From Oceanobacillus senegalensis (GTDB lineage Bacteria > Bacillota > Bacilli > Bacillales > Amphibacillaceae), in contig NZ_LT839648.1 of assembly GCF_900176885.1 (NCBI RefSeq), forward strand, positions 957,049 to 1,021,048: a DNA stretch of 64,000 nt, given 5' to 3'. The position numbers were made by a program, and so were the translations under genes. Under the pieces are notes generated by a model that was given only the letters and a program-made list of their open reading frames with translations, ran no database searches and was not told where the DNA came from. Within the stretch, counting starts at the first letter, position 1. Each line of letters opens with the position of its first letter. Positions 1 to 64,000 of this stretch are shown one piece after another.

Positions 1-272
1 TAGCTTCTGATGAGATGGCATTAGGTGTTATTCATGGTGCGCAAGATATGGGATATCAGGTACCAAATGACGTAGAAGTATTTGGTTTTGATAATACACG
101 TCTTGCTACAATGGTTCGACCTACCCTATCAACTGTGGTACAACCAATGTATGATATTGGTGCAGTAGCTATGCGTCTATTAACGAAATATATGAACAAG
201 GAAGAAGTTACAGAAAAAAATGTGATTTTACCACATCGTATTGAGTTAAGAAATTCAACATTAGATAAATAA
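1..272 (+). CDS. ccpA: Catabolite control protein A, C-terminal part
   Basis: The reading frame is open from the window edge (first whole codon at 3) and encodes about the last 90 residues of a LacI/GalR-family regulator. The segment carries the typical C-terminal effector-domain run [19 protein letters not shown], followed by a QPMYDIG motif. CcpA with HPr-Ser46-P binds cre sites and mediates carbon catabolite control in Bacillaceae. The neighbours motP-motS and acuABC are the same as beside ccpA in B. subtilis, which supports the assignment over other LacI members. The DNA-binding N-terminus lies outside the window. Confidence 0.9.
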
Positions 273-349
273 TGCCGATATAGATTATAGATGTTGATTT
301 ATAGTCCTCATCTATTTTGTCATTTTTGAAGTTTGAGGAGATTTTAAGA

Positions 350-1169
350 ATGAATAAACGTGATATATTAACTCCATTCGGCATTACCATAGGATTTATA
401 ATGATTATACTTGCGATTTTATCAAATGGAGGGACGGATGAAATTGCTTCATTCGTTGATTTAGCAGGTATTTTCATTGTTATTGGTGGCTTAATTGCTT
501 CAATGTTGGTTACTTTTAGATTCAATGATTTAAAACAAATTGGAAAAATCCTGAAAGCTGCATCATATCAGAATAATATACCATTACCTGAACTTATAGA
601 GCTTTTTATCACATTATCAGAACGTGCTAGAAGAGAAGGGATACTTGCGTTAGAGAATAATATAGATGAAATAGAGGACCCTTTTATTCGTAAAGGTATA
701 TTATTAGTAGTGGATGGAATGGAACCTGAAGTTATTAAGGATGTATTAGAGGCTGAAATAATGGCAATGGAAGACAGGCATTATAAAGGTAGAATATTGT
801 TTGAAAAAGCAGGGGGAATATGCCCCGTCATGGGGAGGTACATTAATTGGTTTAGTCCGTATGCTGAATCGACTATCCAATCCCGCTACTTTGGGACCAA
901 GCATGGCCGTTGCATTACTAACCACGTTATACGGAACTATTTTAGCTAATCTGTTTTTTAATCCCATGACTAATAAATTAGAAGGGAATACAAATGAAGA
1001 AATTTTTATAAAACAGATTATGATTGAAGGAATCTTAGGAGTACAATCCGGTCAGAATCCGCGGATTTTGGAAGAAAAATTAAATGCCTTTCTATCCAAT
1101 GAAGATAAGCTTAAACAACAAGAAAATGTAAGGAAAGCATCAGAAGAACTTTTAGGAGAACATTCATGA
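350..1169 (+). pseudogene. motP: Flagellar motor stator MotP (MotA/ExbB type), frameshifted
   Basis: MotP is the MotA-like proton/sodium channel subunit that pairs with MotS. The frame opens at ATG 350 (MNKRDILTPFG) behind a GGAGAT ribosome site. It follows the family through FEKAG at about 812, then is lost. The family sequence resumes in another frame as GEYAPSWGGTLIGLV and continues to the TGA at 1167-1169. The break sits in a run of five G at 812-816, where one G is extra. About 20 bases on, the family motif WGMIGTLIGL reads WGGTLIGL, so two codons of TM3 are missing. Both lesions lie within about 25 bases. Either the gene is inactive, or the G-run is a sequencing error and only the two-codon loss is real. 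Its stop overlaps the motS start as ATGA. Confidence 0.8.
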
Positions 1170-1924
1170 AGCGTAGACGTGTAAAAAAGTCAACAAATAA
1201 GGGTACTCCAAAATGGATGGTTACCTATTCTGATATGATTACACTTATCCTTGTATTTTTTGTCCTAATTTTCTCTATGTCTCAAATCAACGAGGAAATG
1301 TTTGAAGCGGTATCGGAATCTTTTCAGAATCGAATGATATTTGACTTTATGCCATCAGCTGTACCAGTGGATTATCCGTCAGAGTCATCGGTGCATGATA
1401 AGGAAGCTTACGATGAGTTAGAAAAGCCATTGGATAGTAGAAAGAATAATGAAGTTTATGAAGAAGGTTCATTAAATAGTTTAGTAGAGGACATTGAATC
1501 GTTTTTAGACGATAATGAATTAAATGGTGTGATTACCGCGGAAAGATCTGACGAAGGTGTTGTATTAGTTTTACAGGAAAGTATTTTATTTGAAACTGGT
1601 CAAGCCTCTATACTAGAATCTGCAGAGTCTTTCTTAAATCAGATTGGTGTGTATTTACAAGGTGTACCAAATCAAGTGCGTGTAGAAGGCCATACAGATT
1701 CTCGTCCTATTACTAGTTATCGCTATCCATCGAATTGGGAACTATCTGGTGCAAGGGCAAGTAGTGTTATTCGCTATTTAGTTGATAGATTCAATATAGA
1801 AGAATTCAGATTTACCTCCATAGGCTATGCCGATACAAAACCTACTGTTCCTAATAACTCAAAAAATAATTGGAGAAAAAATAGAAGAGTGGAAATAGTT
1901 ATTATGGAGAGTGAAAATGGCTAA
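1166..1924 (+). CDS. motS: Flagellar motor stator protein MotS (MotB type)
   Basis: This 252-residue MotB-family protein has a basic N-terminus (MKRRRVKKSTNKG), then one membrane helix (about residues 17-40) with the essential ion-binding Asp in YSDMITLILVFFVLIFSM. A linker follows, then an OmpA-like peptidoglycan-binding domain (about 110-245) with VEGHTDSRPITSYRYPSNWE and the NWRKNRRVEI ending. MotS anchors the stator to the wall, and MotP/MotS complexes are sodium-driven in Bacillus. The start overlaps the motP stop (ATGA), so translation is probably coupled. The motP lesion may therefore reduce expression of this intact gene. Confidence 0.92.
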   Translation: MKRRRVKKSTNKGTPKWMVTYSDMITLILVFFVLIFSMSQINEEMFEAVSESFQNRMIFDFMPSAVPVDYPSESSVHDKEAYDELEKPLDSRKNNEVYEEGSLNSLVEDIESFLDDNELNGVITAERSDEGVVLVLQESILFETGQASILESAESFLNQIGVYLQGVPNQVRVEGHTDSRPITSYRYPSNWELSGARASSVIRYLVDRFNIEEFRFTSIGYADTKPTVPNNSKNNWRKNRRVEIVIMESENG

Positions 1925-2050
1925 GAGGCTGGGACACATAATTCATGTGTTTAACTCAAAAAACGAACAATGTTCTAATTTCCGAGTGCTTTTCGCACCG
2001 CCATGTTCGGAATTTGTTTGAAAAAACCTTTGTCACAGCCTCTTTTTTTT
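1923..2050 (+). terminator. Long composite terminator after motS
   Basis: AAGAGGCTGGGACA at 1923-1936 pairs with TGTCACAGCCTCTTT ending in eight T at 2050. The roughly 90-base arm between holds a nested TCCGA/TTCGGA hairpin with TGC/GCA inside. This GAGGCTGGGACA class of terminator-repeat is familiar from Oceanobacillus-like and lactic genomes. It also faces the end of convergent acuC. Confidence 0.75.
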
Positions 2051-2063
2051 CCACGATAGCCAA

Positions 2064-3218
2064 TTATACTGGTGTAGTATACTTTAATAGTTGAGTTAAC
2101 AGTTTTTTATTTTTTTCCTCAATCTCTGTTTTTCTAGGAATATGTGGAATTGCCTCTTCGGTATCATGCCAAAATAATGGTAGTGAAGTATCTGACTCTT
2201 TTTGCCATTTCTTAATCCAGTTAGTTGGAAGAGAGCCAGTTGCGATGCTATCTGTATTCATTATGTTCCATATTTGAGCCCATGCTCTTGGAACAACCCT
2301 CCAAATATCATAACCACCACCGCCCAAAGCAATCCATTTACCCCCACAATATTCATGTGCTAATTCATGTGCGATTTTGGGAATTTGTTCATAAATTTTC
2401 ATCGAAGCGCAAAGATGAGTTAGCGGATCAAAGGTATGTGCGTCTGCTCCATTTTGCGTAATGATGATGTCAGGTTTAAAATACTCGGTAATAGCACGTA
2501 TAGCAGATTCATAGACTTCTAAAAATGACTCATCCTGTGTAAAAGCATCAATTGGTAGATTGAAAGAAAATCCATGTCCGTTTTTAATTCCTCGTTCGCT
2601 AATGTTTCCAGTACCTGGGAATAAATATCTACCTGTTTCATGAATGGATAATGTACAGACATTTGGGTCATCATAGAATGCCCATTGAACACCATCTCCA
2701 TGATGTGCGTCCGTATCAACATATAGCACTCTTAAATTATAATGTTTTCTAATATATTTGATGGAAATCGCACCATCATTATAAATACAGAAGCCTGAAG
2801 CTTTTCGCCTCAAACCATGGTGGAGGCCTCCGCCAAGATTTAAAGCATGATCCGTTTTTCCATGAAGTACCTCATCTACAGCTGTTAATGACCCACCTAC
2901 AATAAGTTTCGATGCCTCATGCATTCCCTCAAAAACCGGTGTATCCTCTGTTCCTAATCCAAATTCTTGGCCTTCATGCTCAATGAAGCTTCCATCGCTT
3001 GCCTTTTTCACTGCATCTATATATGTCTGATCATGAAAAAGAGCAATTTCTTCCTCTGTGGCCATTCTAGGTGAAATCAGATTATCACTGGTTAGGACAT
3101 TGGAAGCCTCTAATAGTTCTTTTGTTAATAGAATGCGTTTCTGGTTAAAAGGATGTTTTTCGTGGAAGTGGTAACCTAAAAATTCATCCGCAAAAATAAA
3201 GGAGGCTTTTTTTTTCAT
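2064..3218 (-). CDS. acuC: Acetoin utilization deacetylase AcuC (class I HDAC fold)
   Basis: This 384-residue member of the arginase/histone-deacetylase superfamily shows GGGLHHGLRRKASGFC, the metal-site block DTDAHHGDGVQWAFYDD, TLSIHETGRYLFPGTG and GGGGYDIWRVVPRAW. In B. subtilis AcuC deacetylates acetyl-CoA synthetase (AcsA), reversing acetylation by AcuA. It is the third gene of acuA-acuB-acuC, and its ATG overlaps the acuB stop by four bases (ATGA at 3215-3218). The length is normal. acsA itself is not adjacent here, unlike in B. subtilis. Confidence 0.93.
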   Translation of the reverse strand: MKKKASFIFADEFLGYHFHEKHPFNQKRILLTKELLEASNVLTSDNLISPRMATEEEIALFHDQTYIDAVKKASDGSFIEHEGQEFGLGTEDTPVFEGMHEASKLIVGGSLTAVDEVLHGKTDHALNLGGGLHHGLRRKASGFCIYNDGAISIKYIRKHYNLRVLYVDTDAHHGDGVQWAFYDDPNVCTLSIHETGRYLFPGTGNISERGIKNGHGFSFNLPIDAFTQDESFLEVYESAIRAITEYFKPDIIITQNGADAHTFDPLTHLCASMKIYEQIPKIAHELAHEYCGGKWIALGGGGYDIWRVVPRAWAQIWNIMNTDSIATGSLPTNWIKKWQKESDTSLPLFWHDTEEAIPHIPRKTEIEEKNKKLLTQLLKYTTPV

Positions 3219-3865
3219 AACCTAGACTCCTTACTATCGTTAGGCCACATTAATGAATAGCCGGCTTCTCGTAAATCTTGGATAATTGGATTTGGGTTCA
3301 TGGTTTGAATACGAAATACAAGTACTTTATAATCTGGGTCATTTTTATAGGGATAGACAAGGATAGATGCTATATTGACTTTACGTCTTCCAAAGATTTC
3401 TGTTACTTTCGGTATAATCCCAGGCACATCTGGAACCTTTACTTCAACTAATGAACTTTGTACATGTGTACCAGTTAAATGGATGAAGGTATAGAGCATG
3501 TCTTTTTCTGTTACAATACCTATTAAGTTATCATCTTGCACCACTGGAAGACTAGCTATTTCCTTATCATAAAAGATATGAGCAATATCTTCCACAAAAT
3601 CCATAGGGTGGACCGTAATAACCGGATGGCTCATAATCGTTTGAATTTCTTCATTTAGTACACGGTTATTCGTGGTCTGTATTAGACTGGATGGGCTTGC
3701 GTCTCGAATATCGCGATCAGAAACGATTCCAATCACACAATTTTTATCATCCACAATAGGAATATGCCTAATTCGATGCTCCTCTAGTAATGCTAATGCT
3801 TCACTAATGGGAGCAGTTGGGCGTAATGTAACAACCTCCTGATTCATAATTTCTTCTACAAGCAT
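3215..3865 (-). CDS. acuB: AcuB, tandem CBS plus ACT domain protein
   Basis: Two CBS domains are visible: LVEEIMNQEVVTLRP...GIVSDRDIRDASP and IMSHPVITVHPMDFVED...GIVTEKDMLYTF. A C-terminal ACT-like stretch follows (VKVPDVPGIIPKVTEIFG). The 216-residue length fits AcuB. CBS pairs usually bind adenosine ligands, so a sensory or regulatory role in AcsA control is inferred; the precise biochemical role is not established. It is translationally coupled to both neighbours: a one-base TAATG overlap with acuA and a four-base overlap with acuC. Confidence 0.92.
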   Translation of the reverse strand: MLVEEIMNQEVVTLRPTAPISEALALLEEHRIRHIPIVDDKNCVIGIVSDRDIRDASPSSLIQTTNNRVLNEEIQTIMSHPVITVHPMDFVEDIAHIFYDKEIASLPVVQDDNLIGIVTEKDMLYTFIHLTGTHVQSSLVEVKVPDVPGIIPKVTEIFGRRKVNIASILVYPYKNDPDYKVLVFRIQTMNPNPIIQDLREAGYSLMWPNDSKESRL

Positions 3866-4518
3866 TATAAGCCCTCCCTCATGGAACGATGATGATGTTT
3901 CGATAGGAAACGCAATTTATCAAATCTTTCAATTGATTCGCATTGAATATTTTGGCCTATGCGAACCATTAAGCAATTTGCGGGATGTGAAATAATTTCT
4001 GGATCGTCGGTTGGGGCAGGAAGAAGACCACCTGCTGCCATCATTTTTTCCATTATTTTTCGATAGTTCCATATGCTTAGATTCGATCCTTCTAAATCCC
4101 AATGCCAATAATACTCTGTAGATATAACGATATAATTTTCCATGTAGGAATCCATCATCGATATTCTAAGTAAGTTGGATGCAACATGTTCGCCGCGAAA
4201 TGAAGGAATAATTTCTACTGCACCAAGTTCAATTAATTCCTCCATGTTAAAAGTAGACCATCTTTCCAATGGATCTGGATGAAGATAGGTTACATATCCG
4301 ATAATTGTGTTATCTGTTCTTGCTATAATAATCCTACCTTCTGGAAAATCCGCAATGCTTAGTATTGCTTCAAATTGCTTTTGTGCTGGTCGAAAAGCGA
4401 TTAGCTGTTCATGGAAGTAATACTTTTTTAATTCAGTAGAAGGAAGTGGACCTTCAATTGTTATTTCGCCTAAAGAAGTTTCTAATTTCTTCTTATAATA
4501 TGTTTTGGTGTGCTCCAT
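3865..4518 (-). CDS. acuA: Acetyl-CoA synthetase acetyltransferase AcuA (GNAT)
   Basis: This 217-residue GNAT-family protein is the first gene of acuABC. The acetyl-CoA-binding block IIPSFRGEHVASNLLRIS corresponds to the GNAT motif A (R/Q-x-x-G-x-A/G). Flanking sequences such as EYYWHWDLEG are typical of AcuA. In B. subtilis it acetylates and inactivates AcsA, with AcuC as the eraser. ATG at 4516-4518 follows AGGTGGG. The usual divergent acsA partner is replaced upstream by the terminator of a penicillin-binding protein gene, so the AcsA substrate must be encoded elsewhere. Confidence 0.93.
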   Translation of the reverse strand: MEHTKTYYKKKLETSLGEITIEGPLPSTELKKYYFHEQLIAFRPAQKQFEAILSIADFPEGRIIIARTDNTIIGYVTYLHPDPLERWSTFNMEELIELGAVEIIPSFRGEHVASNLLRISMMDSYMENYIVISTEYYWHWDLEGSNLSIWNYRKIMEKMMAAGGLLPAPTDDPEIISHPANCLMVRIGQNIQCESIERFDKLRFLSKHHHRSMREGL

Positions 4519-4718
4519 TGCTTATCCCACCTATTTCGCGTGTTGTTGTCTTCTTATCATTAGTATACCGTATTTGTTAGGATAAATTTAGTGTTAATAT
4601 ACAAGAATTATGGCATATTTCTGACTAATTGGATATAGTGAAACTTCATTTAGCTAAAAAAGTGTTTCCTGGTAGCTATCTGTCTGATGTAATGTGAGTC
4701 TTCCTTCAACTACAATAA

Positions 4719-4744
4719 AAAAGAAGGGATTGTTCCCTTCTTTA
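4719..4744 (-). terminator. Terminator of the penicillin-binding protein gene
   Basis: Read on the minus strand, AAGAAGGGA - ACAA - TCCCTTCTTTTTT is a compact stem with a six-T tail, placed just after the stop of the class A PBP gene. Confidence 0.85.
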
Positions 4745-4750
4745 AATTTC

Positions 4751-7738
4751 TTATTCTGATTCTTCCTCTGTGTTATCTGTTTTTGTATTTTCTTGATTCG
4801 TTTTTTCTTGTTTTGTTGATTCTTCGTTTTTACTGCTCTTTTCCTGGTTATCGGTATTTTCTATTGTTTCGTTATTGTCGTTGGTAGGTTCCTTATTTGT
4901 TTCCTTTTCCGATGTTTCTTGTTGTGCTTTTTGTTCGGCTATTACTTTATTGGAAGGGCTGGATTCATGTCCAAAATAGTCAACCGCCTTTACATAGTAA
5001 CTTGCATTATGATCTTCTATAGGGAAGGTAGTTGAGGTAGTTTCACCTACATATTGGAAATTCCCATTTGATCCTTCTGAGCGATATACACGATATCCAA
5101 CGATATCTGCAGTATCAGGTTTATTCCAGGTTAATGTATCTCCTGATTTTGAAAGAGATTGGGGAGCAGCTGGTGCATCTCCATCATTTTCAATAGTTAG
5201 TGATCCGATAGCCCTATTTGGTGCAGCAATTTTTTCCCATTTACCTCTTTCTGTACGAGGATATAACTTTCTAACGTCATTACCGTATCCTTTTCGTTCT
5301 AACCATTCCGGATTAAACATTAATCCATTTCCTTGTACAAATTCATCTGGTGTGTTAGATGAAGGTGCTACTGCCTTTCCGTTAACTATTACCTGGTTAC
5401 CGGTGATTAAACTATCATCTACTTTTGATGGCACATATTTCGAATTGAAAATATCTGATTTTACTAATCCAGCTTTTTGGCATAAATCAGATGGAGCCAT
5501 TCCGGAAATCCCACAAAAACTACTTGATACTATTCCATTAGGTTGTTTAAAGCTTTCAGACGGTGCGAGCAAATCAGGTTTAATATCAGTTGCTGCATTG
5601 ATTAATTCTGCCCATAACTTAATATTTCGCTGACTATAACTTAACGGGTAATTACTCGCATAGATGGAATCCTGGTATTCATATCCAATCCATGTACCAA
5701 AAGTAACATTTGGATTTGTTGCAATAAACCAAGCATCGGAATAGCTTTGAGATGTACCTGTTTTACCAGCCCAATCAACACCACCGTGTTTTAACTGGGA
5801 TCTAAGATAAGCAGCTGTTCCGTTTGAAATTACGTCTCTCATCATATCAACGGTTAAATAGGTTGTTTGTGGCGAGAATACATCAACAGGTTCCGACTTA
5901 TGCTCATAAACAACCTCACCGTCCGTTGTTGTTATTTTCTCTATCATATATGCATCTACAAATTTTCCGTTATTACCAAAGGTAGCATAAGCATTTACGT
6001 TTTCTTCAACCGTAATCCCATTTGCCGAAGAACCAAGAGCAAATGAACGGATTGTATGATCTGATTTTGTTAAAGATGTAACACCCATTTTTTCCAAATA
6101 CTGGGCTGGGTCCTTAGACAGGATTTTACTGTAAACTACCACAGCAGGAATGTTATATGAACTCGCTAATGCTTTTCTTACAGTAACTGTACCATAATGT
6201 CCTCCACCATAGTTTTTTGGTTGATAGCCTCCTTGAAATGTTCGTGGATAGTCAGCGATTGTGGTTCCAGGCTGAACAACACCCATTTCCATTGCTGGGG
6301 CATATACAACCAATGGTTTAGAGGTACTACCAATTTGCCTTGGTGCATCCATTGCATAGTTCAATTGGTCGTCTTCACTATAGTTCCGACTTCCTAGAAA
6401 ACTTATAATTCTACCTGTCTCGTTTTCTATGAGAATACCACCTGCTTGAATATATTGGGAAACTAGTTTTTTACCCTCAGGAAAGGGCACTAATGTTTCG
6501 GTATCCGGCCCATAATATTGATAGTTTTTAGCTACTTCCTGAAAAGCATCGTAGATTTCTTTGTCTATCGTAGAGTGGATTTCATATCCTTTTGTTTTTA
6601 AATCACGAGTAGCTAATCTTTCATATTCACTCGCAAGTTCATCATTTTTTTCAAGGTCTTCTTCCGTATAACCATCCACTTCTGCTAACTTAAGCGCGAT
6701 TATCTTAGCTGCTCTTTCCTGTATTTCGGTAGTTAGTAGTGGATAGTTTTCTTTAGAAGAATCATCATATTTTTTAAAATCTGCAACAATATCATATTCT
6801 AATGCTTCTTGATATTGTTCTTCCGTAATGTATTCCATCTCAAGCATTCTACTTAATACTGTTTTCATACGATTAAGCCCAGGTTCAATCCCCTCAGGAT
6901 CCTTTAAACCACCTGAGTTTTTGAATGGTGTATAACGAGAAGGGCTTTGGGGAAGACCTGCCAAATATGCTGCTTGTGCTAAATTAACTTCATCAGCATT
7001 TATCCCAAAAATACCTTGTGCAGCTGTTTGAATCCCGGCGATATTTCCACCAGAAGCATTTCGTCCATAGGGAACAATATTTAAGTAAGCTTCTAGAATC
7101 TCATCCTTTTCAAAGAAACGCTCTAATCTCAGTGCTAGTAGTATTTCCTTCGCTTTTCTTTCAAAAGAAACCTCATTAGTGAGAATTTGGTTTTTGATTA
7201 ATTGTTGGGTAAGTGTACTCCCGCCACTTTGGGTGCTAGCATTCGTGAATTCTTGGTATAAAGCGCGGAAAATAGCTTTAGGTACAATTCCTTTATGTTC
7301 TTCAAAATATTCATCCTCCGTAGCAATAACGGCCTGTATTAACGTTGGAGAAATTTTATTAAGAGTTGTTTTTTCTCGATATAAATCTGCATTTACATCC
7401 GAAAGATAGACATTATCTGCGAAGTACATTTTGGATGTTTCTTCATAGTTGTATATTTGCTCTTCCATATCTGCATATGCTCGTATCGGTTCATCCTTAA
7501 CGAGGGAGGCAAAATAGCCTACTCCTAGGCCACCGACAAAGAAAGCACCGATAAATCCAACAATTATAAAGAATAAAATAACATTCCAAGCCACATCATA
7601 TGTAATACGGGAAGTCCTCTGAATTTTTCCAGTACGCCAAATGGATTGGAATTTTTTGGTATGTTTATGGTCAAGAATGGTATTCCATCGTTCTTTTGTT
7701 TTCTCGCTAAGTCGATGAAACATCTGTTTAAGTTTCAT
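4751..7738 (-). CDS. Class A penicillin-binding protein with FN3 domain and acidic tail
   Basis: This bifunctional peptidoglycan synthase has about 995 residues. A cytoplasmic basic head is followed by one membrane helix (about 50-78). Next comes a GT51 glycosyltransferase domain with the catalytic Glu in ATEDEYFEEHKG (about 141), GGSTLTQQLIKNQ and LEAYLNIVPYG. The transpeptidase domain has SxxK in GSTSKPLV, SxN in SSYNIPA and KTGTS. A fibronectin type III-like module follows (PQSLSKSGDTLTW...GYRVYRSEGS), then a low-complexity Glu/Asn/Thr/Lys tail of about 60 residues. ATG 7736-7738 is preferred because GGGGGGA lies just upstream; a TTG five codons earlier lacks a site. It is monocistronic, between acuA and tyrS. 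Family assignment is firm, but the exact paralog (PonA or PBP2-type) is not. Confidence 0.92.
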   Translation of the reverse strand: MKLKQMFHRLSEKTKERWNTILDHKHTKKFQSIWRTGKIQRTSRITYDVAWNVILFFIIVGFIGAFFVGGLGVGYFASLVKDEPIRAYADMEEQIYNYEETSKMYFADNVYLSDVNADLYREKTTLNKISPTLIQAVIATEDEYFEEHKGIVPKAIFRALYQEFTNASTQSGGSTLTQQLIKNQILTNEVSFERKAKEILLALRLERFFEKDEILEAYLNIVPYGRNASGGNIAGIQTAAQGIFGINADEVNLAQAAYLAGLPQSPSRYTPFKNSGGLKDPEGIEPGLNRMKTVLSRMLEMEYITEEQYQEALEYDIVADFKKYDDSSKENYPLLTTEIQERAAKIIALKLAEVDGYTEEDLEKNDELASEYERLATRDLKTKGYEIHSTIDKEIYDAFQEVAKNYQYYGPDTETLVPFPEGKKLVSQYIQAGGILIENETGRIISFLGSRNYSEDDQLNYAMDAPRQIGSTSKPLVVYAPAMEMGVVQPGTTIADYPRTFQGGYQPKNYGGGHYGTVTVRKALASSYNIPAVVVYSKILSKDPAQYLEKMGVTSLTKSDHTIRSFALGSSANGITVEENVNAYATFGNNGKFVDAYMIEKITTTDGEVVYEHKSEPVDVFSPQTTYLTVDMMRDVISNGTAAYLRSQLKHGGVDWAGKTGTSQSYSDAWFIATNPNVTFGTWIGYEYQDSIYASNYPLSYSQRNIKLWAELINAATDIKPDLLAPSESFKQPNGIVSSSFCGISGMAPSDLCQKAGLVKSDIFNSKYVPSKVDDSLITGNQVIVNGKAVAPSSNTPDEFVQGNGLMFNPEWLERKGYGNDVRKLYPRTERGKWEKIAAPNRAIGSLTIENDGDAPAAPQSLSKSGDTLTWNKPDTADIVGYRVYRSEGSNGNFQYVGETTSTTFPIEDHNASYYVKAVDYFGHESSPSNKVIAEQKAQQETSEKETNKEPTNDNNETIENTDNQEKSSKNEESTKQEKTNQENTKTDNTEEESE

Positions 7739-7811
7739 GATAAATCCCCCCAAAATTCTTTACTTATTATAGCATATCTATGATTTTAGTTGTACGATTA
7801 TTTCATATTCG

Positions 7812-7840
7812 TTGCATATTATAAACAAGTATGGTAATAA
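7812..7840 (+). promoter_or_regulatory. Likely sigma-A promoter for tyrS
   Basis: TTGCAT at 7812-7817, a 17-base spacer and TAATAA at 7835-7840 lie about 40 bases before the T-box RNA. The -10 is imperfect. Confidence 0.45.
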
Positions 7841-7879
7841 TAATTCATAATAAAAATCATAAAATAATGCTAGGAAGCT

Positions 7880-8162
7880 ATGAAAGATCGCAGTAGTTTT
7901 ACAAATCCCTTTTATAGAGAGCTAACGGATGGTGGAAGTTAGTAAATATTTGTAGGCGAATTACAATCTGGAGCTATTTCTTTTAAAAGGTATGTTCATG
8001 TAGGTGTTCAACAGGATGATAGAAACATTCTTATTGGACGTTTTGGACAACCTCTAAATAGAACGGTGGAGACATCGTTAAAAATCCCAAGTGGCATGAT
8101 TGTGCAACAAGGGTGGTACCGCGTGTTTAGAACTCGTCCCTTTTTAGGGAGGAGTTTTTTTT
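7880..8162 (+). promoter_or_regulatory. T-box leader (tyrosine) with terminator
   Basis: The leader has the T-box hallmarks: AGAGAG at 7916-7921, a specifier bulge GCGAATTAC with a tyrosine codon TAC at 7962-7964, and the near-invariant T-box AGGGTGGTACCGCG at about 8110-8123. The intrinsic terminator ACTCGTCCC-TTTTTA-GGGAGGAGT runs into eight T at about 8132-8162. Uncharged tRNA-Tyr should stabilise the antiterminator and let tyrS be read. The codon matches the downstream gene, which confirms the specificity. Confidence 0.95.
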
Positions 8163-8193
8163 GTTTTAATTAAAAATATTGGGAGTGAAAGAA

Positions 8194-9465
8194 TTGGATA
8201 TTTTACATGATTTGGAAAGCCGTGGATTAATTCAGCAAATAACAGATGAGGAAGGATTAAAAGACCATCTTGCAAATAATCAAGTAACTTTATATTGTGG
8301 ATTTGACCCTACAGCGGATAGCTTACATATTGGCCATCTAGTCCCACTTATTATGCTAAAACGATTTCAGAAAGCAGGCCATAAACCAATAGCACTTGTC
8401 GGTGGAGGTACAGGGATGATTGGTGACCCAAGTGGTCGCTCAACGGAAAGGTCTTTAAATACAGCTGAGGTTGTACAAGGGTACAGTGAAGGACTGAAAC
8501 AGCAAATAAGCAAAATTTTAGAAGTAGAGGATAATGAAAGTTCTGTATTGGTAAGAAATAACATGGATTGGCTAGGTCAAATGACAGTTATTGACTTTTT
8601 ACGTGATGCAGGAAAACATTTCAGTATTAATTATATGCTTGCAAAAGAATCTGTGTCAGCACGTATTGAAAATGGACTCTCTTTTACTGAATTTAGCTAC
8701 ATGATTTTGCAATCTTTAGATTTTCAAAAATTAAATGAAGAAGAAAATTGTACCTTACAAATTGGTGGAAGTGACCAGTGGGGAAATATAACTGCCGGGA
8801 TGGAATTAATTCGTCGTACTAGAGAGGATCAAGAGGGAGAAGCGAAGGCGTATGGATTAACTGTCCCTTTAATTACTAAAGCTGATGGAACAAAATTTGG
8901 TAAAACTTCCGGAGGAGCAATTTGGTTAGACCCTGAAAAAACAACTCCATATGAATTTTACCAATTCTGGATTAATACGGATGACAGGGATGTTATAAAA
9001 TTTATTAAATATTTTACATTTATAGAAGAAGAAGAAATCGCTCAATTAGAAGAGGAGGTTGCAAATCAACCAGAAAAACGTGTTGCCCAAATAAGACTAG
9101 CAGAAGAAATGACAAGAATGGTTCATAATGAGGAAGCATTAGCACAAGCTCAGAAAATTTCTCATGCCTTATTCAGTGGAGAACTAAAACAATTAACGGC
9201 AAATGATATTGAACAAGGGTTTAAAGATGTTCCAACATATAGGGCGGAAAAAGAAGAAATAGGATTAGTTGACCTTCTAGTTCAAGCGAAAATCTCTTCA
9301 TCCAAGAGACAGGCTAGAGAAGATATTACAAATGGAGCAATTTATATTAATGGGGAACGTGAGCAAGAAGTATCCTATACACTAGGAGCGGATGATCGAA
9401 TTGAAGACAAATTTATTATAATCCGACGCGGGAAGAAAAAATATTTCTTAATCGAATTTAATTAA
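8194..9465 (+). CDS. tyrS: Tyrosyl-tRNA synthetase
   Basis: This class I synthetase charges tRNA-Tyr. The HIGH signature appears as DSLHIGHL, followed by the Tyr-pocket motif GGGTGMIGDPSG, then GGSDQWGNI and the KMSKS-equivalent KFGKTSGG. A C-terminal S4-like domain begins near SSSKRQAREDITNGAIYING. TTG at 8194-8196 is the likely start because GGGAGTG lies six bases upstream. An earlier TTG (8179) and a GTG (8185) lack spacing. About 423 residues is normal for the Bacillus TyrS. Expression is set by the tyrosine T-box immediately upstream. Confidence 0.96.
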   Translation: MDILHDLESRGLIQQITDEEGLKDHLANNQVTLYCGFDPTADSLHIGHLVPLIMLKRFQKAGHKPIALVGGGTGMIGDPSGRSTERSLNTAEVVQGYSEGLKQQISKILEVEDNESSVLVRNNMDWLGQMTVIDFLRDAGKHFSINYMLAKESVSARIENGLSFTEFSYMILQSLDFQKLNEEENCTLQIGGSDQWGNITAGMELIRRTREDQEGEAKAYGLTVPLITKADGTKFGKTSGGAIWLDPEKTTPYEFYQFWINTDDRDVIKFIKYFTFIEEEEIAQLEEEVANQPEKRVAQIRLAEEMTRMVHNEEALAQAQKISHALFSGELKQLTANDIEQGFKDVPTYRAEKEEIGLVDLLVQAKISSSKRQAREDITNGAIYINGEREQEVSYTLGADDRIEDKFIIIRRGKKKYFLIEFN

Positions 9466-9477
9466 ATCGAATTACTT

Positions 9478-9517
9478 TTGGAGGTACAAATCATATGGTG
9501 GTTTGTATCTCTTTTTT
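9478..9517 (+). terminator. Terminator after tyrS
   Basis: GAGGTACAAATC at 9481-9492 pairs with GGTTTGTATCTC at 9500-9511 and runs into TTTTTT. A 75-codon frame starting inside this hairpin is not credible as a gene. Confidence 0.85.
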
Positions 9518-9832
9518 AATACGCTTGACCATAATACTAGTTTACAATACCACTCCATCCATATGGATGAAGGAAATAATTTTTGTAAATATGAATCCTT
9601 GTTACTTTATGAATTTACACTTTTATCGCTATGTGACGATAAAGAGGGGAGAGACAGGGGGTAGTCCCTTTACCAACTTTAAAAAATTAGTTTACCGACT
9701 AGAATTGGATTATGAGGGTTAGGCTAAGTTATTTATTAATGGTTCTGAAAAAAGAAATTAAAATAGCACAATGATGAAAGTGAAATCCATTTTATTTGAG
9801 AAAGTAATCAAGAAGTATAGAAGAACTATATC
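9518..9832 (+). other. Non-coding stretch between tyrS and aldo/keto reductase
   Basis: I see no gene here. It contains a perfect 14-base palindrome CATCCATATGGATG at 9556-9569 and a short hairpin TTTATCG-CTATGTGA-CGATAAA at about 9622-9643. The only open frame has no ribosome site and a composition unlike the neighbouring proteins. Confidence 0.5.
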
Positions 9833-9874
9833 TGCCCCCTAAATGTTGGAAAATTATCGAACATTTAGGGGGCA
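9833..9874. terminator. Perfect 15-bp inverted repeat, probable terminator
   Basis: TGCCCCCTAAATGTT and its exact complement AACATTTAGGGGGCA flank a 12-base loop, about 85 bases beyond the 3' end of the convergent aldo/keto reductase gene. There is no long T-run, so function as a terminator or attenuating structure is inference. Confidence 0.5.
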
Positions 9875-9958
9875 ATCAGAATTTACTTCAATAGTTTCCT
9901 AGGTTCATTGCAGTGATTTAATACCTAATTATCGCTATTTTAGTTTAAGGTAATGAAA

Positions 9959-10894
9959 TTATTTGTGGAAGATCTGATCAATTTCCTGGATTTCTTCGTT
10001 GGTTAGCTGGACATCTAGTGTTTTTAGATTATTTATTACTTGTTCTGCACTTTTTGCACCTGGGATAATGGTATCAATGGCGTCACTAGTTAAATACCAA
10101 GCTAGTACTAGGTGAGCAACTTCTACCCCTTTTGCATTGGCAATCTTGCGTACTTCTTCAACCTTCTCAAGATTTTGTTTAAATACATCCCCTTTAAAGT
10201 ATGGTAAATCTTTGCGTAAGTCTTCAAAAACTGCATTTTTATTATATTTTCCAGCTAAAAGACCTGAAGCTAGAGGGAAATATGGTACAAAGGAAATGTT
10301 ATTTTCTATCAAATAAGGGAATAGAGTTTCCTCTGCACTTCTACTTAATAAATTGTATTCACCTTGGAATACTTCAACATACCCATCCTTGTTCGCTTCT
10401 TCTAACTGATCAGGTGTGAAGTTGGATACACCGATAGCACGGATTTTCCCTTGCTCTTTTAATTCTTGCAATGCGCCAACTGCTTCATCTTTAGGTGTAA
10501 CTTTATCTGGATAATGAATATACATCAAGTCAATATAATCAGTTTGTAGTCGCTTTAGGCTTTTCTCCACTTCTTGTTTTAAGAAAGTCGGATTGTTATC
10601 AATCTTCATTTTTTCTCCACCAAAAATTGGAGCAATTTTTGTAGCGATAACCAATTCCGAACGTTTTCCGGTTTCCTTCACCACTTCACCAACTAACTCT
10701 TCTGAACGACCAGGTCCATAAAGGAGTGCTGTATCGATAAAGTTGATTCCGTTATTAATTGCAGAACGAACAAGGTCTTTACCAGTTTCTTCATTTAGAT
10801 TAGGGTAAAGGTTATGTCCACCAACAGCGTTTGTTCCTAGTCCAATAGGATTAACATATAAATCAGATTTACCTAATTTAATTTGATTTGCCAT
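9959..10894 (-). CDS. iolS: Aldo/keto reductase, IolS-like (AKR11 type)
   Basis: This 311-residue NADP-dependent aldo/keto reductase keeps the family tetrad: Asp in FIDTALLYG, Tyr in the same block, Lys in IATKIAP and His in YIHYPD. The barrel ends with the cofactor loop [12 protein letters not shown]. The N-terminal [20 protein letters not shown] and internal [14 protein letters not shown] blocks closely match what I recall of B. subtilis IolS. No inositol genes are nearby, so the physiological substrate is unknown. ATG has a strong AAAGGAGA site. It is monocistronic and divergent from the transporter. Confidence 0.85.
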
Positions 10895-11030
10895 GATATC
10901 AATCTCCTTTCCAACATTTTACAACCTATACTAAACAAGGTTAAACCAATCTAATGGCGGAAGCAAATATCAGGCGGAGTGATAGCCAATTATTTAAACT
11001 ACCTATAAATGAGGGGAGATTATTGTTGTC

Positions 11031-11060
11031 TTGACCTTTTTTGACCAAAGGGCATATAAT
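11031..11060 (+). promoter_or_regulatory. Strong sigma-A promoter upstream of SSS transporter
   Basis: TTGACC at 11031-11036, an 18-base spacer and a perfect TATAAT at 11055-11060. The gap from 10895 to 11308 otherwise holds the start-stop element described next, two direct TATAGCTA copies (about 11100 and 11145) and an AGCCC/GGGCT inverted pair near 11180-11207. No other gene is visible. Confidence 0.7.
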
Positions 11061-11068
11061 TAATTGTA

Positions 11069-11088
11069 AGGAGGTGCTATATATGTAG
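11069..11088 (+). promoter_or_regulatory. Ribosome site followed by ATG-TAG start-stop
   Basis: AGGAGGT at about 11069-11075 is spaced seven bases from ATG at 11083-11085, which is followed at once by TAG. The element lies about 20 bases after the -10 box. It is either a minimal regulatory start-stop frame in the transporter leader or the remnant of a lost gene. Confidence 0.45.
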
Positions 11089-11308
11089 AAATATAATGTA
11101 TAGCTATTTTTTTGTGTGTGTAATTATGTGTTATGTTTCACAAATATAGCTAATTAATTTATAAGATTAACCCATTTACAGCCCAGAAAAAGCTCATAAT
11201 TAGGGCTATACGATTCAGTAACTTGTGACGATAGTAACGATAGACAGAAAATGGAACTTTAAAACAAAAAGAAGCTTTTATGGTAATAACTGCATGGAAG
11301 GTGACAAA

Positions 11309-12904
11309 ATGAATGGATTTGTTTTATTTAGTTTTATTTTGATTGTTGTTGGAATTGGAGGGTATGCTTATGTGAAAAGTCGTAAGGTTAATACGAATAC
11401 TTCGGAAGGTTATTTCCTTGGTGGTCGAAGTTTAACCGGTATTACGATTGCTGGAACAGTTGTTATGACGAATCTGTCAACCGAACAGCTTGTTGGTCAG
11501 AATGGTCAAAGTTATGTTGCTGGGATGGAAGTTATGGCGTGGGAAGTGACAGCTGCTATTGCTTTAGTATTCCTCGCTCTCGTATTTTTACCGAAATATA
11601 TGAAATATGGCGTAGACACGATTTCGGATTTTATTGAAATACGTTATGACACGACAACGAAACGAATCGTTTCCTTACTATTTATTTTTACATATATGAC
11701 CTCGTTTTTACCAGTAGTTTTATACTCTGGTTCTCTTGTGTTTAACCACATTTTTAGTATTGATAAAATACTAGATGTTGATCCGTTGGTAGCTGTTGCG
11801 ATTATATCGACTGTCATTGGTGTACTTGGTCTTGTATACTTACTATTGGGTGGACTGTCGCTAGCAGCCTTTAGTGACACCATTTACGGGGTGCTTTTAA
11901 TCGTTGGAGGAATTTCTATACCAATCATTGGTCTCATGATTCTTGGTGATGGTAGTTTTCTTGAGGGGCTAAATTCTGTAAGAGAAAAAGCACCAGAAAA
12001 ATTAAATGCAATTGGATCCATTGATTCCGAAATTGTTCCGTGGCCAACGTTGTTTTTAGGGATGTTTTTCAATAATCTGTACTTTTGGTGCACGAACCAA
12101 ATGATTGTACAAAAAACTCTCGCTGGAAAGAATTTGAAGGAAGGGCAGAAAGGTGCCTTGTACGTGGCATTCTTTAAAATCTTTGGTGCATTGTTCTTGG
12201 TATTCCCTGGAATCATTGCATTTCATATGTTTGGAGATTCTATTGAAAATCCGGATCATGCCTACCCCGTGTTACTTACAGCAGTATTACCAGATTGGGC
12301 TTATGGTATCTTTGGTGCAGTAATTTTTGGTGCCATATTAAGTTCATTTGTAGGATCGCTTAATGCTACAGCAACATTGTTTACACTTGATTTCTATAAA
12401 CCTAGGTTGAAAAAAGGTGTGACAGACTGGCAGATTGCTAGAGCAGGTAAAATAGTAACAATTCTTGTAGGTCTGATATCTATTATGATTTCACCTTTAA
12501 TTTCCTTTGCACCTTCAGGATTGTATGCATTATTACAAGAGTTTTACGGATTATATAGTATGCCCCTGCTTGCAATTATTGTGTTTGGATTCTATTCGAA
12601 ATATGTTACTGCACAGGGTGCAAAAATAACGTTTATATTCCATATTGTTGTATACCTGTTTGCGCAGATTTTCTTTTCTGATGTTCATTATTTGTATGTA
12701 TTGAGTATTCTATTTCCGGTAGATGTGTTGGTATTATGGTTAGCAACGAAAATCAAACCATTGACTACGCCATTTACGTTTGAAACCGATGATAACAAAG
12801 TGAATGTTACGCCATGGAAACATCGCTACTTGATTAGTGCGCTTGTTGTCATAGCTATGGTTAGTGCATATATAGTATTTTCACCACTTGTTCTTGCTAA
12901 TTAA
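11309..12904 (+). CDS. Sodium:solute symporter (SSS family, YidK-like)
   Basis: This protein of about 531 residues has roughly 13-14 hydrophobic segments. It carries the SSS landmarks GYFLGGRSL, MTNLSTEQLVGQNGQSY and WEVTAAIALVFLALVFLPKY, which align well with my recollection of E. coli YidK. SSS proteins couple sodium to uptake of sugars or other solutes. ATG 11309 is chosen because GGAAGGTG precedes it and a membrane helix begins at once; an upstream in-frame extension (from 11225) is hydrophilic and has no site. A GH3 glycosidase gene lies about 900 bases on in the same direction, so a glycoside or released sugar is a reasonable substrate guess. Confidence 0.85.
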   Translation: MNGFVLFSFILIVVGIGGYAYVKSRKVNTNTSEGYFLGGRSLTGITIAGTVVMTNLSTEQLVGQNGQSYVAGMEVMAWEVTAAIALVFLALVFLPKYMKYGVDTISDFIEIRYDTTTKRIVSLLFIFTYMTSFLPVVLYSGSLVFNHIFSIDKILDVDPLVAVAIISTVIGVLGLVYLLLGGLSLAAFSDTIYGVLLIVGGISIPIIGLMILGDGSFLEGLNSVREKAPEKLNAIGSIDSEIVPWPTLFLGMFFNNLYFWCTNQMIVQKTLAGKNLKEGQKGALYVAFFKIFGALFLVFPGIIAFHMFGDSIENPDHAYPVLLTAVLPDWAYGIFGAVIFGAILSSFVGSLNATATLFTLDFYKPRLKKGVTDWQIARAGKIVTILVGLISIMISPLISFAPSGLYALLQEFYGLYSMPLLAIIVFGFYSKYVTAQGAKITFIFHIVVYLFAQIFFSDVHYLYVLSILFPVDVLVLWLATKIKPLTTPFTFETDDNKVNVTPWKHRYLISALVVIAMVSAYIVFSPLVLAN

Positions 12905-13024
12905 TGAATTATATTTAAGGAAGGCTGGTGATTGTTGAAAATTAGCTAAAAACAGATGGATCCTCATTGACAAACCCCGATTCATGCCTTCATATAGACT
13001 CTCTTACATGAACCTCAAGGTTTC

Positions 13025-13133
13025 ATCGCAGGTTAAGGGGGCAGTAATACCCCCACCTTAAAAATAGAGGAAAAACGAATCCTTTTAGATGGGGGATATA
13101 AGAATCCTCTCACTGATTGAAGGTTCACTTTAT
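13025..13133. repeat. Non-coding repeat, copy A (short form)
   Basis: This segment from ATCGCAGGTTAAGGGGGCAG to AGGTTCACTTTAT matches 40244-40427 at both ends. Shared blocks are GTAAYACCYCCACCTTAAAAA, GAGGAAAAAC/GAGGATAAAC and CTGATTRAAGGTTSACTTTAT. Copy A lacks about 85 bases present in the middle of copy B. The rest of the gap 12905-13232 holds no gene. The paired G-rich and C-rich arms suggest a structured RNA or a mobile-element end. Confidence 0.6.
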
Positions 13134-13232
13134 TATAAAGAAATTCCTTTTGGTAAAATGAAGTAAGGTTCCAAATGGATCTTGTTATATGAAAGATAAT
13201 GCAAAGTAAATAGATAGGAGGTAGATGGTCCA

Positions 13233-13565
13233 TTGACACCCTTTACCAAAAATGTTATTGACATTATTCAAAAAATACCAAAAGGCAAAGTTATGACATA
13301 TGGACAAATTGCAAAGCTTGCAGGAAGTCCAAGAGGTGCTCGCCAAGTGGTTCGCGTCCTTCATTCCCTGAGTAAGAGATATCATCTCCCTTGGCATCGT
13401 GTTGTTAATGTGAAAGGACAAGTAGTAATTAAAAATGAAGAGTTGTATCAAGAGCAGGTATGGAATCTAAAAGCTGAGGGAGTAGAGGTCAGTTTGGAGG
13501 GAAGGGTTAATTTGCAGAGGTATCAAGTAAAATGTAGTGCAATCCTACCTATTTCTTGGGAATAA
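13233..13565 (+). CDS. Alkyltransferase-like DNA repair protein (ATL)
   Basis: This 110-residue protein has the O6-alkylguanine-DNA alkyltransferase DNA-binding domain (VMTYGQIAKLAGSPRGARQV), but the active-site PCHR is replaced by PWHR with Trp at residue 54. That substitution defines ATL proteins, which bind O6-alkylguanine without repairing it and flag it for nucleotide excision repair. The start is TTG at 13233, ten bases after AGGAGGT. The C-terminal extension is short. It stands alone, between the transporter and the GH3 gene, with its own ribosome site. Confidence 0.88.
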   Translation: MTPFTKNVIDIIQKIPKGKVMTYGQIAKLAGSPRGARQVVRVLHSLSKRYHLPWHRVVNVKGQVVIKNEELYQEQVWNLKAEGVEVSLEGRVNLQRYQVKCSAILPISWE

Positions 13566-13791
13566 TTGATAAAATCCTGAAAATTTACACTGAAATTCTG
13601 AAAACGACAGATATTCACAGCAAGGTTTACAATGGTTTAAGCAATAAATGTTGTTTTTATAATGTTACCATTGTTATTATAAGGTAGTTGAGGTTTAAAA
13701 AGTTATTAATGATTGAAAAATCCTCACCTTCGAATATAACGGAATAAAACAAGAAAGATAAATAGAGAGGACGTAAATAGGAGGATTTCGT

Positions 13792-15912
13792 GTGTATAAT
13801 AAACAACCAGAATTGCAAGTGAAGGTTAAGAAAATTATTGAAGAAGATGGTTTGAAATTTAAAGATCTCAATAATAATGGAAAACTAGACCCTTATGAAG
13901 ATTGGCGGTTGAGCCCGAAAGAACGTGCAAAAAATCTAGTTTCATTAATGAATATTGATGAAAAGATCGGTATGATGCTTATTAATTCACGTAAGATGGG
14001 CCTTGCCCAAGAGGATAAAAGTAAGACGAGTCATGACGGGATATTAGATGAAGGAGTAATAGAAAAAGGGGAAACTATCTTTGCTACAAGTAAAGTTTAC
14101 GGAACTACTCATACAATTGAAGAAAGAAAGCTTAGACACTTTATTTTAAGGGATAACTATAGTCCAGCCGAAACGGCAGAATGGATTAACAAGATGAATG
14201 AGGTAGCAGAGGGAACGAGACTTGGTATTCCTGTTATTATTGCATCCAACTCCAGAAATGAAAACGGTGAACCTGTATTTGGAATGAATGATGCAATTGG
14301 AATCCTCTCTACTTGGCCAGGAACTTTAGGACTAGCTGCTGCAGCAAAGGGAGATATTAAAAATGGTGGAGATGCCTCCTTAATTAATCAATTTGCTAGC
14401 ATTGCTCGTAAAGAATGGGATGCAATCGGCTTACGAAAAGGTTATATGTATATGGCTGATGTGGTTACAGACCCGAGATGGCAACGCACTTACGGTACTT
14501 TAGGGGAAGATCCAGAATTTATTGCTGATGCGATTGGTCGGATTATTGATGAATTCCAAGGTGAAGAACTAGGTAAAAATAGTATTGCCATGACAATAAA
14601 GCATTTTCCGGGTGGTGGAGCGAGGGAAAATGGATTTGACCCGCATTATAAAGAGGGAAAGTGGAATCTCTACCCAACTCCAGGAAGTTTAGAAAAATAT
14701 CACCTACCTCCATTTAGAGCAGCAGCAAAACATGGAACATCTTCTATCATGCCATACTACTCTATCCCTAGCATTAAAAAGAGTGTGGTTCAGGAATTTG
14801 AAGGGGAAGACATTCCATTTGAAGAAGTAGGATTTGCGTTTAATCATTATTTCTTAAATACAATTCTTCGCAAAGAACTAGGTTTCAAAGGTTATGTTAA
14901 TAGTGATAGTGGTATTATCAATAACATGAGCTGGGGGATGGAAAATAGTAGTGAAGCAGAACGTTTTGCTAAAGCGATTAATGCTGGTACAGATATCGTT
15001 GCAGATACCAATGATATCGAAAATCTTAAATTGGCCATTACCAAGGGATGGATTAGTGAAAAACGAATTAATGAAGCGAATGTCCGACTTCTAACGGAAA
15101 TGTTCGCTCTAGGCTTATTTGATGATCGTACGTATAATGAACCAGAACAGGCTACAGAGGTAGTTAATACTAAAGCGCATTGGGATATTGCATATGAAGC
15201 ACATAAAAAATCCGTTACGGTATTGAAAAACACGGATGAAACTTTACCACTAACTGCAGACAAGCTCAAAGGAAAGAAAGTGTATGTGGAAGTTTTCCAT
15301 AAGGAACCTGAAAAAGCTACTGCCTTCACAGAAAAAGCTAGAAATGAAGCGAAGGAACTTGGCCTATTTACGATGACAGATAACTATGAAGAAGCAGAGA
15401 AAGCTATTCTTTTCTTACAATCAAAATCCGGAGCATATTTCGACGCAACTCCAGGATTATTAGAACTGGAATTATGTGAAAATAAAGTTTTATCAGCTAT
15501 GGATGGTAACTTATATCAGGAGACTACTTTAAGTGGAATGGACCATCTAAAAGAAGTGGCAGACAGCATTCATAGTCGCGGAGGGAAGGTCGTTATGAGT
15601 GTGAATATTATTCTTCCATGGATACTTAGAAATGTCGAACCATTGGCAGACGCATTAATTGCTGGCTATGATACATTCTACAATGCACAATTCGAAGTTA
15701 TTGCTGGAAATCACAAACCAACAGGTGTTTTACCATTGACATTGCCAGCTAGTGACGATGTTATCGCTGTTCACCATGACGGTCACTGTATATCACCAAA
15801 CGATGTTCCAGGTTATGACAAAGATAAATATATGCCAGAAGGACTCAGCTATGCCTACAAGGATAGTGATGGAAATGTCTATAAACTTGGACATGGATTA
15901 CAATATGAATAG
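13792..15912 (+). CDS. Glycoside hydrolase family 3 (beta-glycosidase)
   Basis: This 706-residue protein has a GH3 N-terminal domain (about 40-430) with KHFPGGGARENGFDPH and the likely nucleophile Asp372 in GYVNSDSGI, then the GH3 C-terminal domain. The N-terminus has an EF-hand-like loop DLNNNGKLDPYEDW (about 24-37), seen in a subset of GH3 enzymes. There is no signal peptide, so a cytosolic role on imported glycosides is inferred. The start is GTG at 13792 behind AGGAGG. The upstream SSS transporter may supply substrate. Substrate specificity cannot be read from the sequence. Confidence 0.9.
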   Translation: MYNKQPELQVKVKKIIEEDGLKFKDLNNNGKLDPYEDWRLSPKERAKNLVSLMNIDEKIGMMLINSRKMGLAQEDKSKTSHDGILDEGVIEKGETIFATSKVYGTTHTIEERKLRHFILRDNYSPAETAEWINKMNEVAEGTRLGIPVIIASNSRNENGEPVFGMNDAIGILSTWPGTLGLAAAAKGDIKNGGDASLINQFASIARKEWDAIGLRKGYMYMADVVTDPRWQRTYGTLGEDPEFIADAIGRIIDEFQGEELGKNSIAMTIKHFPGGGARENGFDPHYKEGKWNLYPTPGSLEKYHLPPFRAAAKHGTSSIMPYYSIPSIKKSVVQEFEGEDIPFEEVGFAFNHYFLNTILRKELGFKGYVNSDSGIINNMSWGMENSSEAERFAKAINAGTDIVADTNDIENLKLAITKGWISEKRINEANVRLLTEMFALGLFDDRTYNEPEQATEVVNTKAHWDIAYEAHKKSVTVLKNTDETLPLTADKLKGKKVYVEVFHKEPEKATAFTEKARNEAKELGLFTMTDNYEEAEKAILFLQSKSGAYFDATPGLLELELCENKVLSAMDGNLYQETTLSGMDHLKEVADSIHSRGGKVVMSVNIILPWILRNVEPLADALIAGYDTFYNAQFEVIAGNHKPTGVLPLTLPASDDVIAVHHDGHCISPNDVPGYDKDKYMPEGLSYAYKDSDGNVYKLGHGLQYE

Positions 15913-16044
15913 AGAATTTTAATTAGAAAGTAAAAGCCCTGAAAGCTTACATAGATTGCAAGGCTTTAATGCTGGAGGAGGGAGATATCGAACACTAGTA
16001 GTTATATGGAAAATTAGTATATTATACTATCTCGGAAACCAAAT

Positions 16045-16087
16045 AAAAAGTCCTTAAAATGTTGATTTAACATTTTAAGGACTTTTT
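16045..16087. terminator. Terminator downstream of rpsD
   Basis: AAAAAGTCCTTAAAATGTT at 16045-16063 and its exact complement at 16069-16087 enclose a five-base loop. T-runs on both strands make it bidirectional, serving rpsD (minus) and possibly the GH3 gene (plus). Confidence 0.85.
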
Positions 16088-16113
16088 GTGTGTTAACATG
16101 CAAATAGTGTAGA

Positions 16114-16716
16114 TTAACGTGAATAGAACTCAACGATAAGAGCTTCGTTAATTTCAGCTGGAAGTTCAGAACGCTCTGGGTAACGAGAGTATGTTCCTTG
16201 TAATTTATCCGCATCAAATGTTAAGTATTCAGGTACGAATGAGTTTACTTCAATTGCTTCCTTAACAATGTCAAGGTTTTGAGATTTTTCACGTAAACCA
16301 ATTACTTGACCTGGTTTAACACTATAAGATGGAATATCTACACGACCTCCATCAACTGTAACGTGCCCATGGTTTACAAGCTGACGTGCTTGTCTACGAG
16401 TACGAGCAAGACCCAAACGGTAAACAAGGTTATCTAGGCGAGATTCAAGTAAAATCATGAAGTTTTCACCATGAATACCTTTCATTTTACCAGCTCTGTT
16501 GAATAAGGTACGGAATTGGCGTTCGTTTAGTCCGTACATGAAGCGTAGTTTTTGCTTCTCTTGCATTTGTAAACCATATTCAGAAATCTTTTTACGTTGA
16601 TTTGGTCCATGTTCACCAGGAGCATAAGGACGTTTATCTAATTCCTTACCAGTTCCAGTTAGAGAAATTCCAAGACGGCGTGACTTTTTCCATACCGATC
16701 CAGTATAACGAGACAT
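16114..16716 (-). CDS. rpsD: 30S ribosomal protein S4
   Basis: This 200-residue primary 16S rRNA-binding protein of the small subunit has the N-terminal [16 protein letters not shown] and the S4 RNA-binding domain starting [20 protein letters not shown]. Standing alone in this position, away from the main ribosomal operons, is normal for Bacillus. In Bacillus S4 also represses its own mRNA through the leader, which is visible upstream. The site AAAGGAGGA precedes the ATG. Confidence 0.98.
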
Positions 16717-16911
16717 ATAAAATGTCCTCCTTTATTTATTTTATTTGCATAAAATAAAACGAGCGTGTCCCTTACGTTGTCCATTTTGTTTTCATGTACC
16801 ATCGCTCTGGCAGCAGAGAGTTACACGATACACCTCTTGACTATTCGTCATAAAGAGGAACAAAATGGGGTCATACGTCGGTTCACATAGGCTACCTATT
16901 ATTTTACACAA
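16717..16911 (-). promoter_or_regulatory. S4 autoregulatory leader RNA
   Basis: This 195-base leader lies between the rpsD promoter and its ribosome site. It is rich in self-complementary blocks, for example CCCCATTTTGTTCCTCTTTATG with AAGAGG and ACAAAATGG repeats, and matches the position and size of the Firmicutes S4 leader, in which S4 stabilises a pseudoknot that blocks translation. I assign it by position and composition; the pseudoknot pairing was not verified base by base. Confidence 0.7.
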
Positions 16912-16916
16912 AGTCT

Positions 16917-16945
16917 AGTATATAGTCATTAATTAACAATGTCAA
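16917..16945 (-). promoter_or_regulatory. Sigma-A promoter of rpsD
   Basis: On the minus strand: a perfect TTGACA (16945-16940), a 17-base spacer and TATACT (16922-16917). Confidence 0.88.
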
Positions 16946-17040
16946 GATTATTATAGATAAATAATAAAAAAACACGCTTGTTAGTCGATATATTAGCAGA
17001 CAATTGCCAAACAAACTTGTTTCTATTGAAAAGGAGCATT

Positions 17041-17520
17041 CTATATATATATTTCTAATATCGCTACAAATTTTTCAAGGCATATTTGGTCTACTTGATC
17101 AAACCGGTCTTTGCTAGGACTATCAATGTCAAGAACACCATATATTTCCCCTTCTTTATAAATAGGTACAACAATTTCAGAATTACTTGCACTATCACAA
17201 GCTATATGCCCTGGAAAAGCATGTACATCAGCTATTCTCTGTGTTTCCCCTTCTTTTATTGCTGTGCCACAAACACCTCTACCATATCCGATACGAACAC
17301 AAGCAGGTAATCCTTGAAATGGTCCGAGTACAAGTTCTTCCCCATTCCATAGATAGAAACCTACCCAATTTATATCATCTAAAAATTGATTTAATAGTGC
17401 AGATGCATTGGATAGGTTAGCTATCTCATCTTTTTCATCTTCAATTAATGCTTCTAATTGCTTTAATGTAGTTTCGTAATCTTTCTCTTTTTCACTTATA
17501 TATGAGTTTGATTGAAACAA
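17041..17520 (-). CDS. msrC: Free methionine-(R)-sulfoxide reductase, GAF domain (YtsP)
   Basis: This single GAF-domain protein of about 159 residues has the three family cysteines in LPACVRIGYGRGVCGTA and GHIACDSASNSEIV, plus GVLDIDSPS near the C-terminus. fRMsr reduces free Met-R-sulfoxide with thioredoxin. TTG at 17518-17520 is preferred: AGGTGGG lies seven bases upstream and the product then begins MFQ as in B. subtilis YtsP. A GTG four codons earlier overlaps the ribosome site. The gene diverges from the tetR gene across a palindrome-bearing spacer. Confidence 0.9.
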   Translation of the reverse strand: MFQSNSYISEKEKDYETTLKQLEALIEDEKDEIANLSNASALLNQFLDDINWVGFYLWNGEELVLGPFQGLPACVRIGYGRGVCGTAIKEGETQRIADVHAFPGHIACDSASNSEIVVPIYKEGEIYGVLDIDSPSKDRFDQVDQICLEKFVAILEIYI

Positions 17521-17585
17521 TTTAAATCCCACCTTTTAATGTAATTGAATGTTATAGGAATGAAGGCTATATGTATAGTATCTTC

Positions 17586-17645
17586 CTTATTAATAAGATG
17601 CCTATATCGAATTCAAAATTCGACAACACGTACATTATTTGTCGA
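17586..17645. promoter_or_regulatory. Candidate TetR operator region
   Basis: Two dyads lie between the divergent msrC and tetR genes. One is a perfect 12-base palindrome CTTATTAATAAG (17586-17597). The other is TCGACAA / TTGTCGA with a 12-base spacer (17620-17645). The second sits about 60 bases before the tetR start. Binding by the adjacent regulator is inference. Confidence 0.4.
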
Positions 17646-17707
17646 GAAAAAAATGAAGGATTTATCCCCCGAATGTCGTAAACAACAAGTAAGGAGTTGA
17701 ATCGAAA

Positions 17708-18340
17708 ATGAAGAATAATCCTTCTAAACAAAAAGTTATCAAAGCTGCGTCTACATTGTTTTTTCAAAAAGGGTTTCATGGAACTTCAGTACGTGATATA
17801 GCTGCACGCGCATCTGTTAATGTTTCTTCCATTAGTTATTACTTTAACAGTAAACAAGGTCTATTAGAATATGCTGTTACAAATTATTATGAAGAGTATT
17901 TAAAAGACATTGAAGATATGCTAAAACAATCTGATTTACTTACTCCAATTGAAAAATTAAAATCACTTATTTCAACAATTATACAGTATAAGCAAAGTAA
18001 CTATCAATTAACGTGTTTTATTCAACGAGAACTTTCCTTAGACTCTGTATTTGTACGCGAAATGACTGTTACCTATTTAGCGAAAGAAAACTTTTATATT
18101 CGAAAAGCTTTCTTCGATGCACTAGGTAACAGGGTAATTGGGGAGCATAAGCAGTATTTACTTATGCAATTAAAGGGAATGCTTATAACACCATATATTT
18201 TGCATAATGACTGGAAAGATCAAGTGATTGGTGAATATTCCCATCGTCTGTTTGTAAAAAAATATGTCGATGTGATACAACAATGGATCGAATTTACCAT
18301 TTTTAATGGATTAGAGACGGAAAATAGAGTCGCTTATTAA
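17708..18340 (+). CDS. yttP: TetR-family regulator (YttP-like)
   Basis: This 210-residue protein has an N-terminal TetR helix-turn-helix (FFQKGFHGTSVRDIAARASVNVS, then SYYFNSKQGLLEYAV) and an all-helical ligand domain rich in aromatic residues. ATG follows AAGGAG. Its place between ytsP and ezrA matches B. subtilis yttP. The ligand and targets are unknown; the divergent dyads upstream suggest autoregulation. Confidence 0.85.
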   Translation: MKNNPSKQKVIKAASTLFFQKGFHGTSVRDIAARASVNVSSISYYFNSKQGLLEYAVTNYYEEYLKDIEDMLKQSDLLTPIEKLKSLISTIIQYKQSNYQLTCFIQRELSLDSVFVREMTVTYLAKENFYIRKAFFDALGNRVIGEHKQYLLMQLKGMLITPYILHNDWKDQVIGEYSHRLFVKKYVDVIQQWIEFTIFNGLETENRVAY

Positions 18341-18499
18341 AAACACATGACGAATAATGAATTTATTTGTATAATTTTAGCCATAAATGGGAAATCCATG
18401 GTATCATAGTTATATAATTTTTTAGAGACATCGAATTGAATATCCTATTATATAAAATATGGAGTATCCTCTTATTGGAATTTGGTTGGGAGGCTTTTT

Positions 18500-20194
18500 A
18501 TGGCATACATCATTGGAAGTATATTGTTCGTCATTGTTTTATTAATTATTGGGCTAATTTTCAGAAAGCGAATATATGATGCGGTAGATAAGCAGGAAAA
18601 TTGGAAGCTAGATATAATGAGCAGGAATATTGCTTCGCAGTTAAGCCGGATTAAGGCGTTAAATTTATCCGGGGAAACACAAGACCGGTTTGAAATATGG
18701 AAAGAACGTTGGGAAGATATTGTTGCCAAAGAGTTGCCAGATCTTGAAGAACACTTATTAGATGCTGAAGAAGCTGCAGACAAATTTCTATTCCCAAAAG
18801 CTAAAAGAGTGTTAGCTGATGGGGAAAAGGTATTGAAAACCATTGAAAAAGATCTTGAAGAAATGTTAAATGGGCTTGAAGAACTTCTTGAATCAGAAGA
18901 GATTAGTAGAAAAGAAGTAGAGGAATTAGAACCGAGTATTAAAAAGTTAAGAAAGAAGCTTTCCCAAAATCGTTATCTGTATGGAAAGGCGGAACTACAA
19001 TTTGATGTTGCATTAGACGAATTAGAGGAAGCTTTTGGGGAATATCATGAATTAGTTAATAAAGGGAATTATTTTGAAGCAAAAGAACTAGTAATTCAGA
19101 TTAAACAGGACAAGGAAGAAATAGAGGACTTAATAGAGAATTTTCCTTCTATTTTAAAAAAATGTAAATACGATGTTCCTGGACACTTAGATAATCTCCT
19201 TGCAGGTATTAAGGAAATGAAAGAAGACGGATATCGAGTAGAACATCTAGGCTTTGAGAAAGATATTCATACATATCAAGAAAAACTTAAAGAATTATTA
19301 CTATTACTGGAAAAAGGGAAGACGAAGGAAACAGTGCAATTTTTAGCGGAAATGGATGAACGGATAAATGAAATGTACCAGCTTCTAGAAAAAGAGGCTA
19401 TTGCTAAAAATTATTTGGAAACAAGAGTACCAAGCTTTCAACATTCCCTTGATATCATGAACGATAAATATGAAAAGGCACAATCTGAGGTAGAAGAACT
19501 AAGGCATGCATATTTCTTTGAGGATAGTGACATGGAAAAGTATATGAGTCTTGGTAATTCTATATCAATGCTTGAGGATAAAATAAATGAAATATCTATG
19601 GATATGGATGATAGAGGAATTAGTCATGCAGAATTGCGTGACCGATTAGAAATTGGATACCAAAAATTGGAAGAACTTGATAAGGATTTAGAAGAATTTA
19701 AAGAAAGTATCCAGAACCTCCGTAAAGACGAGCTAGAAGCTAGGGATAAACTTGCAGAAATGCGTAGACAGCTATATAATCTAAATAGAAAATTGAAGAA
19801 AAGTAATATACCTGGAGTTCCAACGTATATTTGGAACAGTATGGAGGAAACAGCAATAAAAAATAGTAAGGTTATTGCAGCGTTAGAGAAAACACCATTA
19901 GAAATGGTTGCTGTCAATGAAGCATTATTAGAATCTAAAGTTGCACTTGATGAAACGATGGAGCAAACGGATTTAATGCTAGAGCAGGCCTATCTTACAG
20001 AACAGGTTATTCAGTATGCTAATCGCTATCGTAGTAAATATCCGTTATTAGCTGCTAAATTGGCTGAAGCGGAACGTTTGTTTAGATTATACGAGTATGA
20101 GTTAGCACTGGAAACTGCTGCAAAAACACTAGAAGAAATTGAACCAGGTGCACTCAATAGAATTGAAGAAGCACAAGCTACAATTCACAGTTAA
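18500..20194 (+). CDS. ezrA: Septation ring formation regulator EzrA
   Basis: This 564-residue protein has one N-terminal membrane helix (about 3-22, IIGSILFVIVLLIIGLIF), then a long cytoplasmic array of spectrin-like coiled coils (for example EEMLNGLEELLESEEISRKE). EzrA inhibits FtsZ ring assembly away from midcell and helps coordinate division and PBP1 placement. ATG 18500 follows GGGAGG. An upstream in-frame TTG (18482) would interrupt the short N-out topology. Its position before the nifS-thiI pair matches Bacillus. Confidence 0.96.
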   Translation: MAYIIGSILFVIVLLIIGLIFRKRIYDAVDKQENWKLDIMSRNIASQLSRIKALNLSGETQDRFEIWKERWEDIVAKELPDLEEHLLDAEEAADKFLFPKAKRVLADGEKVLKTIEKDLEEMLNGLEELLESEEISRKEVEELEPSIKKLRKKLSQNRYLYGKAELQFDVALDELEEAFGEYHELVNKGNYFEAKELVIQIKQDKEEIEDLIENFPSILKKCKYDVPGHLDNLLAGIKEMKEDGYRVEHLGFEKDIHTYQEKLKELLLLLEKGKTKETVQFLAEMDERINEMYQLLEKEAIAKNYLETRVPSFQHSLDIMNDKYEKAQSEVEELRHAYFFEDSDMEKYMSLGNSISMLEDKINEISMDMDDRGISHAELRDRLEIGYQKLEELDKDLEEFKESIQNLRKDELEARDKLAEMRRQLYNLNRKLKKSNIPGVPTYIWNSMEETAIKNSKVIAALEKTPLEMVAVNEALLESKVALDETMEQTDLMLEQAYLTEQVIQYANRYRSKYPLLAAKLAEAERLFRLYEYELALETAAKTLEEIEPGALNRIEEAQATIHS

Positions 20195-20202
20195 TTTTAC
20201 AT

Positions 20203-20258
20203 AGGGCTGTCGTTAAGTCTAGGGGTTGTCCTTTACTTAATGAACAGCTCTTAATTTT
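20203..20258 (+). terminator. Terminator after ezrA
   Basis: AGGGCTGTCGTTAAGT pairs with ACTTAATGAACAGCTCT (one mismatch and wobble) across a loop, followed by TTAATTTTTG. Confidence 0.65.
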
Positions 20259-20359
20259 TGTTTTTCAAGGTTTATAGGAATTAATATTTTCCTACTGATA
20301 GAAGTTTCCATTATAATGGGAACCATACTAATAGCAAAGGTAAAGAAGGAGTTTTTTAC

Positions 20360-21499
20360 ATGATATATTTAGATAATAGTGCTACAACTAGACCTGATCC
20401 TTCTGTATTAGAAAGCTTTAACGAAGTGTCAAAAAAATTTTTTGGCAATCCATCTTCTATTCATCAATTTGGTGGAACAGCTGAGAAATTGTTGTTTTCG
20501 GCTAAAAAACAAGCTGCTGACTTACTAAATGTGGATACGGATGAAATCATATTTACTTCAGGTGGTACTGAAGGAAACAATATGGCTGTAAAAGGGATAG
20601 CACTTGAGCATCAGAATCGGGGGAAACATATTATCACAACCGAAATTGAGCATCCTTCCATCTTTGAAGCTTGCAAAAGTTTAGAGAAGCTGGGCTTTGA
20701 GACAACCTATCTACCTGTGAATGAGGAAGGGATTGTATCGGTCCAGGATGTAGAAAAGGCTATACGGGAAGATACAATTCTAATCACGATAATGCATGTT
20801 AATAATGAGCTAGGATCTATTCAACCGGTTGAAAAAATTGGCGAAATTGCGAAAAAGTATCCGAAGCTATTTTTTCATGTGGATGGTGTACAGGGATTAG
20901 GAAAAGTTCCTTTAACACTACGAAAAAGTGGTATTGATTTATGTACGTTTTCTGGTCACAAAATTCACGGTTTAAAAGGAACTGGTATGCTGTATATCAA
21001 TAAAAGAACGAAAATTTTCCCTCTATTCCATGGCGGGAGTCAAGAATCAGCATTAAGGTCTGGTACGGAAAATCTAGCTGGTATTGTTTCTTTGGTTAAA
21101 GCTCTTCGTTTAATTAAGGAAAGAGAAAAAAAGGAAGGGACCCACTTATTTGAATTACAACGATATGTGATGGACCAAATAAAAGAGATAGAGGGTGTCC
21201 ATATTAATACACCAGCGAATGCTGCACCACATATTGTTAATATTTCAGTTCCTGGAATTAAACCAGAAGTAATTATTCATATGCTTGGTGAGCAAGATAT
21301 TTATATATCCACGAAATCAGCTTGTTCATCTAAATTAAAAGATGAAAGTAAAGTATTAGTAGCTTGTGGGTTTGAAACAAGTCGCTCAACATCTGCTTTA
21401 CGTATTAGTTTGTCTTATGACAATACAATGGGAGAAATAAAACAATTTATTACAGCATTGAAAAAAGCAATTAAACAATTTAAAGATGCACTGGAGTAG
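20360..21499 (+). CDS. nifZ: Cysteine desulfurase (NifS/IscS type, NifZ-like) partner of ThiI
   Basis: This 379-residue PLP enzyme takes sulfur from cysteine. The PLP lysine is in FSGHKIHGLKGTGM. The persulfide loop is TKSACSSKLKDE, and the N-terminus MIYLDNSATTRPDPSVLESF is typical. It is followed six bases later by thiI. In B. subtilis the equivalent dedicated desulfurase delivers sulfur straight to ThiI for 4-thiouridine in tRNA, so the same role is inferred. The strong site AAGGAG precedes the ATG. Confidence 0.92.
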   Translation: MIYLDNSATTRPDPSVLESFNEVSKKFFGNPSSIHQFGGTAEKLLFSAKKQAADLLNVDTDEIIFTSGGTEGNNMAVKGIALEHQNRGKHIITTEIEHPSIFEACKSLEKLGFETTYLPVNEEGIVSVQDVEKAIREDTILITIMHVNNELGSIQPVEKIGEIAKKYPKLFFHVDGVQGLGKVPLTLRKSGIDLCTFSGHKIHGLKGTGMLYINKRTKIFPLFHGGSQESALRSGTENLAGIVSLVKALRLIKEREKKEGTHLFELQRYVMDQIKEIEGVHINTPANAAPHIVNISVPGIKPEVIIHMLGEQDIYISTKSACSSKLKDESKVLVACGFETSRSTSALRISLSYDNTMGEIKQFITALKKAIKQFKDALE

Positions 21500-21505
21500 A
21501 TAACG

Positions 21506-22708
21506 ATGGAATTTGATCATATATTAATCCGTTATGGAGAAATGGCATTAAAAGGAAAAAACATTAAACAATTTATAAATCAGCTACAACAGAATATACA
21601 ACAAAAAATCAAAGATTTTCCTCATGTCAAGGTAAAAAGAACGCAAGGAAGAATGTTTGTATTATTAAATGGAAACGACCCAGAACCAGTTATGGAAAAA
21701 TGTAAGAATGTATTTGGAATTCATAGTTTAAGCCTAGCCATAAAAGTAGAAAATGATGTTGATAAAATAAAGGATGCTGCACTTTATGCTCTTAAAAATG
21801 AAGATAATGTGAAGAAATTTAAAGTTACTGTGAAACGCATCAATAAGGATTTTCCGGTGCGCTCTCAAGAGATGAACCAAATATTAGGCGGACATTTACT
21901 AACTAATACCAATGATATCACTGTAGATGTTCATCAACCAGATGTGGAAATAAAGGTAGAAATTAGAAAAGAAGCAACCTATATTACTTCTGGGATAGTT
22001 CCTGGACTAGGTGGCTTACCTGTAGGAACCTCTGGTAAATCCCTTTTATTACTTTCGGGTGGAATAGATAGCCCTGTTGCTGGATTTTTAGCTATGAAAC
22101 GTGGTGTGGAGCTGGAGGCAATTCATTTCCATTCGCCACCATATACAAGTGAGCGGGCAAAACAAAAGGTTTTAGATTTAACAAAACAGTTAACGAAATT
22201 TGGTAAGTCTATTAAAGTGCATATTGTTCCGTTTACAAAACTGCAACAGGAAATTTTTCGTGAAATGCCTGATGCTTATGCCATGACCATTATGAGAAGA
22301 ATGATGTTCCGAATTAGTGAAAGAGTGTGTGAAAAAGAGGGGATTCTTTCGCTTGCATCAGGAGAAAATCTTGGGCAGGTAGCAAGTCAAACCATGCAGA
22401 GTATGCATACAATCAATGAAGTAACGAATTATCCAATTATACGACCATTAATAACGATGGATAAACAAGAAGTTATAGAAATTTCTCAACGTATCGGAAC
22501 ATACCAAACATCCATTTTACCTTATGAAGATTGCTGTACGATTTTTGTTCCAAAATCACCTAAAACCAAACCAAAACGAGATAGAGTAAATTACTATGAA
22601 TCAACATATAATTTCTCAGAAAGTATTCAAGAAGCAATAGACGGTATTGAAACGATTAAAATAACGGATAAGAAGAATCTAGACGAATCATTTAGTGATT
22701 TATTTTAG
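21506..22708 (+). CDS. thiI: tRNA 4-thiouridine synthetase ThiI (rhodanese-less form)
   Basis: This 400-residue protein has a THUMP domain (about 60-165) and a PP-loop adenylation domain with SGGIDSPVAGFLAMKRG. It ends shortly after the PP-ATPase (EDCCTIFVPKSPKTKP), so the C-terminal rhodanese domain of E. coli ThiI is absent, as in Bacillus. It adenylates U8 of tRNA and receives sulfur from the preceding desulfurase. It is co-transcribed with nifZ (six-base gap). Confidence 0.96.
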   Translation: MEFDHILIRYGEMALKGKNIKQFINQLQQNIQQKIKDFPHVKVKRTQGRMFVLLNGNDPEPVMEKCKNVFGIHSLSLAIKVENDVDKIKDAALYALKNEDNVKKFKVTVKRINKDFPVRSQEMNQILGGHLLTNTNDITVDVHQPDVEIKVEIRKEATYITSGIVPGLGGLPVGTSGKSLLLLSGGIDSPVAGFLAMKRGVELEAIHFHSPPYTSERAKQKVLDLTKQLTKFGKSIKVHIVPFTKLQQEIFREMPDAYAMTIMRRMMFRISERVCEKEGILSLASGENLGQVASQTMQSMHTINEVTNYPIIRPLITMDKQEVIEISQRIGTYQTSILPYEDCCTIFVPKSPKTKPKRDRVNYYESTYNFSESIQEAIDGIETIKITDKKNLDESFSDLF

Positions 22709-22850
22709 AGGCCTTTTTCTAGAATAATCTTGTTTCTAACACTATAGCTTTATTATGCGCGGTTTCTTGACACCATTTGGTACATGTTGAATTCCACTCC
22801 CAGCATTCGCGAACGAAGATAGACTGGTAAAAACTTCTATCTAAAAAAAT

Positions 22851-22880
22851 GTATGGATTCACTACATGGTGCACAATCTA
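22851..22880 (+). promoter_or_regulatory. Possible sigma-G promoter of SASP gene
   Basis: GTATG at 22851-22855 fits the -35 pattern, and CAATCTA at 22874-22880 fits CATnnTA with one mismatch, separated by 18 bases. It ends about 9 bases before the ribosome site, giving a short leader. Confidence 0.4.
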
Positions 22881-22904
22881 TGAGTACCAAGGAGGTGAAC
22901 ACAC

Positions 22905-23114
22905 ATGGCAAATAACAACAGCAACAACTCAAATCAATTAGTAGTTCCTGGTGCAGAGCAAGCACTTGAACAAATGAAGTTTGAGATTGCTCAAGAGTTT
23001 GGAGTTCAACTTGGTGCAGATACTACTTCTCGCGCTAACGGTTCTGTTGGTGGAGAAATCACAAAACGTTTAGTTTCAATTGCTGAACAACAGTTTGGCG
23101 GTCAACAACAATAA
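22905..23114 (+). CDS. Small acid-soluble spore protein, alpha/beta type
   Basis: This 69-residue protein has the alpha/beta SASP core: [14 protein letters not shown], which includes the GPR protease site, then [27 protein letters not shown]. It binds and protects spore DNA and is degraded on germination. An exceptionally strong site AAGGAGGTGA precedes the ATG, as is usual for these abundant proteins. Gln/Asn-rich ends are typical. Confidence 0.97.
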
Positions 23115-23127
23115 AATATAAATGGCT

Positions 23128-23158
23128 AGGGCTATCCATGTAGGATAGCCCTTTAACA
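23128..23158. terminator. Terminator between SASP and nadK (convergent)
   Basis: AGGGCTATCC - ATGTA - GGATAGCCCT is a perfect ten-base stem followed by TTTAACATT. Confidence 0.85.
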
Positions 23159-23162
23159 TTAT

Positions 23163-23957
23163 TCAAAGAAACATCCTCTTTACACGATCCCAGTATGTAT
23201 TGTTTTTTAATTTAACCGTTTTGACTACCTTGTCATCCATGGAAATTTCAATTTTATTTATTTTTCTAATTGGGAAAGCTTCATTATCAAAGCTAACAAT
23301 GGGATGATCGTTTCCGTCTTCTATCTCAAGTAGTGTTAATTTTCGTTCTTTATTTAAAACAAAGGAAGAACCTAGTGTACGGAAATTATTATTATTCATT
23401 GATGCAATTTCAGTTACTTGATAACAAGAAATTTTAGGGTCAATGATAGCTCCATTTGTTGATTTATTATAAGCCGTACTTCCAGTTGGTGTCGCAATAA
23501 CCATACCATCCCCCCGGAACGTTTCAAAATGCTGATCATCAATAAAGACATCTAATACAATGGTTTTAACGATAGTAGAGCGAATGGTAAGTTCATTTAA
23601 GCAATAAAAGTCTCTTCCTTCGTTAACCCTGGCTTTAATGATAGGAAAACGGCGAACCTCCATTTCCTCATGTAAAACGGAATACAATAATTCATCAAAA
23701 TTATCCAAATTGAAATCACAATATAGACTGGATTCTCCATCACGTGAGAGTCCCGCATATATAGCGTTTTGTCTAAAATTGGATTCCCTTACAGCCTGTA
23801 GAAACATACCATCTCCACCGACACTAATAATGACATTAGCCTCTTGAATATTATCAACCAAGTTAAATTGGTTATTTTTGGCTAATTGAAATAAAGGCTT
23901 TAATTTCGCTTCGACTTCTTCTTCTTTACTGTAATAAAAATACATGTTGTTTCGCAC
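23163..23957 (-). CDS. nadK: NAD kinase
   Basis: This enzyme of about 264 residues phosphorylates NAD to NADP. The signature GGDG is present in IISVGGDGMFLQAVRE, followed by the substrate loop NELTIRS and the conserved TPTGSTAYNKSTNGAII. The GTG at 23955-23957 is favoured because the GGAGGT site is then seven bases away; the ATG two codons upstream is only one base from that site. It is convergent with the SASP gene and matches the B. subtilis ytdI position. Confidence 0.95.
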   Translation of the reverse strand: MRNNMYFYYSKEEEVEAKLKPLFQLAKNNQFNLVDNIQEANVIISVGGDGMFLQAVRESNFRQNAIYAGLSRDGESSLYCDFNLDNFDELLYSVLHEEMEVRRFPIIKARVNEGRDFYCLNELTIRSTIVKTIVLDVFIDDQHFETFRGDGMVIATPTGSTAYNKSTNGAIIDPKISCYQVTEIASMNNNNFRTLGSSFVLNKERKLTLLEIEDGNDHPIVSFDNEAFPIRKINKIEISMDDKVVKTVKLKNNTYWDRVKRMFL

Positions 23958-24115
23958 CGACATGACCTCCTTATTTTCTTAATTTAGCTTGAGTCTTATG
24001 AAGGTAGTGTATCACGTTATTTCATCTTGCCCTAATCGTTCATAAAATAACATGATTATAATTGGAAAAGTGTAGCAAAATAAAAATGGATGAATAATTC
24101 TTTAGAGGTGCTATT

Positions 24116-24682
24116 ATGCTATTGCTATTCGTTGTTGTTGTGCTTTTGCCTATCTTTATATTATTAAGCCTGTTGATAAAAGTCTACGTAAGAATCCATT
24201 ATTCATTTAAACCAGATAATCAACAGCTCCAAGTATCTATATCCCTGTTTAAGTTTCGCATTTTCCAAAGGTCTATTCCATTAAATGATGGAATAGAAAA
24301 TACTGATTTTATGAAAGGTTTAGAATTTACATCATCTCCATCATCGTTAGAAGAGTGGATAAAGTCGATTCCGAAAGCAATAGAGGCACTTCATTCCCTG
24401 TTAGGCAAAACAAAGCTCCATGAATTGAGTTGGTCTACTTTAATAGGGACGGGAGAGGCCAGTTCTACGGGAGTAGTTAGTGGAGCAATTTGGACAATGA
24501 AAGGGACTTTAGTTGGGTATCTAGCGGAAAAGTTTATATTAATGTGTAATCCAACTATACAAGTAAATCCAAAATATCAACAAGAATATATCCAAACAAA
24601 TTTGGATTGTATGGTTTCCATAAGAATAGGAAAAGCTATACAAGCAATCTTACAAATTAAGCGAATAGTAAAGAAAGCATAA
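24116..24682 (+). CDS. ytfI: DUF2953 membrane protein YtfI
   Basis: This 188-residue protein has one N-terminal membrane helix (about 1-24, LLLFVVVVLLPIFILLSLLI), then a beta-rich stretch and the family block WSTLIGTGEASSTGVVSGAIW. It precedes ytfJ as in B. subtilis, where the pair belongs to sporulation. The molecular function is unknown. A weak hairpin (GGATT-TGCTC-AA-TGAGCA, about 24687-24711) lies between it and ytfJ. Confidence 0.88.
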   Translation: MLLLFVVVVLLPIFILLSLLIKVYVRIHYSFKPDNQQLQVSISLFKFRIFQRSIPLNDGIENTDFMKGLEFTSSPSSLEEWIKSIPKAIEALHSLLGKTKLHELSWSTLIGTGEASSTGVVSGAIWTMKGTLVGYLAEKFILMCNPTIQVNPKYQQEYIQTNLDCMVSIRIGKAIQAILQIKRIVKKA

Positions 24683-24753
24683 TAAGGATTTGCTCAATGA
24701 GCAAAACGAATCCCAATTTTTCTTAAGATATTCAAATAAAGGAGGTCATTAAA

Positions 24754-25305
24754 ATGGAAGAGCATCCTATACAAGGTTTGATGACAACTGCAATGGAAAA
24801 TTTAAAAGATATGGTAGAGGTTAACACCATTGTTGGTGATCCTGTTGAATCTCCTGATGGAAGTATTATCATTCCCGTATCTAAGCTCGGTTTTGGTTTT
24901 GCAGCAGGAGGAAGTGAATTTAGCCCAAGTAGTCAAGGCGAAGCTGATACACTTCCATTTGGTGGAGGTAGTGGTGGGGGAGTTTCTATTACTCCAATTG
25001 CATTTTTAGTTTTAAATAAAGATGGGATAAAGATGGTCCATCTCGATCAACAGACACATTTATATGAAAAAATGCTAAATCAAGCACCTCAGGTTGTACA
25101 AAAAATCCAGGAAATGCTGAAGGATTCTGGTATAAGCCTACCAAAAAGAAAAGGCTCTGATGGTGGAGAACAAGGAAAGTCAAATAAGGAAAAAGAGAAA
25201 AGAGATTCAGAAGAAGAAAATAATGAGTCAAGCAATTCATCCGATAACAAAGAAGCGAATAAAGACAAGAAAAAACAAGACTCCTCCATCAATTATGATA
25301 TTTAG
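24754..25305 (+). CDS. ytfJ: Spore protein YtfJ / GerW family
   Basis: This 183-residue protein begins HPIQGLMTTAMENLKDMVEV. Its core is VIPVSKLGFGFAAGGSEF-like, with a glycine-rich turn (PFGGGSGGGVSITPIAFLV). It ends in a charged Lys/Glu/Ser/Asp tail of about 50 residues. The family is needed for proper spore germination with germinant receptors in Bacillus, and homologs occur in Streptomyces. The site AAAGGAGG precedes the ATG. It probably shares a transcript with ytfI. Confidence 0.92.
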   Translation: MEEHPIQGLMTTAMENLKDMVEVNTIVGDPVESPDGSIIIPVSKLGFGFAAGGSEFSPSSQGEADTLPFGGGSGGGVSITPIAFLVLNKDGIKMVHLDQQTHLYEKMLNQAPQVVQKIQEMLKDSGISLPKRKGSDGGEQGKSNKEKEKRDSEEENNESSNSSDNKEANKDKKKQDSSINYDI

Positions 25306-25493
25306 AACCGATTAGTTTACAGATATTAACATATTCATAATCTTAATTATTGGACAGAGTATTCAGTTGGATTCATAATAGGAATAGAAGAGGTGGTTCA
25401 AAAAGTCCGGTAAAAAATGACACGTCAACGTCCTTTTTTATCCTTTTTGTTAAACACTTATTTAGAAGAAATTACGGAGGAGGAATGAATCGA

Positions 25494-25994
25494 ATGGCTA
25501 ATGTTACATTCGGGCAAGAACCTGTTACATTACTAGGAAGTGAAGTAAAAGTAGGGGACACGGCTCCAGACTTTACTGCACTATCTAATGATTTGAAGGA
25601 AGTTTCATTAGAAAATTATAAAGGAAAAGTAAAATTAATTGCTGCTGTTCCATCTGTTGATACAGGTGTATGTTCGGCTGAAGCAAAGCGGTTTAATGAA
25701 GAAGCGTCTAGCTTGGATAATGTACAAGTATTAACGATAAGTATGGATTTACCTTTTGCACAAGCACGTTGGTGTGCAGCAGAAGGTGTTAAAAATCTAG
25801 ATACCTTATCAGACCACCGTGATGCTTCCTTTGGTGAAAATTACGGTGTACTTATGAAAGAAAATCGTTTGTTAGCTAGAGCTGTTTTCGTTGTTGACTC
25901 TGAAAACAAAGTGACATATGTTGAATATGTCCCAGAGGTTACAACACATCCGAACTATGAAGCGGCATTAGAAGCTGCAAAACAGGCTAAATAA
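25494..25994 (+). CDS. tpx: Thiol peroxidase Tpx (atypical 2-Cys peroxiredoxin)
   Basis: This 166-residue enzyme reduces hydroperoxides with thioredoxin. The peroxidatic Cys lies in SVDTGVCSAEAKRFNEEA and the resolving Cys in FAQARWCAAEGV. ATG 25494 (MANVTFGQ) is preferred, with AGGAGG ten bases upstream; an ATG at 25485 is only one base from that site. The frame stays open further upstream but encodes no family sequence. Confidence 0.96.
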   Translation: MANVTFGQEPVTLLGSEVKVGDTAPDFTALSNDLKEVSLENYKGKVKLIAAVPSVDTGVCSAEAKRFNEEASSLDNVQVLTISMDLPFAQARWCAAEGVKNLDTLSDHRDASFGENYGVLMKENRLLARAVFVVDSENKVTYVEYVPEVTTHPNYEAALEAAKQAK

Positions 25995-26003
25995 ATATCT
26001 ATT

Positions 26004-26032
26004 ACGGCCTCCATTTTAATGGGAGGTCTTTT
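26004..26032 (+). terminator. Terminator after tpx
   Basis: GGCCTCC - ATTTTAAT - GGGAGGTC followed by TTTTC. The stem uses one G-T pair. Confidence 0.8.
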
Positions 26033-26154
26033 CTATTGATTAAAAATTGAATAAAAATTTAAAAAACAGAAGCCTTCATGTGTTATTCTTTTACATATTC
26101 CTATATCGTTGGTACAATAAATTAGTTGTAATGAAGCGATTGGAGGCTAGTATC

Positions 26155-27147
26155 ATGGAAAAGTCAAATGTTGAAGTTTTATTCAGCTGGTTAGATGAAA
26201 CTTCTGAATTAATCCAACAGCATATGAATGAAACATACTTAGGAAGCCTAACCTTAACGATGGATATCCTTTTCTATCAGGAACCACCAGAAGAATTGGA
26301 TGACATCGTCTCAGATAAACTAAAAAATGCATTATCGAAAATAGATGTATCTTCTTATAAAACAGAAGAAGTTCGTAAAGCAGTACAGCTTGCCATACTG
26401 AAAGGCATGAAAGGCTCAACACAACAGCAGCATTTGATGACACCGGAGACAGTAGCTATGATAGTGGGTTATTTAGCCGATAAGTTCATGGATGGTAAAG
26501 AACGTGTAAAATTGTTTGACCCTGCTAGTGGTACGGGAAACCTTATTACAACCGTAATGGAACAACTCAAACAGAATGTGGAAGCTTATGCTAGTGAAGT
26601 GGATCCAACGTTAATTGAATTAGCAGTACTTAATGCCAATTTACAAAAAAAGCAGATTGAGTTCTTCCATCAGGATAGTTTACGTCCATTCTTGCTAGAC
26701 CCCGTTGATTTAGTTATAGCGGATTTACCTGTTGGTTACTATCCTGACGATGTTCAAGCAAGTAATTATGAATTAAAAGCAGATGAAGGCCATTCTTATG
26801 CTCATCACTTATTTATTGAGCAAGCTCTAAAATATACAAAAGATGCAGGGTATTTGGTCCTTGTAATTCCTGAGTTTTTGTTTGATAGCGATCAATCGGA
26901 CAAGTTAAACAAATTTCTTCATAATCATGCACATATTGTTGGGGTTATACGTTTACCTGAAAGTGCATTTAAATCAAAAAACAATACAAAAAGCATTCTA
27001 ATTCTCCAGAAGAAAGGTGAGCATACTAAAGATGTTAAACAACCACTTCTTGTCCAAATGCCATCTTTTAAAAATGCCAATGCAATGGCAGATATTTTGC
27101 AGCAAATGAATGCTTGGTTTGAAACGTATTATACTAAGAATAACTGA
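26155..27147 (+). CDS. ytxK: Class I SAM-dependent methyltransferase YtxK (N6-adenine methylase-like)
   Basis: This 330-residue protein has motif I FDPASGTGNLITTV and a motif IV variant DLVIADLPVGYYP in place of the classical NPPY. An N-terminal helical region resembles type I restriction HsdM proteins (MTPETVAMIVGYLADKF). It sits directly before ackA, as in many Firmicutes. No restriction or specificity subunit is near, so a housekeeping role is likely; the target is unknown. ATG 26155 follows TTGGAGG. Confidence 0.9.
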   Translation: MEKSNVEVLFSWLDETSELIQQHMNETYLGSLTLTMDILFYQEPPEELDDIVSDKLKNALSKIDVSSYKTEEVRKAVQLAILKGMKGSTQQQHLMTPETVAMIVGYLADKFMDGKERVKLFDPASGTGNLITTVMEQLKQNVEAYASEVDPTLIELAVLNANLQKKQIEFFHQDSLRPFLLDPVDLVIADLPVGYYPDDVQASNYELKADEGHSYAHHLFIEQALKYTKDAGYLVLVIPEFLFDSDQSDKLNKFLHNHAHIVGVIRLPESAFKSKNNTKSILILQKKGEHTKDVKQPLLVQMPSFKNANAMADILQQMNAWFETYYTKNN

Positions 27148-27170
27148 AATGAATGGTAGGAGTGACATCT

Positions 27171-28364
27171 ATGAGTAACAATGTATTATCAGTAAATGCA
27201 GGAAGTTCATCTTTAAAATTTCAATTAATTAAAATGCCTGAAGAAACAGTTACAGCAAAAGGTTTAGTGGAAAGAATTGGATTAAATGATTCTATTTTTT
27301 CAATCGAAGTAGATGGAAAGAAAGATGAAAAGGTTGGCGATATCGCGGATCATGCAGTTGCCGTTAAAATGTTATTAGAATCATTAATGACTACAGGCGT
27401 ATTGAAATCATTTGATGAAATTGATGCAGTTGGCCATCGTGTTGTTCATGGTGGTGAGTATTTTAATGATTCTGTGGTAATTACCGACGAAGTAATACAA
27501 AAAATTGAAGAAACATCAGAACTTGCACCATTGCATAACCCTGCAAACCTGACTGGTATCTCAGCTTTTAAGGAAATTTTACCAAGTGTTCCAATGGTAG
27601 CAGTTTTTGATACAGCTTTCCATCAAACGATGCCAGAATCATCTTACCTTTATAGCTTACCATATGAATATTATAAAGACTATGGTATCCGCAAATATGG
27701 TTTCCATGGTACGTCCCATAAATATGTAACAGAAAGAGCTTCTGAACTATTAGGTGTTCCATTGGAAAATCTACGCTTATTATCTTGTCATATAGGTAAT
27801 GGAGCTAGTATTACAGCTGTTGAAGGTGGAAAATCAATCGATACTTCTATGGGATTCACACCACTTGCTGGTGTAACGATGGGAACTCGTTCAGGTAATA
27901 TTGATCCTGCGTTAATTCCTTATATTATGGAGAAAACAGGTAAATCCGCGGATGAAGTTATCAATGTCTTGAATAAAGAAAGTGGATTACTTGCATTATC
28001 TGGCTTTTCTAGTGACTTACGTGATATTGAAAGTAAGGCTGATACGGATGAACGAGCACAGCTAGCATTAGATGTTTTTGCAGGAAGAATCCATAAATAT
28101 ATCGGTTCTTACGCTGCGAAAATGTCTGGTGTTGATGCTATTATCTTCACTGCTGGTGTTGGTGAAAACAGTGATACAATGCGAGAGAAAATTTTACACG
28201 GTTTAGAATTTATGGGGGTGTACTGGGATCCAACTAGAAATAATGTTCGTGGCAAAGAACAATTCATTAATTACCCTCATTCACCAGTGAAAGTTATTGT
28301 AATTCCTACAAATGAAGAGGTCATGATTGCAAGAGACACCGTTCGATTATCTAACATTCAGTAA
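27171..28364 (+). CDS. ackA: Acetate kinase
   Basis: This 397-residue ASKHA-fold enzyme interconverts acetyl phosphate and acetate with ATP/ADP. It starts with [15 protein letters not shown] and carries [25 protein letters not shown], and [16 protein letters not shown]. It lies 23 bases after ytxK with a TAGGAGTG site, so the two are probably an operon. With acuABC nearby it links this region to overflow acetate metabolism. Confidence 0.97.
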
Positions 28365-28428
28365 TGTTGGTTAAAGTTTACTTGGTTGCTTTAAATTGAA
28401 CAGAACTGAAATTAAAGTACTTTTACTC

Positions 28429-28472
28429 AAAAAGGTTTTGTTATGTTAGCTAGCATAGCAAAACCTTTTTCT
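28429..28472 (+). terminator. Terminator after ackA
   Basis: AAAAAGGTTTTGTTATG pairs with CATAGCAAAACCTTTTT across an eight-base loop; strong and bidirectional, also facing the uspA gene. Confidence 0.9.
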
Positions 28473-28523
28473 ACTTCATGCGAGAGTGGATTATATATTG
28501 TAGTCATTGATTTTATAAAATAA

Positions 28524-28952
28524 TTATCGTACAACTAGTACATCACAAGTTGCATGTCTTGTAATACTTTCCGATACACTTCCAATAATAAACCTTTCTA
28601 CTGCATTTAAACCTGTTGCACCACAAATAATTAAGTCTGCATGAAAGTTGTTAGCAATAGTTTTTGCAATTTTTATTTTCGGGGAACCATATTCAATACA
28701 CCGTACTAAATGTTTAAGTCCAGCATTCTTTGCACTCTCGACATAACTGTCAAGCAATTCTTTAGCATATTCCTCTGAGCGTTCTGCCAACGAACGGTCA
28801 TAGGATTCTGCTGTAGCAAATGTTCGTGAATCAATAACATGGGCCAAAATTAGACGAGCATCGTTACGTTTTGCTATGTCAATTGATTTGATAAATGCTT
28901 TTTCAGCTGCTTCCGAACCATCTACAGCTACGACTATTTGTTTATATTCCAA
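28524..28952 (-). CDS. Universal stress protein (UspA family)
   Basis: This 142-residue protein has MEYKQIVVAVDGSEAAEKAF at its N-terminus. The ATP-binding C-terminal motif G-x2-G-x9-G-S is intact (GATGLNAVERFIIGSVSES), so nucleotide binding is expected. The start is TTG with GGGGGAG upstream. Physiological role is not predictable beyond stress response. A cre-like site lies about 40 bases upstream of its start. Confidence 0.93.
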   Translation of the reverse strand: MEYKQIVVAVDGSEAAEKAFIKSIDIAKRNDARLILAHVIDSRTFATAESYDRSLAERSEEYAKELLDSYVESAKNAGLKHLVRCIEYGSPKIKIAKTIANNFHADLIICGATGLNAVERFIIGSVSESITRHATCDVLVVR

Positions 28953-28990
28953 AATAATCTCCCCCTTATACTTCCATTATATACCTATGA

Positions 28991-29004
28991 TGTAAGCGCT
29001 TCAA
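28991..29004. promoter_or_regulatory. cre-like site
   Basis: TGTAAGCGCTTCAA matches the CcpA consensus through the core TGTAAGCGCT but departs at the right end. It lies between divergent uspA and a small gene. It is suggestive only. Confidence 0.35.
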
Positions 29005-29079
29005 TGTGTGAATTGGAAATAAAAGTTACAACTTTATCACAGATATTCGAACATACTAAATGATGTGGAGGTGATTCGA

Positions 29080-29256
29080 TTGGCTAATAAAAATAAACAG
29101 CATTTTATGCATGATACGAAGCGCCAATTTATCGAGGATAAAGATGGAATCCAATCCGTAAAAAATCAATTGTTTGAAAGCTATCAAAGTGGTGTAGTGG
29201 ATGATGAATTACAAAACAATATAGGAATTCATCATTTTAACAATCAGAAGAATTAA
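29080..29256 (+). CDS. Small hydrophilic protein, unknown
   Basis: This 58-residue, charged, membrane-free protein begins MANKNKQHFMHDTKRQFIED from a TTG start with GGAGGTG six bases upstream. A CATACTA hexamer-like element at about 29051 resembles sigma-F/G -10 boxes, so forespore expression is possible, but no good -35 is seen. It has its own promoter region and terminator. I do not recognise the family. Confidence 0.6.
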   Translation: MANKNKQHFMHDTKRQFIEDKDGIQSVKNQLFESYQSGVVDDELQNNIGIHHFNNQKN

Positions 29257-29273
29257 TAAAATTAATAATCAGC

Positions 29274-29307
29274 AAAAACCATTCATTATCATAATGAATG
29301 GTTTTGT
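29274..29307. terminator. Terminator after the small gene
   Basis: AAAACCATTCATT - ATCATA - ATGAATGGTTTT; perfect stem with T/A runs on both strands. Confidence 0.85.
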
Positions 29308-29349
29308 TGAGTTTCTTCTTATTATTGAAATGAATGGTGACAATTGTGC

Positions 29350-30444
29350 TTATATGATTTGTAATTCCTTAGGATATTTCGTTAACACTTTTGGCCCATT
29401 TTCTGAAGTAAAAATCATATCTTCAATACGGACCCCACCTAAATTTGGAATATATACTCCCGGCTCAATCGTAAAAGACATTCCAGCTTGTAGGGGGAGG
29501 GAATTTTTACTAGTCACGGATGGGTATTCATGTGTTTCGATTCCTAACCCATGACCAATACGATGAGTAAAGTATTCCCCATATCCATTCGCAGTAATAA
29601 TACCTCTAGCAGTTTGATCCATCTCTCCAACTGGTTTCCCAATAACAGCATGTTTAATAGCTTCCCGTTCTGCTTCTAAAACGGTTTCATAAATCCTTCT
29701 TTGTTCATCTGAAATAGATTGGAAGGCAACTGTTCTCGTAATATCAGAGCAATAGCCTTCATACACGACGCCTAAATCAAATAGAATTAAATCACCTGGA
29801 TTTATTTTTTGGGTGGACGGTGTACCATGTGGTGAAGCTGTTTTTGTTCCAGACAACACCATCGTTGAGAAGGACATTTCCTGTACGCCTTGTTTTTTGA
29901 TTTCATATTCTATGTTAGCAATAATTTCTAATTCACTAACACCCTCTCGTATGGCTTTAACTCCTATTTCTATTCCATAGTCAGCGAGTGCTGCTGCTTT
30001 CTTTAATAACCTATGTTCTTCTTTCGATTTAATCACTCGTAAATCTGCCAATATTTCTTTAGCGTCAAGGAATTCGGTATAGGGGAAAACTTCTTGTATA
30101 CTATAGAATCGGTCCAAGGTGATATGATTTTTTTCTATGGCTAAGGATTGTGGGATACTCTCTGTTTTCCTTACGTATTCTAATAGTAATTGCCATGGGT
30201 TTTCATGATCGTGATAACTGATAATTTTATGTTCCCATCCACTAGCTTTCGCGTCCTCAACTTCCATTTCTGGAACAAGAATAACTGGGTCTGTCTTTTT
30301 ACTTATAAAAGCAGCAATCACTCGTTCATGTGGCTCCGTGTAATAATTACTTAAGTAAAAAAAGTTTGCTTTTGATGTTACAAGCATACTATCTGCATCG
30401 ATATTTTTTAACTTTTCCATTAGATTTGTTAATCTACTTGCCAT
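29350..30444 (-). CDS. M24 family Xaa-Pro aminopeptidase
   Basis: This 364-residue protein has a creatinase-like N-terminal domain and a pita-bread peptidase domain. The five metal ligands are visible: Asp in LILFDLGVVYEG and CSDITRTVAF, His in HRIGHGLGIETHEYP, Glu in FTIEPGVYIP and GVRIEDM. It cleaves N-terminal residues before proline. The exact member (PepQ or YqhT type) is not settled. It is monocistronic. Confidence 0.93.
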   Translation of the reverse strand: MASRLTNLMEKLKNIDADSMLVTSKANFFYLSNYYTEPHERVIAAFISKKTDPVILVPEMEVEDAKASGWEHKIISYHDHENPWQLLLEYVRKTESIPQSLAIEKNHITLDRFYSIQEVFPYTEFLDAKEILADLRVIKSKEEHRLLKKAAALADYGIEIGVKAIREGVSELEIIANIEYEIKKQGVQEMSFSTMVLSGTKTASPHGTPSTQKINPGDLILFDLGVVYEGYCSDITRTVAFQSISDEQRRIYETVLEAEREAIKHAVIGKPVGEMDQTARGIITANGYGEYFTHRIGHGLGIETHEYPSVTSKNSLPLQAGMSFTIEPGVYIPNLGGVRIEDMIFTSENGPKVLTKYPKELQII

Positions 30445-30613
30445 GTGTCACACTCCATATGATAGAATATAATTAAATATCAGATGTGTTCCGTCTTCAT
30501 AAAATGACAGATTTAAAAAAAAGGAATATTGCGACGAGCCGCTAAACTCGAAAAACAGTTTTAATTTGAATCACAAGTTATGTAAACAATATTTAAAAAA
30601 ACGTTAATTTTTT

Positions 30614-30639
30614 TGAAACCTTTTTTATAGTTATTCGTA
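30614..30639 (+). promoter_or_regulatory. Sigma-W-type ECF promoter of the PspA operon
   Basis: TGAAAC at 30614-30619, exactly 16 bases, then CGTA at 30636-30639. This is the consensus architecture of B. subtilis sigma-W promoters (TGAAAC-N16-CGTA). It lies about 40 bases before the first gene of the operon. B. subtilis pspA is itself sigma-W-dependent. Confidence 0.85.
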
Positions 30640-30678
30640 TTACTGGTATAGGAAAAGTAATAAGTGTGAGGTGAAGTC

Positions 30679-31197
30679 GTGGGGTTATTTTCAAGGTTAT
30701 TTTCCAATAAAAAAAAGGATAAACCTGAACCAAAAGATCGTACAGTTCTAACTATAGAAATTGGCGATATTATTACTTATGATTTAAAGGATTATGAAGT
30801 GGTAGGTAAAATCACCTATCGTGATGGCGGTTATGAATGGCTTAGTTATCAGCTGCTTGAAGATGGTAACCATGAAACGATTTGGCTATCGGCAGAAATG
30901 GATGATGAATTGGAGTTAGGTATTTATAAACGTATTCAGCTTCCGGTTTCTAAACCCTACCCAAAAGAAATAACATATGATGGTAAAACCTTTTATAAAG
31001 AAGAAGAAGGGAATGCCAGAGTATTAGGTCAGGGCAGAAGTGAGAATTTACAGGGCATGGAAACACATTATGTAGATTATACGGATAGCGAGGAAGAGAG
31101 TTTTCTGAGCCTAGAATCTTGGGGGACCGAAGTAGAAGCAAGTGTTGGTTATCCAATTAAGCCATATGAATTAAAAATTATTGCAGGATCATATTAA
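30679..31197 (+). CDS. DUF4178 protein, first gene of PspA operon
   Basis: This soluble 172-residue protein has a basic amphipathic start (MGLFSRLFSNKKKDKPEPKD) and a beta-rich core typical of DUF4178: GDIITYDLKDYEVVGKITYR, then GYEWLSYQLLEDG and WLSAEMDDELELG. The start is GTG at 30679 with GTGAGGTGA upstream. It lies 12 bases before pspA. DUF4178 recurs next to PspA in several Firmicutes. The function is unknown; a lipid- or PspA-binding accessory role is inference. Confidence 0.82.
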   Translation: MGLFSRLFSNKKKDKPEPKDRTVLTIEIGDIITYDLKDYEVVGKITYRDGGYEWLSYQLLEDGNHETIWLSAEMDDELELGIYKRIQLPVSKPYPKEITYDGKTFYKEEEGNARVLGQGRSENLQGMETHYVDYTDSEEESFLSLESWGTEVEASVGYPIKPYELKIIAGSY

Positions 31198-31209
31198 GGA
31201 GGAAATAGA

Positions 31210-31881
31210 ATGTTTAAATTATTCAAACGTATGAAAACCGTAGTGAGTTCAGAATTAAATTCTGTATTGGATAAAGCAGAAGATCCAGTGAAAATGCTTG
31301 ATCAGTATATGCGTGATATGTCAGAGGACATTCGTGAAGTGGAAGCTGCTGTAGCTAAACAAATTGCTAATGAAAAAATGTTAAAACGTAAAGCAAATGA
31401 TGCCAATGCGATGGTGGAAAAACGGCAAGAACAAGCAGAAAAAGCGATTGAAGCAGGGAATGAAGATCTAGCTCGTCGTGCACTTCAAGATAAGAAAGAT
31501 CATGCTGCAACCGCTGAAGCCTTAAACGAGTCTTGGGAGCGAGCTAAAAAGGATGCAGATACGCTTCGTGATAAATTAGATGAAATGAAAAAAGAATATC
31601 AGGAAATGAAATTGAAAAAGGATTCCTTAAAAGCACGTGCAGAATCTGCTAAAACAAGAACAAAAATGAATCGTACCATGTCTAACGTTGGAAGTGATGA
31701 ATCCAAGCAAGGCTTCGAACGTATGGAAGAAAAAGTTTTACAATATGAAGCAGAGGCAGAAACAAGTGAAGATATATCCCAGGCAAGCCGTTCCATTGAT
31801 GATGAATTTGAAGAGCTTGATAAAAAAGATGATATTGATGATGAATTAGCAGCATTAAAGGAAAAATTAGGAAAAGAATAA
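31210..31881 (+). CDS. pspA: Phage shock protein A (PspA/IM30)
   Basis: This 223-residue, almost entirely helical protein has the N-terminal amphipathic segment MFKLFKRMKTVVSSELNSVL and the PspA hallmark DPVKMLDQYMRDMSEDI. Extended coiled coil follows (about 25-190). It belongs to the bacterial ESCRT-III-like family that coats and stabilises stressed membranes. It has a strong AAGGAGG site. Upstream is a sigma-W-type promoter and downstream a hairpin without a T-tract, suggesting that pspA is the most abundant segment of the transcript. Confidence 0.95.
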   Translation: MFKLFKRMKTVVSSELNSVLDKAEDPVKMLDQYMRDMSEDIREVEAAVAKQIANEKMLKRKANDANAMVEKRQEQAEKAIEAGNEDLARRALQDKKDHAATAEALNESWERAKKDADTLRDKLDEMKKEYQEMKLKKDSLKARAESAKTRTKMNRTMSNVGSDESKQGFERMEEKVLQYEAEAETSEDISQASRSIDDEFEELDKKDDIDDELAALKEKLGKE

Positions 31882-31911
31882 TCTTATATTCGGATTTCTA
31901 ATAGTAAAAAC

Positions 31912-31950
31912 GAACAAAATGGAGCAGTTGGTGCTGCTCCATTTATGTTC
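31912..31950 (+). promoter_or_regulatory. Intra-operon hairpin after pspA
   Basis: GAAC-AAAT-GGAGCAG, a TTGGTG loop, CTGCTCC-ATTT, then GTTC: 11 uninterrupted pairs plus four outer pairs. No T-run follows. It may be a partial terminator or an mRNA-stabilising 3' end for the DUF4178-pspA segment. Confidence 0.65.
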
Positions 31951-31984
31951 ATATAATACATATTTACAGAGAGGGGGATTGTTT

Positions 31985-32635
31985 TTGAATAAAAAATGGG
32001 TATTCCTTTTCGGACTTTTTATGGTGGCCCTCTTTTTAACGGCTTGTTCATCTACGGATAGAGGTATCCAACAAGAATCATCTATTACTGTCGGTGATAT
32101 TCCTAATGAACCTTCAAAAAAAGATATTATCCAATCGATTCAGAATAGCCCTAGTACACAAATCGATGCCATTATTGCAGCGAACTTCCCATTAGTGGAC
32201 GTCGTTACAGAAGATGATACTACAGCCGAAATTTATGCAACAACAAAGTTTAATCTTTCGGAGTTAAGTTCTGTTTTAACAGAAAATATAAAACCAGATG
32301 AAGAAAGTGAAGTGATTGACAACCGGCAAATATTTATATATCCCGATCATTTTGTGACATTAAAGCCAAGTGAAGCGGATAATGATGTACTCTTAGTGGA
32401 AGTAGCAAGCGAAACATTTGTTGAACGGAATTATTCTCCTAATTTTTTAAGTACGTATTTTACCATTCGAATGTTAGATAGTTTGTTTGGAAATAATTGG
32501 AGTACAAGAAGGTCTAATGCATGTGTTACTGGGGATTGCTATGGAGGATATAGTGGAGGTTCAAGTGGAGGATTTGGAACGACTAGGCGCGGGAATTCAT
32601 CCTATCGTGGTGGTGGACCTAGCTTTGGAAAATAA
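31985..32635 (+). CDS. DUF4247 lipoprotein
   Basis: This 216-residue protein has a lipoprotein signal: MNKKWVFLFGLFMVALF, then the lipobox LTAC (Cys near residue 21). The extracytoplasmic part ends in a Gly/Ser-rich tail (GGYSGGSSGGFGTTRRG). The start is TTG 31985 with GAGAGGGGG upstream; the longer frame from 31919 would bury the signal. Lipid anchoring on the outer membrane face complements cytoplasmic PspA. The function is unknown; it recurs with DUF350 and spermidine-synthase-like genes. Confidence 0.83.
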   Translation: MNKKWVFLFGLFMVALFLTACSSTDRGIQQESSITVGDIPNEPSKKDIIQSIQNSPSTQIDAIIAANFPLVDVVTEDDTTAEIYATTKFNLSELSSVLTENIKPDEESEVIDNRQIFIYPDHFVTLKPSEADNDVLLVEVASETFVERNYSPNFLSTYFTIRMLDSLFGNNWSTRRSNACVTGDCYGGYSGGSSGGFGTTRRGNSSYRGGGPSFGK

Positions 32636-32650
32636 AAGGAGGGGACGTAA

Positions 32651-33046
32651 ATGAATGCATTTCTTGCTACCGTTGTATATTTTATTATTTCAACGGCTGT
32701 TGTATTGGTAGGATTGTATATTTTTGAAATAATGACAAGACAGTATAAAGACTATGAAGAAGTAAAAAATGGAAATATTGCTGTTGCACTATCCGTTGCT
32801 GGTAAAATTGTAGGTATTTGTATCATACTTGCTTTCGCCATTTATCATAGTACATATATTTATGATACGGTGATTTGGGGAATAGTTGGTGTTGTTTTAC
32901 AAATGCTTGCGTACTATTTAATGGAGTTCTTTACTCGCAGTTTCTCTATGGAAGAACAATTGAAAAACAATAATGTGGCAGTAGGTATTTTATCTTTAAG
33001 TGTATCGATTGGCCTTGGCTTAGTTGTCGGTGCATCGATTACGTAA
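32651..33046 (+). CDS. DUF350 membrane protein (YjfL type)
   Basis: This 131-residue protein has four predicted membrane helices arranged as two similar halves: FLATVVYFIISTAVVLVGLYI with NGNIAVALSVAGKIVG, and VVLQMLAYYLMEFF with NNNVAVGILSLSVSIG. The two-fold repeat is visible in the NxNxAVALS / NNNVAVGIL motifs. E. coli YjfL, in a PspA-paralog operon, belongs to the same family. An AAGGAGG site lies 15 bases after the lipoprotein stop. Its function, perhaps a channel or small transporter, is unknown. Confidence 0.85.
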   Translation: MNAFLATVVYFIISTAVVLVGLYIFEIMTRQYKDYEEVKNGNIAVALSVAGKIVGICIILAFAIYHSTYIYDTVIWGIVGVVLQMLAYYLMEFFTRSFSMEEQLKNNNVAVGILSLSVSIGLGLVVGASIT

Positions 33047-33072
33047 AAAAATAATATGTAATATTAGAGAAT

Positions 33073-33098
33073 GGCCAGGCAAATGCTTGGCCTTATTT
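33073..33098 (+). promoter_or_regulatory. Intra-operon hairpin before the spermidine-synthase-like gene
   Basis: GGCCAGGC - AAAT - GCTTGGCC (eight pairs, one G-T), followed by TTATTT. It could act as a leaky terminator that lowers expression of the last gene. Confidence 0.6.
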
Positions 33099-33113
33099 GT
33101 TGGAGTGAGATAT

Positions 33114-34670
33114 ATGAATAATGAAGCAATACGTAAAAGTAATATTATCTATTGGTCCAGTGGTATTGTCTCTATTTGTGGAATTATCTTTGAGGTTTTA
33201 TTCGGAGCGCTAGGATCTTACATATTAGGGGATGGTGTGAAGCAATATACGCTAACCATTTCGCTATTTTTAACGGGAATGGGAATTGGTGCTAGTTTAA
33301 GTGAACGGGTGATGAAAAATTTAATTCTTGCATTTGTATGGATAGAATTATCAGTTGGTTTAATTGGTGGATTCTCTAGTTTCATGATGTTTGGAATCAC
33401 TGCCTTTGCTCCTGCTGGTACGGATGCCTTTTATCTCTATTTTATAACCGTATTAATCGGTGCTTTAACTGGGTTTGAACTTCCGATATTAATTCGTAAG
33501 GCTAATGAAATTGGGGTCGATTTAAATCGAAGTACAGCACGTGTCCTATTTTCTGATTATGCTGGAGGATTAATTGGTGGGCTATTATTTGCATTTTTAT
33601 TACGACCACAGCTAGGTTTAGTGAAATCTGCATTCATTGTTGGGACAATTAATGTCATTATTGCCTTAATTGTATTATGGCTTTTCCGGAAAGAAATAAA
33701 AAGATTTCTTATTCATGCCACCGCTGGACTTATCATCCTTATTGCTTTAGTTATTGGATTGTTTTTTGGGGAGGAAGCGGCTTTTCACTTTGAGCAGAAA
33801 ATATATCAGGATCCAATCATGCATATGGAAGAAACAGCCTATCAAAAAATTATACTAACCCAAGATCCGAGTACCAAGGATGTTAGGCTTTATTTAGATG
33901 GATCCTTGCAATTCAGTTCAGCTGATGAATACCGTTATCATGAAGTATTGGTTCACCCAGCAATGGAATATGTCGAGCATTCAAAAAATGTTTTGATTCT
34001 TGGTGGTGGAGATGGAATTGCTGTAAAGGAAGTACTTAAACATGATGATGTAGAGGAGGTTACATTAGTCGACTTAGATCCTGCAGTTGTAGAACTAGCT
34101 ACTTCTAACCGACTTTTATTAAAGGTCAATGATGGAGCGTTAACGAATGAAAAAGTAAACGTTATTAATACGGATGCCTTTCAGTTCCTTGAAAATACAG
34201 ATACTTTCTATGATGTGATTATTGTTGATCTACCTGACCCAAATAATGAAAGTCTAAACAAATTGTATACATGGGAATTTTACTCTCTTGTTCGAAATCG
34301 CTTATTGCCAAATGGGGTAGCGATGATACAGGCTACTAGCCCTGTGTTTGCGACAGAAGTATATTGGACGATATCTGAAACGATTGCTTCTACCGGTTTA
34401 TATATAGAAAATCTCCATGTTGATGTACCGAGCTTTGGGAACTGGGGGTTTGTGATGGCAAGCAGAAATCCAATTGACCTTCAAAATCTTGAAATTCAAG
34501 TTCCTACCAGATTCTTAACTAATGAGCTATTGCTTAGTTTAACTCATTTTGGAAAGGATGAGGACGGGGAGATAATAGATCGAAATGGTGAGAGAATTGA
34601 GCTAAAACCAAATACATTAATTGATCCACATTTGATAGGTATTTATGAGAACTCTTGGAAAAATTACTAA
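33114..34670 (+). CDS. Membrane-anchored spermidine/spermine synthase-like protein
   Basis: This 518-residue protein has about seven membrane helices in residues 1-240, then a soluble aminopropyltransferase/methyltransferase-fold domain. Key motifs are YHEVLVHPAM, VLILGGGDGIAVKEVLKH, the acidic cofactor residue in VTLVDLDPAVVE, and IIVDLPDPNN in the place of the catalytic DSTDP of soluble SpeE. Polyamine synthases transfer aminopropyl from decarboxylated SAM; whether this one does, or methylates or modifies another amine, cannot be told. ATG 33114 follows TGGAGTGAG. No SAM decarboxylase gene is linked. It is the last gene of the PspA operon. Confidence 0.85.
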   Translation: MNNEAIRKSNIIYWSSGIVSICGIIFEVLFGALGSYILGDGVKQYTLTISLFLTGMGIGASLSERVMKNLILAFVWIELSVGLIGGFSSFMMFGITAFAPAGTDAFYLYFITVLIGALTGFELPILIRKANEIGVDLNRSTARVLFSDYAGGLIGGLLFAFLLRPQLGLVKSAFIVGTINVIIALIVLWLFRKEIKRFLIHATAGLIILIALVIGLFFGEEAAFHFEQKIYQDPIMHMEETAYQKIILTQDPSTKDVRLYLDGSLQFSSADEYRYHEVLVHPAMEYVEHSKNVLILGGGDGIAVKEVLKHDDVEEVTLVDLDPAVVELATSNRLLLKVNDGALTNEKVNVINTDAFQFLENTDTFYDVIIVDLPDPNNESLNKLYTWEFYSLVRNRLLPNGVAMIQATSPVFATEVYWTISETIASTGLYIENLHVDVPSFGNWGFVMASRNPIDLQNLEIQVPTRFLTNELLLSLTHFGKDEDGEIIDRNGERIELKPNTLIDPHLIGIYENSWKNY

Positions 34671-34738
34671 ATATTGGATGAATGAATGAACCTTATGTAA
34701 AATGGAGGTAGAATCATTTGATAAAAGGAGAGTATATC

Positions 34739-35419
34739 ATGAAGGTATCTTATCATGGACATTCTGTAGTAAAAGTGGAAACAGAAAATCATAGTATTCT
34801 ATTTGATCCATTTATAAATGGAAATGGGGGTTGTGATTTAGATGCGAGTACGGTAAAAGCAGATGTCATTCTGCTTACCCATGCACACAATGATCATGTT
34901 GGGGACACGGTAGAGATTGCTAAGCGAAATAATTCGTTAGTTGTCGCACCAAATGAGCTGGCAAATTACTTAGGAGAAAAAGGGCTAAATGCTCATCCGA
35001 TGCATATCGGAGGTTCTCATGAATTTGATTTCGGAAAAGTAAAATTCACGCAAGCATTCCACGGTTCTTCCTATACGGAGGAAGATGGTACAGTCATTTA
35101 CGGTGGTATGCCTGGAGGAATTCTATTAACTATTGAAGGTAAAACAATCTATCATTTAGGGGATACGGCATTATTTACGGATCTAAAAATGTATGGAGAA
35201 ATGAATGACATTGATGTAGCGTTCGTTCCAATTGGGGACAACTTTACAATGGGACCAGAAGATGCACTGGTAGCAGCTGATTGGATTGATGCAAAAATTG
35301 TTGTACCTGTACATTATAATACCTTCCCTGTAATTGAGCAGAATCCTGAGGATTTTTCTAGTAAAGTGAGGACTGGTGAAGGAAGAGTGTTGAAGGTTGG
35401 AGAAGGGATTGAATTATAA
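34739..35419 (+). CDS. ytkL: UPF0173 metal-dependent hydrolase YtkL
   Basis: This 226-residue metallo-beta-lactamase-fold protein has the metal motif [10 protein letters not shown] and later ligand blocks [19 protein letters not shown] and [14 protein letters not shown]. The family is widespread and its substrate is unknown. ATG 34739 behind AAAAGGAG gives the family start [13 protein letters not shown] seven codons upstream also has a good GGAGG site, so a short alternative form is possible. Confidence 0.93.
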
Positions 35420-35423
35420 AAGG

Positions 35424-35460
35424 AGAGGCGTGAACTCAAAATGTTCACGCCTTCTGATAT
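35424..35460 (+). terminator. Terminator after ytkL
   Basis: AGGCGTGAAC - TCAAAAT - GTTCACGCCT, perfect ten-base stem, then TCTGATATTTTGTTTTT. Confidence 0.8.
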
Positions 35461-35892
35461 TTTGTTTTTCCATTTTATGTTAGTAATATCATTGATATGA
35501 TAAATGTTTTCCTCCTTGACATTGAGGGTTCCAATCTCCTTAATATCTACTTCAATATATATATTTTTTCGTACATAAATATTGTTGTTAACTGTAACAT
35601 CCACACTATTTTGAAATTTTATGCCTGAAAAAAAGCTACACTTTGGAACTCATATGTTTCACAAACCCCAGGTTTATTTATTATTACCATTTTTAAAGTG
35701 TTTTGTAAATTTTACATTTGTATCATATGAGCATTTTCCATCTTGTTTATCAAATTTTGATGGGATCATTACCTATCATTTGAAAAATCAAGTTGGGGAA
35801 AGAGTAATCACCACAGCAGATAAACCTAGAACTGCTAGTAGCTCAACGAAAGTCATCCCTTTTGGATTAAAAAAATGTCGTATTTCGTATAT
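35430..35892 (-). pseudogene. Decayed type IV pseudopilin gene
   Basis: On the minus strand, about 35868-35790, the frame reads NPKGMTFVELLAVLGLSAVV, a textbook prepilin cleavage and methylation site (G|M-T-F-x-E plus hydrophobic helix). The same frame then meets several stops within about 25 bases. It goes on with coding-like text (SKFDKQDGKCSYDTNVKFTK, later VNNNIYVRKNIYIEVDIKE) broken by further stops. There is no intact start upstream: a stop precedes the motif by about 10 codons. I read it as one pseudopilin gene inactivated by multiple stops. It lies about 200 bases from an intact prepilin peptidase gene. Confidence 0.62.
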
Positions 35893-35974
35893 AGTTACAT
35901 CCTAATAATGATATAATAGGATAAAAGTCTCATTACTTTTACCTATTTTTCCACAAATTTTGAGTTGGACGTAA

Positions 35975-36079
35975 ATTACAGAAGACGAATTAGTTTTGAG
36001 TAATTTGTTAAGTCAATTTGTAAATGAAGCCAAAGGTTTAAATGTTACTAGCTTTTTTGTAGGAGTTCATTCATATTAG
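35975..36079 (+). pseudogene. Possible gene fragment (about 34 codons)
   Basis: An open frame without a start, reading ITEDELVLSNLLSQFVNEAKGLNVTSFFVGVHSY to a TAG, has protein-like composition. It directly precedes the prepilin peptidase. It may be the tail of a lost gene; I do not recognise it and it could be chance. Confidence 0.25.
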
Positions 36080-36095
36080 ATTGGAGCTATAATAA

Positions 36096-36836
36096 ATGAT
36101 CATATTTTTCTTCTCGCTAGGGCTCATCCTCGGTTCTTTCTTCAATGTCGTCGGCCTCCGTTTCCCAAAAAACATACCCTTCGCAAACGATCGTTCTGCA
36201 TGTCCTCATTGCAATCATCAACTATCATGGTATGAAAACATTCCAGTTTTATCATTTATCATTCAAAGGGGAAAATGTCGGCATTGCAAAGAGAATATTT
36301 CGTACATATATCCGATAGTTGAGCTATTAACTGGAATATTATTTGCAATAAGTTTTTCAATCATCGGTTTTCAACTAGAACAAATCACAGCCCTATTACT
36401 TATATCCATGCTGATGATTGTCTTTGTTACCGATATTAAATATATGCTCATCCCCAATAAAATTCTGCTTTTCTTTTTACCTGTATTTATTTTTATGAGG
36501 ATCATTGTACCAATACATCCGTGGTGGTCATCTTTATTGGGGGGGATAATTGGTACAGGACTTTTAGCGTTAATTATTATCGTTAGTCGTGGAGGAATGG
36601 GTGCAGGGGATATGAAGCTATTTGGTGTTCTGGGAATTGTTTTAGGAATGGAAAAGATTTTACTAGCATTTTTCCTGTCCTGTATGATTGGTGCAATAAT
36701 TGGAATTATCCTTCTTCTATTTAAAATTGTAGAACGAAAACAACCTATACCCTTTGGACCATATATCGTTTTTGCGGCTCTTATTTCATATTTTTATGGG
36801 GATGCGTTAATCATTTGGTATTTTAACTTGTTATAA
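36096..36836 (+). CDS. comC: Prepilin peptidase (A24 family, ComC-like)
   Basis: This 246-residue membrane aspartyl protease/N-methylase processes type IV prepilins and pseudopilins. The N-terminal domain has two zinc-type cysteine pairs (CPHC and CRHC, about residues 31-68). The catalytic Asp pair lies in VTDIKYMLIPN and GAGDMKLFG. Six to eight membrane helices are seen. TTGGAGC upstream of ATG is a modest site. In B. subtilis comC lies elsewhere (near folC), so its place here, next to a pseudopilin remnant, is notable. Confidence 0.93.
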   Translation: MIIFFFSLGLILGSFFNVVGLRFPKNIPFANDRSACPHCNHQLSWYENIPVLSFIIQRGKCRHCKENISYIYPIVELLTGILFAISFSIIGFQLEQITALLLISMLMIVFVTDIKYMLIPNKILLFFLPVFIFMRIIVPIHPWWSSLLGGIIGTGLLALIIIVSRGGMGAGDMKLFGVLGIVLGMEKILLAFFLSCMIGAIIGIILLLFKIVERKQPIPFGPYIVFAALISYFYGDALIIWYFNLL

Positions 36837-36847
36837 GAGGTGACAGC

Positions 36848-37003
36848 ATGGGTTTAATGAATAATGGTAGGGGGAACCTAGTAATTACCAATCATGTACT
36901 TCGCTATTCCTATTATAAGTCGAATAAGTTGGATGGCCTAGTTGATTATGTGGAAGTTGGCATACCGTCCCGATACAATGAATGTGCAATAATCCGAAAA
37001 TGA
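36848..37003 (+). CDS. Small ORF after prepilin peptidase, unknown
   Basis: A 51-codon frame begins with ATG 36848 behind AAGAGGTGA, 11 bases after comC, and is followed by a strong terminator. The product (MGLMNNGRGNLVITNHVLRY and so on) has no membrane helix and no recognised family. The good ribosome site and terminator argue for real expression; it might also be a truncated gene. Confidence 0.45.
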   Translation: MGLMNNGRGNLVITNHVLRYSYYKSNKLDGLVDYVEVGIPSRYNECAIIRK

Positions 37004-37041
37004 AGTAACACTCTCCATCACATTTACCACTTATTACGCCG

Positions 37042-37076
37042 GATAGCTTTTCTTCTATTAGAAGCTATCTTTTTTA
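37042..37076 (+). terminator. Terminator after comC unit
   Basis: GATAGCTT - TTCTTCTATTAG - AAGCTATC followed by six T. Confidence 0.88.
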
Positions 37077-37135
37077 ACGCTTGTTCTGACTTTCGACCTT
37101 TATTCATATGAATATAATAGGAAGGGGGGATATTC

Positions 37136-37363
37136 ATGAAAAACTATGCAATCTTGCGTCTATTACTTGCTGGTTTTTTCTTGTATGTTGCTTGGCCAGT
37201 TTTTCCATATGCTCAAACAACACTAGAGCAGTTGTTTTGGGGATCCTGGTTAGTATTTTTATTACTTGTAGTAGGGGCAAATCTTGCTACCCTTTTACAA
37301 ATGACGAGACCTCCAGTGATGGAACAGGAAGAGTTACGTTCTAGACAGGTTGATATGAATTGA
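37136..37363 (+). CDS. Small membrane protein, unknown
   Basis: This 75-residue protein has two predicted membrane helices (AILRLLLAGFFLYVAWPVF and LFWGSWLVFLLLVVGANLA) and a short charged tail ending EELRSRQVDMN. ATG follows AGGAAGGGGGG. It lies just before ytoI with a separate leader. I do not recognise a family with confidence. Confidence 0.7.
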   Translation: MKNYAILRLLLAGFFLYVAWPVFPYAQTTLEQLFWGSWLVFLLLVVGANLATLLQMTRPPVMEQEELRSRQVDMN

Positions 37364-37374
37364 GTTTCTAGGTT

Positions 37375-37419
37375 TTCAACTGTATAATTAATTTTATAAA
37401 GTGATATAGTACAGTTGAA
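37375..37419 (+). promoter_or_regulatory. Inverted repeat in ytoI leader
   Basis: TTCAACTGTA and its exact complement TACAGTTGAA flank 25 AT-rich bases that include TATAAT (37383-37388). The right arm ends 16 bases before the ytoI start. It could be an operator for the HTH-bearing YtoI or an mRNA hairpin. Confidence 0.5.
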
Positions 37420-37434
37420 GGCTGGTGTAAGTTA

Positions 37435-38742
37435 ATGGCAACTAAACACGAACAAATTATCCAACATATCATTTCACTTGAAGTCGGGCATAAAATTTCT
37501 GTACGACAAATTGCTAAGGATTTAAATGTAAGTGATGGTACGGCCTACCGTGCCATTAAAGATGCGGAAAATCAGGGGTTAGTAAGTACGATTGAACGTG
37601 TTGGTACAATACGCATTGAACGTAAGAAAAAAGAAAACTTTGAGAAGTTGACCTTTGCGGAAGTCGTGAATATCATCGATGGACAAGTTCTCGGTGGCAA
37701 AAACGGACTACATAAAACGTTAAGTAAGTTCGTTATCGGGGCGATGCGGCTTGAGGCGATGATGCGTTATACGGAAGCTGGTTCCTTGTTGATTGTTGGA
37801 AACCGAACCAATGCACATGAATTAGCGTTAAATGAAGGTGCTGCTGTTTTGATTACAGGTGGTTTCGATACAGAGGAACATATTAAAAGATTAGCGGATG
37901 AAAAGGAATTACCAATTATTTCAACAAGTTATGATACCTTTACCGTTGCAGCAATGATTAACCGAGCAATATATGACCAATTAATTAAAAAGGAAATTAT
38001 TTTAGTTGGGGACGTTGCAACGACTCTTGAAGAAACTAACTATTTAAAAACAAAGGATACAATCGCTAAATGGTATGAGTTAAATGAAGCTTCCGGACAT
38101 ACGCGTTTTCCAATTGTTGATAGTAAAATGCGTGTAATTGGTATGATTTCATCAAGAGATGTCGTTGGAAAAGATAAAAACGTAGTAATTGATCGGGTGA
38201 TGAGCAAGAAACCTCTCGTCGTTCAATCAAAAACATCTCTTGCATCTGTCTCACATACGATGATCTGGGAAGGAATTGAAGTTATTCCGGTAGTTGATGA
38301 CTTTGGAAAGTTAAGAGGAGTTGTTTCAAGACAGGATGTTCTCAAGGCAATGCAGCAAATTCAACGACAGCCACAAGTAGGACAAACAATAGATGATATT
38401 GTTTCTAGTAATTTAGAAAACTCAGATGAAGATGAAGCAATTTTTGAAACTGAGGTTATTCCACAAATGACAAATCAATTAGGGACATTGTCTAATGGTG
38501 TGTTTACAGCATTAATTACCGAGGCAAGTTCAAGGCACCTACAACAGGTCCGAAAGGCAGATATGTCTGTTGAAAGTCTGACTGTATTTTTTAATAAACC
38601 AGTACAAATTGATAGTAATCTAATAATCAAACCAACTATACTTGATGCCGGTCGATTATATGCCAAAATCGATGTGGAAGTATTTAGTGAAGAGAAATTG
38701 ATTGGAAAAGGGTTAATCATGGCTCAGCTAATTCATCGTTAA
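37435..38742 (+). CDS. ytoI: YtoI, HTH-DRTGG-CBS-hotdog regulator
   Basis: This 435-residue protein has an N-terminal winged HTH (KISVRQIAKDLNVSDGTAYRAI), then a DRTGG-type domain (about 70-190) and two CBS domains (about 195-310, FPIVDSKMRVIGMISSRD and EVIPVVDDFGKLRGVVSRQD). A thioesterase-like hotdog C-terminal domain follows (about 330-435). The combination suggests a transcription factor sensing an adenosine nucleotide. Targets are unknown. Position beside ytpI and nrnA matches B. subtilis. Confidence 0.92.
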   Translation: MATKHEQIIQHIISLEVGHKISVRQIAKDLNVSDGTAYRAIKDAENQGLVSTIERVGTIRIERKKKENFEKLTFAEVVNIIDGQVLGGKNGLHKTLSKFVIGAMRLEAMMRYTEAGSLLIVGNRTNAHELALNEGAAVLITGGFDTEEHIKRLADEKELPIISTSYDTFTVAAMINRAIYDQLIKKEIILVGDVATTLEETNYLKTKDTIAKWYELNEASGHTRFPIVDSKMRVIGMISSRDVVGKDKNVVIDRVMSKKPLVVQSKTSLASVSHTMIWEGIEVIPVVDDFGKLRGVVSRQDVLKAMQQIQRQPQVGQTIDDIVSSNLENSDEDEAIFETEVIPQMTNQLGTLSNGVFTALITEASSRHLQQVRKADMSVESLTVFFNKPVQIDSNLIIKPTILDAGRLYAKIDVEVFSEEKLIGKGLIMAQLIHR

Positions 38743-38747
38743 AGCAG

Positions 38748-38776
38748 AAACGCTCAGATTATAATCTGAGCGTTAA
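38748..38776. terminator. Bidirectional terminator between ytoI and ytpI
   Basis: AACGCTCAGATT - AT - AATCTGAGCGTT, perfect 12-base stem between convergent genes; the T-tract is weak. Confidence 0.75.
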
Positions 38777-38786
38777 CTTTGCCATT

Positions 38787-39083
38787 TTAATGATCAGGAT
38801 TCAAACGTTTCCATTCATTACGATAATGTCGTGTTGCCTTAAATCCATCATACATCTGGTAACCACCTAATAGAACAAAGATAACTCCGATGAATAGGGA
38901 AATTTGTGATAGATAAAATAGATATTGATTAATCCCAAAAAAGAATACAAAACTACCAAGACAGATTCTGGAACGAGAATTAAAATAGTTTTGTGTTAAT
39001 CCATCTTTACTCTTTAAAATGGCAACTTTATAATATAACCATAAGACCAATGATATTACAATAAGTATAGGGAAAATAATCAT
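38787..39083 (-). CDS. ytpI: YtpI-like membrane protein
   Basis: This 98-residue protein has three predicted helices (MIIFPILIVISLVLWLYY, then GSFVFFFGINQYLFYL, and IGVIFVLLGGYQMY). Motif RICLGSFVFFFGINQ and a charged tail resemble the YtpI family as I recall it, and it sits between ytoI and nrnA on the opposite strand, as in B. subtilis. The function is unknown. Confidence 0.8.
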   Translation of the reverse strand: MIIFPILIVISLVLWLYYKVAILKSKDGLTQNYFNSRSRICLGSFVFFFGINQYLFYLSQISLFIGVIFVLLGGYQMYDGFKATRHYRNEWKRLNPDH

Positions 39084-39187
39084 GTCATCTCTCCTACATA
39101 TTTCAATTTATGCTAATGTTATTGTATCTTTTTTTTTTAATTAATGCTAGGAGTAGAGTACAAATACTTATCGAATAGGGGATTTTG

Positions 39188-40129
39188 ATGCAAAAAAAGA
39201 AGATTTTAGAAGCAATAAAAGAATTTGAGAAGATTATTATACATCGTCATGTAAGACCGGATCCGGATGCGCTTGGTTCACAGGGAGGGTTGAAGGAGAT
39301 GATTAAAGCTTCCTTCCCGGACAAAAAGGTGTACATTGTAGGTAAAGAAGATCCTGAGTTAACGTTTTTAACAAAGATGGATGATATAGGGGATTCAGTT
39401 TATCAAAATGCTCTTGTCGTTGTATGTGATACAGCCAATTCGCCAAGGATTGATGATGAACGATATGGATTGGGGAAAAAAATAATTAAGATTGACCACC
39501 ATCCAATCGTGGATGAGTACGGTGATATTAGGTGGGAAAACACTATGGCAAGTTCAACAAGTGAAATGATTTTTGAACTATATATGGAAGGTAAGGACCA
39601 TGACTTTATTTTAAATGATGAAGCTGCAAGGCTTTTATATGCTGGAATTGTCGGGGATACGGGTAGATTTATGTTTGCTAATACAACGAATAAAACCTTT
39701 CAGTATGCTGCGGAACTTGTCACTTATCCATTTGATCGCTCTGAGCTTTATACAAATTTATATAAAGTGAGTGATAGCATTTCGAGGCTGAAGGGTTACA
39801 TTCTCCAGCATTTTTATTTGTTTCCATCAGGCTTATGTGTTGTAAAATTAACAAAAGATATTTTAAACCAATTTGGTGTTACTCCATCTGAAACAAGTAA
39901 GCTTGTGAATGTTCTAAGTGATGTAGAAGGTATAAAAGCATGGGTATTTTTTATTGAGGAAGAAACGGAAATACGCGTTAGACTTCGTTCCAAAGGCCCA
40001 ATCATTAATAAAATTGCAGAAAAATATAATGGTGGTGGACATCCTTTAGCATCAGGTGCGACCATTTATAAATGGGAGGAAACGGAAGCCCTTACTAAAG
40101 ATTTAGATAAAGCATGCAGGGATTTTTGA
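39188..40129 (+). CDS. nrnA: Oligoribonuclease NrnA (DHH/DHHA1)
   Basis: This 313-residue phosphodiesterase has DHH motifs in HVRPDPDALGSQ, VVVCDTANSPR and KIDHHPIVDEYG, and the DHHA1 block GGGHPLASGATI near the C-terminus. It degrades nanoRNAs and pAp in Firmicutes, replacing Orn. ATG 39188 (MQKKKILEAI) is preferred over the TTG just before it; the site is AGGGGA. Confidence 0.96.
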   Translation: MQKKKILEAIKEFEKIIIHRHVRPDPDALGSQGGLKEMIKASFPDKKVYIVGKEDPELTFLTKMDDIGDSVYQNALVVVCDTANSPRIDDERYGLGKKIIKIDHHPIVDEYGDIRWENTMASSTSEMIFELYMEGKDHDFILNDEAARLLYAGIVGDTGRFMFANTTNKTFQYAAELVTYPFDRSELYTNLYKVSDSISRLKGYILQHFYLFPSGLCVVKLTKDILNQFGVTPSETSKLVNVLSDVEGIKAWVFFIEEETEIRVRLRSKGPIINKIAEKYNGGGHPLASGATIYKWEETEALTKDLDKACRDF

Positions 40130-40243
40130 ACATAACAGCTGTGAACAAAAACGTGAGTACCTATATAGCGTGAAGGAAGTTTCGCTACTCAGGTTTGTAG
40201 AGGTCATAACTGTTCATGATTGGAATTATATGTCTAGTATTTT

Positions 40244-40427
40244 ATCGCTTGTTAAAGGCAGTAGTAACACCTCCACCTTAAAAAATGGAGGATAAACTGC
40301 CTCTAAAAGCCCGAATCGTTCGGGTCTACAGGACGTAGGTCTCAGTAGGTGGTAACGGACATTGCGACTTTAGATTTTGTTCAGTGGGGGGTGGAAGAAT
40401 GCCTCGCTGATTAAAGGTTGACTTTAT
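40244..40427. repeat. Non-coding repeat, copy B (long form)
   Basis: This 184-base segment has ends shared with copy A at 13025. The extra middle contains GCCCGAATCGTTCGGGTC, a perfect short hairpin (CCCGAA-TCG-TTCGGG), and GTAGGTCTCAGTAGGTGGTAACGG. It contains no open frame. The gap 40130-40477 also has a hairpin arm pair GAGTA...TACTC near 40155-40195. Candidate origins are an IS200/IS605-type right end with guide-RNA-like structure, or an unclassified structured RNA. Confidence 0.6.
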
Positions 40428-40438
40428 GGCTAATAGTT

Positions 40439-40475
40439 AAAAAAGAGATGATACATTAACATGTTATCATCTCTT
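40439..40475 (-). terminator. Terminator of the 64-residue gene
   Basis: On the minus strand AGAGATGATA - ACATGTTAATG - TATCATCTCT followed by six T. Confidence 0.85.
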
Positions 40476-40477
40476 CA

Positions 40478-40672
40478 TTAGCTGCTTTTTCTTTCATCTA
40501 AAGGAATAAACCAGCATCCGGTATTTGTTTCATCATACAAAATATTTAAATGTTCTTTTTCGATATGACGTTTTATTAGACGGATAAGTTCTGAGGACTC
40601 AGCATATGCATTATGGCCTTTTTTTAGTTGGGTGATTTTAATATCACGTAAACGATTTCTGTTGATAATCAT
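40478..40672 (-). CDS. Small conserved-looking protein, unknown
   Basis: This 64-residue hydrophilic protein (MIINRNRLRDIKITQLKKGH start) has a tidy AAAAGGAG site seven bases before ATG and its own terminator. It lies between nrnA and ytrI, where B. subtilis has small yt genes, but I cannot name the ortholog. No domain is recognised. Confidence 0.6.
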   Translation of the reverse strand: MIINRNRLRDIKITQLKKGHNAYAESSELIRLIKRHIEKEHLNILYDETNTGCWFIPLDERKSS

Positions 40673-40870
40673 GTCAATCAACTCCTTTTAAATTTTTGTA
40701 AGATTTTGTTTATAATTACTTTTCTGTCTCTTGGATTTATTATACAATAAATTTAATTCTGATACTATAGTATACAATGAATTTTCAAAAAGTGTTCAAA
40801 ATGAATTACTCCCTGTTTACTATATGACAATGGAATAATAGTTGTGACATTGTTATTGTAGAACACTTTA

Positions 40871-41374
40871 TTAGTCAGTTAATTTCACGTCTAAGGTTAA
40901 TTTCAGTGTATCCCAAATATATAGTTTTCTTATTTCAAAGTAGTAGGTTGTCTTATCAATGGGAAATCGTTTGTTTTCAATAGCACGTTCTAAGAGAAAG
41001 TCACTCTCTGCAACTTGAGAAATTTCCTCTCCGATTAGGTGGTTTATCTCCTCTTTTACCATTTCCTCCAATTGATGAACAATTAAACGATCCAATTTAA
41101 GCTCTTCCCAATTGGGTATTTCTACTTCTATGCTTTCAATAATCGGCTCTTCATTTGTTTTTTCATTAAGGTCTTCATAATCTTTAATTAGGGCTTCATT
41201 TTGTAGTTTTAATTCATTAATTTCTGACTCCATCTCGTAATTTTCCTCCATAAGTTGTTCATACATGGAGCCATACATGTACAATAGAGTCATATAAGCA
41301 ACGATTCCTCCAGTAATTGCACCAACGATAAACCGTTGCCAGGATGGTTTTTTATGATAAGGAGGAATATGCAT
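40871..41374 (-). CDS. ytrI: Sporulation membrane protein YtrI
   Basis: This 167-residue protein has a single helix (about 14-34, FIVGAITGGIVAYMTLLYMYG), then a coiled coil (EENYEMESEINELKLQNEAL) and a folded C-terminal part. ATG at 41374 has AGGAGGAAA upstream and overlaps the ytrH stop as TAATG; a longer frame exists inside ytrH and is not used. YtrI and YtrH are sigma-E proteins needed for efficient sporulation in B. subtilis. Confidence 0.88.
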   Translation of the reverse strand: MHIPPYHKKPSWQRFIVGAITGGIVAYMTLLYMYGSMYEQLMEENYEMESEINELKLQNEALIKDYEDLNEKTNEEPIIESIEVEIPNWEELKLDRLIVHQLEEMVKEEINHLIGEEISQVAESDFLLERAIENKRFPIDKTTYYFEIRKLYIWDTLKLTLDVKLTD

Positions 41375-41706
41375 TAAGTAATTTCCTCCTGGATGAGCCA
41401 TTCGATTAAAATGGTAGCCATTTTCACGCCACCCATTGCTGATAATATTAAGAGGACTTGTTTTAGTAAATCTATTGTTGAACCGTCTAATAAACCTCTT
41501 TGAAAATTTTCAATGGCATCGAATGTTCCGCCAATTGCAGCAACAATTGCCCAAATACGTAAATTATTGGCTGTTCGAACAATGGATGTCAGTGGTGCGT
41601 CTCCTGTTGCGAAAGCTCCAATACTACCGATTATGGACCCACCAACAATGACGCCGAATGCAATAAAAAAACAATGAATAAATGATTCGAAAAAACGTTC
41701 TTCCAT
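41374..41706 (-). CDS. ytrH: Sporulation membrane protein YtrH
   Basis: This 110-residue protein has about three hydrophobic segments (FIHCFFIAFGVIVGGSIIGSI and IWAIVAAIGGTFDAIENF). ATG 41706 follows AAGGAGG; the longer upstream frame lacks a site. It is the first gene of ytrHI under a sigma-E-like promoter. The products act in the mother cell; the molecular function is unknown. Confidence 0.9.
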   Translation of the reverse strand: MEERFFESFIHCFFIAFGVIVGGSIIGSIGAFATGDAPLTSIVRTANNLRIWAIVAAIGGTFDAIENFQRGLLDGSTIDLLKQVLLILSAMGGVKMATILIEWLIQEEIT

Positions 41707-41738
41707 ATAGACAATCCTCCTTAAGGAAGGTTCTATAT

Positions 41739-41767
41739 ACTTTATGATAGAATGAGACAAGTTATGA
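41739..41767 (-). promoter_or_regulatory. Sigma-E-like promoter of ytrHI
   Basis: On the minus strand TCATAAC (41767-41761), exactly 14 bases, then CATAAAGT (41746-41739), against the consensus KMATATT-N14-CATACAnT: 5/7 and 7/8 matches. Confidence 0.6.
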
Positions 41768-41852
41768 TTAAGACTAATGCGGTAGTGTTCAGAAGGATGA
41801 CCGTATGCATGTTCTGTCTAAAATAGATTTAATGAAAGAAGGCGGGATATAG

Positions 41853-44800
41853 ATGGCATATACACACTTACAAATAAGAAGCGGTTATAGCATTATGAAC
41901 AGTTCAATCACGATTCCAAAATTAGTTAAAAAAGCAAAGGAATTGCAAATGGAGGCAATTGCGCTTACCGATGAACATGTTTTATACGGAGTTATTCCCT
42001 TTTATAAGGAATGCGTGAAAAATAACATTAAACCGTTAATTGGAATGATTGTTCAAGTTAAGATAGAAAATCGAATGAATGAAATGGTGCTACTTGCAAA
42101 GAACCATGTTGGATATCAACAACTTGTGCAACTTAGTACCACCTTACAATTAAACAAGCAATCATTCATAGAAATAGATCATTTATTTACATATACCAAT
42201 GAATTAATTGGTGTACTATCTGCTAGTAATGAAGACTTGTCTGAAAACTTACGAACAAACTCTTTCAGTCAAGTAGAGTCATATATCGCAAATTGGCGAG
42301 ACCTATTTCAAGAAGGGGATTTTTATATTGGGGTACAACCAGAATGTAAGGAAGAAATTATTCAATCTTTAAAGGCCTTTCAAGATCAATACCATGTTCC
42401 TGTTGTTGCACATTGTGATGTTCGTTATCTAGATGAAAAAGATGAGATTGCATATGACATTTTGCAAGCTATGAGAAAAGGAAAACAATGGCGAATGAGA
42501 TTATCTTCACAAGATGTAAGGAATAGACATTTACGATCTGAAATGGAGATGGAGAAATTCTTTTATTTCTGGCCAGAAGTATTGCAGGAAACGGAGGCGG
42601 TAAAGGAAAAATGCAATGTTAAGTTTGACTTTGAGCAACGATTACTTCCTTCTTTTCCTGTTCCAGAGGAAATGAATGCTGATTCTTATTTGAATAAGCT
42701 TTGCTGGGAAAATGTTAAGGATAAATATGAACACATTACGGATACAATTTCTAATCGCTTGAAATATGAATTAAGGATTATCCAAAAAATGAAATTCAGT
42801 GATTATTTTCTCATTGTTGCAGATTTCATCAATTATGCAAAAGAGAATAACATCTTAGTTGGCCCTGGTAGGGGATCTTCGGCAGGCTCACTTGTTGCCT
42901 ATGTTTTGAATATAACGGATGTAGATCCAATTAAATACAATCTATTATTTGAACGATTTTTAAATCCTGAAAGAAAGACTATGCCAGATATTGATGTCGA
43001 TTTTTCTGATGAACGCCGAGATGAGGTGATCCATTATGTTCGACATAAATATGGAGAGAATCGAGTTGCTCAAATAATTACATTTGGAACATTTGCTACC
43101 CGTTCCTTACTTCGAGAGTTAATGAAGACATTAGATGTTAGTCAGCAGGATGCCTATTTTATTCTCAAACAAATTCCCCAACAAACATCGAAGAAAATAA
43201 AAGAAATCTTCCAAGAATCAGAGGAATTAAGAGAATATGTGAATAGTTCCAAATCATTAAAAGTATTGTTCGCTGCCGCTATGAAATTGGAGGGGATACC
43301 GAGAAATATATCAACACATGCAGCAGGGATTGTAATTAGTGAGAATCCCTTAGTAGAGCATATACCATTGACGATAGGTGCAAATGATACGTATTTAACA
43401 CAGTTTACGATGAATGACTTAGAATCATTAGGTTTATTAAAAATGGATTTCTTAGGTTTGAGAAATTTAAGCTTACTGGAAAAGATGATAAAGTCCATTC
43501 GATATACTACGTCCAAACATCTAACATTAGATGGCATACCAGAGCAGGATGAAAAAACTTATGCCTTATTGCGAAGGGGAAATACAAATGGAATATTTCA
43601 ATTGGAATCCCAAGGAATGAAGGATGTTTTGACAAAGTTAAGCCCAGATACATTTGAGGATATTGTTGCGGTAAATGCTCTGTACCGCCCGGGACCAATG
43701 GATTTTATTCCTGTATATATTGCTAGAAAAGAAGGCAGGGAAGAGGTTCACTATCCTCATCCGGATTTAGAACCAATTTTAAATAAGACGTATGGTGTTT
43801 TAGTCTATCAGGAACAAATCATGCAAATTGCCCATCAAATAGCAGGATTTACTCTTGGGGAAGCTGATATTTTAAGAAGAGCCGTAAGTAAGAAAAAACA
43901 CGAAGTAATGAAAGAACAGAAAGAAGCATTTGTCCGCGGCTGTTTGAATAATGGTTATTCCCAAAATGTAGCTAATGAAATATTTAGTTGGATTGTTAGA
44001 TTCTCCAACTATGGGTTTCCAAGAAGCCATGCGGTGGCATACAGTAAGATCTCTTATCAATTAAGCTACATAAAAGCACATTTTCCTGCTAATTTTTTTG
44101 CCGAATTATTAAGTTCTTTTCGAAATCAGCAGGAAAAATTAACCCTTTACTTGAAAGAGTTAAAGGAAATAAAATTACAGATATTACCACCATCGATTAA
44201 CCATAGTTTTGGAAAGTATTCTGTAGAGAAAAATCGAATACGAATGGGATTATCTGCTATCAAAGGGGTGGGGAATCAGGCAATTAATGAAATAATACGA
44301 GTGCGAAAGGAGGGGAAGTTTAAACATCTTTTTGATTTCTGTATGCGTGTGGATGTGAAATTAGTAAACAGACAAACTATCGAGAATTTGATAATGGCTG
44401 GTGCATTTGATGAAACCTATGCGAATAGGGCAAGTTTACTTGCTTCTATCGATCAGGCAATAGAACAAGGGGAATTATTTAGCGAGTTTTCCAATCAACC
44501 TAGCTTGTTTCATGATCAGCTTGAATTGGAAATTGAATATGTTGATATTGAGGACTTCAGTATTGTAAAAAAATTAGCAGATGAAAAGGAATTAATTGGA
44601 ACATATGTATCTAGTCACCCTTTAAAAGAATATCGTTCAAGACTTCGTGCCAATGGTTTTATTGCTCTTAAGAATGCACCAAAAATGGTGGGTAAACGTA
44701 ATGTGAAAAGCACCGTTATTATTCAATCCATCAAAGCCATCCGTACAAAACGTGGAGATCCAATGGCCTTTATTACGATAGGTGATGAAACAAGGGAAAT

Positions 44801-45206
44801 GGATGCAGTTGTATTTCCAGAACTTTATCGTAACAGTAATAGATGGCTTAAAGAAGAGATGATGGTTGAAATTCACGGGAAAATCGAAACAAGAAATAAT
44901 CGGATTCAATGGGTTGTGGAACAAATCCGTCCATTTGATGAAAAGGAATTAACAGCAGTTTCCGATAAGCGGTTGTTTATTAAGGTGAATGAGGAAATGG
45001 AAAATCAAGCATTGCAATGGATTCAAAGGATAGCAGAGAAGTACCCAGGAAGTACGGTCATTATTATTTATCATTCAAAGAAAAAGCAGACATATCGTTT
45101 AGCAAGTGAATATTCCATCCATGAGACATATGAATGTTTAGAAGCTTTTAGAAGTTATTTTGGTAAGGAAAATGTTGTATTACAAAAATCAAATGGAAAA
45201 GAATAG
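41853..45206 (+). CDS. dnaE: DNA polymerase III subunit alpha, DnaE type
   Basis: This 1117-residue C-family polymerase is the second replicative polymerase of Firmicutes, extending primers before PolC takes over. The N-terminal PHP domain begins MAYTHLQIRSGYSIMNSSI. The palm has GPGRGSSAGSLVAYVLNITDVDP and the catalytic PDIDVDFSDERRDEVI. The helix-hairpin-helix, OB-fold and C-terminal regions follow. Length is normal for the DnaE1/DnaE3-type Bacillus enzyme. Divergent from ytrH. Confidence 0.97.
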   Translation: MAYTHLQIRSGYSIMNSSITIPKLVKKAKELQMEAIALTDEHVLYGVIPFYKECVKNNIKPLIGMIVQVKIENRMNEMVLLAKNHVGYQQLVQLSTTLQLNKQSFIEIDHLFTYTNELIGVLSASNEDLSENLRTNSFSQVESYIANWRDLFQEGDFYIGVQPECKEEIIQSLKAFQDQYHVPVVAHCDVRYLDEKDEIAYDILQAMRKGKQWRMRLSSQDVRNRHLRSEMEMEKFFYFWPEVLQETEAVKEKCNVKFDFEQRLLPSFPVPEEMNADSYLNKLCWENVKDKYEHITDTISNRLKYELRIIQKMKFSDYFLIVADFINYAKENNILVGPGRGSSAGSLVAYVLNITDVDPIKYNLLFERFLNPERKTMPDIDVDFSDERRDEVIHYVRHKYGENRVAQIITFGTFATRSLLRELMKTLDVSQQDAYFILKQIPQQTSKKIKEIFQESEELREYVNSSKSLKVLFAAAMKLEGIPRNISTHAAGIVISENPLVEHIPLTIGANDTYLTQFTMNDLESLGLLKMDFLGLRNLSLLEKMIKSIRYTTSKHLTLDGIPEQDEKTYALLRRGNTNGIFQLESQGMKDVLTKLSPDTFEDIVAVNALYRPGPMDFIPVYIARKEGREEVHYPHPDLEPILNKTYGVLVYQEQIMQIAHQIAGFTLGEADILRRAVSKKKHEVMKEQKEAFVRGCLNNGYSQNVANEIFSWIVRFSNYGFPRSHAVAYSKISYQLSYIKAHFPANFFAELLSSFRNQQEKLTLYLKELKEIKLQILPPSINHSFGKYSVEKNRIRMGLSAIKGVGNQAINEIIRVRKEGKFKHLFDFCMRVDVKLVNRQTIENLIMAGAFDETYANRASLLASIDQAIEQGELFSEFSNQPSLFHDQLELEIEYVDIEDFSIVKKLADEKELIGTYVSSHPLKEYRSRLRANGFIALKNAPKMVGKRNVKSTVIIQSIKAIRTKRGDPMAFITIGDETREMDAVVFPELYRNSNRWLKEEMMVEIHGKIETRNNRIQWVVEQIRPFDEKELTAVSDKRLFIKVNEEMENQALQWIQRIAEKYPGSTVIIIYHSKKKQTYRLASEYSIHETYECLEAFRSYFGKENVVLQKSNGKE

Positions 45207-45238
45207 AAAATAATATTTATCATAGACTAATACATTAC

Positions 45239-45266
45239 TTTACAGGAGAATACCATCTGATATAAT
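45239..45266 (+). promoter_or_regulatory. Sigma-A promoter of malic enzyme operon
   Basis: TTTACA at 45239-45244, a 16-base spacer and a perfect TATAAT at 45261-45266. Confidence 0.75.
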
Positions 45267-45276
45267 GTAGGATTAT

Positions 45277-45293
45277 AGGTGGTCAGACCACCT
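45277..45293 (+). promoter_or_regulatory. FadR/GntR-type operator AGGTGGTCAGACCACCT
   Basis: A perfect 17-base palindrome centred on one A, with core TGGTCnGACCA, which is the recognition pattern of E. coli FadR and relatives. It starts 10 bases after the -10 box, so a bound protein would cover the start of transcription. The gene two along encodes a GntR/FadR-family protein. Confidence 0.75.
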
Positions 45294-45347
45294 GTGAAAT
45301 CTTAAATAGGATATGAATTCAATACCACAAAGGAGCGAATTTTTAAA

Positions 45348-46592
45348 ATGGCGAGCTTTAAAGATGAAGCACTACACATGCATAAAACAAACCAAGGGAA
45401 ACTTTCAACCGAATCAAAAGTACCTGTACGAAATGCAGGAGATTTGAGTTTAGCATATTCACCAGGTGTTGCAGAACCTTGCAAAGAAATCTATGATCGT
45501 AAAGAAACCGTATATGACTATACGATGAAGGGAAACATGGTAGCTGTTGTGAGTGATGGCTCAGCTGTTCTAGGGTTAGGTAATATTGGACCAGAAGCAG
45601 CACTTCCAGTAATGGAGGGTAAATCGGTATTGTTTAAAACTTTCGCTGGTGTTGACTCCTTTCCGATTTGTTTGGACACGCATGATGTAGACAAAATTGT
45701 GGAAACCGTTAAATTAATGGAACCGACATTTGGTGGTGTTAATTTAGAGGATATTGCCGCTCCGAACTGCTTTATAATTGAAGAACGTCTAAAAAGTGAA
45801 ACGAATATTCCTATATTCCACGATGATCAACATGGAACAGCAATTGTAACAGTTGCGGGATTAATGAATGCATTAAAATTAGTAGGAAAGTCTTTTTCTA
45901 ATATACGTGTGGTAGCCAATGGTGCTGGAGCTGCTGGAATAGCAATTATTAAGCTGCTAAAAAGCCTTGGTGTTCATGAAATGATAATGTGTGATTCAAA
46001 GGGTGCTATATTCGAAGGTAGAACATACGGCATGAATAGTATAAAAGATGAAGTAGCAAAATTTACGAATCGAAATAAAATTGAAGGTAGTTTAGAGGAA
46101 GTATTAGAAGGGGCAGATGTATTTGTTGGTGTATCCGTTGGTGGAGCTCTTTCTAAAGAAATGGTTCAAAAGATGAATGATAATCCGATTATTTTTGCTA
46201 TGGCTAACCCTGAACCGGAAATTATGCCTAAGGATGCTAAGGAAGCAGGTGCACGTGTTATTGGTACTGGCCGTTCTGATTATCCAAATCAAGTGAATAA
46301 TGTTTTGGCATTCCCGGGTATATTCCGTGGGGCTTTGGATGTTCGAGCAACGCGCATAAATGAGGAGATGAAAGTAGCTGCTGCGGAAGCAATAGCTTCA
46401 TTAATTAGAGAAGACGAGTTAAGTGATAATTATGTTATTCCTGCTCCTTTTGATGAACGTGTCGCACCAGCTGTTGCAGCTAGTGTAGCAAGAGCTGCTA
46501 TGGATACGGGAGTTGCTCGGATAACCGTTGAACCAAGTGAAGTAGCTGATAAGACAAGAAAATTAACAAATCAAGATAGGAATACTCTTTAA
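45348..46592 (+). CDS. ytsJ: Malic enzyme (YtsJ/MaeB type)
   Basis: This 414-residue enzyme decarboxylates malate to pyruvate with NADP (or NAD). N-terminal KVPVRNAGDLSLAYSPGVAEP and DGSAVLGLGNIGPEAALPVMEGK, metal-binding EDIAAPNCF with FHDDQHGTA, and the Rossmann motif VVANGAGAAGIAI are all intact. The short single-domain form matches B. subtilis YtsJ. A site AAAGGAG precedes the ATG. It is followed 17 bases later by the gntR-type gene, and the operator upstream suggests feedback control. Confidence 0.95.
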   Translation: MASFKDEALHMHKTNQGKLSTESKVPVRNAGDLSLAYSPGVAEPCKEIYDRKETVYDYTMKGNMVAVVSDGSAVLGLGNIGPEAALPVMEGKSVLFKTFAGVDSFPICLDTHDVDKIVETVKLMEPTFGGVNLEDIAAPNCFIIEERLKSETNIPIFHDDQHGTAIVTVAGLMNALKLVGKSFSNIRVVANGAGAAGIAIIKLLKSLGVHEMIMCDSKGAIFEGRTYGMNSIKDEVAKFTNRNKIEGSLEEVLEGADVFVGVSVGGALSKEMVQKMNDNPIIFAMANPEPEIMPKDAKEAGARVIGTGRSDYPNQVNNVLAFPGIFRGALDVRATRINEEMKVAAAEAIASLIREDELSDNYVIPAPFDERVAPAVAASVARAAMDTGVARITVEPSEVADKTRKLTNQDRNTL

Positions 46593-46609
46593 AGGAGTGG
46601 AAGCAAGCT

Positions 46610-47218
46610 GTGACAATGTTTCCCAATCAGAAAGTTTATCACGGAGTATTAGAACAGATTCGCACATTTATAGAAGACAACAACCTAAGTCCTGGGGATA
46701 AACTTCCGTCCGAACGAGAACTTTCGGATACACTACATGCTGGAAGGTCTTCTGTTCGGGAAGCATTACGTGCTTTAGAACTACTGGGAATTATCGAAAC
46801 AAAACTTGGGGAAGGTACCTTTCTTAGTTCATATAAATCATTCCAGTCGGTAGAGATATTAGCCTCATTTATTTTGAGGGATAAAAGTACAAAAGAAAGT
46901 TTGCTGACGACAAAAAAATTAATTGAAAAAGAAGCGTCTAAGCTCGCGTTTTCTAATATGGAGAATCCAGATATTATTAAGTTGAAGAATATAACTGAAG
47001 AGTTCACATCCAGTCCTATAGGAACGCATATCCGATTTTTCCAGTTTATATTACAGAAAACAGACAATGTGCTGTTAATAAAAATTTGGCACCTCATTGT
47101 AGAATTTTCACAGACATTTGATAAGCAAACCTATACAATGCAATTCTATAAAAATCTTATTAATTTATATGAAACTGGAGAATATTCAAGGATAGAACAG
47201 CTTTTTATAAACGAATAA
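46610..47218 (+). CDS. GntR-family regulator, FadR subfamily (short)
   Basis: This 202-residue protein has an N-terminal winged HTH with LSPGDKLPSERELSDTLHAGRSSVREALRALELLG. The C-terminal helical part resembles an FCD/FadR domain but is short (about 120 residues), and the metal-binding His residues of typical FCD domains are not evident (FFQFILQKTDN replaces FH-x-x-L). The start is GTG 46610 (ATG 46616 possible). It is co-transcribed with ytsJ and next to accDA. The palindromic site at 45277 is its likely operator. The ligand may be an acyl-CoA or an organic acid; this is inference. Confidence 0.88.
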   Translation: MTMFPNQKVYHGVLEQIRTFIEDNNLSPGDKLPSERELSDTLHAGRSSVREALRALELLGIIETKLGEGTFLSSYKSFQSVEILASFILRDKSTKESLLTTKKLIEKEASKLAFSNMENPDIIKLKNITEEFTSSPIGTHIRFFQFILQKTDNVLLIKIWHLIVEFSQTFDKQTYTMQFYKNLINLYETGEYSRIEQLFINE

Positions 47219-47245
47219 TATAAATTCCACTGAAAAGGGAAATTT

Positions 47246-47275
47246 TTGACACTTATCATCGTTATTCTCTAAAAT
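47246..47275 (+). promoter_or_regulatory. Sigma-A promoter of accDA
   Basis: TTGACA at 47246-47251, an 18-base spacer and TAAAAT at 47270-47275. No FapR-type box was seen here. Confidence 0.65.
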
Positions 47276-47354
47276 GATGAATTACACTTTTATATCATTT
47301 AAGAATCATACATAACGAGTAGAACAGTAAAAGTGTAGTAGAGGAGGAAACAGT

Positions 47355-48212
47355 TTGCAGCTTAAAGGAATTTTTACTAAACGTAGAAAATATGCAACCA
47401 TTCCTAGTGAAAGTAGTAAAGTAGATGTTCCACAAGGGTTAATGCAAAAATGCAAGGGTTGTAATAAAATATATTATCGTAAAGAATTAATTAAATCTTT
47501 AAATGTTTGTCCAAATTGTGGCTACCATCATCCCTTATCAGCTTGGGAACGGATAGACAGTTTAGTGGATGAAGGTACATTTGAGGAATGGGATCAAGAT
47601 ATAACTTCTTCCAATCCGTTAGATTTCCCAGGTTATGAAGAGAAAATAGCGAAAGATAGAGATAAAACAGGTTTAAACGAAGCTATTGTAACAGGAAAAG
47701 GATTAATCAATGAACAGGCTACTGCCATAGCGGTTATGGATTCCTTTTTCCGTATGGGGAGTATGGGTTCGGCAGTTGGAGAAAAAATTGCCAGAGCAGT
47801 CGAAAATGCACGTGAACAAGGATTGCCAATTCTAATTTTTACAGCCTCCGGCGGGGCAAGAATGCAAGAAGGTGTCCTAAGCTTAATGCAAATGGCTAAA
47901 ACATCCGTCGCAATTAAACGTTTTCATGATGAGGGCGGTTTAATGATTTCCATCATGACACATCCTACAACTGGTGGAGTATCAGCAAGTTTTGCTTCCA
48001 TTGGGGATTATAATTTTGCGGAACCTGGAGCACTAATAGGGTTTGCAGGTAGAAGAATTATTGAACAAACGATACGGGAAAAACTTCCTAAGGATTTTCA
48101 GACAGCAGAATTCTTACTGGAACATGGGCAATTAGATAAGATTATTCATCGTCATGAAATGAAAAGCCTTCTAACTACTTTATTGGAAATGCATCAGAAG
48201 GAGGCTAAATAA
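47355..48212 (+). CDS. accD: Acetyl-CoA carboxylase carboxyltransferase subunit beta
   Basis: This 285-residue protein has an N-terminal zinc ribbon ([14 protein letters not shown] then CPNCGYH, about 29-55) and the crotonase-fold carboxyltransferase core ([20 protein letters not shown]). It forms the carboxyltransferase with AccA, transferring CO2 from biotin to acetyl-CoA in fatty acid synthesis. The start is TTG 47355 behind AGAGGAGG. Its stop overlaps accA as TAATG. Confidence 0.96.
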
Positions 48213-49171
48213 TGGGAAATCAAGTTCTAGATTTTGAAAAGCCAATCGTTAATTTAAAAGAGAAAATTAATGAATTAAAAAAGTTCACTGAGGATAGTGA
48301 AATAGATTTAACGGAAGAAATATCCACTCTAGAAAATAGATTGCGGGAATTAGAAAGTGATATTTATGGGAATTTAAAACCATGGAACCGAGTTCAGATG
48401 GCAAGACATTCTGAACGACCAACGTCTTTAGATTATATAGACAAGCTATTTACCAATTTTATCGAATTTCATGGAGACCGTCGCTTTGGTGATGATCGAG
48501 CAATTATTACCGGTGTCGCATATTACAAGGATCAGCCGGTAACTGTTATTGGACATCAGCGAGGCAAGGATACAAAAGAGAACATAAAGCGAAATTTTGG
48601 AATGCCGCATCCTGAAGGATATCGTAAAGCATTACGTCATATGGAGCAGGCAGAGAAATTTAACAGGCCCATTATTTCCTTTATTGATACGAAAGGGGCA
48701 TATCCTGGGAAGGCAGCTGAAGAGCGAGGACAAAGTGAGGCGATTGCTAGAAATCTAATGGAAATGGCAGGGTTAACTGTACCAATAATCTGCATCGTTA
48801 TCGGTGAAGGTGGAAGTGGAGGTGCATTAGGGTTAGGTGTTGGTGATCATATCCACATGCTTGAAAATTCCACATATTCCGTTATTTCCCCCGAGGGTGC
48901 TGCATCAATCTTATGGAAGGATGCAGGATTAGCAAAAAAAGCAGCTGAATCTATGAAAATCACGTCATATGATTTAAAGGAACTAGAAGTAATTGATGAA
49001 GTTATTCCGGAACCAAAAGGAGGGGCACATAAAAATATTGATGAACAAGCCCATTATATTGAGCAAGTATTAACTCAATCTATTAAGGAGTTATCTGAAT
49101 ATTCTTCGGTTGAATTACTTGAGAATAGGTGGGAAAAATATAAAAGAATAGGCGATTACAAACTGTTGTAA
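48212..49171 (+). CDS. accA: Acetyl-CoA carboxylase carboxyltransferase subunit alpha
   Basis: This 319-residue protein has a coiled-coil N-terminus, then the carboxyltransferase core with [40 protein letters not shown] and [15 protein letters not shown]. It is coupled to accD by a one-base overlap and followed by a terminator before pfkA, as in many Firmicutes. Confidence 0.97.
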
Positions 49172-49180
49172 TCACTTTCA

Positions 49181-49214
49181 TTAAAGGTTGATAGTACACA
49201 TTATCAACCTTTAA
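49181..49214 (+). terminator. Terminator after accDA
   Basis: TTAAAGGTTGATA - GTACACAT - TATCAACCTTTAA; perfect 13-base stem, T-tract weak (TTTGTTGC). Confidence 0.7.
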
Positions 49215-49369
49215 TTTGTTGCTTAATTTAAAATATTAATTCTTTGTCAATTTATGAGGGTTTTTGTTGATATTTAAACGTTTTTACTTTATCGTTAACA
49301 TGTATAAGGTATTTATGACATTTATAGTACAGAACAAATATATTGGTTAGTACAGTTTGGAGTAGCTAA

Positions 49370-50356
<987 letters not shown>

Positions 50357-50381
50357 TTGCCATCTAGGAGGAGATGTAAAG

Positions 50382-52142
50382 ATGAGAAATACGAAAATTG
50401 TATGTACGATAGGACCTGCTTCAGAATCTGTAGAAATATTGGAAAAACTGATTGATGCTGGGATGAATGTAGCACGATTAAATTTTTCACATGGTGATTT
50501 TGACGAGCACAGAGCTCGTATTGAGAACATCCGTACTGCTTCTAAAAATAAAGGGAAAACGGTAGCTATTTTGTTAGATACAAAAGGTCCAGAAATTCGA
50601 ACTGGGAATTTTAAGAATGGACAAGATGAGATTATCGCAGGAAAAACAGTCTATGTTTCAATGAATGATGTAGAAGGTACCGCGGAGCGTTTCTCTGTTA
50701 CATATGAGGGACTGATTAATGATGTTCATGAAGGATCCAAGATTTTACTTGATGACGGATTAATTGAACTTGAAGTTGTAGCTATTGACAAAATGGCTGG
50801 TGAAATTAAAACAACAGCATTAAATAGTGGAACAATTAAAAATAAAAAGGGTGTTAATGTCCCGAATGTGTCGGTGAATTTACCCGGTATTACAGAAAAA
50901 GACCGTGCAGATATACAATTTGGGATTGAGCAGGATGTGGACTTTGTTGCCGCATCGTTTGTACGCCGACCATCCGATGTACTTGAAATAAGAGAAGTAC
51001 TAGAGGAAAACAATGCTAGCCATATTAAAATCATTCCTAAAATCGAGAACCAAGAAGGTGTCGACAATATTAATCGAATCCTAGAAGTAAGTGATGGGCT
51101 AATGGTTGCTAGGGGAGATTTAGGTGTTGAAATTCCTGCTGAAGATGTTCCTCTTGTACAAAAGCAATTGATAAAAAAATGTAATAATGTAGGGAAACCA
51201 GTAATTACAGCAACGCAAATGTTGGACTCTATGCAAAGAAATCCACGACCAACAAGAGCTGAAGCATCCGACGTGGCAAATGCTATCTTTGATGGAACGG
51301 ATGCAATCATGCTTTCTGGTGAAACAGCTGCAGGGGACTATCCTGTTGAATCTGTAAAAACCATGAATAATATCGCTGTTAAAGCAGAATCAGCTTTAGA
51401 TCATACGTCTATTTTAAGCGAACGTTCAAAAAATGTTGAAAAGTCAATTACGGAAGCTATTACTCAATCTGTATCCCATACAGCAATGAATCTAAACATT
51501 GATACGATTATTGCTCCAACAGAAAGTGGACATACAGCAAGAATGATTTCGAAGTACCGTCCAAAAGCGCCAATTTTAGCTGTAACTTTTTCTGACCATG
51601 TAAATCGTCAGCTCTCATTAGTTTGGGGTGTTCATGCAGTAGTTGGTCAAGAAGCACAATCAACGGATGAAATGTTGGATATCGCTATTGATCGAGGATT
51701 GGATTCCAACCTTTGTCAAAGAGGTAGTCGTGTAATAATAACTGCTGGTGTTCCAGTAGGAGAAAGTGGTACAACGAATTTATTAAAGGTACATGTAATT
51801 GGTGATGTTGTTGCAAAAGGACAAGGGATTGGTAAACGAAGTGCATATGGTAAGGCTGTCTTTGCTAAGAATGCAGAGGATGCATTGAATAAAGTAAAAG
51901 ATGGAGATATCGTCATTGCATACGGTACAGATCGTGACATGATGCCTGCACTGGAAAAAGCCGGTGGAATTATAACGGTAGAAGGTGGATTAACCTCCCA
52001 TGCTGCAGTCGTTGGTTTGAACCTTGGTATTCCAGCTATTGTTGGTGTGGAGAATATTTTTGATGTATTGGAAGAGGGCCAAGATATAACTATTGATGGT
52101 ACAAAAGGTGATATCTATAAGGGACATGCAAGAGTACTTTAA
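50382..52142 (+). CDS. pyk: Pyruvate kinase with C-terminal PEP-utilizing domain
   Basis: This 586-residue enzyme converts PEP and ADP to pyruvate and ATP. Barrel motifs [15 protein letters not shown], the active site [11 protein letters not shown] and [12 protein letters not shown], and the C-terminal allosteric domain are present. Past about residue 475 lies the extra C-terminal domain of Bacillus enzymes, a PEP-utilizer mobile domain with [19 protein letters not shown]. It probably shares a transcript with pfkA. Confidence 0.97.
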
Positions 52143-52155
52143 TAAGTGACGATTG

Positions 52156-52204
52156 AAATAGAAAAGAGGAATCGGCAGGTAGACTGATTTCTCTTTTCTA
52201 TTTA
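52156..52204 (+). terminator. Terminator after pyk
   Basis: AAATAGAAAAGAGGAATC pairs with GATTTCTCTTTTCTATTT across a 14-base loop. Confidence 0.8.
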
Positions 52205-52244
52205 GTTATAAGAATGTTAATATAAAGAAAAGGGGGTACAATGG

Positions 52245-52634
52245 ATGCGGTGGTTACTATTAATCCTATTTATTCTTCCGGCAATGGAAATAGGTGTGTT
52301 TTTATGGATTGGTGGAAAGATTGGGCCGTGGTGGGTTGTTCTGCTTATCCTTCTAACAGGAATTATAGGTATATCGATTGCTAGAATGCAAGGAATGGAT
52401 ACATTGAATAAGGCAAAGGTGTTAATGAACAAAGGTCAAGCCCCAACCGAGCAATTAGTAGATGGTATTTGTATTTTTATTGGTTCGGTATTTCTATTTG
52501 CGCCAGGCTTTATTACCGATACCATTGGCTTTTTCTTGGTTTTACCAATAACAAGAAGACCGTTTAAACGTATTATTGCCGAATTGATTAAGAAGAAAAT
52601 GAATAATGGAACAATCATTTATCGTAAATGGTAA
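52245..52634 (+). CDS. fxsA: Membrane protein FxsA
   Basis: This 129-residue protein has three or four membrane segments (LLLILFILPAMEIGVFLWI, WWVVLLILLTGIIGISIA, CIFIGSVFLFAPGFITDTIG). FxsA affects phage exclusion in E. coli by sequestering F plasmid PifA; its function here is unknown. The strong GGGGGTACA precedes the ATG. It is convergent with ytvI, the stops lying three bases apart. Confidence 0.92.
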   Translation: MRWLLLILFILPAMEIGVFLWIGGKIGPWWVVLLILLTGIIGISIARMQGMDTLNKAKVLMNKGQAPTEQLVDGICIFIGSVFLFAPGFITDTIGFFLVLPITRRPFKRIIAELIKKKMNNGTIIYRKW

Positions 52635-52636
52635 AA

Positions 52637-53743
52637 CTATCCTCTAATAAATTGCCAAACCCATTTTAGTGCACCTGTTTTTAACATAACATTAATCAAG
52701 ATAATAGCTATTGGAGCAATCAATAAGCCAAAAAGCCCCCAAATCTGAAGCCCTAAAAAATACCCTATTAATGCCACTAGAGGGTGAATACCGATATTGG
52801 AAGATAGTATTTTAGGCTCAAGAATTTGCTTAGTGATGACAGTAATCATGTAAAGGATTGTTATCCCAATTGTTAATGTATAATCTCCGCTAAGAAATAA
52901 ATAGATAATCCAAGGCAAAAAAATAATTCCTGTTCCGATAAATGGTATTATATCAACGAAGGTACTTAGTATGGCAATCGTTAATGCATGATTAACCTGA
53001 AGGATTAGTAGTCCCATAAAAATTAGTGCACCAGATATGCTCACTAATATAAGTTGAGCTTTTACGTATCCTCCAAGTGCTGATTTGAAATGAAAAACTA
53101 TTTTTTTAGTAGATGAATTCATATTTTCTGGAATCATTCTTTGAGCATGATTACTCAGGTTTTGCCAGTCATTTGCAATAAGGAATGTTCCTATAAGGAT
53201 GAAAATAAGAATGGTAACTGAATTAGGTAGATGCGACAGAATACTTGGAATATTTGTAAGGGCCTGTCTTAATAAGTCTGATCCGGTCATTGCAATATGA
53301 TTTAATAATTCATTTAAGCTTCTTTTTAATGATTCCTGTTGTGACGGGTCCAGTGAGAAAAAAATGGATAAAAGCTTTTCTTGAATTGGTATAATTCTTG
53401 TATTGAAAATTGTTTCAAAATATAGGATAAGATCCTGGAAGTATACTGGTATTTTTTCAGCTAAGAATACTGTCCCATGATATATTTCAATACTGATAAC
53501 AACTACTATGCCAATAGATACAATAAAAATACTACTAATGACGGTCAACGTTGCCAAACTTCGGGGGAAATGTAATGTATTTTCCGTAAACCGAATAAAT
53601 GGCTTGATAATATAAGCGAAAAGTACCGATAATAGTAAAGGGTATATATATGGAATTGTATATGATAAAAATAAATAACTTAGAATGATAAAGATAAGTG
53701 TGGTTAGAAATCTTATAAGTTGCATTAATTGTTTTTTATACAT
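52637..53743 (-). CDS. ytvI: AI-2E family transporter-like membrane protein YtvI
   Basis: This 368-residue protein has about eight helices, beginning LIRFLTTLIFIILSYLFLSY, with the family motifs FVDIIPFIGTGIIFLPWIIY and ILEPKILSSNIGIHPLVALI. Substrate is unknown; AI-2 export is proven only for distant members. Start ATG follows GGGGGAG. Its position beside fxsA and pyk matches B. subtilis ytvI. Confidence 0.93.
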   Translation of the reverse strand: MYKKQLMQLIRFLTTLIFIILSYLFLSYTIPYIYPLLLSVLFAYIIKPFIRFTENTLHFPRSLATLTVISSIFIVSIGIVVVISIEIYHGTVFLAEKIPVYFQDLILYFETIFNTRIIPIQEKLLSIFFSLDPSQQESLKRSLNELLNHIAMTGSDLLRQALTNIPSILSHLPNSVTILIFILIGTFLIANDWQNLSNHAQRMIPENMNSSTKKIVFHFKSALGGYVKAQLILVSISGALIFMGLLILQVNHALTIAILSTFVDIIPFIGTGIIFLPWIIYLFLSGDYTLTIGITILYMITVITKQILEPKILSSNIGIHPLVALIGYFLGLQIWGLFGLLIAPIAIILINVMLKTGALKWVWQFIRG

Positions 53744-53909
53744 TCTCTACTCCCCCGAGTTAATAAAGCTTGTACTACTTTTATTTATGTTCCAACAATG
53801 GGAAATAGAAGTTTTTGGTGCAAATAGCTGTCTGTTACTTTAATTAATAGTGTAAAAAGAAAGTTGTTTTCAAACGAATTCTATTAAGTTTTTTATGTTA
53901 TTTTAAAAA

Positions 53910-53953
53910 CTTAAGCGGTTTCAATTCACATTATCTTGATAATACTTTATAAT
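53910..53953 (+). promoter_or_regulatory. citZ promoter with cre site
   Basis: CTTAAGCGGTTTCA (53910-53923) is a cre on the reverse strand (TGAAACCGCTTAAG, 12 of 14 positions). It ends just before TTCACA (53925-53930), a 17-base spacer and TATAAT (53948-53953). A second TATAAT at 54052 with a poor -35 lies nearer the gene. The rest of the 380-base gap (53744-54123) shows no gene. CcpA control of citZ is known in B. subtilis. Confidence 0.6.
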
Positions 53954-54123
53954 TAGGTTTGGGGAGGACAATATTTATACACATTATCAATTATTTTTCG
54001 TTATTTTATAATTGAATAATTTTGATACTTCGATAAATACAATATTAATGGTATAATGAGAATATAAATATTGTCAGAAAGTTGTTTATTAGGCAACAAT
54101 AAATAGAAAAGGAGAGGTTTCTT

Positions 54124-55245
54124 ATGACAACAACTACTAAAGGGCTTGAAGGGGTAGTAGCATCAAGGTCACAAATAAGTTCTATCATTAATGATCAACT
54201 TACGTATGTTGGTTATTCTATCGATGATTTGGCTGAGAATGCTAGTTTTGAAGAAGTAGTTTTCTTATTATGGAATAAGAGGTTGCCAAATCAATCCGAA
54301 TTAGATGCAATTCAGAAGGACCTTGTTGATAACATGGAAGTGCCTGAAGCAATTTATGATCATTTAAAATCGTATGATTTAACTAAGGTACACCCAATGG
54401 CGGCACTACGTACAGCTGTATCTCTTCTAGGGTTATATGATGATGAAGCGGATGTCATGGACACGGAAGCGAATGAACGTAAAGCAATTCGTATTCAAGC
54501 GAAAATTTCTACCGTTGTGACTGCGTTTGCAAGAATTCGCAAGGGTTTAGAGCCGGTTAAACCTAAAAAGGGTTTAAGCTATTCCGAGAATTTCTTATAC
54601 ATGTTAAATGGAAAAGAAGCGAATGAAGTGGAAGTAGAAGCAATTAACAAGGCGTTAGTTCTACATGCTGATCATGAATTAAATGCATCTACATTTACCT
54701 CCAGAGTTTGTGTAGCTACATTATCAGATGTTTACTCTGGTATTACAGCTGCAATTGGAGCGCTTAAAGGACCGCTTCACGGTGGGGCTAATGAGAATGT
54801 AATGAAGATGCTTCTTGAAATTGGAGAAGAAGAAAATGCAATTCCATATGTTGAAAAGAAATTAGCTAATAAAGAAAAAATAATGGGTATGGGACACCGT
54901 GTATATAAAAATGGTGATCCTCGTGCTAAGCACTTAAAAGAGATGTCAAAACAACTGACGAAGATTACTGGACAAGAAAAATGGTACAATATGTCAGTCA
55001 AGATTGAAGACTATATTAAGAAGAATAAAGGTCTTCCTGCAAATGTTGATTTCTACAGTGCTTCTGTCTACCACAGTCTAGGTATTGACTACGATTTATT
55101 TACACCAATATTTGCAGTTAGCCGTACATCTGGCTGGTTAGCGCATATTCTAGAGCAATATGCAGACAATCGACTCATACGCCCTCGTGCAGAATATATC
55201 GGTCCAAAAAATCAAAAATATGTAGTCGTTTCCCAACGTGGATAA
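54124..55245 (+). CDS. citZ: Citrate synthase
   Basis: This 373-residue enzyme condenses oxaloacetate with acetyl-CoA. The start TKGLEGVVASRSQISSIIND and the active-site blocks GPLHGGANENVMKML, MGMGHRVYKNGDPRAK and DFYSASVYHSLGIDYDLF fit the Bacillus CitZ, not the 2-methylcitrate synthase. GAGAGG lies upstream of ATG. icd follows after 219 bases. Confidence 0.96.
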   Translation: MTTTTKGLEGVVASRSQISSIINDQLTYVGYSIDDLAENASFEEVVFLLWNKRLPNQSELDAIQKDLVDNMEVPEAIYDHLKSYDLTKVHPMAALRTAVSLLGLYDDEADVMDTEANERKAIRIQAKISTVVTAFARIRKGLEPVKPKKGLSYSENFLYMLNGKEANEVEVEAINKALVLHADHELNASTFTSRVCVATLSDVYSGITAAIGALKGPLHGGANENVMKMLLEIGEEENAIPYVEKKLANKEKIMGMGHRVYKNGDPRAKHLKEMSKQLTKITGQEKWYNMSVKIEDYIKKNKGLPANVDFYSASVYHSLGIDYDLFTPIFAVSRTSGWLAHILEQYADNRLIRPRAEYIGPKNQKYVVVSQRG

Positions 55246-55464
55246 GATTATTTGAAAAGGGCAGTTATATATAGGTATCTACAAATATAATAATAATTAT
55301 TTGATTATAGGTGGATGCAGACTGCCCTAAGCAATTATGAATTTGTGCAGAAATTTTAAAAATAAATGTAATATTACTTTATTTAAATATAGCAATCTAT
55401 TAAAATAGTCTGTGGAATAGTAACACACACTATTCACCTGTATAACATTAGGAGGTATTTGTTC

Positions 55465-56736
55465 ATGACACAAGGAGAAAAAATCGTAGTAGAAAATGGT
55501 AAAATGACTGTACCAAATAAACCAGTTATTCCTTTTATTGAAGGAGATGGAACCGGTCCCGATATCTGGGCTGCAGCTAAGCGAGTAATTGAGGCAGCTG
55601 TTGAAAAAGCCTATAATGGAGAAAAATCAGTTGATTGGTTAGAAGTTTATGCAGGAGAAAAGGCATATAACAAAACAGGAGAATGGTTACCACAGGATAC
55701 ATTAGATAAGATTAATGAATATAAAATTGCTATTAAAGGACCTTTAACAACACCAATTGGTGGTGGAATTCGTTCCTTAAACGTTGCACTTAGACAAGAA
55801 CTTGACTTATTTACTTGTCTTCGTCCAGTCCGTTACTTTAATGGGGTACCTTCTCCGGTTAAACGACCTGAGGATGTAGACATGGCTATCTTCCGTGAGA
55901 ATACAGAAGATATCTATGCAGGTATTGAATGGCAAAAAGGTTCAGATGATGTGAAGAAAATAATTGATTTTCTAAAAAATGAAATGGGTGTTAATAATAT
56001 TCGTTTCCCTGAAACTTCAGGTATTGGTGTTAAACCTGTTTCAGAAGAAGGGACGAAGCGCTTAGTACGTTCTGCAATTCAATATGCTTTAGATGAAGGA
56101 CGTAAGAGTGTTACTTTAGTACATAAAGGTAACATCATGAAATTTACAGAAGGTGCTTTCAAGCAATGGGGTTATGAAGTTGCGGAAGAAGAGTTTGGTG
56201 ATAAAGTCTTCACTTGGGCTGAATATGATCGTATCGTTGAGAAAGATGGTAAGGATGCTGCAAATAAAGCCCAGGATGATGCATTAGCAGAAGGTAAAAT
56301 CCTGGTTAAAGATGCTATTGCGGACATTTTCTTGCAACAAATTCTTACACGTCCGAAAGAATTCGATGTAGTAGCTACTATGAACTTAAATGGTGACTAC
56401 ATTTCTGATGCATTAGCAGCTCAAGTTGGTGGTATTGGTATTGCTCCAGGTGCAAATATCAATTATGACACAGGACATGCGATTTTCGAAGCTACTCATG
56501 GTACTGCTCCAAAATATGCAGGATTAGATAAGGTTAATCCTTCTTCTGTAATTCTTTCAGCAGTATTAATGTTAGAACATATAGGCTGGAGAGAAGCGGC
56601 AGATCTAATTACAAATTCAATGGACAAAACGATTGAATCTAAAGTAGTAACGTATGACTTTGCTCGCTTAATGGATAATGCAACAGAAGTAAAATGCTCC
56701 GAATTTGCGGATGAATTAATTAAAAACTTAGGATAA
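55465..56736 (+). CDS. icd: Isocitrate dehydrogenase (NADP)
   Basis: This 423-residue enzyme decarboxylates isocitrate to 2-oxoglutarate. It shows the phosphate loop with [20 protein letters not shown] and the NADP-binding [22 protein letters not shown] 55465 is chosen behind AGGAGG; one upstream in-frame codon is also ATG-like. In B. subtilis mdh follows icd; here a terminator and phoPR follow instead. Confidence 0.97.
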
Positions 56737-56752
56737 TAAACAAAAATGTATT

Positions 56753-56790
56753 ACACGCAAGAAATTTTCGATTGATTTCTTGCGTGTTTT
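56753..56790 (+). terminator. Terminator after icd
   Basis: ACACGCAAGAAAT - TTTCGATTG - ATTTCTTGCGTGT followed by TTT. Confidence 0.85.
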
Positions 56791-57027
56791 ATAATTTACC
56801 TGGTTTTATCGTAGGTTAACACATTATGTTCATTAAATGGATAGAGCGAAATAGTGTATAAATAACGCTACGGAAAGCGATTGCTCGTAACGGAAATAAA
56901 CGTTCACAAACGAATGAACATGATCCTTAAATGTGTGAGAAAAAAGAATAAAATAGATTCTAAATAAATTTCATATATACTTGTGTAAATTTTTATTAAC
57001 AAACCTCCGTTTTGGTTCATAGAAACC
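56791..57027 (+). other. Non-coding stretch before phoP
   Basis: No gene seen. It holds two imperfect copies of a roughly 20-base unit starting ACGGAAA (about 56870 and 56889), a repeat style common in Bacillaceae intergenic DNA. Confidence 0.4.
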
Positions 57028-57056
57028 TTGTTCAATGGTAAGATGAAAGATATAAC
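57028..57056 (+). promoter_or_regulatory. Possible sigma-A promoter of phoPR
   Basis: TTGTTC at 57028-57033, a 17-base spacer and TATAAC at 57051-57056, about 30 bases before phoP. No clear direct TT(A/C)ACA repeats (Pho boxes) were seen. Confidence 0.45.
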
Positions 57057-57085
57057 ATATTTTACATACTGATGGGGGATTATTC

Positions 57086-57778
57086 ATGAATGAAAAAATT
57101 CTTATCGTTGATGATGAAAAATCTATTGTAACTCTATTAAGCTATAATATTGGAAATGCTGGTTTTGAGACAGATGTTGCATATGATGGGTTAGAAGCAA
57201 TTGAAAAGATAGAAAATAATGACTATGATTTAGTTGTTTTAGATTTGATGTTACCAGGGATGGATGGTATGGAGATTTGTAAACATTTACGAAATAATAG
57301 AATGGATACACCTATTCTTATGTTAACAGCAAAGGATGATGAGTTCGATAAGGTGTTAGGCTTAGAATTAGGTGCTGATGATTATTTAACAAAGCCATTT
57401 AGCCCGAAAGAGGTCATAGCAAGAATCAAGGCTATATTAAGAAGAACAAAAAATACATCTCAAATTAAATTTAATAAAATAGTAGTTGGCGATTTGGTCA
57501 TTTATCCTGAAAGATATGAAGCGGAAATGAATTCCAATCTTGTTACATTTACTAGAAAGGAATTTGAATTATTGTATTATCTTGCAAAAAATGTAGGAAA
57601 GGTTATTTCAAGGGATCAGCTTCTCAGTGGTGTTTGGGATTATGATTTTGTAGGAGATAGCCGTATTGTGGATGTTCATATTAGCCATTTAAGAGAAAAA
57701 ATAGAACCGAATTCAAAGAAACCAATTTATATTAAGACAGTTCGGGGGTTAGGATATAAATTGGAGGATCCTTCATAA
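57086..57778 (+). CDS. phoP: Phosphate response regulator PhoP
   Basis: This 230-residue OmpR-family regulator has a receiver domain with DDEKSIVTLLSYN, the phospho-Asp in LVVLDLMLPGMDGME (about residue 53) and the Lys in DYLTKPFSPKE. The winged-helix DNA-binding domain ends TVRGLGYKLEDPS. It controls the phosphate starvation regulon with PhoR, whose gene overlaps its stop (TAATG). Confidence 0.95.
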   Translation: MNEKILIVDDEKSIVTLLSYNIGNAGFETDVAYDGLEAIEKIENNDYDLVVLDLMLPGMDGMEICKHLRNNRMDTPILMLTAKDDEFDKVLGLELGADDYLTKPFSPKEVIARIKAILRRTKNTSQIKFNKIVVGDLVIYPERYEAEMNSNLVTFTRKEFELLYYLAKNVGKVISRDQLLSGVWDYDFVGDSRIVDVHISHLREKIEPNSKKPIYIKTVRGLGYKLEDPS

Positions 57779-59148
57779 TGAAAATCTTATTCAAAAAACC
57801 CTTAAATCGCTATGTACTTTTGTTTTTACTTACTACTTTATTTAGTGGAATGATTTTATTACCTTTTACAGAAAATATAATTATTCTTTTTGCCGTGTTA
57901 TCTATCAACTTTATTATTTTGGTCGTATTTTTTCAGTTTCTATTTACAAATTATATAAAACCTTTAAATAAAGCAACAAAAACGTTAGGGGAAATGAATA
58001 AAGGAAATTTTAGCGCACGTTTTCACCATTCTTCACCTAATATTTTAGGAGAATTAAGTATTAAAATAAATTCACTTGCTCGCCATTTAAGTGAATTTTC
58101 AATTCAAGAAAAAATTCAAAGGGAACAGCTATCTACGATTATTGAGAATACTGAGAACGGTTTAGTGCTTATCGATGAGAAAGGGTATATCCATCTAGTT
58201 AATAGGAAATTTCTAACGATGTACGGAGGAGGACCTAGAAATTACAATGGTTATCTGTACTATGAAGTATTAGAGCATAATGTCTATCATGACACGGTTC
58301 AACAGGCATTTCTTTATGAAAAGAATGTAAAAAACGAATTTTCACATTATATTGGGATTGATAAATTTTACTTTGAAATTGTAGGTGTTCCAGTTTTCAA
58401 TAATAATAATAATCGATTAAAGGGTGCTATTCTTGTTATTCATGACATAACGGAAATGAAGAAATTAGAGTTAATGCGTAAAGACTTTGTAGCGAATGTT
58501 TCCCATGAATTAAGAACACCAATTACTTCAATCAGGGGATTTGCAGAGACTTTATTAGATACGGGATTAAAAGATACAGAAACTGCAAATGAATTTCTAA
58601 AAATTATCTATAATGAAAGTGATCGGTTGCAGTTGTTGATTGAAGAATTATTAACACTATCAAAATTAGAAGAAGAAAATTTCCAGCTTGTTCTACACCA
58701 AATAAATGTAGAGGAACTGATAAAGGATATTACGACATCCTTTCAGATGAGAGCAAAAGATAAAAATATTGACTTATCTATCGTAATTGAAGAAAACCTG
58801 GAGTTTAAAGCAGATAAAGACAAGGTTAAACAAATTATTGTGAATTTATTAGATAATGCCATAAACTATACTTCTGAACTAGGCAAGATTACCCTAAATA
58901 TGACTTCAACAAAAGATGAAGTTCACATTAAAGTGACAGATACGGGAATAGGAATTGATCAGGAATCAATTCCACGAATATTTGAGCGGTTCTACCGGGT
59001 TGATAAAGCTAGGAGCCGAAATACGGGGGGCACAGGTTTAGGCCTAGCAATTGTTAAGCATATTGTTGATGTACATGATGGTAAAATTGAAATTGAAAGT
59101 GAAGTAGATCAAGGAACTACTGTACATGTCTACTTACCGAAGAAATAA
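57778..59148 (+). CDS. phoR: Sensor histidine kinase PhoR (short form)
   Basis: This 456-residue kinase has two closely spaced membrane helices (about 11-30 and 33-56), with almost no extracytoplasmic loop between them. HAMP, PAS (about 110-230), the phospho-His in FVANVSHELRTPITSIRGF, and HATPase boxes NLLDNAINYT, DTGIGID and GTGLGLAIV follow. B. subtilis PhoR is near 580 residues and has a large extracytoplasmic domain, so this one has lost it; the PAS domain is probably the sensing part. Confidence 0.93.
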   Translation: MKILFKKPLNRYVLLFLLTTLFSGMILLPFTENIIILFAVLSINFIILVVFFQFLFTNYIKPLNKATKTLGEMNKGNFSARFHHSSPNILGELSIKINSLARHLSEFSIQEKIQREQLSTIIENTENGLVLIDEKGYIHLVNRKFLTMYGGGPRNYNGYLYYEVLEHNVYHDTVQQAFLYEKNVKNEFSHYIGIDKFYFEIVGVPVFNNNNNRLKGAILVIHDITEMKKLELMRKDFVANVSHELRTPITSIRGFAETLLDTGLKDTETANEFLKIIYNESDRLQLLIEELLTLSKLEEENFQLVLHQINVEELIKDITTSFQMRAKDKNIDLSIVIEENLEFKADKDKVKQIIVNLLDNAINYTSELGKITLNMTSTKDEVHIKVTDTGIGIDQESIPRIFERFYRVDKARSRNTGGTGLGLAIVKHIVDVHDGKIEIESEVDQGTTVHVYLPKK

Positions 59149-59177
59149 CATCCTTTGTGTGTAAAGGGTGTTTTTTT
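59147..59177 (+). terminator. Terminator after phoPR
   Basis: ACATCCTTT - GTGTGT - AAAGGGTGT (G-T pair allowed), followed by seven T. Confidence 0.8.
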
Positions 59178-59240
59178 GAATGTATTAAAAGATTGTTGGA
59201 ATTGCACACAATCTATATAATTGCGCAGTAGATAAAGAAA

Positions 59241-59299
59241 GCTTCGGTAGCATTATATCTTCGTTAGAAAAAGTACTTTTCTATCGTGGAGGCTGAAGC
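59241..59299 (+). ncRNA. Candidate structured RNA upstream of polA
   Basis: An outer helix GCTTCGG (59241-59247) with CTGAAGC (59293-59299) encloses a hairpin CG-T-TAGAAAA - AGTAC - TTTTCTA-T-CG (59262-59286). The remaining gap (59149-59499) shows no gene. It may be a leader element or a small repeat; unverified. Confidence 0.35.
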
Positions 59300-59499
59300 C
59301 ATGTACTAAGGCACGACTGTTTGTAGCGAAAATAAATAAGCGCAAAAATAAAGGTACTGCTCCTTATCTTTTAACAATGATGAATTCTTCTGTTTTTTCG
59401 AATGAAACTATGCTTTCTACTTAAAATTGGTCTTATTTTTATTTCCTATAAGACAGTGCTAAAATAAGAATAACTGTATATAATGGAGGTTTTTGTTAC

Positions 59500-62139
59500 A
59501 TGGCTAGGAAAAAAATGGTTTTAATTGATGGAAATAGTGTTATTTATCGGGCATTTTTTGCATTGCCTTTATTAAATAATGATAAAGGTGTTTACACGAA
59601 TGCTGTATACGGTTTTACAACAATGCTACTAAAAATTTTAGAGGACGAGAAGCCCACCCATCTCCTTGTTGCCTTTGATGCTGGTAAAACAACCTTTCGA
59701 CATAATACATATAAAGAATATAAGGGAGGGAGGCAGAAAACTCCTTCAGAGCTTTCGGAGCAGTTTCCAGTTCTAAAAGAATTACTGGATGCATTTAAGA
59801 TCCAACATTATCAATTAGAACAGTATGAGGCAGATGATATTATTGGAACACTTTCCTTACAAGGGAAGGAAAAAGACTATGATGTTACTGTTATTTCCGG
59901 TGATAAGGATATGTTACAGCTTGTTTCAGAAAAAGTAACTGTAAGTGTTACCAAAAAAGGGATAAGTGAAGTTGAAAAATACACACCAGAATATTTAATA
60001 AATAAAATGGAAGTCACTCCAGAGCAAATTATTGATTTAAAGGCTCTTATGGGGGATAAATCGGATAATATTCCTGGTGTACCTGGTGTAGGGGAAAAGA
60101 CAGCCGTTAAATTGTTAAAGCAGTTTCCTACATTAGAGGAAGTGTATGAACATGTTGATGAAGTTAGTGGGAAGAAATTAAAGGAGAAACTTTCCACACA
60201 TAAAGAGGATGCCTTTATGAGTAAGGAGCTTGTGACCATTAATCGAAATTCACCCGTTGAAATAACAATAGAGGATATTGTATATGAAGGTTTTGAACAA
60301 GCAAAGGTAAGTGCGATGTTTAAAGATTTAGGTTTTTTATCACTCTTAAATAGGATTTCAGGGGATTTTGATGTAGAGGAGGAAAGTAAAGACTTAGAGG
60401 AAGTCCACTTTCAAAAAGTCGATGATATTACATCTGATATGCTAACAGATGGTGCTGCACTTGTTGTTGAAATGCTTGGTGATAACTATCATAAAGAGGA
60501 AGTATTAGGCTTTGGTCTTGTTAATGATAAAAACAAGTACTTTATACCAACAAAGGTTGCGCTAGAATCGGATACTTTTAAACAGTGGGCGGAGGATTCC
60601 AAGAAGACAAAAAATGTATTTGATGCTAAAAAAACATTAGTAAGCTTGTTACGATACGGCATACATATGAGAGGTATTATATTTGATATGTTATTGGCAT
60701 CTTATTTAATTAATCCATCCGAAAACAATCATGATATTCCTGCTATTGCCAACCGAATGGGTAAAACGAATGTATTATTTGATGAAGAGATATATGGAAA
60801 AGGTGCAAAGCAAAAAATTCCAGAGGATTCCGTTCTAGAAGAACATATCATCCGTAAAACCATTATCTTGCACGAATTATACAATCAAATGGTTGACAGG
60901 TTAAAAGAAAATGAGCAATATCAATTATTAATCGATTTAGAGATGCCACTTGCCTTAATTTTAGGAGAGATGGAGCATCTAGGTGTTCTAGTTGATATAG
61001 ATCGAATTAAGGAAATGGGAGATGATTTAACCAATCGTCTTCAAACTCTAGAAAAAGAAGTATATGATTTAGCAGGTGAGGAGTTTAATTTGAATTCTCC
61101 TAAGCAATTAGGTCCGATACTGTTTGAAAAATTAGAACTTCCTGTTATTAAAAAGACAAAAACAGGTTACTCCACAGCTGCAGATGTTTTGGAACAACTA
61201 AAAGATAAACATGAAATTATTCCGAAGTTGCTTTTATATCGTCAATTAGGGAAGTTACAATCAACATATATTGAAGGATTATTAAAAGTAGTTCATACCG
61301 ATTCCAGTAAGGTACATACTCGATATAATCAAGCATTAACACAAACTGGTAGACTAAGTTCTATTGACCCTAATCTACAAAATATTCCTATACGACTAGA
61401 AGAGGGAAGAAAAATTCGTAGGGCTTTCGTGCCTTCGAAAAAAGATTGGATCATGTTTGCGGCTGATTACTCACAAATTGAACTTCGTGTGTTAGCACAT
61501 ATAGCTAATGACGATAAGTTAATGCAAGCATTTAAAGATAATTTAGATATTCATACACAAACAGCAATGGATGTGTTTCATGTCCAAAAAGAAGAAGTAA
61601 CTTCCAATATGAGAAGACAAGCAAAAGCAGTGAACTTTGGTATCGTATATGGAATTAGTGATTATGGTCTATCCCAAAACCTTGGCATAACAAGGAAGGA
61701 AGCGAAACAGTTTATAGAACGATATTTTGATATATATACTGGTGTAAAAAATTATATGGAAGAAATTGTACAGGAAGCCAAACGTAATGGATATGTAACG
61801 ACAATTATGAATCGTAGAAGGTATTTGCCAGAAATAACTAGCAGAAACTTTAATTTACGTAGTTTTGCGGAGAGAACGGCCATGAACTCACCAATTCAAG
61901 GAAGTGCAGCTGACATCATTAAAAAAGCAATGATTGATTTACATGAGAAATTAAAAGAAGAAAAAATGCAAGCGCGTATGCTACTTCAAGTACATGATGA
62001 ATTAATCCTTGAAGCACCGAAGGAAGAATTAGATAAACTAAAAGAAATTGTGCCAGAAATGATGGAGAATACTGTGGAATTAAACGTTCCATTAAAAGTT
62101 GATTATGCATATGGAGAAAGCTGGTATGATGCAAAATAA
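59500..62139 (+). CDS. polA: DNA polymerase I
   Basis: This 879-residue repair polymerase has an N-terminal 5'-nuclease (about 1-290, VLIDGNSVIYRAFFALP and VPGVGEKTAVKLLKQF) and a degenerate 3'-5' exonuclease-like middle. The polymerase domain has the motif A FAADYSQIELRVLAHI, motif B RRQAKAVNFGIVYG and motif C LLQVHDELILEAP. The proofreading acidic residues are not evident, as in other Bacillus PolA. It is followed 14 bases later by mutM. Confidence 0.97.
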   Translation: MARKKMVLIDGNSVIYRAFFALPLLNNDKGVYTNAVYGFTTMLLKILEDEKPTHLLVAFDAGKTTFRHNTYKEYKGGRQKTPSELSEQFPVLKELLDAFKIQHYQLEQYEADDIIGTLSLQGKEKDYDVTVISGDKDMLQLVSEKVTVSVTKKGISEVEKYTPEYLINKMEVTPEQIIDLKALMGDKSDNIPGVPGVGEKTAVKLLKQFPTLEEVYEHVDEVSGKKLKEKLSTHKEDAFMSKELVTINRNSPVEITIEDIVYEGFEQAKVSAMFKDLGFLSLLNRISGDFDVEEESKDLEEVHFQKVDDITSDMLTDGAALVVEMLGDNYHKEEVLGFGLVNDKNKYFIPTKVALESDTFKQWAEDSKKTKNVFDAKKTLVSLLRYGIHMRGIIFDMLLASYLINPSENNHDIPAIANRMGKTNVLFDEEIYGKGAKQKIPEDSVLEEHIIRKTIILHELYNQMVDRLKENEQYQLLIDLEMPLALILGEMEHLGVLVDIDRIKEMGDDLTNRLQTLEKEVYDLAGEEFNLNSPKQLGPILFEKLELPVIKKTKTGYSTAADVLEQLKDKHEIIPKLLLYRQLGKLQSTYIEGLLKVVHTDSSKVHTRYNQALTQTGRLSSIDPNLQNIPIRLEEGRKIRRAFVPSKKDWIMFAADYSQIELRVLAHIANDDKLMQAFKDNLDIHTQTAMDVFHVQKEEVTSNMRRQAKAVNFGIVYGISDYGLSQNLGITRKEAKQFIERYFDIYTGVKNYMEEIVQEAKRNGYVTTIMNRRRYLPEITSRNFNLRSFAERTAMNSPIQGSAADIIKKAMIDLHEKLKEEKMQARMLLQVHDELILEAPKEELDKLKEIVPEMMENTVELNVPLKVDYAYGESWYDAK

Positions 62140-62153
62140 GGAGTCCAATCGAT

Positions 62154-62978
62154 ATGCCAGAATTACCTGAGGTAGAAACGATAAGAAAAACACTAATCCC
62201 CTTAGTGACAAGTAAAACAATTAAAGAAGTGCAAGTATTTTGGCCAAAAATGATTAAGGAACCAGATGATGTCCAAGAATTTAAACAAAAATTAATCGGG
62301 CAAACGATTCAAAGAATAGGAAGGAGAGGAAAATTTCTATTGTTTTATCTTGATCAATATGTTCTTGTATCCCATTTGCGAATGGAAGGGAAATATCGGG
62401 TAGCGGATTCAAGTAAGCCTGTGCGGAAACATACCCATGTTATTTTCTCGTTTACAGATGGTGAGGAGCTTCGATATAACGATGTTCGTAAATTCGGTAC
62501 GATGCATCTTTTCCCAATAGGAGAGGAATTCACTCATAGTCCCCTAAATAAACTTGGTCCAGAACCATTTGACGAAACATTTACTTTTGATTATATGTAC
62601 AATAAGTTACAGAAAACAGAAAGATCAATAAAGGCAGTTTTACTAGATCAACGTATTGTAACGGGGCTTGGAAATATTTATGTTGACGAAACGTTATATC
62701 GAGCTGGTGTTCACCCTGCGAAAAAAGCTAGTACATTAACGGAGGAAGAAATTGAATCTATTAGGAAGGAAGCTATAGAAACACTAAGGAATGCAGTAAA
62801 ACAAGGTGGTACAACCATACGTTCCTATGTGAATAGCCAGGGAGAAATGGGAATGTTTCAACAGGAACTCTTTGTATATGGTCAAGAAAATAAATTATGT
62901 AAGCATTGTGGTAGTCCGATTGTTAAGATAAAAGTTGCTGGACGTGGAACTCATATTTGTACGGAATGCCAAAAATGA
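62154..62978 (+). CDS. mutM: Formamidopyrimidine-DNA glycosylase
   Basis: This 274-residue 8-oxoguanine repair enzyme begins PELPEVETIRKTL, with catalytic Pro1 and Glu2. The helix-two-turn-helix region has GLGNIYVDETLYRAGVHP, and the zinc finger is CKHCGSPIVKIKVAGRGTHI followed by CTEC. It shares a transcript with polA. Confidence 0.97.
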   Translation: MPELPEVETIRKTLIPLVTSKTIKEVQVFWPKMIKEPDDVQEFKQKLIGQTIQRIGRRGKFLLFYLDQYVLVSHLRMEGKYRVADSSKPVRKHTHVIFSFTDGEELRYNDVRKFGTMHLFPIGEEFTHSPLNKLGPEPFDETFTFDYMYNKLQKTERSIKAVLLDQRIVTGLGNIYVDETLYRAGVHPAKKASTLTEEEIESIRKEAIETLRNAVKQGGTTIRSYVNSQGEMGMFQQELFVYGQENKLCKHCGSPIVKIKVAGRGTHICTECQK

Positions 62979-63170
62979 AGGTTTCCGCTAAACGATTATA
63001 ATTTAATAATTAATGATGGTTGTGCGCATAGTTGTTTTTTTATCTCGCAAGGTATTTTCCGTAGTAGTTAATTCCGCTATTTAGCATCTCAAGAATTACT
63101 GAGTATTTTTGTAACTCTGACAAAAAAGGTAACAAAACTTATAAAAAGCTAATGAAGGAGGTGATTTTGG

Positions 63171-63770
63171 GTGGCGTTGATTATTGGATTAACAGGTAGT
63201 ATAGCAAGTGGAAAAAGTACTGTTAGTTTGATGTTTGATGATTTTAATATACCAGTTATTGATGCAGATAAAATTGCCAGAGAAGTGGTAGAACCGGGAG
63301 AAGAGGCATATGAAAAGGTAATCGAAACTTTTGGCAATCAGATACTTAGGGAAGATAAAATATTAGACCGAAAGAAACTCGGTGCCATTGTGTTTGCTGA
63401 CGAGGAGAAATTAGCCACATTAAATGGAATTGTACACCCTGCTATAAGAAAAAAAATGATTGACAAAAGGGATGCTCTTGTGAAAAACGGCGCGACATGT
63501 GTTGTAATGGACATACCTTTACTTTTTGAAAGTAAGTTAACTAGCATGGTTGATAAAACAATTGTTGTTTATGTTGATGAAGAAGTTCAATTGAAACGTT
63601 TGATGGAACGGGATGAATTTTCAAAAAGTGAAGCAGAGCAACGGATTCAATCCCAAATTCCTGTGAAGGAAAAAGCAAAACTAGCAGATGCAGTTATTAA
63701 TAATAATGGTACAAAAGTAAATTCCTATGAACAGCTTGAAAAACTCTTATCAGAGTGGAATGTCGTGTAA
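63171..63770 (+). CDS. coaE: Dephospho-CoA kinase
   Basis: This 199-residue enzyme performs the last CoA step. The P-loop is GLTGSIASGKSTVS, followed by DADKIAREVVEPGE and GIVHPAIRKKM. The start is GTG 63171 behind AAGGAGGTGA; the spacing of about 9 bases is good. In B. subtilis ytaF lies between mutM and coaE; here only 190 bases separate them and no gene is visible. Confidence 0.96.
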   Translation: MALIIGLTGSIASGKSTVSLMFDDFNIPVIDADKIAREVVEPGEEAYEKVIETFGNQILREDKILDRKKLGAIVFADEEKLATLNGIVHPAIRKKMIDKRDALVKNGATCVVMDIPLLFESKLTSMVDKTIVVYVDEEVQLKRLMERDEFSKSEAEQRIQSQIPVKEKAKLADAVINNNGTKVNSYEQLEKLLSEWNVV

Positions 63771-63836
63771 AGCAATAACCTAATTTTTTAATTAAAACCT
63801 AATTTATTTGTCCTAACCAATTCTTTTGTTGTAAAA

Positions 63837-63870
63837 AATGTGCATAAATTTATAAAAAGTAAAGCACATT
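63837..63870 (+). promoter_or_regulatory. Inverted repeat in gapB leader
   Basis: AATGTGC (63837-63843) and GCACATT (63864-63870) flank 20 bases. A TATACT -10 (about 63886-63891) lies just downstream with no good -35. Candidate operator for a gluconeogenesis repressor such as CcpN. Confidence 0.4.
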
Positions 63871-63944
63871 TAAAGTTTATTGTGTTATACTAATTAATAT
63901 AGAGGGGAAATAAGTATAGCACAAACAGGAGGATGGGAAAGGAA

Positions 63945-64000
63945 ATGAATAAAACGCGTATAGCTATTAATGGATTTGGTAGAATCGGACGGATGGTATT
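63945..64000 (+). CDS. gapB: Glyceraldehyde-3-phosphate dehydrogenase, N-terminus
   Basis: The visible codons read MNKTRIAINGFGRIGRMV, the NAD(P)-binding glycine motif of GAPDH, and run off the window. Position after coaE matches gluconeogenic gapB of B. subtilis; NADP preference is inferred. An in-frame ATG at 63933 would add MGKE but abuts the AGGAGG site, so 63945 is preferred. Confidence 0.85.
   Translation, partial: MNKTRIAINGFGRIGRMV

Follow-up and report, generated by a model that had tools for sequence, protein, structure and literature searches.

What does a membrane protein resembling spermidine synthase do in an operon with PspA, and what does it act on? The window analysed here is a stretch of 64,000 nucleotides from Oceanobacillus senegalensis, a marine Bacillus-like bacterium, and it carries the following features.

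30614..30639, plus strand: sigma-W-type (ECF) promoter, TGAAAC-N16-CGTA, a perfect match, 39 nt 5' of the DUF4178 GTG
30679..31197, plus strand: DUF4178 protein, 172 aa, GTG start, probably cytosolic (PF13785, 125.9 bits)
31210..31881, plus strand: PspA/IM30 family protein, 223 aa (PF04012, 169.9 bits; TIGR02977, 133.9 bits, below the equivalog cut-off of 242.95)
31917..31944, plus strand: stem-loop in the pspA/DUF4247 junction; one occurs at the same junction in 46/73 loci
31985..32635, plus strand: DUF4247 lipoprotein, 216 aa, lipobox LTAC, C-terminus RGGGPSFGK (PF14042, 35.0 bits, cut-off 27)
32651..33046, plus strand: DUF350 membrane protein, 131 aa, four TM helices as two similar halves, the repeat being seen by eye (PF03994, 124.6 bits; model pLDDT 83.2)
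33073..33092, plus strand: stem-loop in the DUF350/speE-like junction; one occurs at the same junction in 41/74 loci, a count that used the long ORF start and missed the window's own stem-loop
33114..34670, plus strand: fusion of a 7TM membrane domain (residues 1-230) and an aminopropyltransferase (APT) domain (231-518) (NF002956, 598 bits; PF01564/Spermine_synth, 131.9 bits; AlphaFold model and Foldseek)
34739..35419, plus strand: metal-dependent hydrolase, 68 nt 3' of the fusion gene, outside the core set (NF001911, 312 bits)

The Pfam matches back the five genes, families, order and shared direction given in a preliminary description of this DNA. The short gaps reported there do not hold for all junctions; two of them contain a stem-loop, so expression of the operon may be stepped. 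A terminator scan found no terminator-like site between the fusion gene and the hydrolase, which we take to be UPF0173 by name, and one after the hydrolase (35425-35453). A hydrolase homologue is present at 51/75 family loci, and it is possibly a readthrough gene of the operon.

Conservation of the locus was assessed in 147 genomes of the family, 90 of which contained the fusion (89 above the family cut-off, and G145 below it). Locus order was compared in 75 of the 90, comprising the window and 74 relatives; 14 genomes falling below the matches listed and one with a short contig were left out. G145, in which the fusion is split over two frames, was within the 75 loci and outside the 74 aligned for residues. 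Co-occurrence of the families beyond this species had been set beforehand as a check: in the profile comparison, window included, the five-gene order was intact in 73/75 family loci, the families co-occurred in 79/80 named loci, and PspA accompanied the fusion locus in 6/7 distant Bacillota. DUF4247 was counted in the 75 loci with a profile derived from relatives of the window's protein; the Pfam model matched in only 60/147 family genomes, all 60 of them fusion genomes. At four of the seven distant loci an ion-channel gene follows the fusion, and three of these have an RCK domain.

The consensus of sigma-W promoters is TGAAAC-N16/17-CGTA. The interval in the preliminary description began at 30614, the first base of the promoter, which went unmentioned there. 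TGAAAC-N15..17-CGTA was found 5' of DUF4178 in 69/73 loci and was absent in 4/73; the background, in which these sites are themselves counted, was 0.022 per 390 nt. The whole genome contained 26 such sites (N16-17), compared with eight for the reversed pattern, and sites of the same type lie 5' of genes for an ECF sigma factor, NfeD1b, Spo0M and LiaI/LiaF-like proteins; an ECF sigma gene of the genome (L024) carries its own sigma-W-type site. In B. subtilis, pspA belongs to the sigma-W regulon (PMC3498285). The promoter in 69/73 loci supports the earlier proposal of a single stress-type unit with PspA, and from these sequence motifs we infer a role of the operon in stress.

The fusion matches NCBIfam NF002956 'polyamine aminopropyltransferase' (PRK03612) over its full length (598.3 bits, cut-off 472, residues 7-517), and the AlphaFold model shows seven long helices followed by the APT domain. 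The statement that DLPDPNN replaces the SpeE catalytic block proved incorrect, as both Asp residues of DxxDP are retained (residues 372 and 375) and are invariant in 74/74 family fusions and 7/7 distant ones, which together form the 81 sequences used for residue counts. What differs is the loop itself: where canonical SpeE of the family has a DSTEPVGP-type loop (30/30 aligned, from 74 canonical proteins), with Glu at the second DxxDP position in 30/30, the fusion has DLPDPNxE. Residues Y275, H276, D300, D322, D354, D372, D375 and W444 are likewise invariant in both sets (74/74 and 7/7), and by alignment the canonical catalytic Asp and Tyr and the donor-binding residues are all present. N377, E379, K383, W418 and H435 are invariant and specific to the fusions, and from their relation to the DxxDP loop they are assumed to lie near the acceptor. 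The DLPDP motif resembles that of thermospermine and triamine synthases, and DLxDP...KLYT is as in thermospermine synthase. The best solved relatives by Foldseek were a Thermus triamine/agmatine aminopropyltransferase, Pyrobaculum SpeE and Medicago thermospermine synthase (30-33% identity); identity with the spermidine synthases of E. coli and T. maritima was 23-25%, and with that of Synechococcus 30%.

PspA systems are regulatory, and the APT domain might accordingly be a non-catalytic sensor of decarboxylated SAM or polyamines that signals through the 7TM part to PspA or a channel. The ion-channel genes at the 4/7 distant loci and the suggestion of polyamine monitoring by Ravi et al. (2024; PMC11237479) are in keeping with such a role. 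We consider it improbable, as both catalytic Asp residues and the Tyr are invariant in 81/81 fusions and a pure sensor would not need them.

The preliminary description also stated that no SAM decarboxylase gene is linked to the operon. This is correct inside the window only; speD is found ~31 kb farther along the genome, downstream of the operon, and in 12/75 loci speD adjoins the operon as the divergent neighbour of DUF4178. The gene of this genome sits at gapB-speD-nrdR, a location presumably common to B. subtilis, and for that reason the distance of 31 kb was not by itself taken as a sign of a functional link. Its product fits TIGR03330, the B. subtilis type, with 136 bits (cut-off 75.65). 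Its Ser, His and Cys, placed by eye at 63, 68 and 83, have the spacing given for AdoMetDC, which neofunctionalised forms share (PMC10407285). A sigma-W site 5' of the divergent speD genes was found in 0/12 adjacent cases, so SpeD is probably not co-induced.

The donor of the fusion is probably decarboxylated SAM, because SpeD accompanies the fusion strictly, in 90/90 fusion genomes among the 147 of the family. Among the matches listed, 73 genomes had no canonical SpeE (a class set by frame length and score): 28 had the fusion and SpeD, three SpeD only, none the fusion only and 42 neither, counts from related genomes for which a Fisher test overstates independence. Canonical SpeE was also present in 62/90 fusion genomes, again among the matches listed, and in those SpeD therefore has another user. 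The donor rule is not universal, because G185, a distant member of the Bacillota, has the fusion without SpeD, and the control C. glutamicum has the fusion and DUF4247 with no PF02675 match. These two cases, the position of speD 31 kb away at gapB-nrdR, and the recorded neofunctionalisation of SpeD (PMC10407285) would fit an association by shared ancestry, SpeD being kept for other reasons or turned into a decarboxylase of arginine or ornithine, with SAM or another donor used by the fusion. This appears highly improbable given the fit of the genome's own SpeD to TIGR03330 and its AdoMetDC-type residue spacing, the adjoining speD in 12/75 loci and the complete lack of SpeD-free fusion genomes (0/90) in the family sample. 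As a lead only, DUF2617 could be a stand-in for SpeD, the cases being G185 and Actinobacteria (PMC11237479); a search with DUF2617 gave no solved relative.

The acceptor was approached through the putrescine pathway, with SpeA and SpeB classes set by hand from score gaps and, for a few SpeA proteins, from the coverage of the profile or an adjoining speD. In 28/90 fusion genomes, this one included and belonging to eight genera, canonical SpeE (among the matches listed), SpeA and canonical SpeB were all absent, and AguA was present in one; in the 62 genomes with both the fusion and canonical SpeE (matches listed), SpeA occurred in 58 and SpeB in 49. No SpeA, canonical SpeB or AguA match and no second PF02784 protein were found in the present genome. 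Exactly one PF02784 protein, presumably LysA, was encoded by each of the 28 fusion-only genomes and by 12 others, so there is no sign of an ornithine decarboxylase of that fold. The remaining PF01276 protein of the genome scores as YaaO-type, and loss of yaaO leaves the polyamines of B. subtilis unchanged (PMC8503589). Because SpeA, canonical SpeB and AguA number zero, zero and one in the 28 fusion-only genomes, the acceptor is probably not home-made putrescine, and what the enzyme modifies at the membrane is probably a different molecule. The earlier suggestion of another substrate thus probably stands as regards ordinary putrescine; the two reasons given for it, the altered motif and the missing SpeD, do not.

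It is possible, and rather unlikely, that the fusion is simply the spermidine or thermospermine synthase of the lineage. Its putrescine or spermidine would then come from import or from an enzyme that went unrecognised, and the membrane domain would connect synthesis with uptake or export. Such fusions reportedly fail to complement a speE deletion (Li and colleagues, 2019). The absence of SpeA and canonical SpeB from 28/28 fusion-only genomes and of AguA from 27/28, the lack of a second PF02784 protein in any of them, and the five fusion-specific invariant residues (their proximity to the acceptor being assumed) also argue against it. Weighing on the other side are the NF002956 equivalog match above cut-off, the thermospermine synthase-like motif, the full set of catalytic residues and the two agmatinase-like proteins of this genome, which at 225.7 and 192.5 bits pass the cut-off of TIGR01230; canonical SpeB was counted from 286 bits upwards. 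Genus g15 further speaks for a polyamine link: 10/10 of its sampled genomes encode, 1.5-8.7 kb 3' of the fusion, a homologue of agmatine deiminase that scores under the cut-off of TIGR03380.

The explanation that we favour, with confidence slightly better than even, is an ECF-controlled envelope-stress module in which the fusion aminopropylates a membrane amine other than putrescine from the arginine route. The operon would be turned on by a sigma-W-type ECF factor, placing PspA and DUF4178 on the cytosolic side of the membrane, DUF350 within it and the DUF4247 lipoprotein on the outer face. The fusion, a predicted membrane-anchored and working aminopropyltransferase, would use decarboxylated SAM, produced by a SpeD encoded elsewhere in the genome, as the source of the aminopropyl group that it transfers to an amine at the membrane. 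With PspA coating the damaged, anionic membrane, the added positive charge may then tighten it.

The charge of the membrane loops bears on the side at which this would happen. Lys plus Arg average 11.7 in the loops that share a side with the N-terminus and 4.7 on the other side, with the same direction in 81/81 fusions; with seven helices, the positive-inside rule would put the catalytic domain outside the cytosol. We regard as unlikely the resulting reading of extracellular aminopropylation, in which the APT domain faces outwards, the 7TM part passes decarboxylated SAM through the membrane, and the target is either the DUF4247 lipoprotein or an amine lipid of the outer leaflet; it would bear some resemblance to the modification of a lysine in eIF5A. 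The APT domain has no cysteine in 81/81 fusions, which was judged weak as proof of an outside location since canonical SpeE lacks cysteine in 24/30. The DUF4247 protein has a lipobox pattern in 74/74 loci and ends in RGGGxxxGK in 74/74 (RGGGPxxGK in 69), and its fixed C-terminal lysine (RGGGxxxGK-COOH) is a candidate target for an outward-facing domain. The solved-structure search with DUF4178 was at chance level (best match E 0.59). DUF350 as an SMR-like exporter was unsupported: a fold search with its predicted model gave nothing significant (best E 1.2) and a profile search no solved relative.

The 28 fusion-only genomes of eight genera are clean natural backgrounds in which a product derived from decarboxylated SAM should stem from the fusion, so mass spectrometry can answer the acceptor question. 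Should a lipid or a surface lipoprotein prove to be the product, this would be a new bacterial way to add positive charge to a stressed envelope. In the open-access literature, searched by title and abstract, no paper on this gene set was found besides PMC11237479, and no report was found of the operon promoter, the DUF4247-with-PspA form, the loss pattern, a charge bias placing the APT domain outside, or the acceptor of membrane spermidine-synthase fusions.

Three proteins, AAN56744, AAN56746 and AAN56747, which we take to be from Shewanella, lead to the comparison with known systems. They are examples of the second group of Ravi et al. (2024; PMC11237479), which is built on a CesT/Tir-PspA dyad and the Ctha_1186 lipoprotein and, as here, unites PspA, DUF4178, DUF350, a lipoprotein and a 7TM-synthase fusion in one operon. 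The association of PspA, DUF350, DUF4178 and the 7TM-synthase was therefore already known (PMC11237479), as the preliminary description had said. The lipoprotein here is DUF4247, which that source places in a variant without PspA, and neither the sigma-W-type promoter nor the putrescine-pathway loss appears in its available text (PMC11237479). The window's operon has no CesT/Tir gene; all five genes fit other Pfam families, with nothing between them. Li, Kurihara, Kim, Liang and Michael (2019, Biochem J 476:2579) are said to have linked SpeD to a membrane-SpdSyn fusion and DUF350 in a 'polyamine-independent role', so that a role outside polyamines for SpeD plus fusion is reportedly prior knowledge. 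That system reportedly shares SpeD, the membrane-synthase fusion and the lack of an ordinary polyamine role; the present analysis adds PspA, DUF4247 and ECF control and counts the putrescine-pathway loss in one family. A further cluster, with the gene order Rv2597-Rv2601 in M. tuberculosis as we take it, has DUF4247, DUF350 and a membrane SpeE in common with ours. In this DUF4247-DUF350-SpeE cluster of Actinobacteria (CCP45394/CCP45395), DUF4247/DUF2617 stand in place of PspA (PMC11237479). The C. glutamicum control lacked a SpeD match. PA4773-PA4774 of P. aeruginosa lie, we assume, beside pmrAB and are linked to envelope defence. These genes, speD2-speE2, encode a thermospermine synthase and so provide a second SpeE adjoining its own SpeD; SpeE2 has 349 aa, and the available text mentions no membrane domain, PspA or DUF350 (PMC11107197). 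The B. subtilis operon pspA-ydjGHI has pspA under sigma-W in common with the present one, with quite different partner genes (PMC3498285).

The window carries five genes on the + strand (30679-34670), which encode DUF4178, PspA/IM30, a DUF4247 lipoprotein, DUF350 and a fusion of a membrane domain to an aminopropyltransferase (APT) domain. The five-gene operon of the preliminary description is sound, with two corrections needed. The fusion protein has 518 residues, with seven membrane helices in residues 1-230 and a Spermine_synth domain in the remainder, and scored 598 bits against NCBIfam NF002956 'polyamine aminopropyltransferase' (cut-off 472). Its closest named relatives are from Oceanobacillus (O. 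halophilus, 83%). The gene likely starts at the ATG at 33114, downstream of a stem-loop at 33073-33092, while an alternative, longer TTG frame runs into and overlaps DUF350. The DUF350 protein (32651-33046) consists of two similar halves, TM-[TRxxxxEExxKxxN]-TM twice, with N42 and N108 conserved. The operon is followed by a metal-dependent hydrolase gene (34739-35419), which may be a readthrough member, as no terminator-like site was found between it and the fusion gene in our scan and a homologue is present in 51/75 compared loci.

Gene order was compared across 75 loci of the family Amphibacillaceae, made up of the window and 74 relatives, and the order DUF4178-pspA-DUF4247-DUF350-fusion was unbroken in 73; of the two exceptions one lies at a contig end and the other (genome G137) retains the last three genes only. 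In a set of 80 named loci, which overlaps in genomes with the first, the order was unbroken in 79, the single exception again being at a contig end. The fusion is rare outside the family, the NF002956 cut-off being passed by 8/249 sampled genomes of the phylum, with the window's genome among the eight. Among the seven distant fusion genomes PspA and DUF4178 were present in six, DUF350 was detected in six and DUF4247 in all seven (four by profile, three by Pfam). The association with pspA therefore holds beyond the species, in family loci, named loci and distant Bacillota alike. An ion-channel gene follows the fusion gene in 4/7 distant Bacillota loci, with Ion_trans_2 and TrkA_N/RCK domains in three and Ion_trans in one:

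Ion-channel genes after the fusion gene in distant Bacillota loci
L274:9364-10545, ion-channel gene
L278:9549-10598, ion-channel gene
L280:4972-5994, ion-channel gene
L279:9573-10406, ion-channel gene

The sequence TGAAAC-N16-CGTA (30614-30639) begins where the preliminary description had placed the start of the operon and fits the sigma-W promoter consensus of Bacillus. The pattern (N16-17) matched the whole genome 26 times, compared with 8 for a reversed control pattern, and several of the 26 matches fall within genes; other such sites precede genes for an ECF sigma factor and for NfeD1b, Spo0M, LiaI/LiaF-like, DUF2207 and DUF6612 proteins. It was found upstream of DUF4178 in 69/73 loci, against a background of 87 matches (these 69 counted in) per 1.54 million positions on both strands, or 0.022 per 390 nt. 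The four loci lacking it are L095 and L098, both belonging to the same genus as the window, and L128 and L160. Stem-loops of at least 7 pairs occur at the pspA/DUF4247 junction in 46/73 loci and at the DUF350/fusion junction in 41/74, compared with raw counts of 0/73, 3/74 and 3/51 in other junctions, a contrast partly due to length, as two of these other gaps are much shorter. The junction stem-loops may act as steps in expression, with pspA produced most.

For the donor, the preliminary description had noted that no SAM decarboxylase gene was linked to the operon. None lies within the window, but the genome does encode speD, in gapB-speD-nrdR, ~31 kb beyond the fusion gene, and in 12/75 loci speD lies next to DUF4178 in divergent orientation, 148-390 nt away. 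Across 147 sampled family genomes the fusion was detected in 90 (89 over the cut-off) and SpeD in 105, and every one of the 90 fusion genomes had SpeD. When the 73 genomes without canonical SpeE, the spermidine synthase of speAEB, were taken (among the matches listed), 28 had both proteins, none the fusion only, three SpeD only and 42 neither (Fisher 3.7e-17, the genomes being related). A SpeD match in genome G120, counted with neither SpeE type, lies within a 506-aa open frame (G120:C1:939255-939572) and is perhaps a SpeD fusion. SpeD was present in 6/7 distant fusion genomes. The one without it, G185, has a DUF2617 gene between pspA and DUF4247 (L275:6919-7458), and in the Corynebacterium glutamicum control the fusion and DUF4247 were found with no match to PF02675 (SpeD). 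According to PMC11237479, the M. tuberculosis cluster also holds a DUF2617 gene; DUF2617 is a possible candidate to stand in for SpeD.

The acceptor was approached through the putrescine pathway. The 28 genomes with the fusion and SpeD but no canonical SpeE (8 genera, the window's included) have no SpeA, no canonical SpeB and a single AguA (G089), with a weaker agmatinase over the cut-off in three (G000, G089 and G130). By comparison, of 62 genomes with both the fusion and canonical SpeE, 58 have SpeA, 49 SpeB and 61 any of SpeA, SpeB or AguA, and of 12 with canonical SpeE alone, 10 have SpeA and 12 SpeB. One PF02784 protein, presumably LysA, was found in each of 40 genomes tested (the 28 and 12 others). 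The remaining PF01276 protein of the window's genome scores as YaaO, and deletion of yaaO left B. subtilis polyamines unchanged (PMC8503589). These data together suggest that SpeD is retained in the absence of putrescine made by the cell, its only evident user in these genomes being the fusion. Import of putrescine is the main loophole in this argument against putrescine as acceptor. A polyamine-independent role for SpeD together with such fusions was reportedly proposed by Li et al. in 2019. An agmatine deiminase homologue 1.5-8.7 kb downstream of the fusion gene in 10/10 sampled genomes of one genus (g15), where canonical SpeE is likewise present in all ten, counts against a wholly polyamine-free role. 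Downstream of the operon in L160 (8260-10172), agmatine deiminase and N-carbamoylputrescine amidase-like genes were named by eye.

The enzyme domain was described as having its SpeE catalytic block replaced by DLPDPNN, which was not borne out. Foldseek ranked Thermus triamine/agmatine aminopropyltransferase, Pyrobaculum SpeE and Medicago thermospermine synthase highest (30-33% identity), with spermidine synthases of E. coli and T. maritima at 23-25% and Synechococcus at 30%. In a sequence search the closest enzymes likewise had DLxDP followed by LYT, and the motif is therefore normal for this branch. Residues Q244, Y275, H276, D300, E306, D322, D354, D372, D375, Q406 and W444 (518 numbering) show no variation across 74/74 fusions and 7/7 distant ones; position 375 is Glu in canonical SpeE (30/30 aligned), and N377, E379, K383, W418 and H435 are fusion-invariant and different in canonical SpeE. 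In the spermine synthase rule of PMC11107197 (section 10) an Asp in motif 2 is followed by Gly at the second position after it. The Asp is present in 74/74 fusions, yet the residue two positions later is Ile, Leu, Val or Met, which sets the fusions outside the spermine synthase pattern; the motif rules of that section do not otherwise decide the acceptor.

Lys and Arg residues of the fusion loops are concentrated on the N-terminal side (mean 11.7 vs 4.7 on the other), the larger in 81/81, and, the number of helices being odd, the bias predicts that the APT domain lies outside the cytosol. The APT domain lacks cysteine in 81/81 fusions, a weak sign of an outside location given that canonical SpeE also lacks it in 24/30. 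The fold model (pTM 0.66) was uninformative on sidedness. A lipobox pattern is present in 74/74 DUF4247 proteins, and 74/74 end in RGGGxxxGK (RGGGPxxGK in 69). Judged from these sequence features, the loop charge bias and the DUF4247 lipobox and tail, aminopropylation by the fusion of a target on the outside is conceivable; we know of no outside supply of decarboxylated SAM.

In the open-access literature searched we found neither the form that combines DUF4247 with PspA, nor its sigma-W-type promoter, nor the family's SpeD/putrescine pattern. The association of PspA, DUF4178, DUF350 and the fusion is already in print, and the directly testable question is which molecule the fusion aminopropylates.
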